From Thermococcus sp. 2319x1 (GTDB lineage: Archaea > Methanobacteriota_B > Thermococci > Thermococcales > Thermococcaceae), in the NCBI RefSeq assembly GCF_001484685.1, contig NZ_CP012200.1, positions 1-32,320 on the forward strand: a stretch of 32,320 nt of DNA. Reading direction: 5' to 3'. Made by a program: the position numbers and the translations under genes. Below are positions 1 to 32,320 of the stretch, piece after piece. The notes under the pieces are model-generated. The model saw nothing but the letters and a program-made list of their open reading frames with translations. It was not told where the DNA came from and searched no databases. Numbering within the stretch: position 1 is the first letter of the stretch; each line of letters opens with the position of its first letter.

Positions 1-265
1 TAACGAAGAGCCTCGCAACGCTTGAAGTCAAATCAGGTCTGAGGGAAATATTTCTACCTCCCTTGTCCTCAAAGGCATATAACTGCTCAACAACTTCCTC
101 CCCACTCCTCAACTCAAAGAGCTTTGTGTACTCGAAAGTTGGCGTGAGTATTTCCTTGAATCCATAAGCTTCAAAAACTTCCCTTATTTTCTCAAATACG
201 TACCTTCTCTTTGCCATATCCTCTGGAAGCAAGTCTCTCGTTCCTTTAACGCGCTGGATCTTCAT
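1..265 (-). CDS. hisS: Histidyl-tRNA synthetase, N-terminal part (runs off the window)
   Basis: The reverse complement from the ATG at 265 reads 88 codons without a stop to the window edge. The protein opens MKIQRVKGTRDLLPEDM, the standard class II HisRS start (KGTRDLLP, followed by TPTFEYTKLF). The segment around residues 75-85 (ISLRPDLTSSVAR) is the HisRS motif 2 region, where ATP and histidyl-adenylate are bound. The enzyme charges tRNA-His with histidine in the cytosol. The start is fixed by GGTGGGTGAG a few bases upstream. The marC-like gene ends 33 bases upstream on the same strand, so the two may share a transcript. A T/A-rich stretch near 296-302 could give hisS its own promoter. The catalytic core and anticodon-binding domain lie outside the window. 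Confidence 0.93.
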   Translation of the reverse strand, partial: MKIQRVKGTRDLLPEDMAKRRYVFEKIREVFEAYGFKEILTPTFEYTKLFELRSGEEVVEQLYAFEDKGGRNISLRPDLTSSVARLFV

Positions 266-298
266 ATCTCTCACCCACCATTTGGAATAAAGGGGAAG

Positions 299-913
299 TT
301 AAAAAGTTGTTGATGCCATGAGCTTTAGGAATATTCCTCCAACTCCTTCTACCATCATTTGGGCTCCAATGGCCATTGTAAAGAGACCGATTATCCTGAT
401 AAACACACCGAGCGTTGTTTTGCTTATATTCTCGACTGCATAGAGGGTTACTATCATTATGAGGGCCGTGGTCAGTATTGCTATCACAATAGCTAGGGCG
501 GAAACTTCTATTCCATATTCTGCCGTTAGCGTTATTGCAGTTGTAATCGCCGCTGGACCGGCTATTAACGGCGTAGCAACCGGAACTGCCGCTAAGGCGA
601 GGATGTTCTTTTCTTTCTTGAGAGTCACCATTCCACCGCCTTCCAGTGCCTCAAGACCTATCTTGAAGAGCACAAAGCCCCCTGCAACTCTAAGGGCATT
701 CAGGTCAATGTGGAATATATCCTGCAGTATTATCTTCCCCGCCAAGGCGAATAGGATTAGGAGAAAGAAGCCTATGAGGTTTGCCCTTATTATGAGCTGT
801 TTTATGTCCTCTATGTGGAAGTCTTCCCTAAGTAGGCTAACCAGGAGTATTTTATCGCTCGGGTCTATCATGATTATCATAAGCAATGCGGAGCTGAGAA
901 CTTCGGCTATCAT
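299..913 (-). CDS. MarC family (UPF0056) integral membrane protein
   Basis: A 204-residue, very hydrophobic protein with about six membrane helices. Family features visible are the N-terminal [13 protein letters not shown] segment, the central [16 protein letters not shown] helix, and [18 protein letters not shown], the conserved small-residue and proline loop typical of MarC proteins. Known members sit in the cytoplasmic membrane. Their transport function is unproven, and the name from multiple antibiotic resistance is historical. The ATG at 913 has only a weak GAGG upstream. A TATA box (TTTATAAA near 942-949) sits at the right distance for initiation close to this start. It lies directly upstream of hisS on the same strand. 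Confidence 0.85.
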
Positions 914-953
914 ATGCCTCGAAAAGTTTTCAAGGGATATTATTTATAAAGTT

Positions 954-1011
954 ATGCAATGATGAAACCGGCACTGGATGATTGGTGATTAAAGCTCGGT
1001 TGTCTGAGCAT
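954..1011 (+). ncRNA. Putative C/D box sRNA (2'-O-methylation guide)
   Basis: The spacer between the marC promoter and the tRNA promoter reads as a full archaeal C/D guide: C box ATGATGA (959-965), a 12-base guide (966-977), D' box ATGA (978-981, one change from CTGA), a 3-base spacer, C' box GTGATTA (985-991), a second 12-base guide (992-1003), and D box CTGA (1004-1007). ATGC at 954-957 can pair with GCAT at 1008-1011 as a terminal stem, with A958 bulged. Both guides have the length expected for L7Ae/Nop5/fibrillarin complexes. No convincing TATA box lies about 26 bases before 954, so its transcription is unclear. The targets are not identified. Confidence 0.6.
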
Positions 1012-1018
1012 TACAGAA

Positions 1019-1032
1019 AGATTTATAAACCA
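1019..1032 (+). promoter_or_regulatory. TATA box region for tRNA-Tyr
   Basis: The run TTTATAAA, flanked by purine-rich AGA upstream (BRE-like), is centred near 1026. This predicts initiation near 1052, about 20 bases before the mature 5' end of the tRNA, leaving a short leader for RNase P. Confidence 0.65.
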
Positions 1033-1071
1033 CTTCAAGATGAATAGTGATTGAGGGCTGGGCTGTAGGGT

Positions 1072-1149
1072 CCCGCGGTAGCCTAGCCTGGGAGTGGCGG
1101 CGGACTGTAGATCCGCAGGTCGCCGGTTCAAATCCGGCCCGCGGGACCA
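1072..1149 (+). tRNA. tRNA-Tyr (anticodon GTA), CCA encoded, no intron
   Basis: The acceptor strands CCCGCGG (1072-1078) and CCGCGGG (1139-1145) pair perfectly over 7 bp. They are followed by discriminator A1146 and a genomic CCA (1147-1149). The anticodon stem GCGGA/TCCGC (1100-1104 and 1112-1116) closes the loop CTGTAGA with anticodon GTA at 1107-1109, reading Tyr codons. The T arm is GCCGG-TTCAAAT-CCGGC. The C1-G72 pair and A73 match archaeal tyrosine identity elements. The loop is uninterrupted, so EndA encoded elsewhere in this window is not needed for this tRNA. It ends 8 bases before the stop codon of the convergent small gene at 1158. Confidence 0.98.
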
Positions 1150-1157
1150 CCAAAATT

Positions 1158-1346
1158 CTATAACCTTTGGAGTTCCTTGATCTTCTGAAGCTCAATTCTC
1201 AAAAGCTCCACGTCCTGCAGAATTTCTTTTAAGCTCTGTTCAATGTAGTTTATGCGTTCTTCAAGGATATCTAAAGCTTCTAACCTTTTCTCGATAAATT
1301 CTATCTTTTTCTGCAGCTCAGCGATTTTATTTTCCGGCTCTCCCAT
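1158..1346 (-). CDS. Small coiled-coil protein of unknown function
   Basis: A 62-residue protein made almost entirely of charged heptads (ENKIAELQKKIEFIEKRLEAL, continuing to IELQKIKELQRL), so it should form one long coiled coil, probably oligomeric. I recognise no family. Its size and composition resemble prefoldin-like or regulatory coiled coils, but nothing specific identifies one. The ATG at 1346 is preceded by GGGGAAG, an acceptable binding site. It stands alone, convergent with tRNA-Tyr and divergent from the lipoprotein gene. Good heptad regularity and a start with an upstream site support a real gene, but the short length leaves some doubt. Confidence 0.62.
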   Translation of the reverse strand: MGEPENKIAELQKKIEFIEKRLEALDILEERINYIEQSLKEILQDVELLRIELQKIKELQRL

Positions 1347-1434
1347 TGGCTTCCCCTTAAGTACCTTCTCTTTCTCTCCTATTCAATTTTTCTCTAAGCG
1401 GAAGACGTATAAGGGAAGGATGTCATTTATCATC

Positions 1435-2484
1435 ATGGGCTCAAAGGTAATTGTACTGCTACTTTTCCTCTCCATGATCAGCGGGTGTATTTCTTACCCC
1501 CGGGTATCTCCTACAGTCAACAATATTCCCACCGAGGAATGTGGTGATGTCGATTATTACTTCTTGGGCTCTGCCATAGAATGCACAATAACTCCAGAAG
1601 AAATAGAGGCCCTTCTTCCAGTTGCAGGTGAGCTAAAGGAGGGGGACATAAGAGAGGATGTGTGGAAAATCCTCGAGTGGGAGGAGAGTAAGATAGAATA
1701 CGATTTTGAAAAAGCCTCCCTTCCCCCTGCAAAGATAACCACTTATCCAACAGGGAAGGTAGAGATAAGCGGAGGATCAAAAATCCAGAGTCCTTCAGAA
1801 ACTGTTAATCTTGGAAGGGGAATATGTACGGATTATACAGTTCTAACGCTTGCCCTGTTATTTGCAACGAACTACACTGAAGCTTACGCCCTTGAAATAA
1901 ATTTTGAAAACAGCGAGACAGGCCATGCAGCAGCTTTGGTAAAGATTGATGGAAAGTTTTTTGTTTTGGATCAGAGACCTCCAGTCATGGACTTGGGGAG
2001 CTATTACCTTCACTGGAAGAAGGTTGAAGGAAAGACGATCTCAAATGCCACCCTTTATCGGGTTCTGTGGAACAACGGAGCAAAAGTTGAAAAGATTGGA
2101 ATCTTCCATCCATCGGACTTCCTGAGAGAGGACTACACTTTCACGAACTTTGATGCAAGCAGACTTGCATTTGATCTTATGGAGGCTATTGAGGATGATT
2201 TTCCAAATCTGAGAAAAGATGAAAACCTCAAATCTGGAAAACCTATCGGATATTCCTCTGGAAAAAGGTGGGGGATGACCTTTCCAAATTTCGCCATGTA
2301 CTATAACCCGGAGTTCCACGAGCAGTTTGTGGGCCAAATTTACTCTAACTTAAAAGATACCCCCGAAATTCTGGCGGATTTGGGGGATCATAGCTATTTC
2401 TGGGTCGATGTGAAGGCTGAAGGAGACGACCTTAAGATAGAGCTTGTTTTGGTAAAAGGTGATCAAAAATCTTTTAACCTTTGA
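1435..2484 (+). CDS. Lipoprotein with transglutaminase-like (papain-like cysteine peptidase) domain
   Basis: The 349-residue protein starts with a short signal: a lysine at residue 4, a hydrophobic core, then the lipobox MISGC with the lipid-modified cysteine at residue 18. The mature protein should be anchored on the outer face of the membrane. A transglutaminase-core triad is visible: Cys131 in RGICTDYTVL, His164 in TGHAAAL and Asp179 in VLDQRPP, in the right order and spacing. Archaeal members of this fold are usually predicted peptidases or amidases rather than cross-linkers; the substrate is unknown. The reading frame is open back to 1252, but that part overlaps the divergent gene and lacks a signal. 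ATG 1420 is an alternative start. A TATA-like GTATAAG near 1408 fits nearly leaderless initiation at 1435. The tfx-type gene follows within 26 bases. Confidence 0.75.
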   Translation: MGSKVIVLLLFLSMISGCISYPRVSPTVNNIPTEECGDVDYYFLGSAIECTITPEEIEALLPVAGELKEGDIREDVWKILEWEESKIEYDFEKASLPPAKITTYPTGKVEISGGSKIQSPSETVNLGRGICTDYTVLTLALLFATNYTEAYALEINFENSETGHAAALVKIDGKFFVLDQRPPVMDLGSYYLHWKKVEGKTISNATLYRVLWNNGAKVEKIGIFHPSDFLREDYTFTNFDASRLAFDLMEAIEDDFPNLRKDENLKSGKPIGYSSGKRWGMTFPNFAMYYNPEFHEQFVGQIYSNLKDTPEILADLGDHSYFWVDVKAEGDDLKIELVLVKGDQKSFNL

Positions 2485-2510
2485 AATCAAGTTAAATTAT
2501 GGTGTTTAAA

Positions 2511-2945
2511 ATGAAGACCTTCCTTACAGAACAGCAGATCAGAATACTGCGTTTGAGAGCTAAAGGGTTAAAACAAAGTGAAATAGCCGAAATTTTGGGC
2601 ACGAGCAGAGCAAACATAAGCATTCTCGAAAAGCGTGCGTTGGAGAAAATTGAAAAAGCCAGAAATACCCTTCTGCTCTGGGAACATATAAACTCCAAAG
2701 TTGCCATTGAGGTTAAAAAAGGAGAGGACATATTTAGGGTTCCGGACAGGCTTTTTGAGAAAGCCGACGAGGTTGGAATAAAAGTCCCATACACAACCGC
2801 GGAAATCATAGCCTTTCTTGTTGATAACGCTCCAATAGAGGATAGAATAGCAAAAAGGGACTTTGTTCTATTTTTAGATACTCAAAATAGGCTCAAAGTG
2901 AGTGAACATTTACTGGAGAAGCTTGAGGAGATAGGGGAGGATTAA
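2511..2945 (+). CDS. Tfx family helix-turn-helix transcriptional regulator
   Basis: A 144-residue protein. Residues 3-50 form a sigma-70 region 4-like helix-turn-helix (LTEQQIRILRLRAKGLKQS, then EIAEILGTSRANISILEKRA) as in Methanothermobacter Tfx, the activator proposed for the molybdenum formylmethanofuran dehydrogenase operon. The C-terminal part (IFRVPDRLFEKADEVGIKVP) is the family's conserved tail. I place the start at ATG 2511, because GGTG lies 6 bases upstream; an in-frame ATG at 2499 adds four residues. It follows the lipoprotein gene closely and may be co-transcribed. Its 3' end overlaps the convergent lrgB by 36 bases. The target genes are unknown. Confidence 0.87.
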   Translation: MKTFLTEQQIRILRLRAKGLKQSEIAEILGTSRANISILEKRALEKIEKARNTLLLWEHINSKVAIEVKKGEDIFRVPDRLFEKADEVGIKVPYTTAEIIAFLVDNAPIEDRIAKRDFVLFLDTQNRLKVSEHLLEKLEEIGED

Positions 2946-3584
2946 GGAAGTAAAAACGCCGTTTAGTGCCATTGCGAGTCCGCTGACTGCTCCCGAAAGT
3001 TCATCGTCCAGTATTATTCTTGCAGTTCCGAGTCCATGGGAGGTAACTCCCATCGCAAGCCCCCTGGCTACTCTATCCTTTATTTTGAAAGCATTTAGCA
3101 TCTCGATTCCGATGGCGTTCCCAAGTATTCCCGTTAGTATGACAAGAACTGCCGTTAATGCTGGTATGCCCCCTATCTTTTCGCTGACGCCAATAGCTAT
3201 TGCCGTTGTAATGCTCTTGGGGGCGATGCTTAGAAGGACGCTCTCACTTCCTCCTAAAAGCTTTGCAACATAAAATGCGCTTAGGATTGCTAGTGTACCG
3301 CCGAATGCTATTCCCGCAAATATCTGCTTTGAGTACTCCTTTATTATTTCTCTCTGCTTATAGAGGGGAACGGCTAAGCTAACCACCGCCGGGCCTAAAA
3401 AGAAGCTTAAAATCTTGGCACTTTCCATGTAGCTCTCGTAGCTAATCCCAGTCAGGTGTAAAATCGATGCTATTGCAATTATGGAAAGCATAACGGGATT
3501 TAAATAAAAGGCTCTTTTCTTCTCATAAAGCCTTGAAAAGAGGTAAAAAACTGCAATCGTTAAAAAAATTCCAAGGGCGTTCAT
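2910..3584 (-). CDS. lrgB: LrgB/CidB family membrane protein
   Basis: A 224-residue protein with about seven membrane helices. It carries the LrgB signature: FFLGPAVVSLAVPLYKQ near residue 63, LSIAPKSITTAIAIGVSEKI near 118 and GVTSHGLGTARIILDDE near 178. In bacteria LrgAB and CidAB modulate murein hydrolase export or act as carriers for pyruvate and overflow metabolites. Archaea lack murein, so a transport role is more likely here. It overlaps lrgA by four bases (ATGA), with GAGGTGGGG inside the end of lrgA as its binding site, so translation is coupled. The 3' end overlaps tfx. Confidence 0.9.
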   Translation of the reverse strand: MNALGIFLTIAVFYLFSRLYEKKRAFYLNPVMLSIIAIASILHLTGISYESYMESAKILSFFLGPAVVSLAVPLYKQREIIKEYSKQIFAGIAFGGTLAILSAFYVAKLLGGSESVLLSIAPKSITTAIAIGVSEKIGGIPALTAVLVILTGILGNAIGIEMLNAFKIKDRVARGLAMGVTSHGLGTARIILDDELSGAVSGLAMALNGVFTSLILPYLLKLLQ

Positions 3585-3928
3585 CTTCCCCCACCTCTTA
3601 AAAGTTCAACTAACTTGGCTGTTAAAATCAATGTCAGGGCAAAGCTTATGACCAAAGCTCCAAAAATTGGAACCGCTTGACTTTTTATGAGTCCCCAGTA
3701 GGAGATAACCCCAACTCCCGGCGGGATGAACATCACGCTCATATTTCTTATGAGGAATTCTGCCTCTCTTTCAACGTCTCTTAGCTTTATAACGTTAAAC
3801 AATAGTGCAAAAGTCAGCAGGACCATTCCGATAACGTTTCCCGGGATTGGGAGATTAAATACTTCGCTCAGGATTTCTCCAATAAAGAGAAAACCGAATA
3901 TTATTGTAAGCCCCTTGTACATAGGCAT
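3581..3928 (-). CDS. lrgA: LrgA/CidA family holin-like membrane protein
   Basis: A 115-residue protein with four predicted membrane helices and the family features GEILSEVFNLPIPGNVIGMV (residues 16-36) and MFIPPGVGVISYW (residues 66-78). It is the small, holin-like partner of LrgB; together they probably form a membrane channel or carrier. I use ATG 3928; a TTG one codon upstream and an ATG at 3922 are alternatives. No clear binding site is seen. A TATA-like CTTTTTATC near 3952-3959 would place initiation close to the start, suggesting a leaderless mRNA for the lrgA-lrgB pair. Confidence 0.88.
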   Translation of the reverse strand: MPMYKGLTIIFGFLFIGEILSEVFNLPIPGNVIGMVLLTFALLFNVIKLRDVEREAEFLIRNMSVMFIPPGVGVISYWGLIKSQAVPIFGALVISFALTLILTAKLVELLRGGGR

Positions 3929-3967
3929 CAAAGAAACTAAGAATTGAAAAGATAAAAAGCTAACGAA

Positions 3968-4363
3968 TCACTCAAAGATCGCTATTGCTTCTATCTCTAC
4001 CTTAACTCCCTTTGGCAGTTTTCCCACCTCTACTACTGCCCTGGCTGGCTTTGAATGCCCAAAGTATTCTTCGTACACCTTGTTGAACTCTTCAAAGTCT
4101 TTTATATCCTCCAAGTAAACGTTGACCTTTACCACATCATCTACCGTTGCTCCCGCAGCTTCTAGGATTGCTATTAGGTTCTCTATTGCCTGTCTTGCCT
4201 GTTCCTTTATGTCGCCTTTAACAACTTCTCCCGTCTCTGGGTTTATTGGAATCTGCCCTGAGATGAAGAGTATCTTGTCGGGATTCTCAACTAGAACTGC
4301 CTGGCTGTAGGGCCCTATTGGTTTTGGGGCATTTTCGGTATAAATTGCACTCTTCTTTACCAT
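3968..4363 (-). CDS. ridA: RidA family 2-iminobutanoate/2-iminopropanoate deaminase
   Basis: A 131-residue protein of the YjgF/YER057c/UK114 family. The motifs [11 protein letters not shown] (residues 13-23), [11 protein letters not shown] (32-42) and [20 protein letters not shown] (104-123) are diagnostic. Arg108 in ARAVVEV is the residue that holds the carboxylate of the imine. RidA hydrolyses reactive enamine/imine intermediates released by PLP enzymes in the cytosol, working as a trimer. The ATG at 4363 is preceded by GGAGGT 7 bases away, a strong site; an upstream in-frame TTG at 4378 would contain that site and is rejected. A TATA-like TTTTTAATAA near 4400-4411 is well placed. Confidence 0.95.
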
Positions 4364-4424
4364 CTCCCCCACCTCCAAATTTTATTATACAATTGTTATT
4401 AAAAACTTTTCGGAAAAAAGAAGA

Positions 4425-4494
4425 GAGAATCAGCGAAGCGAAGAGTCCTCATCGTTTCCCTCGGGTGTCCTCGGCCTCATCATCCCCTATTCTC
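4425..4494 (-). ncRNA. Putative C/D box sRNA at the 3' end of the DUF2666 gene
   Basis: Reading the minus strand: C box ATGATGA (4483-4477), a 12-base guide (4476-4465), D' box CCGA (4464-4461, one change), a 5-base spacer, C' box ACGATGA (4455-4449, one change), a 15-base interval (4448-4434), and D box CTGA (4433-4430). GAGAAT (4494-4489) can pair with ATTCTC (4430-4425) as a closing stem. It begins directly after the stop codon of the upstream gene on the same strand, so it could be processed from that mRNA's 3' end. The longer second guide and two degenerate internal boxes make it weaker than the other candidates. Confidence 0.48.
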
Positions 4495-5286
4495 CTAACT
4501 CCTCTCAAGGTACTTTTCAAGGGACTTTGAGGGGACGTCAATTGAAAGCCCCATCTTCTGGAGGGCGGTTCTTAGGGCGTAGATTTTTGCATGTTCTGCG
4601 AATTCTTTTGGTGCATAATGCTCTATTGGAATGTGGAAGAGCTTATCTACGAGTGTTTTTATCTCGCTCTCACTTTTAACCTTCTTCACATCTCCAAACC
4701 ACTGTTCTATTCCTTTCGAATCTATCTCGGCATACAAGGGGATCTTCGCGACAGTTGTCTCATTTATGCTTGCTAAAATCCTTGCAACATCCGCCATTGG
4801 AGTTTTATCGTCTATTATAAGCCTTTTCACGACTACCCAGCTTCCATGTTTGGCTGTGAAGTTTACATGTTCATCGTGATATATGAGCGTGGTTCTCAGG
4901 TCTGTTATGGGGTCTTCTGGATAACTAACGGAAAGCTTCTTTGAGAGTGCTTCCCTTGTTAGCAACGCTTTTGCAACGTCCAGAAGGAGTTTTTTGAGCT
5001 TTTTGTCCTCTTCGAATATCATCGAATTAAGTTTTCTTGATGTTCCTGGAGATTTCAGGGTTTCTAAGGCTTCCCAGACTTCTTTCTTTCCTATTTCCTC
5101 TGCTAGGCTCACTATCCCAGCAACGTTCATGACCTCTGTTAGATATTCGGGTATCTTCAGGGTTGCGGTATTTGAGACACTCGCAAGGAAGTGGGCTATC
5201 TCGTGTTTTTCCATTGCTAGCAACTTATCCCCGACCTTCCAGTTCTTGTGGTTTGCCGTGAAAGCTATGTGATCTTCGATTTTCAT
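4495..5286 (-). CDS. DUF2666 family protein with internal duplication
   Basis: A 263-residue soluble protein, which I recognise as the archaeal DUF2666 family of unknown function. Two halves repeat one pattern: residues near 6-45 (HIAFTANHKNWKVGDKLL, then HFLASVSNTATLKIPEYL) and near 138-185 (HVNFTAKHGSWVVVKRLI, then ARILASINETTVAKIPLYAE). This shows an internal duplication. No catalytic motif, signal or membrane segment is visible. ATG 5286 is chosen because GGGTGAT lies just upstream; a GTG three codons earlier overlaps that site. It is divergent from lon and followed by a putative C/D sRNA. Confidence 0.8.
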   Translation of the reverse strand: MKIEDHIAFTANHKNWKVGDKLLAMEKHEIAHFLASVSNTATLKIPEYLTEVMNVAGIVSLAEEIGKKEVWEALETLKSPGTSRKLNSMIFEEDKKLKKLLLDVAKALLTREALSKKLSVSYPEDPITDLRTTLIYHDEHVNFTAKHGSWVVVKRLIIDDKTPMADVARILASINETTVAKIPLYAEIDSKGIEQWFGDVKKVKSESEIKTLVDKLFHIPIEHYAPKEFAEHAKIYALRTALQKMGLSIDVPSKSLEKYLERS

Positions 5287-5356
5287 CTCTATCACCCATT
5301 ATCTTTTTGGATTCCTATTATTTTAGCTTTTCTAAACTTGTCGATCTTCTTTAAAA

Positions 5357-5369
5357 AAAGTTTATAAGC
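5357..5369 (+). promoter_or_regulatory. BRE/TATA promoter of lonB
   Basis: AAAAAG followed by TTTATAA (5361-5367) is a strong archaeal BRE/TATA pair. Initiation would fall near 5390, leaving a leader of about 18 bases that contains the GAGGTGAGG ribosome binding site before the TTG start at 5408. Confidence 0.75.
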
Positions 5370-5407
5370 TCACTCAAGCAACCGTAGTTTGAGAGAGGTG
5401 AGGCATT

Positions 5408-8400
5408 TTGAGCGAGGAGATTAATAACATTGAAAAAGAGCGCTCATACGGTGAAGAACTTGAATTAGGGATGGATTTTCAAACTACTGAGGAAATTAAA
5501 GTTCCTGAAAAGTTGATAGATCAGGTCATCGGTCAAGATCATGCTGTTGAAGTGATAAAAACTGCAGCAAAGCAAAAAAGACACGTACTGTTGATAGGCG
5601 AACCGGGTACGGGTAAATCCATGTTAGGCCAAGCCATGGCGGAACTCCTCCCAACTGAAAACCTTGAGGACATTCTCGTTTTTCCAAACCCAGAAGACGA
5701 AAATATGCCCAAAATAAAGACCGTACCAGCATGTCAGGGCAGACAAATAGTAGAGCGCTATAGACAAAAGGCAAAGGAGCAAGAAAACATAAAGTCCTAT
5801 TTGCTGCTTTTTGTGCTCTTTGTGGTCATGCTTGCGGTTCTCATGGATCGCTCGGCCCAAACTTTGCTCTTTGGAGTCTTCGTGCTCATTGTCTCACTGA
5901 TGGCCATATCGAACATGAGGCTTAGGAATCAAGCCCTGGTGCCGAAGCTCCTCGTTGATAACTGCGGAAGGAGAAAAGCCCCATTTGTTGACGCAACCGG
6001 AGCTCATGCTGGGGCTCTGCTTGGAGACGTTAGACACGACCCGTTCCAATGTTTTAGCGGCGAGGAGAGCATCGTAATTGAAAAAGGCAAAGAGAAAAGA
6101 GTGTTCAAACTTAGGGAGTTCGTTGATAGTGCCCTCAAAGAGCCCTCTGGAGAAGGAATGGACGGAAATATTAGGGTGGTTTATAAGGATCTCCAGGGAA
6201 AGGACGTAAAAATACTTACAAAGGATGGATTTGTAAAGCTCCTCTATGTCAATAGAAGGGAAGGAAAGCAAAAGCTTAGAAAAATAGTAAACCTTGAAAA
6301 GGATTACTGGCTTGCATTAACATCTGAACACAAAGTGTACACGGCAAGAGGTCTTAAAGAAGCTGGAGAGATAACCAAGGATGACGAAATAATAAGGGTA
6401 CCCATTACAGTTCTCGACAAGTTTGATGTTGCTAAAACCTATAATGAGGAAGATAAACTCAAAGCTTACCTCCGCTGGAAGGAGTATCACGAAAAAACTG
6501 GTAATGGTTACAAGAAAGCTGCAAAGGAGCTTGGCATCAAGGAAAGTACACTTCGCTGGTGGGCTCAGGGAGCAAAGCCAGACTCACTCAAAATGATAGA
6601 GGAGCTTGAAAAGCTCAACTTACTTCCATTAAACAGTGAAGACAGCAGACTCGAGAAGATAGCAAGGATTTTGGGTGTTCTCTTTAGCGATGGAAGCATC
6701 GATAAAAACCTCAATACTTTGAGCTTTGTTTCGAGCGAAAAGGAAGCCATTGAGCTTTTTGTGAAAACACTTGGCGAACTCTTTGGAGATTTCGATTACG
6801 AGATTAAAGAGAGCCGCGAGGGCAGAGGGAAGAGCATTCTTTTTAGAACATGGGACAGAAAAATCATAAGGTTCTTTGTTGCACTTGGTGCACCGGCTGG
6901 CAATAAGACCAAAGTCAAGTTTGAGCTTCCGTGGTGGATCAAGCTTAAGCCATCGACCTTCCTCTCCTTCATGGATGGTTTCTATAGCGGCAATGGTAGT
7001 GTACCGAGGTTTGCTCGTTACGAAGACGGCATAAAATTCAACGGAAGTCTTGAAATAGCTCAGCTTACCGATGAGCTTGAAAAGAAGCTCCCGTTCTTTG
7101 AGGAAATAGCGTGGTACTTAAGCTTCTTTGGGATTAAAGCGAAAGTCAGGGTGGATGAAGCGAGGGGTAAACACAAGGTGAGGCTCATATTGTCCCAGTC
7201 CGTAGACAATGTACTCAACTTCCTTGAGTTCATTCCGATAAGCCTTTCTCCAGCAAAGAGAGAAAAGTTCCTTAGAGAAGTCGAGAAATACCTGGCGGCT
7301 GTTTCAGAATCAAGCCTTGTCGAAAGGTTTGGAGAGCTTAAGGAGCGTTTTGAAAAGATTAAAAGGGGACAGAGAAGGCACTTCATCGAAAGCTGGGAGG
7401 AAGTAGAGGTTACTTACAACGTAACTACAGAGACAGGGAATCTACTTGCCAATGGTCTATTTGTTAAGAACTCTGGAGGTCTTGGCACCCCAGCTCACGA
7501 AAGAGTTGAGCCCGGAATGATTCACAGGGCTCACAAAGGTGTGCTCTTCATAGATGAGATAGCCACCCTTAGTTTGAAAATGCAGCAAAGCCTTCTTACT
7601 GCCATGCAGGAGAAGAAAATGCCCATAACGGGACAGAGCGAGCTTTCGAGTGGTGCCATGGTGAGGACAGAGCCAGTGCCATGTGATTTCATCTTGGTAG
7701 CTGCAGGAAACTTGGATACTGTTGATAAGATGCATCCCGCTCTGCGTTCTAGAATTAGGGGATATGGTTATGAAGTTTATATGAGGACCACAATGCCAGA
7801 TACACTCGAAAACAGAAGAAAGCTCGTACGTTTTGTTGCCCAAGAGGTTGTGAAGGACGGCAAGATACCCCACTTTACCAAGGATGCCGTTGAAGAGATA
7901 GTTAGGGAAGCCCAAAAGAGAGCGGGCAGGAAGGGTCATCTTACCTTGAGGCTTAGAGACCTCGGAGGAATAATAAGGGCCGCTGGTGATATAGCCGTTA
8001 GAGAAGGTGCCAAGTACGTTACTAGGGAACACGTACTAAAGGCGTTACAGCTCGCCAGGCCCCTTGAAAAGCAGTTGGCAGATTGGTACATAGAAAGAAA
8101 GAAGGAGTATCAGGTCATAAAAACAGAGGGTGGCGAAATAGGAAGGGTAAATGGCCTTGCCGTTATAGGGGAACAGAGCGGTATTGTGTTGCCTATTGAA
8201 GCCGTAGTTGCTCCAGCGGCAAGCAAAGAGGAGGGTAAGATAATTGTAACCGGTAAGCTTGGAGAGATAGCGAAGGAAGCTGTCCAAAACGTTTCAGCCA
8301 TAATAAAGCGTTACAAGGGAGAGGACATTAGCAGATATGACATCCACGTTCAGTTCCTTCAAACATATGAGGGTGTTGAAGGTGATTCCGCAAGCATAAG

Positions 8401-8725
8401 CGTTGCAACGGCAGTTATTTCAGCCCTTGAAGAAGTTCCCGTAAAGCAGAGCGTTGCCATGACCGGTTCACTGAGTGTCAGGGGAGAAGTTTTGCCCGTT
8501 GGCGGGGTTACGCCAAAAATAGAGGCGGCAATTGAAGCGGGGATAAAGCAGGTTATAATTCCAAAGGCAAACGAGAAGGATGTCTTCTTAAGCCCGGACA
8601 AAGCTGAAAAGATCGAAATAATCCCTGTTGAGACAATTGATGAAGTGCTCCAGATAGCCCTTGAGGACTCGGAAAAGAAAGATGACCTGATAAGAAGGAT
8701 TAGGGGAGCATTGCCCCTCGCTTAA
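5408..8725 (+). CDS. lonB: ATP-dependent protease LonB, membrane-anchored, interrupted by an intein
   Basis: The 1105-residue precursor holds a 631-residue archaeal LonB host protein plus an intein at residues 215-688. Walker A is GEPGTGKS (64-71). Two membrane helices (about 131-146 and 151-167) lie inside the AAA+ domain, as in archaeal LonB. Walker B is LFIDEI, with Asp716 and Glu717. The protease domain has the Ser-Lys dyad: Ser994 in EGDSAS and Lys1037 in GGVTPKIEA, 43 residues apart as in other Lon enzymes. LonB degrades misfolded and regulatory proteins at the cytoplasmic membrane. The TTG start at 5408 is supported by GAGGTGAGG 6-7 bases upstream and a clear promoter. The stop TAA interlocks with the convergent gene's stop in TTAA. 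Protease activity depends on intein splicing, because the intein separates Walker A from Walker B. Confidence 0.97.
6050..7471 (+). other. Intein in LonB (474 residues, LAGLIDADG endonuclease)
   Basis: In-frame insertion between extein residues VRHDPFQ and SGGLGTP. It begins with Cys ([10 protein letters not shown]), has the block B motif TSEH, and ends NGLFVKN before extein Ser689. Splicing should use Cys1, Asn474 and Ser+1. The usual penultimate His is Lys here. The middle carries a helix-turn-helix-like stretch (about 6503-6570, [17 protein letters not shown]) and two LAGLIDADG blocks: [12 protein letters not shown] (6661-6702) with Asp428, and [12 protein letters not shown] (about 6967-7002), where Asn529 replaces the usual catalytic acid. 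The endonuclease may therefore be impaired. Base composition looks like that of the host. Confidence 0.95.
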
Positions 8726-9018
8726 TCCTCAAGAAGCTCTGACAACCCTGCACATTCTATTATCTTTTTTGCTATTTCCTTCCCCACCTCGATGTTGGTG
8801 AGTTCTTTTACTATTACTTTTCCACTGGGATATATGCTCGTTTCGTAGCCGTCTATTACTGCTATCGCCATCATTTTGGGGATAACGCTTTTCACTTGGT
8901 AACCTTTCTCTTTCAGACACTCTGCGGTCTTTTTCAAATCAACGGTGACCTCTTTATCCCAGGAATAGGGCTGAACTATTACCCCTTTCATGGTTGTGCA
9001 GGGCTTTGAGATAATCAT
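8722..9018 (-). CDS. Small conserved protein of unknown function, possibly TBP-like fold
   Basis: A 98-residue soluble protein. After residue 10 it reads [19 protein letters not shown], and it ends [20 protein letters not shown] followed by a lysine-rich helix. The pattern of strands, a SGK turn and a final helix recalls one repeat of the TATA-binding protein fold (there FSSGKLVVTG), but this is inference from a short motif. No catalytic residues stand out. The ATG at 9018 has GGTGAT 5 bases upstream, and ATAAAAG near 9050 could be its TATA box. It is convergent with lon; the two share the palindrome TTAA for their stop codons. Confidence 0.75.
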
Positions 9019-9115
9019 CCCATCACCAATTTCTATTTGGGGGAGATGCTTTTATGGCTTTCTGGCCAGAGCTGACCATTGAAAAAGTTAAAAGCCAGAA
9101 TGCAGAATTTAGATC

Positions 9116-10174
9116 ATGCTGCCTGAGATACTCCTCGCGATAATCTTCCTCTGGGATGGATATTTTTTCATCAATTATCTCCTTAGTCTTCTGAAGCTAT
9201 ACAAAACTCGAAGATGGGCTCCTTTTGTGAGTATCTTGATTCCTGCCTACAATGAAGGGGAGACCATTGCTGAGTCCATAAAATCAGCCCTCTCCCAAGA
9301 TTATCCGGACTTTGAGGTTATTGTAGTTGATGATGGTAGTGAAGATGACACGTTTGAGAAGGCTACATCTCTGAAAGACCCGAGGTTGAGGGTTTTTAAG
9401 AAGACCCATGAAGGGAAAGCAAGAGCCCTCAACTTCGGACTCTCGAAGGCAAAGGGGGAGATAATAGTTACCACCGATGCGGATTCCGTTTTGTCATCAA
9501 ACGCCTTGAAATCTCTTGTGGAGAGGTTTTACTCTCCAGAGGTTGTTGGAGTGGGCGGTCAAGTGAGGGTTTTGGGAGGGTCTTTTTTGGAGAGGGCTCA
9601 GGACGTTGAGCATCTCAGAATTGCCATGTTCAGACGGGCTAAGGAACTTGAGGATTTAAGCGTTGCTCCTGGGCCTTTGTCGGCGTTTAGAAGGGAAGCC
9701 TTGGAGTTAATTGGTGGATTTGTTGAGAGTGAGGTTGAGGACTACGCAACAACAAAAGAGCTCAAAAAAATTGGGAAGATTCTCTATGCCCCGGGGGCAA
9801 GGGTCTACACGATAATGCCGAAAACACTTCCAGAACTTTGGAGGCAGAGAAAGAGGTGGTTTTTGGGCGATTTGAAGCATCTCGGTGGAGGACTGGAAAA
9901 GGAGCTCTTTTTCCTTATCTTGGGAGATTTCATTGCTCTTCTCGATGTAGTTGTTCCGGTTTTACTGCTCTTAAATGGAAACCTTGATTTGCTCCTACTG
10001 TTCTTGAGTTACGAGATGCTCACCCTTTTTATCCCTACGGTTGTTGAGGGAGGTTCCCTTCTAAATGCTTTTCTCTTTCCGGTGTTTCTATGGTTCTGGG
10101 CTCTCTTTTATCTTTTCCTCCACATCTATGGATATCTCCGGATGTTGTTGGGAATTTTGAATAGAAAAATTTGA
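9116..10174 (+). CDS. Membrane-bound family 2 glycosyltransferase
   Basis: A 352-residue protein: an N-terminal membrane helix (about 4-27), a GT-A catalytic domain, and three or four C-terminal helices (from about 265). Catalytic features are VSILIPAYNEGETI (residues 38-51), VVDDGSEDDT, the DxD motif TTDADS, the acceptor-side EVEDYATT and the RQRKRW motif (QxxRW type). This is the layout of processive synthases and of polyprenyl-phosphate or polysaccharide glycosyltransferases, with UDP-sugars as the usual donor. The product is unknown, perhaps an extracellular or lipid-linked glycan. No ribosome binding site precedes ATG 9116, but an AT-rich box near 9083-9093 fits leaderless initiation. 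It stands alone, ahead of tgtA. Confidence 0.88.
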   Translation: MLPEILLAIIFLWDGYFFINYLLSLLKLYKTRRWAPFVSILIPAYNEGETIAESIKSALSQDYPDFEVIVVDDGSEDDTFEKATSLKDPRLRVFKKTHEGKARALNFGLSKAKGEIIVTTDADSVLSSNALKSLVERFYSPEVVGVGGQVRVLGGSFLERAQDVEHLRIAMFRRAKELEDLSVAPGPLSAFRREALELIGGFVESEVEDYATTKELKKIGKILYAPGARVYTIMPKTLPELWRQRKRWFLGDLKHLGGGLEKELFFLILGDFIALLDVVVPVLLLLNGNLDLLLLFLSYEMLTLFIPTVVEGGSLLNAFLFPVFLWFWALFYLFLHIYGYLRMLLGILNRKI

Positions 10175-10190
10175 GCTGGAGTCTGCGTAG

Positions 10191-10200
10191 GTTTTTAAAC
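10191..10200 (+). promoter_or_regulatory. TATA box of tgtA
   Basis: GTTTTTAAAC lies about 35 bases before ATG 10231. Initiation near 10221 would leave a roughly 10-base leader carrying the GGTGAGG binding site. Confidence 0.55.
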
Positions 10201-10230
10201 CCAAATTTTGAACTTCCCGTGGTGAGGAAA

Positions 10231-11967
10231 ATGAACTTTAAATTTGAGATAAAAGCGCGAGATGCCGCGGGAAGGATAGGAAAAATTGAGGTTAACGGGA
10301 AAAAGCTCGAAACTCCAGCTATTATGCCCGTTGTTAATCCCAAGCAGCTCATAGTGACCCCTAAAGAGCTCAAAGAAATGGGTTTCGACGTTATAATCAC
10401 AAACTCCTACATAATTTACAAGGACGAAGAGCTGAGAGAGAAAGCCCTTGAAAAAGGCATTCACGAACTTCTGGATTACGATGGCATAGTGGAAGTCGAT
10501 TCAGGAAGCTTTCAGCTTATGAGGTATGGGGGAATTGACATAACCAACAGAGAGATTATAGAGTTCCAGCACAAGATAGGCGTTGACATAGGGACGTTTC
10601 TTGACATCCCAACAATTCCAGATGCTCCGAGAGAAAAAGCTGAAGAGGACCTTAGGATAACCCTTGAGAGGGCAAAGGAAGCTGAGGAGCTCAAAAAAAT
10701 AGCCATGAACGCTACAGTTCAGGGATCAACGTATCCCGACTTGAGAACCTATGCGGCAAAAAAGCTAAGTGAAATGAACTTTGAGATTCATCCGATTGGT
10801 GCTGTAGTGCCTTTAATGGAGGGCTACCGCTATAGGGATTTGGTTGATGTTGTAATAGCGTCAAAGATCGGGCTAAGACCGGATAGACCTGTTCACCTCT
10901 TCGGCGCCGGGCATCCAATGATATTTGCTCTGGCGGTTGCTATGGGAATTGACCTCTTTGATTCGGCAAGCTACGCCCTTTACGCTAAAGACGACCGTTA
11001 CATGACGCCTGAAGGAACCAAAAGGCTTGAAGAGCTTGAGTATTTCCCATGCTCGTGTCCCGTCTGTTCTCGCCATACACCGCAGGAGATGCGCGAGATG
11101 CCAAAGGAGGAGAGAACGAGGCTCTTGGCCCTTCACAACCTCTGGGTCATTAGGGAAGAGCTCAATAGAGTGAAGCAGGCAATAAAGGAGGGAACCCTCT
11201 GGGAGCTTGTGGATGAGCGCTCGAGGTCTCATCCAAAAATGTTTGCGGCTTACAAAAGATTGCTTGAATACAAAGACTACCTCGAGGAGAACGAGCCGAT
11301 AACAAAGGCCTCTGCCTTTTTCAAGGTTAGTGAAGAGATCATGAGAACTCCCATAGTTTTGAGAGCAAAGCAAAGGGCAGAAAGGATAAAAGGAAAGTTC
11401 CCGGAGACAATCAGCCATCCCATTTTTGGCAAAATCCCAAAATACCTGAGCCTAACTTTCCCGTTTGCCCAGAGCGAGGGAGAAGAGGACTTCACAATAG
11501 AGAAGCCCTCAGAGGAGGAAGCGAAGCTTTACGTTCAGGCTGTTGCCGAATATCAGTTTGGCGAAGGGGCGAGTGAGGCCTTTAAAGATGTTTTTGTCGA
11601 GCTCTCCAGAAAGACCGGAATGCCAAGACAGATAAAAGCCAAAGGCAAGCACATAGCAACTTTTAGAGCGGAAGACGGTCTTTTGACCCTTGGAATTGAA
11701 GGGGCAAAAAGACTTCACAAAGTTCTCCCCTATCCAAGAATGAGGGTTGTTGTTGATGAAGACGCGGAGCCCTTTGCAAGAAAGGGGAAGAACGTCTTTG
11801 CGAAGTTTGTGATTGATGCTGATGAGAGAATAAGGCCATACGATGAGGTTTTGGTTGTGAATAAGAACGATGAGCTTTTGGCAACAGGTCAAACTCTCTT
11901 AAACGGCAAAGAACTTAAGATATTCCAGCAGGGGCTTGCGGTAAAAGTTAGAAGGGGAGTTGAGTGA
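10231..11967 (+). CDS. tgtA: Archaeosine tRNA-guanine transglycosylase (ArcTGT)
   Basis: A 578-residue enzyme that exchanges guanine-15 in the D loop of tRNA for preQ0, the first step of archaeosine formation. The N-terminal TIM barrel has the nucleophile region VEVDSGSFQLM (Asp90) and LFDSASYALYAKDDRYMTP. Zinc ligands are Cys274, Cys276 and Cys279, with His302 in LALHNL, five residues earlier than those recalled for the Pyrococcus horikoshii enzyme. The C-terminal third ends in a PUA domain (about 500-575) that binds the tRNA. The frame is open upstream to 10171, but ATG 10231 has GGTGAGG at correct spacing, and the protein starts there like its relatives. Its stop abuts that of nurA (TGATCA). 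Confidence 0.96.
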   Translation: MNFKFEIKARDAAGRIGKIEVNGKKLETPAIMPVVNPKQLIVTPKELKEMGFDVIITNSYIIYKDEELREKALEKGIHELLDYDGIVEVDSGSFQLMRYGGIDITNREIIEFQHKIGVDIGTFLDIPTIPDAPREKAEEDLRITLERAKEAEELKKIAMNATVQGSTYPDLRTYAAKKLSEMNFEIHPIGAVVPLMEGYRYRDLVDVVIASKIGLRPDRPVHLFGAGHPMIFALAVAMGIDLFDSASYALYAKDDRYMTPEGTKRLEELEYFPCSCPVCSRHTPQEMREMPKEERTRLLALHNLWVIREELNRVKQAIKEGTLWELVDERSRSHPKMFAAYKRLLEYKDYLEENEPITKASAFFKVSEEIMRTPIVLRAKQRAERIKGKFPETISHPIFGKIPKYLSLTFPFAQSEGEEDFTIEKPSEEEAKLYVQAVAEYQFGEGASEAFKDVFVELSRKTGMPRQIKAKGKHIATFRAEDGLLTLGIEGAKRLHKVLPYPRMRVVVDEDAEPFARKGKNVFAKFVIDADERIRPYDEVLVVNKNDELLATGQTLLNGKELKIFQQGLAVKVRRGVE

Positions 11968-13290
11968 TCATTCGAGCGGAGACCTTCCATATTTTATGAA
12001 AACCCTAAGCTCTTTGTCTTTCTTTTTCAGATAGTTCATGAGGGCTTCAAGCTCAGCTCTGAAGGCTTTCTGTTCAATTTTTACCCCTTCATGGGCTCTC
12101 TGGAGCGGTCTTATATAGCCGTTGCTTTCGTGCCACAGCAATTTTGCTATCAGCTCATCGTTGATTGATGTGTTGGATTGGAGCAGGTATATGATGCCTC
12201 CCTCCATGGTTCTTATATATGCTGAGGGGACGCCGATTTCTATGAACCTCTGGACGGTGGGGAAGTATTTCCTCAAAATCCTCGGCAGACGGTGGGCTAT
12301 TTTCTTTTTTTCTTCAGTCCTTTCCGGGTCGTATATCACACAGTAACCGGGAAGTTCTTTACCATGCGTTTTGACAAGATAGGCATCGATAAACGGCACA
12401 TCAAGGAGATTTATGCCCAGCTTTGACGTGATTTTTCTGTTGTAGAAGCTCTTTGCGATGTAGATTAGCTCCCTTTGGAGAAGCTTTTCGAGAGAGTAGA
12501 GATACTCCAAATAACCCAGAACAACGTGAATTGTGTTTCTTGCCTCTTCAAGGGTCAGTGTCTTCCGTTCTGTGTATTCATCCAGCTCTTCGGCAATTTT
12601 TATTATCTCACTTCTGGGAATCTCGGCTTTTAGCGCATCCCTCAACCTCTTTAGGGCACCGTCGTAGTTTACAATGTCTCTGCCTTCCATGGCTTTGTAG
12701 AACTCCGAGTATTCATCTATAACCTCATCCGCGAGTATAACTCCGCTGTAGAGCTCCCTTTCCTCAGCAAGGCGTTTTTCTAAATCGAGATAGTGCTCAT
12801 CGAGCCTCTCCACGAAGTCCCTTATGAGCTCTTCTGGTTTGCCTTTCTCTAACGTATCAAGAAGGGTTGTTATGCCCTTAACGCTCTCGGGATAAACTGG
12901 AGGTCTTGTTAATGAACCTGTGAGCGTTCCGTCCATCAAAATCATATGCTCTTCATTTCCAACCAACGCTCCGAGCTTGTTCTCAAGGGTCTCCATTTGG
13001 AGTCTTATTATCTGATCCGAGATTCCATGGTTGTATGTCATGGCATTTGTATAGACTAAACGGGCGCTTTTACCGTTTCCAAATGCAAAAGAAGCGACCG
13101 TATAGATTATTGTCCCGCTCAGCCTTGCCTTTCCCTGGCTTCCATCAACAGCATAAACTTTGCTCTCCTTTTTTTCGGGAAGAGGTTTCCAGTCCACCTT
13201 GCCCTCCAGAGCTCCTTCAGCTTCTTTGAGTTCTTCTTTAAGCATCTGGAGGATTTTGTCTGCTTGAGATTTGGAAATGAGGCGGTACAT
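11968..13290 (-). CDS. nurA: DNA double-strand break repair nuclease NurA
   Basis: A 440-residue NurA, the Mn-dependent 5'-3' exonuclease that works with HerA to resect DNA ends. The RNase H-like core shows metal ligands Asp49 in [11 protein letters not shown] and Asp120 in HMILMDGTL. The late conserved residues [22 protein letters not shown] and [19 protein letters not shown] are also present. It is the last gene of the herA-mre11-rad50-nurA operon. Its ATG follows the rad50 stop with no gap, and GAGGTGGG within the last rad50 codons is its binding site, so it is translationally coupled. The length is normal for the family. Confidence 0.96.
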
Positions 13291-15945
13291 TCATCCCACC
13301 TCTACTTCCTCTACCTTCGAAACGCCGTTTTCAAGCCTGACTCTCACCACTCTATCTGCGGCATCCTTGAGCTCCTCGTCGTGCGAAACTATTATCACCT
13401 GCGGGATTTTTCTCAGATAGCGCTCCATGATGTCCACGAGTCTTCTTCTCCTCTCCTCGTCGAGATAAGGTGTCGGCTCGTCCATTATGAGGAGGGGAAT
13501 CTCTCCTGCAAGGTAGAGGGATAAGGCTAATCTAAACGCCAGACCGAGAGCTATCCTCTCACCGCCGCTCAGGAATGAGAGCTCCCTTTCCTTTCCGTCA
13601 TATATAACGCCCAGAATTACTTTATTTTCCTTGGCCTTCACGGTTATACCTGAGTACTTCTCCTCGGTGAGCTCCTCAAATATTTCGCTTGCATATTCAC
13701 CAACTTTTGCAAGGGCATCCTCTTTGAGGAAGTTTTTAAACTTTCTGACCTTTTCTCTGAGCTCTTGAACTCTTTCCCTGACTTTTTTCAGCTCTTCAAG
13801 CTCTTTTTTCCTGTTCTTGACGTTATCCCTTTCTTTCTGCAGATTCTCAAGATTTTTACTCAACTCCTCTTTTCTTTTTTCAAGGCTTTCAAGCTCGGTT
13901 TCTGCCTTCGCCAGGGCTTCCCTAGCCTGGATGTGTTCTTTTTTAAGCTTGTCATGCTCTTCTTTGTTGTACTTTTTCTCGAGTTCTGTAATTCTCTCCT
14001 TTAACAGAGATAGCTGCTCTTCGAGCCCTTTCCTTTGCTTTTCCAAATCTTTTAGCTCTTCTTCCTCCTTGCTGAGGCGTTTTTTCTCTTTCTCAAGCTC
14101 ATCCTTGACCTCTAAAAGGCCTAGGTATTCTTCATAGAGGGGTCTTAACTTTTCGAGCTCTGCCCTAAGGTCTTCTTCGTTTTCAAAGCCGAGTTCTTTG
14201 AGTTTGTTCTCATATTTCTGAAGCTCTCTTCTGGCGTTTTCTATCCTCCCCATTACGTCCCTCTTTGTTTTTTCTAATACTGGCTTCTTTTTGAGCTCTT
14301 CAACAATTCCCTTGAGCTTGCCCTCAAGCTGGTTCTTCTCTTTCGAGAGCTCCTCATATTCCTTGGCTTTTTCTTCCAGTTCCTTCAAGTTGAATTTAGC
14401 GAGCATTTCTTCGTTTTCTTTTATCTGCCTTAGAATTTCTTCGTTTGCTATTACAATGCTTTCCTTTTTCAAAATGCCTTCGATTTTCGTAACTTCTGCT
14501 CTGAGCTTCTTTTCTTCTTCTTCGAGCTCTTCTATTTTTGCTTTGTAGTCTTCGATTTCTGCTTTGTAGCTTGTGATAAGCTCTTCTCTGTGCTCATCTG
14601 TAAGCTCGGCACCGCAGACGGGACACCTTCCTTTAGCCTTCATGAGCTCTGATATTGCCTTGTTTTTCTCTCCGGAGAGGCTCCGGAGCTTTCCTTTTTC
14701 TTCCCCAATTTTCTCAAGTCTCTCGCGTATTTCTTCTCTTCTCTTCTTTGCTCTTTCTATTTCCTCTTTGAGGGCTTTAATTTTCTCTTCGCTGAGAGAT
14801 AATCTTTTCCTTAAATCTTCTACTGTTTTCTTGATCCTCATGGCTTCTTCATACTGCTCTGCATGTTGCCTTAGAGTTTCAAGCCTTTCTGCTATTTCTT
14901 CTATTTTTTCTTCGAGCTCTTTTAGCTCTTCTTCCTTCTGCACTAGCTCTTTTAGTCTTTCTTCTATTTGGGAAAGCTTTCCTTCGTAGCCTTTAAGCTC
15001 TTTTTCGATCCTTGATTTTATTTCACTGTATTCCCTTTGGAACTTTTCGAGTTCCATGTATCTCTCTGCTTGAGGCTTGATTTTTTCAAGCTTTTCAAAT
15101 TTCTTTTCCAGTCCTTCTATCTTCTCCTTCCTCTCCTCTGTTGATCTGATGAGGGAGTTTATCTTTGCCCTTACCCTCTCGAGATCCTTTTCAATTTCAC
15201 CCTTTTCCTCTTTCGCTTTGTTAAGCTGTTCCAACAGCCTGTCAAGTTCAGAAAGCCTCTTTTCTATTCTCTCAGCTTCCGCCCTCAGCTTTGGAATCTT
15301 TGGTGTGAGCTCGTTTATTTGTTTTATAGTTTCACTTAGGCTTTTTTGGGTTTCTTCTATCATCTCGTCTATGTTCTTCATTGCCTTAAGGTATTCTTCA
15401 ATTGCGCTGATTTTTGAGTCTATGGTTTTCCTAACCTCAAGAAGGTTGTTATAGGCGTTTTCGTATTTATCCAGACCCAAGACATTTCTAACGACCTTTT
15501 CCCTGCTTTCATCGCTCTCCAAGATCGCATCAATTTCCCCCTGTCTTATGTATATCGCGTTCACAAATACATCGTAGGGAATCATTTTTTCCATCCATCC
15601 CCTCACGGACTGCTGGCTAGCCTCTGTTGCATAGTGCCATTCCTGACCTTCTTGATACTTAACGAAGGCTATGCCCTTTGTTATACTCCTGTGGAGCTGG
15701 TATTTCACGTTGTCTTTCTCAAAGAATATCGTTATCTCGGTGCTTTTTCCGTTTACCCTGAGGATATCCTCCTTCTTAAGGTCCTTGGGTTTCATGGGCC
15801 AGTAAAGGCCTACAAGTATCGCATCGAGAAGTGAACTCTTTCCGGAGCCGTTTTGCCCTATTATCAGGTTTATTCCGGGTGCAAACGTTACCTTTGTGAA
15901 TTCGTGTGAGCGAAAATCCCTCACGATTATCTTTTCAATCATCAT
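13291..15945 (-). CDS. rad50: DNA double-strand break repair ATPase Rad50
   Basis: An 884-residue SMC-like ATPase. It has Walker A GQNGSGKSS (near residue 34), a long antiparallel coiled coil rich in Glu and Lys, and the zinc hook CPVCGAEL with Cys441 and Cys444 at mid-length. In the C-terminal lobe are the ABC signature LSGGERIALGLAF, Walker B LLIMDEPTPYLDEE and the H-loop VIIVSHDEEL. It forms the Mre11-Rad50 complex, which binds, tethers and processes DNA ends. GGTGAG, overlapping the mre11 stop, lies 7 bases before ATG 15945; the next codon is also ATG (15942). The gene begins 7 bases after mre11 ends. Confidence 0.98.
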   Translation of the reverse strand: MMIEKIIVRDFRSHEFTKVTFAPGINLIIGQNGSGKSSLLDAILVGLYWPMKPKDLKKEDILRVNGKSTEITIFFEKDNVKYQLHRSITKGIAFVKYQEGQEWHYATEASQQSVRGWMEKMIPYDVFVNAIYIRQGEIDAILESDESREKVVRNVLGLDKYENAYNNLLEVRKTIDSKISAIEEYLKAMKNIDEMIEETQKSLSETIKQINELTPKIPKLRAEAERIEKRLSELDRLLEQLNKAKEEKGEIEKDLERVRAKINSLIRSTEERKEKIEGLEKKFEKLEKIKPQAERYMELEKFQREYSEIKSRIEKELKGYEGKLSQIEERLKELVQKEEELKELEEKIEEIAERLETLRQHAEQYEEAMRIKKTVEDLRKRLSLSEEKIKALKEEIERAKKRREEIRERLEKIGEEKGKLRSLSGEKNKAISELMKAKGRCPVCGAELTDEHREELITSYKAEIEDYKAKIEELEEEEKKLRAEVTKIEGILKKESIVIANEEILRQIKENEEMLAKFNLKELEEKAKEYEELSKEKNQLEGKLKGIVEELKKKPVLEKTKRDVMGRIENARRELQKYENKLKELGFENEEDLRAELEKLRPLYEEYLGLLEVKDELEKEKKRLSKEEEELKDLEKQRKGLEEQLSLLKERITELEKKYNKEEHDKLKKEHIQAREALAKAETELESLEKRKEELSKNLENLQKERDNVKNRKKELEELKKVRERVQELREKVRKFKNFLKEDALAKVGEYASEIFEELTEEKYSGITVKAKENKVILGVIYDGKERELSFLSGGERIALGLAFRLALSLYLAGEIPLLIMDEPTPYLDEERRRRLVDIMERYLRKIPQVIIVSHDEELKDAADRVVRVRLENGVSKVEEVEVG

Positions 15946-15951
15946 TTTCTC

Positions 15952-17271
15952 TCACCCGTTCAGCCAAGATAATAAATCCGATTTCTTCTTTGGTGGCTCT
16001 TTTATCTTCTTGATTTTTCTCTCGACCTCTAAGTTGGGTTTTTCTTCTTTTATCTCCTCTTTGACTTCTTCTTCCATCTCTTCCTTCTTGGATGTGGCTT
16101 CTTTCTCTGGGGAGGAGCCTTTTAGGAGGAGCTCTATGACCTCTTCAAAATCTTCAAAATCTTTCTCGCCAACGAGCTCGATTATCTTGAGCTCCAGAGG
16201 GGTGAAGAACTCCTTTGCATTTGTTTTAACTCCTCCTCCCGTGGAAGACCTTTTGAACTTCGTTCTTATGTGGAGGTATTCAACTTTGAAGGTTTCATGG
16301 AGAAAAGACACATCAAAAGGCCTTTCCGACTCAATGTCCACCCTCAAAAAAGCCTCTTTCGGGATTTTTGTGCTCAGCTTTTTAAGCTCCGTTTTCATAA
16401 CACTCTCGTCAGCCTTAATCTTGACATCGTAGAAGGGTCTAACGTCAAGCTTCACGAACCTTGGTTTGAAATCTTCTACTACCAAAAAGCCCTTGTCCTC
16501 TCCAGTTTGAGGAATGAAAGCGTTCCCGTTCCACCTGTATCTCATTTCGTAGTCCCCGAAATCCCACCTCTCTAACGAACCGGGATAAGCAACCACGCCT
16601 AGACCTTTGTTTGTCTGCCACCTTTTGTGTATGTGCCCCATTGCGTAGTAAAGAAAGCCCTCTGGCAGATCTCCGAGAGTCATTTCAAAGTAATCTCTCT
16701 GCGTTTCCAGTCTTAACGTCTCCATCATCTCCTTTATCCCCTGATGAAGCATCAGTATGGCATCTCCGCTGGGCTTAAAGTACTCACTTAGCTTGTTTCT
16801 CTCAAACCACGCAGCACTCATAAACTTCATGCCATAAATCTCTAAGGTTTTGTTCCCTTTTTCAAAAACTCCTTTGACGATTAGCTTTCCATTGACTTTT
16901 TCTGTGGTTTGATACTTGTTCTCTTTTTTCTCCTCGCTGAAGCCGAGGACGTACATTAGTCCCAGGGATTCCAGAAGATTGTAGGCGGAAATTCTCTTTT
17001 GGGTTCTATCGTGGTTTCCTTCAACTGCAAAAACCGGAATTCCTTCTTCTTTTGGGATTAAAAGGATGTCTATGGCTTCTTTTATTGTTTGGGGATTTGG
17101 GTTGCTGCGGTGGAAGAGGTCTCCCGCAATAAGTATAAAATCCACCTTCTCCTCAACGGCTTTTTTTATTGCGGTCTCGAAAGTTCTTCTAAACTCCTCG
17201 GCTCTGTAGGGCAGTCTGTACTGCTCAAACCCAAGATGCACATCTGCAATATGGGCAAACTTAAAGGTCAT
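15952..17271 (-). CDS. mre11: DNA double-strand break repair nuclease Mre11
   Basis: A 439-residue Mn-dependent nuclease. The metallophosphoesterase motifs are in order: Asp10 and His12 in HIADVHLG, Asp51 in AGDLFHRS, Asn86 and His87 in EGNHDRT, then MLHQGIKEM and [10 protein letters not shown]. It gives 3'-5' exonuclease and single-strand endonuclease activity to the Rad50 complex. After the capping domain comes a charged, low-complexity tail from about residue 385 (runs of Glu and Lys) ending [12 protein letters not shown]. Such tails contribute to Rad50 binding in relatives. Its start lies within the last codons of herA (11-base overlap), consistent with coupled translation. Confidence 0.97.
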
Positions 17272-18994
17272 ATTCTATCCCCTCATCTTCATAAGCCCGT
17301 TTAATTTCTTCCTCTCTCCTCTCTTCTTCTGCTCTTTTACGCCACCTTGACACAATCCCTATGTCCTCCCCTCCATAATCGCCGCCCCTTTCCTTGAAGT
17401 TGTAAATCTTAACCAGCGCTGGAAGAGCTATTGCCTGGCCAACTATAACTGCCTCTCCTTTTCCAAGAGATGCTATATCGCCTAGTAAATCATTGCTCAA
17501 CTGTTCACTTGCCTTTAGAACGTACTCCTGATCCTTTGGATTTACTATCTTTAGAATTATCTTGGTGTTTGTCTGGCTTAAGACGTCTTCATTAAGTTTG
17601 TTTGGTCTTTGGGACACTATTCCAAGCCCAACTCCAAACTTTCTCCCTTCTCTGGCAATTCTGCTCAAAACCCTCACGGCATCATTGTGTTCTCCTTGCG
17701 GGGCAAAGATGTGTGCCTCCTCCACTACCATGAGTATTGGCTCGACAAGTGCTTTACTTTTCTTTTCGATGCTCTTCATAAGTTCCTTGAGCTCTTCGAT
17801 TTCTTCTTCAAGTTTTGATGTTTTCGCCGCTCTGCTTTCTCTCAGGTCTTCTTCTATGCGTTCAAGAGTCTTTCTGGCTTTTTCATAGTCTACCCTTGCC
17901 TCAAATATTCCTTGGAGCAGTTTTCCAACAACGACTTTCATTTGACCCTCATCTAAGGGTCCGAGGTCGATAACATTTGCCTTTCCCGGCTCAATTTGAG
18001 ATATTAAGTCCTCACTAGTTAATAAACTCCCATAATTCCTCAAAAATCTCCTAAGCCTTAAAACAACCCCCCTTAGTGTCTCCACTCTATCTGATTTGAG
18101 TTCCTCAGTAAAATAGTCCTTCTTCCCTTCATCCCAGTATCTCGCTTCTTTATTTCTTATCCAGTCGTTTATTGTCTCCATGAGCTTTTCGATAAGTTCT
18201 CTTCCACCCAAGTTTGGATTTTCGTGTTTGATCGTTTCCCAAGCTTTAGCTAAAAACTCTCTCTGTATGGTGGCATTTTTTGCGACCTCTATTAGGTCTG
18301 CCAGCTCCTCGCTATCCATTTCCTCAGGTCTTATTTTTGCCTCTATTATCTTGACGTACTTTTTTCCTGTGTTGGGGAGCTTTAGCTTTACGTAATCCCC
18401 GTGGGGGTCTAGGACAACCACCGTTCCCCTGAGCTTTTCGACGATCTGGCTTACCATCACCGCAACGGTGTTCGATTTACCCGCTCCTGTAACGGCTAAA
18501 ACGGCAAAATGCCTCGATACAAGTTCGTCAGCATTTAAGTAAATTGGCACGCTCTCTCTTAGAAGAAGTGTTCCAACCTCTATATACCCTTCCCCAGGGT
18601 TGTATATTGCCTTGAGAACCTCGTCGCTTAACCTGTAAACAGGCCTTCCATTGGGAATCGGGACCCTATTTGGTAGAACCTCAACCCTCCCGCCGTTAAA
18701 GTTGAGCTTGCCTAGAACCCTTACACTCGCGATTACCTCCTCGTTGTCCTCAATGCTCTCTCCGTATTGCTCCAAATCAAGCTGAAGGGACTGATACGTG
18801 CTTTTTCCACTTATGAGAAGCCAGTTTATGTTTTGAAGTTTTCTGATTGTACCAATGACCCATTCCCCGTTTCTGTTTTGGGCAACTACAAACTCCCCAA
18901 ACTGCAAATTCACATCTGGGTGAGCGGAAAAATCGTAGCCTATGACGCTTGCCTCCCCTTTGACTATCCCGACGGCATTTTCTGCTATCCTCAT
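17261..18994 (-). CDS. herA: Bipolar DNA helicase HerA
   Basis: A 577-residue hexameric FtsK/HerA ATPase. The N-terminal HAS-barrel (residues 1-110) precedes Walker [10 protein letters not shown] (GAGKS at 170-174), [10 protein letters not shown], Walker [14 protein letters not shown] and the arginine-finger region [12 protein letters not shown]. With NurA it forms the translocase-nuclease that resects DNA ends after Mre11-Rad50. It is the first gene of the operon. ATG 18994 has GGTGAT 3 bases upstream, and a TATA box at 19030-19039 sits about 40 bases ahead. The last codons overlap mre11. Confidence 0.97.
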
Positions 18995-19029
18995 CCTATC
19001 ACCTTCATTTAACTAATTAACTCTGAGCT

Positions 19030-19039
19030 GGTTATAAAC
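19030..19039 (-). promoter_or_regulatory. TATA box of the herA-mre11-rad50-nurA operon
   Basis: On the minus strand GTTTATAACC is centred near 19035. Initiation is expected near 19009, giving a leader of about 15 bases with the GGTGAT site (19003-18998) before ATG 18994. Confidence 0.65.
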
Positions 19040-19073
19040 TTAATCTTTAGTAATGGTAAGAAAAGGCATGGAT

Positions 19074-19136
19074 AGGGATCAGACAGGAATCCGGTCATCA
19101 TCTTGCCCTCAGGATCGGAAGCGCTCATCACTCTCT
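19074..19136 (-). ncRNA. C/D box sRNA (2'-O-methylation guide) with its own promoter
   Basis: Reading the minus strand: C box GTGATGA (19131-19125), a 12-base guide GCGCTTCCGATC, D' box CTGA (19112-19109), a 7-base spacer, C' box ATGATGA (19101-19095), a 12-base guide CCGGATTCCTGT, and D box CTGA (19082-19079). All four boxes match consensus and both guides are exactly 12 bases, as in Pyrococcus sRNAs. Flanks AGAGA and TCCCT pair at four of five positions. By the D+5 rule, the predicted methylated bases are the G at position 5 of targets ACAGGAATCCGG and GATCGGAAGCGC. I did not identify those targets. A TATA box at 19163-19156 places initiation within a few bases of the C box. Confidence 0.78.
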
Positions 19137-19155
19137 TTAACATTTGCCACCTTTC

Positions 19156-19163
19156 TTTTAAAA
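19156..19163 (-). promoter_or_regulatory. TATA box of the C/D sRNA at 19074-19136
   Basis: The palindromic TTTTAAAA with upstream GGAAAG (BRE-like on the minus strand) is centred about 28 bases before the sRNA C box, the distance expected for an archaeal start site. Confidence 0.6.
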
Positions 19164-19175
19164 CTTTCCAAAAAC

Positions 19176-19210
19176 TATTTTAATACCAAGTGTAACCACT
19201 CTCGGTGATA
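19176..19210 (+). promoter_or_regulatory. Promoter of the GH13 gene with a TGM-like inverted repeat
   Basis: A TATA-like TATTTTAATA (19176-19185) predicts initiation near 19206. Just downstream, AACCAC-TCTCG-GTGATA (19194-19210) matches the Thermococcales glycolytic motif TATCAC-N5-GTGATA at 10 of 12 positions. The right half doubles as the ribosome binding site of the gene at 19214, so the match could be partly fortuitous. Confidence 0.35.
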
Positions 19211-19213
19211 TAA

Positions 19214-20458
19214 ATGGGGGTTAGCGAGTTGAGAAAGCTCGTTATATATGAGGTCTTCCCAAGAAACCACACTGAAGAGGGGACTTTAAAAGCCCTGACT
19301 GGGGATTTGGAAAGGATAAAATCCCTTGGCGTGGACTTTGTCTGGTTGATGCCAGTATACCCGATAGGGGAAGAAGGAAAAAAGGGTTCTCTTGGCTCCC
19401 CTTATGCCATAAAGGATTACAGAGCAATAAATCCCGAGCTGGGAACGTTTGAAGACTTTAAAAAACTCGTGGAAAAAGCTCACAGGCTTGGTCTTAGGGT
19501 TATGATAGACATTGTATACAATCACACCTCGCGGGATTCAAAGCTTTTGGAAGAGCATCCCGAATGGTTCTACACAGTTGATGGCAAGCCTTCAAGAAAG
19601 GTTCCGGACTGGAGTGACGTTTACGACCTTGACTACTCCAACAGAGAGCTCTGGGAATATCAAATAGAGACCTTGAAGTTCTGGGCTAAATACGTGGATG
19701 GATTTAGATGCGACGTTGCTCCTCTTGTGCCCTTGGAATTCTGGGAGAAAGCCAAAAAAGAAGTTGCCAAGATTAATCCCAACCTCATCTGGCTGGCTGA
19801 GACGGTACATCCCTCTTTTGTTAGGTGGCTGCGGGAGAGGGGATTTAGGGTTCATTCGGATGTTGAGATGCATCGGGTGTTTGATATTACCTACGACTAC
19901 GATGGAAGAGAGATGCTTGAAAGGTATCTGCGGGGAGAAAGAAGCCTATCAAGCTATATTGACTACCTCTACGTTCAGGATACGTTGTATCCAGCGGATT
20001 ACGTTAAGCTTAGATTTCTGGAGAATCACGATTTACCACGGGCGGCTGAGATATTTAGGGATGAACTTCGCCTGAAGAACTGGACGGCCTTCATTTTCAT
20101 GCTAAAGGGAGCCGTGCTAATATATGCGGGGCAGGAGTATGCTATCAAAAACCAGCCAAGCCTCTTTGAAAAGGACCCTATTCCCTGGGAAAAGGGAGAT
20201 GAGGAGTTTTCATCTTTTGTCAAGAGATTAATCGAGATTAAAAGGTCAACTGATTGCAACGATCAGAGGGAGTATCTGTTGAAGGAAGGAGTTGCGGTTG
20301 TGGAATGCAAAGATGCGGTTGGAATCTTTAATCTGGAGGAAAAAATCGGAGAGATTGCTCTTGAAGTTAAGGGGAGGGATCTTTTGAGTGGCAAAAAAGT
20401 TGAAAGCAAAGCAGGCAGGATTGAGGTCTCTTTCGAGCCAGTGATAATTTCTCTCTGA
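19214..20458 (+). CDS. Alpha-amylase family (GH13) glycoside hydrolase, cytoplasmic
   Basis: A 414-residue (beta/alpha)8-barrel enzyme. The GH13 conserved regions are present: MIDIVYNHTS (region I), DGFRCDVAPL with the nucleophile Asp (II), NLIWLAETVH with the acid/base Glu (III) and LRFLENHDLPR with the third acid (IV). There is no signal peptide, so it should act inside the cell on maltodextrins or similar glucans. The exact specificity (hydrolase or transferase) cannot be told. It is compact, lacking obvious extra carbohydrate-binding domains; a short C-terminal beta domain begins near residue 340. ATG 19214 follows GGTGAT by four bases. Possible regulation by a TrmBL1-like factor is noted in the promoter entry. 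Confidence 0.88.
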   Translation: MGVSELRKLVIYEVFPRNHTEEGTLKALTGDLERIKSLGVDFVWLMPVYPIGEEGKKGSLGSPYAIKDYRAINPELGTFEDFKKLVEKAHRLGLRVMIDIVYNHTSRDSKLLEEHPEWFYTVDGKPSRKVPDWSDVYDLDYSNRELWEYQIETLKFWAKYVDGFRCDVAPLVPLEFWEKAKKEVAKINPNLIWLAETVHPSFVRWLRERGFRVHSDVEMHRVFDITYDYDGREMLERYLRGERSLSSYIDYLYVQDTLYPADYVKLRFLENHDLPRAAEIFRDELRLKNWTAFIFMLKGAVLIYAGQEYAIKNQPSLFEKDPIPWEKGDEEFSSFVKRLIEIKRSTDCNDQREYLLKEGVAVVECKDAVGIFNLEEKIGEIALEVKGRDLLSGKKVESKAGRIEVSFEPVIISL

Positions 20459-20509
20459 TTGTTCTCCGTGAATCAATAAGATTAAAAACCGTCGGGAGAA
20501 TATTTCAAT

Positions 20510-21019
20510 ATGAGCCTATCTTCAAGAGATGCCCCCTTCCTACAAAAAATCCCTCTGAGCCTTGTCACAATTAGACCTGCCACCCTCTTTGACCTAAGTG
20601 AGGTTATGCGCATTGAAAGGCAGTCTTTTAGGGAGCAGTACCCGAGAGGCTTATTTTTGATGTTCCTTGAGGCAAATCCGGAGACGTTTCTGGTTGCAGA
20701 ATACAACGGGAAGATAGTGGGCTATGTGATGGGATATCTAAGACCGGACATGGAAGGCCACATAATGAGCATAGCCGTCGATCCCCTTTATAGGGGGAAT
20801 GGGATAGGCAAAGCCTTGATGGAGGCTGTTATAGACAGGTTAATAAAACGTGGTGCCAGGTATATAGGACTTGAGGTCAGGGTCAGCAACAAGAGGGCTA
20901 TAGAGCTCTACGAAAAGCTGGGCTTTAAGAAGATGAAAATCATAAAAGGCTACTACTCCGATGGCGAGGATGCCTACTACATGGTTCTCACACCAGACGC
21001 ATGGGGTGGCAAGAGTTGA
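20510..21019 (+). CDS. rimI: GNAT N-terminal acetyltransferase (RimI/Ard1-like)
   Basis: A 169-residue acetyl-CoA-dependent acetyltransferase. The GNAT core shows VTIRPATLFDLSEVMRIERQ (residues 19-38), HIMSIAVDPLYRGNGIGKAL with the pyrophosphate-binding R-x-x-G-x-G/A loop, and LEVRVSNKRAIELYEKLGFK. It belongs to the RimI/NAA10 group that acetylates N-terminal Ser, Ala or Met residues of proteins in archaea. The first 18 residues extend beyond the usual start; a shorter start is not excluded. No binding site is seen, but AGATTAAAAACC (20479-20490) fits leaderless initiation at ATG 20510. Its end overlaps endA. Confidence 0.9.
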   Translation: MSLSSRDAPFLQKIPLSLVTIRPATLFDLSEVMRIERQSFREQYPRGLFLMFLEANPETFLVAEYNGKIVGYVMGYLRPDMEGHIMSIAVDPLYRGNGIGKALMEAVIDRLIKRGARYIGLEVRVSNKRAIELYEKLGFKKMKIIKGYYSDGEDAYYMVLTPDAWGGKS

Positions 21020-21528
21020 GCGAGTTCAAATTTTACCTAAGCGGGGATAGGGTTTTCAGCACGATGGAGAGTGCTATAAACAAGCTCTACAACAAGAGGC
21101 ATTACGGGGAGGTTGTAAAGGGCAAGCTTTTCCTCTCTCTCATTGAAGCCGCTTATCTATTGGACAAAGGGTGGATTAAAGTTTTTGATGGTGAAAAAGA
21201 GCTCAGCGTTCAAGAGCTTTTCGAAATTGGAAGGAAAAAAGATGAACAGTTTGATTTAAAGTTTTTGGTTTACAGGGATCTCAGGGATAGAGGTTACACT
21301 GTGAAGACAGCTCTCAAATACGGCTCCCACTTTAGGGTGTACCGCAAAGGAATGGAGGAGCATGCGGACTGGCTAATCTGGGTGGTGAGTGAGAACCAGA
21401 AGATGTATCCAAACGACTTAACCGCTAGGGTTAGGGTTGCCCATGGGGTTAGAAAAAAGATGGTTCTGGCGGTGGTCGATGAGGACAATGACGTGGTTTA
21501 TTACCACATAGGCAGAATAAAATTCTAG
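21016..21528 (+). CDS. endA: tRNA-intron (splicing) endonuclease EndA
   Basis: A 170-residue subunit of the homodimer/tetramer-class archaeal splicing endonuclease, which cuts bulge-helix-bulge motifs in pre-tRNA and pre-rRNA. Catalytic residues are Tyr109 in GSHFRVYRKG, His116 in EEHADWL and Lys147 in VAHGVRKKMV, matching the family's Tyr-His-Lys triad (His-to-Lys spacing 31). I place the start at TTG 21016. It overlaps the rimI stop as TTGA and has GGGGTGG 6 bases upstream, giving the family length. An in-frame ATG at 21001 would add five residues but lacks a binding site. The TAG stop forms a CTAG palindrome shared with the convergent DUF835 gene. Confidence 0.94.
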   Translation: MSEFKFYLSGDRVFSTMESAINKLYNKRHYGEVVKGKLFLSLIEAAYLLDKGWIKVFDGEKELSVQELFEIGRKKDEQFDLKFLVYRDLRDRGYTVKTALKYGSHFRVYRKGMEEHADWLIWVVSENQKMYPNDLTARVRVAHGVRKKMVLAVVDEDNDVVYYHIGRIKF

Positions 21529-22037
21529 TCTGCCCTTATCTCCCTAAACTCCCTCCTTAAGAGGTTTGCGTGTCTTTTTTCAACAGCGCTCTCATCCAAG
21601 GGAACCAAGATTATCGTGTTGTTGAGCAGGGCGTAATCGTTCAATGCTACCAGGAACTTAAAGACCGGCTCAAACCCATTTTCTACCATGAGATATTCGA
21701 TTCCATCTAGTAAAATTATCTTTGGAGTATCTCCTGACTTCATGAAGTCTACCAATGTCTGCAGAAGGAACTCAAGCCTTAGTGGATGTATATTTCCTTC
21801 CCCATCTATTTTTGTGAGCCATAAAATTGGGGTTTGCTCAAGCTTTAGCTTTTCTTTAAGCACGTGCCTTGGTGTTCTGGAGACAATTAGTCCGGCCCTC
21901 CCTTTCAACAGATCCAACAGTAATGAGTTGCAATCTCCTGTTTTGCATAGATACACCCCGGGGGCAAATTTTTCCTCTTTCCCCTCTATTTCTATCACTG
22001 GAGAGAGCCCGTATCTTGCTATGATGTTTTTTAGCAT
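21525..22037 (-). CDS. DUF835 domain protein, probably N-terminally truncated by a frameshift
   Basis: A 170-residue protein with the DUF835 core: KFAPGVYLCKTGD (residues 23-35), GRAGLIVSRTPRHVLKEKLK (51-70), PILWLTKIDGEG, IILLDGIEYLMVENGF and IILVPLDESAVEKRHANLL. The fold resembles KaiC/RecA-like regulators without a Walker A; its function is unknown. ATG 22037 has AGGTGG 6-7 bases upstream, but the same frame stays open for 28 more codons and encodes a membrane helix (about GLIAFALLFLILRW) with no start codon. A short signal-like reading frame in another frame sits just above (22111-22179). The second DUF835 protein in this window is membrane-anchored, so the ancestral gene probably was too. 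Confidence 0.75.
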   Translation of the reverse strand: MLKNIIARYGLSPVIEIEGKEEKFAPGVYLCKTGDCNSLLLDLLKGRAGLIVSRTPRHVLKEKLKLEQTPILWLTKIDGEGNIHPLRLEFLLQTLVDFMKSGDTPKIILLDGIEYLMVENGFEPVFKFLVALNDYALLNNTIILVPLDESAVEKRHANLLRREFREIRAD

Positions 22038-22110
22038 GGATATCCACCTGAGAATAAGGAAAAGAAGTGCGAATGCTATTAGGCCATTCCCAAGAGTGTT
22101 TAGGAGCTTT

Positions 22111-22179
22111 CTATCTAAAGGCTAGGCTTATCAACAATAACAGGACTATCAGTGAGAGGGTTGCAGTTATGACGCTCAT
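22111..22179 (-). pseudogene. 22-residue hydrophobic reading frame, likely detached N-terminus of the DUF835 gene
   Basis: It opens with a very strong site, GGAGGTGAG, 5 bases before ATG 22179, and encodes MSVITATLSL followed by IVLLLLISLAFR, then TAG. The TAG lies in a region where the DUF835 frame is already open. Deleting one T from the run CCTTTAG (22122-22116), or a +1 slip there, would join it to LDRKLLNTLGNGLIAF and on into the DUF835 domain. The joined protein would have two membrane helices and a cytoplasmic domain. It may be a mutation, a sequencing error, a programmed shift or a genuine micro-protein. A TATA box (GTATTTAAATCC, 22213-22224) precedes it. Confidence 0.5.
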
Positions 22180-22264
22180 CCCCTCTCACCTCCGGGAATG
22201 AGTAGGCATATGGATTTAAATACCTTTCGTTAGAAAAAGTTCAAAAATAAAAAGTTAGGAAAAA

Positions 22265-23452
22265 TCACTTCAAGAATCCGGTCTTCTTTCCGAGGTCTTC
22301 GAAGGCATCTATGACGTACTGCAGGTCCTCCTTGCTGTGGGCTGCCGAAGGTTCGAGCCTTATTCTCGCTGTGCCTAATGGGACTGTCGGATAAACTATC
22401 GCCTGTGCAAAGATGTTGTATTCATCGTAGAGTCTTCTTGAGAACTCCTGGGCCAGCTTTTCGTCGTAGAGCATTACCGGGGTTATCGGGTGCTTGGTGT
22501 TTCCTAAGTCATAGCCAATGTCTCTAAGTCCCTTCTGGAGGAAGTGTGTGTTGTCCCAGAGCTTTTTAACGAGCTCATCGCTCTTCTGGAGAATCTCAAC
22601 GGCTGCAATAGCGGCAGCAACGTCGGGTGGATTCAAGGCGGATGAGAACAGGAATGGTCTTCCTCTCTGCTTTAAATATTCTATCGCCTCCTCTGGCCCT
22701 GCAACATAGCCACCAATGACACCGAAGGCCTTGCTTAGGGTTCCCATCTCGAAGTCAACTCTGTCGTGGAGCTTGTAATGGTCAACAATACCCCTTCCAT
22801 GTTCACCCAAAACACCCTCACCGTGGGCGTCGTCAACGTATACCATGGCATCGTACTGTTCCGCTAATTCCACGATCTCGGGGAGAGGAGCAAGGTCACC
22901 GTCCATGCTGAATACACCATCGGTGACAATAAGCTTCTTTTTCTTGTCTTTCACTTCTTCAAGCTTTTTCTTGAGGTCCTCCATGTCAAGGTGCTTGTAG
23001 ATAACTTTTGGTGCACCGCTTAAGCGCATTCCATCAATGATGCTTGCGTGGTTTAGCTCTTCGCTTACAAAAACTCCATCCTCATCTTTCTTTATGAGGG
23101 CACTTATTGCCCCGAGGTTTGCATTGTAGCCGCTCTGGAAGAGAATGGCCGCTTCCCTCTTCTTGAACTTTGCAAGTTTTTCTTCAAGCTCCACGTGGAG
23201 CTCCATGGTTCCGGCTATCGTTCTAACAGCTCCAGCTCCAACGCCATAGTCAAGAATGGCCCTTATAGCTGCCTCCTTAATTTTTGGATGTGCCGCTAAG
23301 CCAAGATAGTTGTTGGAGCACATGTTTAGAACTTTCTTTCCGTCCACAATCACCCAAGGGCCTTGGGCGCTCTGGAGAACTCTAATTCTTACATAAAGTC
23401 CTTTTTCTTTAAGTTCATTAAGCTCCTCGGTAATCCAGTCAAGCTTTGCCAT
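22265..23452 (-). CDS. kbl: Glycine C-acetyltransferase (2-amino-3-ketobutyrate CoA ligase) type PLP enzyme
   Basis: A 395-residue alpha-oxoamine synthase of fold-type I. Visible motifs are [20 protein letters not shown] (about residue 44), [40 protein letters not shown] and the PLP lysine in [14 protein letters not shown] (about 245). The enzyme interconverts 2-amino-3-oxobutyrate plus CoA with glycine plus acetyl-CoA, following threonine dehydrogenase. The closely related 8-amino-7-oxononanoate synthase cannot be fully excluded by eye, but no biotin genes are nearby. ATG 23452 is chosen because GGTGGTG lies 3-9 bases upstream; a TTG at 23464 overlaps that site. CTTTTATATG near 23486-23495 is its TATA box. 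Confidence 0.85.
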
Positions 23453-23574
23453 GGGCACCACCAAGTGGAATATTGGTATTTCTCACATATAAAAGTTTTT
23501 CACGCATCTCAACTAACAAGGGACCAACACCAGTCTCCTTTTGATGAAGTTTGGAGATTCTTTTGGGTTCCAAA

Positions 23575-23588
23575 GAATTTAAATATTC
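23575..23588 (+). promoter_or_regulatory. TATA box of rfcS-rfcL
   Basis: GAATTTAAATATTC is centred near 23581, predicting initiation near 23607 and a leader of about 25 bases with AGGTGG before ATG 23632. A second AT-rich element (ATTATAAAG, 23594-23602) lies too close to the start to serve with that leader. Confidence 0.55.
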
Positions 23589-23631
23589 TCGTGATTATAA
23601 AGTGTTTAGGTCACGATAACAGGTGGTCGCA

Positions 23632-26448
23632 ATGGCTGATGAAGTAAAAGAGGTCAAGGAAGTTAAAATTCTTGAAAAACCGTGGGTTGAAAAGTACAGG
23701 CCTGAGAGGCTTGATGATATCGTGGGACAAGATCACATAGTGAAGAGGCTTAAGCATTATGTTAGAACTGGTTCGATGCCGCATCTTCTCTTTGCAGGTC
23801 CACCCGGAACGGGAAAGACGACTTCGGCTCTGGCCCTCGCGAGGGAGCTTTTTGGCGAAAACTGGAGGCACAACTTCCTTGAGCTGAACGCGAGCGATGA
23901 GAGGGGCATAAACGTCATCCGTGAGAAGGTAAAGGAGTTCGCGAGGACTAAGCCGATAGGCGGCGCGAGCTTCAAGATAATCTTCCTCGACGAGGCTGAC
24001 GCTTTAACGCAAGATGCCCAGCAAGCCTTGAGGAGAACCATGGAGATGTTTTCGAGCAACGTTAGATTTATACTAAGCTGTGTCACAGGTGACACAAGAA
24101 TATACACCCCAGACGAGAGAGAAGTGAAGATCAGAGACTTCCTTAAGTTTTACGAAAAGGGCCTTGTGAGAGAGGTATCCAACAGGAAGGGGAGGGATAC
24201 AGTAATAGCAGCAGTTGCCTTTAACTCCAAGATAATCGGCCACCCGGTCTTCAGATTGACCCTTGAGAGCGGGAGGGTGATAGAGGCAACGGGAGATCAC
24301 ATGTTTCTAACTCCAAGAGGATGGGTACAGACTTATGACCTCAAGGAAGGGAGCGAAGTTCTCGTAAAGCCTACCCTTGAGGGAACACCCTATGAAGTCA
24401 GCTCAGAGCACATTATAGATCTTAAGGAATTTTACGAGTTCGCCAACAAGTTGGAGCTTGAAAGGGGAAGAAAACCCATTGGAAAGGCGAAGAGCTTCCG
24501 TGAGCTGGTGACTAAGGATAAAGAGAAAATCCTTGCGAGGGTGCTTGAACTGAAAGCTGAGATGGAAAATGGCTTAACGGTGAGGGAAGCCGAGATCCTC
24601 CAAGAGATCCCACGCGAATGGACATCTCGGGAAGAAATTCAAGAGAAGGTCGGGCTCTCGAGGGTGAGGCTGAATCAGCTCCTTAAGAGGTTAGAAGAGA
24701 AAGGCTACGTCGAAAGGAGGATAGAAGGGAAAAAGCAACTCATCAGGAAGCTCCGCGATGGGGTTCCCCTCAGGAATGTCGCTGATGTTAAGAGAATCCT
24801 TGAGAAAGAGTTCGGGATAAAGATAAGCCACACAGCCGTTAGGAGGCTCCTTGCCGGTGAACTCGATGGTTCGGCTTATCACTTACTTCGTGAGGTCAAG
24901 GAGAAGTGGCTGGTAAGATACGACGACGAAAGAGCAGGAATTTTGGCGAGAGTTTTGGGCTTCCTGCTTGGTGATGGGCACCTCGCCAAGGATGGAGCAA
25001 GAATATGGTTCAACTCCTCAAAGAAGGAGCTTAAGGCACTGGCGGAAGATCTCAAGAAGCTCGGTTTGAATCCCTCAGAAATAATAGAGCGTGAATTCTC
25101 GTCGGAGATAGGCGGAAGGAAGGTGGATGGCAGAATACACATGCTCTATGTTGACAGCAGGGCCTTCCATGCCCTTATGCGTTTCTGGGGCGTTGAAGCC
25201 GGGAACAAGACGAAAAAGGGTTATCGGGTTCCAAAGTGGATAAAGAATGGCAACCTTTTCGTCAAGAGAGAGTTCCTCAGGGGGCTCTTTGCTGCGGACG
25301 GAACCAAACCCTACCCCGGAAAGTATAACTTCAATGGGATAAAACTTGAGATGCGTGCAATGCGGGAGAGCCTTGAAAAGACGACCGAGTTCTTTAACGA
25401 CATTGCCGAGCTCCTCAGAGAGTTTGACGTTGATTCGAAGGTGATAGTAAGCCCCTTCGGAGACAGATTCATAGTGAGACTTGCTGTTACACCAAACGAT
25501 GTCAATTACCTGAAGTTCTTAACGAGAATCGGCTACGCCTACGTCAAAGACTCTTATGCCCGGCTGGTCGGTGAATACCTCAGAATAAAGCTGGCGTACA
25601 AGGAGGTCATTCTGCCCCTGATAGCGGAGAAAACCGTTGAGATTGCCGAAAGAAGCAACCCAGCACAGGCCGCCAAGCTGCTCGGCTTGAAGAGGGACTT
25701 TGTAGTTAACAGGCTTAAAGGGATCCCCATCGGTCTAACCAGGGATTTCATGACATTTGAGGACTTCATGAAGGAACGCGTTAGATCTGGATACGTCATT
25801 GAGAGGGTCATAAAGAAGGAAAAGCTTGGGTATCTCGACGTGTATGACGTTACCTGCGCCTCTGATCACAGCTTCATCTCAAACGGCCTCGTAAGTCACA
25901 ACTGCAACTACTCATCAAAGATCATTGAACCCATACAGAGCAGATGCGCCATCTTCCGCTTCAGACCGTTAAAAGATGAAGATATCGCAAAAAGATTAAA
26001 GTACATAGCCGAAAACGAGGGGCTTGAGCTTACTGAAGAAGGTCTTCAAGCACTCCTCTACGTTGCCGAAGGAGATTTAAGGAGAGCCATAAACGTTCTC
26101 CAGGCTGCAGCTGCCCTTGACACAAAGATAACCGATGAAAACGTATTTTTGGTTGCAAGCAGGGCCAGACCAGAAGACGTTAGAGAAATGATGCTTTTAG
26201 CTTTAGAGGGCAACTTCCTCAAGGCCAGGGAGAAGCTCAGGGAGATACTCCTAAAGCAAGGTTTAAGCGGTGAGGATGTTCTTATACAGATGCACAAAGA
26301 GGTGTTTAACCTTCCAATAAGCGAACCAAAGAAGGTTGCCCTGGCTGATAAAATAGGAGAGTACAACTTCAGGCTTGTTGAGGGAGCAAATGAAATGATT
26401 CAGCTTGAAGCTCTCTTGGCGCAGTTTACGCTGCTTGGCAAGGATTAG
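23632..26448 (+). CDS. rfcS: Replication factor C small subunit, interrupted by an intein
   Basis: The 938-residue precursor contains a 330-residue clamp-loader small subunit plus an intein at residues 150-757. The extein has the RFC start [20 protein letters not shown], Walker [10 protein letters not shown], Walker [11 protein letters not shown] and, after the intein, the SRC motif IQSRCAIF that supplies the arginine finger. With RfcL it loads the PCNA sliding clamp at primer ends. ATG 23632 has AGGTGG just upstream; a GTG three codons earlier overlaps that site. rfcL follows after 10 bases. The intein separates sensor 1 from the SRC motif, so activity needs splicing. Host sequence just before the insertion is unusually GC-rich. 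Confidence 0.97.
24079..25902 (+). other. Intein in RfcS (608 residues, intact LAGLIDADG motifs, winged-helix segments)
   Basis: In-frame insertion between VRFILS and CNYSSKI. It begins CVTGDTRIY, has the block B motif TGDH, and ends GLVSHN before Cys+1; all canonical splicing residues (Cys1, penultimate His, Asn, Cys+1) are present. Two LAGLIDADG blocks keep their acids: [14 protein letters not shown] (about 24955-24997) and [12 protein letters not shown] (about 25276-25311). Before the endonuclease lie winged-helix-like sequences: [20 protein letters not shown] with [12 protein letters not shown] (about 24628-24723), and [20 protein letters not shown] (about 24787-24846). A third HTH-like piece is near 25660-25725. 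It looks splicing-competent and possibly still homing-competent. Sampled lines suggest a higher GC content than the host. Confidence 0.96.
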
Positions 26449-26458
26449 GTGAGCCCAA

Positions 26459-27904
26459 ATGCTGCTATGGGTTGAAAAGTATAGGCCAAGAAGGCTTGCG
26501 GAGATAGTGAATCAAGAGAAAGCGTTGGAGAAGGTTAAAGCATGGATTGAAAGCTGGCTACATGGAACTCCCAAGAAAAAAGCTCTCCTCCTTGCCGGTC
26601 CCCCTGGTAGCGGGAAGACTACCACGGTTTATGCTCTGGCTAACGAGTATAGGTTTGAGGTAATTGAGCTCAACGCAAGCGACGACAGAACTTTTGGTAA
26701 AATAGAGCGCTACCTCAATGCGGCCTATACAATGGATGTCTTTGGAAGGAGGAGAAAGCTGATCTTCCTTGATGAAGCCGATAACATAGAGCCTTCAGGA
26801 GCAAAAGAGATAGCGAAGCTCATAGACAAGGCGAGGAATCCCATAATAATGTCCGCCAACAGATACTGGGAGGTGCCATTGGAGATAAGAAACAAAGCAG
26901 AAATAGTGGAGTACAATCGTTTAGGCCAGAGGGACATTTTAAAGGCTCTCTTCAGGATTGTAAAAGCAGAGGGTATTTTTGTTCCTAAAGAAGTCCTGGA
27001 GGAGATTGCAAAAAGAGCCAGGGGGGACTTGAGGGCAGCAATAAATGACCTTCAAAATCTCGTAAGCGGCGGCGTTGAAGATGCCGAGCTTGTTCTGGCA
27101 TATAGGGATGTTGAGAAGTCGATTTTTGAAGCTCTGGGCATGATATTTGCCACAGATAATGCAAAAAGGGCAAAGATGGCCCTCATGAACCTTGACAATA
27201 CCCCAGACGAAGTTCTTCTCTGGATTGAAGAAAACATCCCCTATGTGTATTACAAACCAGAGGACATTGCGAGGGCATATGAGGCAATAAGCAGAGCCGA
27301 TATATACCTTGGAAGGGCAACGAGAACAGGGAACTACGGCTTGTGGAAGTATGCAATGGACATGATGACCGCCGGAGTCGCTGTTTCAGGGGTAAAGAAA
27401 AAAGGCTTCTTACGCTTTTATCCACCAAAAACTCTTAGAATTCTCAAGGATACCCAGGAGGAGCGGTCTATCAGGGACTCCATAGTGAAAAAGATAATGA
27501 AGGAAATGCACATGAGCAAACTTGAGGCAATTGAAACAATGCAGGTATTCAAAGCCATATTCATTAACAATCCAGACATTGCAGCTCATATAGCGGTTTT
27601 TCTTGACTTGGGGGATAAGGAGATTGAGTTCCTTGCTGAAGATAAAGAGAAGGCGGCAAAGATCAAAGGGAAGATGCTGGCCATTCATAGAAAGTTGAGG
27701 GAAACGAAAACGGAGCTTGAAGTGAGAATTGAAACAATTGAAGCCGAGACTATAGAGGAAGAAGAGACCAGTGAAGAAGAGCCAGAGGAAGAAGTTAAAG
27801 AGGCTGAAGAAATAGAGGAAGAAAAAGTAGTTGAGGAAAAACCCGAGGAAAAGAAAGAGAAAAAAGGCAAACAGGCGACTCTCTTTGATTTCCTGAAGAA
27901 GTAA
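26459..27904 (+). CDS. rfcL: Replication factor C large subunit
   Basis: A 481-residue AAA+ clamp-loader large subunit. It starts [20 protein letters not shown], then has Walker [10 protein letters not shown] and Walker [11 protein letters not shown]; as expected for RfcL there is no SRC motif. A collar domain follows, and from about residue 430 an acidic Glu-rich linker leads to a C-terminal PCNA-interacting peptide, [11 protein letters not shown] (PIP box, Q-x-x-L-x-x-F-L). It forms the 4:1 clamp loader with RfcS. No intein is present. GGTGAG lies 5 bases before ATG 26459. Its stop directly abuts that of the convergent methyltransferase gene. Confidence 0.97.
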
Positions 27905-28927
<1,023 letters not shown>

Positions 28928-28949
28928 CTAGCAGTGCCGCGAACAATTT

Positions 28950-29747
28950 TTAGGAAATCTCCTTAATGAGCTCCTCTTCCCTCTTTTCCTGAAACTCTTT
29001 CAAGAGTATTGTCTCTTGAGTTTTGTCTAAGACGTTTGGAGGCAAATATAAGATTAGCATTGACTCGTTGGAGATTACGTAGTCCTTTAATGAGAACAAA
29101 AACTTTGCAACTGAAGAAAAGTTGTTGTAGAGTATTAGATATTCAATCCCCTCAAAATACACAACTGCTTTTCCTCCTCTTTCCTTTAAAAATCTTAAAA
29201 TAGCATCCTGAATCACGTGGAGCTTTGTGGGATCCGCTGCTTCATTACTCTCCAGCCTGCTTAGCCATATAAACTTATCCGGCTCCAGCCGGTACTTTTT
29301 CACCCATAGCTCCTTTTGAGTCCTGCTAACAACGAGCACCCCATTTGAATGCCTTGATAGGAAAGCTAATCCATGCGGGCTTACAGGTTTTTTAAACGCA
29401 TATGCCCCGGTTATTGGTGAAAGTGATATCTTTCTGGGGTATTTTCTTGGTTTTATTTCTGTGGGGCTTAGAGCACTGAGGTAATAAACAACGGATGATA
29501 CCAGAATTATGTAAGAGAGGGTGTAGAAAATCGCCGATACCAACCATAGCTTGGCTTCACTTAAAGAATCGACCACAACTCCAAGTGAGCCTGCAACAAA
29601 AAGGGAGGCGGAAATTAGAAATTTCTTGGCTAGGTTTTTTCCGGGTTCCTGGATGTTTTTGTAGTAATAGAGGGCTCTTAGGCTGAGGGCTATTCCCATC
29701 ACCACAAGGATTGTACCTGCTAGGACTCCGAGGATATTCATATACAT
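28950..29747 (-). CDS. Membrane-anchored DUF835 protein
   Basis: A 265-residue protein. Three hydrophobic helices (about residues 3-25, 42-60 and 66-90) precede a cytoplasmic DUF835 domain (about 115-258) with HSNGVLVVSRTQKELWVKKY, KFIWLSRLESNE, VVYFEGIEYLILYNNF and MLILYLPPNVLDKTQ. The family is abundant in Thermococcales and its function is unknown. It is a paralog of the protein at 21525-22037; both lack a Walker A motif. ATG 29747 has GAGGGG 6 bases upstream; a GTG nine codons earlier would contain that site. An AT-rich TATTTAAAC near 29780-29788 may be its promoter, inside the end of moaA. Confidence 0.8.
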   Translation of the reverse strand: MYMNILGVLAGTILVVMGIALSLRALYYYKNIQEPGKNLAKKFLISASLFVAGSLGVVVDSLSEAKLWLVSAIFYTLSYIILVSSVVYYLSALSPTEIKPRKYPRKISLSPITGAYAFKKPVSPHGLAFLSRHSNGVLVVSRTQKELWVKKYRLEPDKFIWLSRLESNEAADPTKLHVIQDAILRFLKERGGKAVVYFEGIEYLILYNNFSSVAKFLFSLKDYVISNESMLILYLPPNVLDKTQETILLKEFQEKREEELIKEIS

Positions 29748-29789
29748 CCTTTTCCCCTCAAGGATATTTCCCACGAGATGTTTAAATAT

Positions 29790-30713
29790 TTACCTCCAAT
29801 AGGGCTCCCGCATGAGAATAGCCTTTTTAAAAATTTCAATAAGTTCCTCATCGGAGGCGTTGTTCCTTATTGGAGTTAGGATATCTACGAGGTCATCCCT
29901 TCTCAGGAGGCAGGTCTTTAGATGGCCCGTTGAAGTGAGCCTTATCCTAGTGCAGTTTGCGCAGAATATTGTGTTGTGCATTGACCTGACGACTTCAACT
30001 TCGGCGATGCCGTAGTCTGTGGGAATAAAGTATTTCTTTCTTCTGTGCATTTGTCTTTCCTTTACCTCTACTGCTATCTCCTCAAATTTCTCTTCCAGAG
30101 GTTTTAGCGGATAAAAGTACTTTTTGAAAAACCATGAGCTTTCCATCTCCCTTGGGACTTCAATTTCAATCAGCTGAAGAATGGCGTTTTTCTGAGCGGC
30201 ATAGTTTATCATATCCCATATCTCCCCATCGTTGAGACCTTTCATGACAACCATGTTGAGCTTAACCGGATAGAAGAGCTTGACTGCTTTCTCGATTCCT
30301 TCAAGAACCTGAGGTAAAACATCAAATCCTGTAATAGCTTTATATTTTTCCCTGTCAAGAGTATCAAGACTTATGTTCACTCTATCAAGTCCAGCTTCTT
30401 TTAGTGGCTCTGCCAGTAACTTCATCGTTGTTCCGTTGGTGGTCATGGAGAGGTCTTCAACATAGGGCCGTATTCTCCTCACTATCTCAACGATGTCTTT
30501 TCTAACAGTCGGTTCCCCTCCGGTTAGCTTGACCTTTTTTATACCGAGCTGGGATGCTATTCTGACTATCCTTTCTATTTCTTCTGGTTTCATTTCTTGG
30601 AAGCTGAGGGTTTGTCCCTCTCTATGGCAGTAAAAGCAGTTTAAGTTGCACTCATTCGTGAGAGAAATTCTCAGATTTGTCACCGGTCTTCCAAAGCGAT
30701 CCACTAAAACCAT
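29790..30713 (-). CDS. moaA: GTP 3',8-cyclase MoaA (molybdenum cofactor biosynthesis)
   Basis: A 307-residue radical SAM enzyme that starts molybdopterin (here probably tungstopterin) synthesis by converting GTP to 3',8-cyclo-7,8-dihydro-GTP, the precursor of cPMP. The first 4Fe-4S site is Cys22-x3-Cys26-x2-Cys29 in [10 protein letters not shown]. The SAM-binding [12 protein letters not shown] and NISLDTLD follow. The second cluster uses [20 protein letters not shown]. The protein ends MREPYWR without the C-terminal Gly-Gly of many bacterial MoaA proteins. Thermococcales use tungstopterin in aldehyde ferredoxin oxidoreductases, which explains the need. ATG 30713 has GAGGGG upstream, and TTTTTTTAAAG near 30740-30752 fits as a promoter. 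Confidence 0.95.
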
Positions 30714-30833
30714 GCGCTCCCCTCTATTATTTAAAACATCATTGCTTTAAAAAAAGATTTTGGGTAAACAACTATGTTAATCACAAAGACTGCGAAAAGT
30801 AAAAGAACAATGAGGGAGTATATAATGTAGGGG

Positions 30834-31595
30834 ATGAAGGTGGATACAAATAAAATCCGTGAACTCGTTAAAGAGGCTGAGGTTCTCCACAAAGAGTTTC
30901 AGAAGAGCTTTCTTCGTGTGTACTCTTTTTCATCATGGGAGTTTGAAGAGTTAAAAGACCTGCTGTCCGAGCTTTATGGCATCATTGAGAGAAAATTTGA
31001 TACGGCGTCTCAAATAGGGAAGGCATCTTCTCTTCTTGGGGGAGACCTTGAGCGGCTCGCAAAAGAGCTTCAAAAAAACGAACATCAAATGAAATTTCGA
31101 TTAGAAGAAGTCCTTCTTTTAGTTGAGAATCCGAAAATGAGCTTCACTGAAAAAGCCAAAATAAATGCATCCCTCCAGAGGTTGCTGCAGTTTTATAGGG
31201 TGTATGATTACTCCATAACACAAACAATTCAAAAGCTAACTGGAGAACTTGAGGGGCTTATATTTATAAGTGAGGAGAGGAAACTACCACCGGTCAATAT
31301 TATTGACAAAATAAAAAAGATAGAAAATTTGGATGAGAAACTTGAGCTCTTAGTCTCATTCGTATATTACCTCTACACCAATCCCTCGTGGGTTCATAAA
31401 GTTGAAGAAGCCTTGAGAGACTGGCATTCACAGGGATTGCTGTGGGTTGAGGTGAGAAATGTAGAAAAGAACAGCGGTGTTGAGAGGGAACATGCCGCTA
31501 AAATCCTTGAAGGCCTAACGCTCATTGGTGTTGTGGAAAAACGGGAAAGGGGTGGTGAATATGTCTACAAACTCAGAGGTTTCGGTGAGGATTAG
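30834..31595 (+). CDS. Unknown protein with helical N-terminus and C-terminal winged helix
   Basis: A 253-residue soluble protein; I do not recognise the family. Residues 1-150 are mostly charged alpha-helix ([38 protein letters not shown]), suggesting a helical bundle or coiled coil. The last 80 residues resemble a winged helix: [39 protein letters not shown] and [13 protein letters not shown], the last a wing. It may bind nucleic acid. The GGGG immediately before ATG 30834 is too close to be an ideal binding site, and a TATATAAT at 30818-30825 would put initiation inside the gene, so the start is uncertain. fau-1 begins 35 bases before its stop. Confidence 0.7.
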
Positions 31596-32320
31596 GGGGA
31601 TATACAGCACTGCCTTGACAAAGTTGCTCCTCGATGAAGGCTTTAAGATAAGCCAGCCAAGTCAGAAGGTTGCTGAAAGACTGGGCATTGAAAAGGTCTA
31701 CGATGAGTTCGATGTGGATATTCAAGACAAAAAAGACTCCCATGGCGTGGTGCTGGTTGGAGAAAAGGTTGAAGAGGTTAAGAAGGTTTTTGAGGAGAAA
31801 TTTTTAGACGTTTTCTTTAGAAAAATGCCCTACCAACTTTACGGCATATATAAAGGAATCGTTATCAAAAAGGACGAAAGATACGTGTATGTGGACATAG
31901 GAAATGCAATTGGAACTTTGCTAATAGAAGAGTTTCCAGATGCTGCTGAAGGGGACGAGGTGCTTGTTCAGGTCAAGAAAAACAACCTCCTTCCTCATTT
32001 GAGTGTCTTACTCACCATACCCGGGGACTATGCGGTGCTTATTCCAAAACCCGTTGGAACCCAGAAACATGTGAAAATATCAAGGAAGATCAGGGATCAG
32101 TCAGAGAGAGAAAGGCTTAGAATACTTGGATTGAGTGTCGATCTTGGAGAATGGGGGGTTTTGTGGAGAACGGCAGCAGCGTATAAAGATTGGAATCTCT
32201 TGCGTGATGAGCTGATAAAGCTTTCAAAGATCGCTGAGAAGTTAAAGGAAGCTGAAAAGTACTCCGCTCCAGCTCAAGTGGTTGAGGGTAGAGACATCTA
32301 TGAAGTCGAATTTGGCGGTG
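31561..32320 (+). CDS. fau-1: RNA-binding/ribonuclease protein FAU-1 (RNase E/G-like), 5' part
   Basis: The frame is open for 253 codons from ATG 31561 to the window edge. The N-terminal part has the S1-like stretch [20 protein letters not shown], followed by [20 protein letters not shown], as in RNase E/G and the Pyrococcus FAU-1 protein. Further on come [20 protein letters not shown] and [20 protein letters not shown], the RNase E/G-type core before the DUF402 domain, which lies beyond the window. FAU-1 binds AU-rich RNA and is implicated in 5S rRNA precursor processing. The start lies inside the preceding gene (35-base overlap) with GGTGGTGA just upstream, so the two are translationally coupled. 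The C-terminus is missing here. Confidence 0.9.

Follow-up and report, generated by a model that had tools for sequence, protein, structure and literature searches.

A split DUF835 gene in Thermococcus sp. 2319x1 lacks a 158-bp block including a membrane helix and lies at a variable site in Thermococcaceae

Homopolymer slippage underlies phase-variable (contingency) loci. The nearest precedent found for a split gene in the Thermococcales is that for chitinase, which is encoded by one frame in T. kodakarensis and by two ORFs, PF1234 and PF1233, in Pyrococcus furiosus (PMC3575233). The locus described here resembles PF1234/PF1233 in that the downstream domain of a split Thermococcales gene loses its N-terminal targeting part, and programmed frameshifting was considered for that gene too (PMC3575233). 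It differs in that the chitinase frame is split by a one-nucleotide insertion, removal of the inserted base having been studied in vivo, whereas here 158 bp with a whole helix are gone (PMC3575233). The domain concerned, DUF835, is tabulated as an inactivated KaiC-like domain (iKaiC) in PMC5847659, where the table itself lists it joined to REC/PAS in Methanomicrobia and Thermoplasmata.

We analyzed a stretch of 32,320 nucleotides from Thermococcus sp. 2319x1 (the window), in which both pieces of the gene lie on the minus strand. The first piece, at 22179-22111, consists of 22 codons (MSVITATLSLIVLLLLISLAFR) closed by TAG; it is a remnant of helix 1, and its first nine codons are the same as those in a related genome, G002. 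Above it lie the Shine-Dalgarno sequence of the original gene, GGAGGTGA (22186-22193, minus strand; an 8-nt match), and CGAAAGGTATTTAAAT (22214-22229, minus strand), an archaeal BRE/TATA-like sequence that is identical in G002 and a second relative, G005, and that is a candidate promoter. The second piece, the DUF835 frame, is bounded at its upper end by TAG at 22124-22122, is open from 22121 (PLDRKLLNTLGNGLIAFALLFLILRWIS) and runs for 198 codons without a stop. Between 22121 and ATG 22037 it contains no ATG, GTG or TTG, and the segment 22121-22038, a remnant of helix 3, has the hydropathy of a membrane helix (mean over 19 residues, 2.11). The 170-aa ORF that starts at this ATG (22037-21525, minus strand) has no membrane helix by hydropathy scoring. 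The two frames share 11 bases (22121-22111). Their arrangement is confirmed: translation agrees with the initial annotation on both the 22-codon hydrophobic frame ending in TAG and the startless membrane helix above the first ATG of the open DUF835 frame, as do the 8-nt match for the strong Shine-Dalgarno of the former and hydropathy for the latter.

Thirteen genomes of the genus, among them that of the window, were searched for relatives. Judged by the DUF835 protein, the closest are G002 (95% identity) and G005 (94%), and in both the gene is a single open frame of 272 codons, 270 of them from the ATG. The loci are syntenic: the DNA on one flank can be aligned for about 10 kb, at 92.0 and 91.6% identity, and that on the opposite flank aligns in shorter pieces. 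Alignment, and counting from both ends, show that 158 bp of the G002/G005 gene are absent from the window between bases 22121 and 22122 (minus strand). The G002 protein has hydrophobic segments at residues 6-24, 43-61 and 78-96 with DUF835 after them, and the absent block comprises the end of helix 1, a basic loop, helix 2 and the next loop. More distant family members in other species have the middle segment, which places the loss on the window's side. Because 158 = 53 x 3 - 1, one base short of whole codons, the frame is broken, and a one-base change only seems to mend the joint. The initial annotation had proposed that both frames were once one membrane DUF835 protein and that orthologues be examined for a continuous frame; G002 and G005 have exactly such a frame. 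It had also explained the split as a single-base frameshift in a gene for two helices. That candidate is ruled out by the missing 158 bp, which include a whole helix, and the parent type seen in G002 has three hydrophobic segments. Removal of one base, as it suggested, would indeed join the frames, but helix 2 would be among 53 residues still missing from the fusion. The continuous three-helix membrane DUF835 protein of the Thermococcaceae is thus not encoded in the window, which is without helix 2 and has a broken frame.

A variant of this history is that an in-frame 53-codon deletion is combined with a single wrong base at the joint, introduced in sequencing or assembly, and that the gene actually encodes a two-helix fusion. 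One base would restore the frame, and a shorter DUF835 paralogue of 207 codons occurs in the same genome (L028). However, the joint contains a run of only three T and no long homopolymer. Further, we reason that in a two-helix product lacking the basic KYRRRF loop after helix 1, DUF835 would be expected on the opposite side of the membrane, and we consider this variant very unlikely. An assembly error had been among the options of the initial annotation; alone it cannot make both the deletion and the divergent patch described below, although a single-base error at the joint is possible.

Another option raised there was programmed +1 frameshifting, by which GCC TTT AGA TAG would lead into the DUF835 frame and give a two-helix protein. 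The 11-base overlap of the frames would be sufficient for such a shift, but TTT AGA is not known as a +1 motif, and the joint is a deletion scar. Orthologues show no shared shift site: 26 of the 32 close-family genes at the site (see below) are continuous, and in the six broken ones, the window's included, the breaks differ in position. Among 94 Thermococcaceae genomes, none was found with an orthologue in this two-frame arrangement. We regard recoding at this joint as barely credible.

The region around the joint differs from its relatives in more than the missing block. At 22009-22150 (minus strand) the window has 42 mismatches to G002 in 142 bp, and from 22007 down to the stop it has 16 in 483 bp. 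For 22121-22008, within which G002 and G005 are identical, dS to G002 is 0.63 and dN is 0.28; in the rest of the DUF835 frame they are 0.13 and 0.008. Neutral divergence after loss of function was ruled out as the source of the patch, since dS there is about 5-fold the value in the remainder of the frame. Changes in the patch are mostly conservative, as expected if the allele had long encoded a working protein. Since the patch exceeds the neutral rate and its changes are mostly conservative, we infer that the joint region probably recombined with a diverged allele. Similarly low identity to G002 occurs at 20301-20480 and 23801-23880 within the 5.2 kb compared, so local divergence alone is not unique to the patch. 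A DNA search of the 94 genomes for the donor allele returned, besides the patch itself, only a 43-base match in G002, and no relative was detected in viral contigs or plasmids that would point to mobile carriage. With one genome of the species compared, the allele of the window could be the state of a single strain. Mosaic divergence is also seen elsewhere. Between G089 and G090, dS rises from 0.029 in the membrane part to 0.505 in DUF835, a pattern that likely reflects module-sized recombination between two species, and between G026 and G049 the values are 0.084 and 0.426. In the other five intact pairs, dS is similar in both parts (G002-G005, G086-G091, G025-G043 and G040-G036) or saturated (G031-G045).

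From this divergence pattern, we propose that in the window's lineage a diverged allele replaced, or recombined with, the region from helix 1 to helix 3. The 158-bp block with helix 2, the loss of which is shown by comparison, would have disappeared at the recombined place, shifting the frame as well, after which the anchored protein could no longer be made. We think it likely that the ancestral gene encoded a 270-codon three-helix membrane protein and that it both had its helix 1-3 region recombined or replaced and lost the 158-bp block.

What is left is a full DUF835 domain. The 170-aa ORF matches PF05763 with 123.7 bits against a cut-off of 33.1. An AlphaFold2 model of the 170 residues, built from a six-sequence alignment and of moderate confidence (mean pLDDT 69, pTM 0.70), is RecA-like; its closest structure is FlaH (4yds; Z 12.8 over 149 residues at 3.5 A), and KaiC (8dba) scores Z 12.1. 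Only residues 1-20, 77-83 and 166-170 have pLDDT under 50, and the model shows a whole domain from about residue 21 onward. A sequence-profile search of the PDB returned weak unrelated matches and no KaiC. The Walker A motif (GxxxxGK[S/T]) is absent from all 18 full-length family members, and none was seen by eye in the window translation. The RecA-like model and the absence of Walker A suggest that what is left could fold into a soluble KaiC-like protein without catalytic activity. In its full DUF835 domain and KaiC/FlaH-like predicted fold without Walker A, the ORF resembles the iKaiC entry, which differs in that the table gives REC/PAS fusions, the parent here being a three-helix membrane version (PMC5847659). 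The DUF835 output domain of the parent was probably a cytoplasmic, ATPase-dead KaiC-like domain; the lost part would be the membrane anchor and the presumed sensor. A second DUF835 gene lies in the window about 7 kb away (28950-29774); it is 84% identical in G002 and G005, and the window copy has the shorter open frame, 279 codons against 328.

After the deletion, the old promoter and Shine-Dalgarno would drive a 22-residue hydrophobic peptide ending at TAG. The intact DUF835 domain has its own ATG 22037, preceded at 7 nt by AGGTG (22045-22049, minus strand); translation from this ATG on the same mRNA may give a soluble protein that lacks the anchor. The motif is a 5-nt Shine-Dalgarno match, and when 173 internal ATGs from 21 ORFs of the window were compared, 3 had one as good; the initial annotation had remarked that AGGTGG precedes this ATG. 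Both the ATG and its AGGTG are absent from G002 and G005. Changes specific to the window in 22007-21525, relative to G002 and G005, comprise 12 synonymous and 3 non-synonymous substitutions, with about 41 non-synonymous expected under neutrality; therefore neutral evolution can account for no more than about 19% of the branch, and the 170-aa ORF appears to have evolved under purifying selection for most of it. Going by these substitutions, either the break is recent or the DUF835 domain is still used.

One interpretation is that the gene was remodelled to make a soluble KaiC-like protein from ATG 22037 on the mRNA of the old promoter. The start signal, the purifying selection on the branch and the completeness of the predicted domain from about residue 21 favor this interpretation, the first two giving some support to the soluble-protein option of the initial annotation as well. 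On the other hand, the Shine-Dalgarno match is a single start site, the low non-synonymous count would follow equally from a recent break, and the arrangement is without parallel in the orthologues of the 94 genomes. We hold remodelling to be possible, at somewhat below an even chance. Alternatively, the locus is a plain pseudogene in which the deletion is recent, both pieces are non-functional and the DUF835 frame has merely not yet decayed. Five other genomes carry broken copies of the gene at this site, G092 retains a 37-codon scrap of it, and the family is unmatched in 50 of 84 stretches there, so the gene is dispensable; the DUF835 frame of G090, which has no sensible start, looks like decay. 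Against decay in the window stand the new ATG with its 5-nt match, equalled at so few internal ATGs, the 198 codons without a stop and the few non-synonymous changes, though a very recent break fits the last as well. We give the pseudogene reading close to an even chance. The leftover may thus be a soluble remnant or a recently dead gene, and we put soluble translation from ATG 22037 against plain decay at about even odds.

The gene occupies a site defined by two conserved neighbors. Upstream lies a BioF/Kbl-family PLP-dependent acyltransferase (22265-23464, minus strand; TIGR01825, 678.6 bits), and the convergent neighbor is endA, encoding tRNA-intron lyase (21001-21528, plus strand; TIGR00324, 129.1 bits). 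Farther along the window, 23623-26448 encodes a replication factor C small subunit with an intein (LAGLIDADG and intein-splicing domain matches). The acyltransferase was found at E <= 1e-120 in 85 of 94 Thermococcaceae genomes (86 rows), and 84 stretches below it were examined with the 18 full-length family members as queries; G077, which has no 3' end, and the second G010 row were left out. The family was matched in 34 of the 84 stretches: 26 intact close relatives, an intact distant one (G035), six broken genes and the scrap in G092, where the last 37 codons of the DUF835 gene, at its C-terminal end, remain beside endA and next to an unrelated inserted ORF (L086). Five of the 50 stretches with no match are under 1000 bp. 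In stretches that lack the gene, endA may come almost directly after the acyltransferase (as in G003, G007 and G011), or other ORFs occupy the gap. In G081 (L112:120-1871), a GmrSD-family (type IV restriction) gene lies between the BioF/Kbl gene and endA, replacing the DUF835 gene. A long ORF in the matching interval of G032 (L140) appears similar to it by eye. The BioF/Kbl-endA interval looks like an integration site for variable cargo.

In addition to the window's, five genes at the site are broken, as judged against homologues, and an assembly error is possible in each of these frame changes. G089 has one extra base at the junction of the membrane part and DUF835, and G090 has lost one base shortly after this junction; each of these two genomes (L088, L089) thus carries its own frameshift at or near the module boundary. 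In G054, the frame changes inside helix 2. A family copy located away from the site in G065 (L162, G065:C60) is likewise frameshifted inside helix 2. G084 (L097, about 690-715) and G013 (L153, in a reverse-oriented stretch, about 1527-1560) belong to different genera, and in each one C appears to have been lost from the run that encodes a conserved Pro-Pro of DUF835, at the same position in both. In appearing one C short in this run, they resemble contingency loci. Unlike such loci, however, their runs are short (an expected 5 and 7 C prior to the loss), no on/off strain pair was seen among genomes that number one per species, and the window's own break is a deletion.

Breaks affect 6 of the 32 close-family genes at the site, a set that excludes the G092 scrap and the distant G035, compared to 2 of 44 other family rows at E <= 1e-30 (Fisher p 0.063), which were counted by eye by open-frame length with the unplaced G077:C57 left out. 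For the DUF835 paralogue at 28953, 3 of 64 rows have an internal stop (p 0.056). None of the 86 acyltransferase rows has an internal stop. The excess of breaks at the site over other copies is a trend only. A broader proposal is that the BioF/Kbl-endA site is one of rapid turnover, at which the membrane (sensor) half of a KaiC-like signalling protein is swapped, decoupled and silenced time and again in Thermococcaceae, the output domain often being spared. Diversifying or frequency-dependent selection would act on it, and slippage in the Pro-Pro C run would be one switch. We consider this proposal unlikely, and we take the events at the site to be mostly ordinary gene decay or remodelling.

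The locus is not named in the literature searched, which is no proof of its being unpublished. Our analysis corrects an apparent frameshift to a traceable deletion, and it shows why a neat two-frame picture calls for comparison with orthologues ahead of any appeal to recoding. It also draws attention to a site whose content varies among Thermococcaceae: time and again a membrane KaiC-like signalling gene has been broken there, swapped or replaced, the replacement in one species being a restriction enzyme gene. Should the membrane half vary under selection, the site would provide a rare means of learning what the poorly known DUF835 proteins do.
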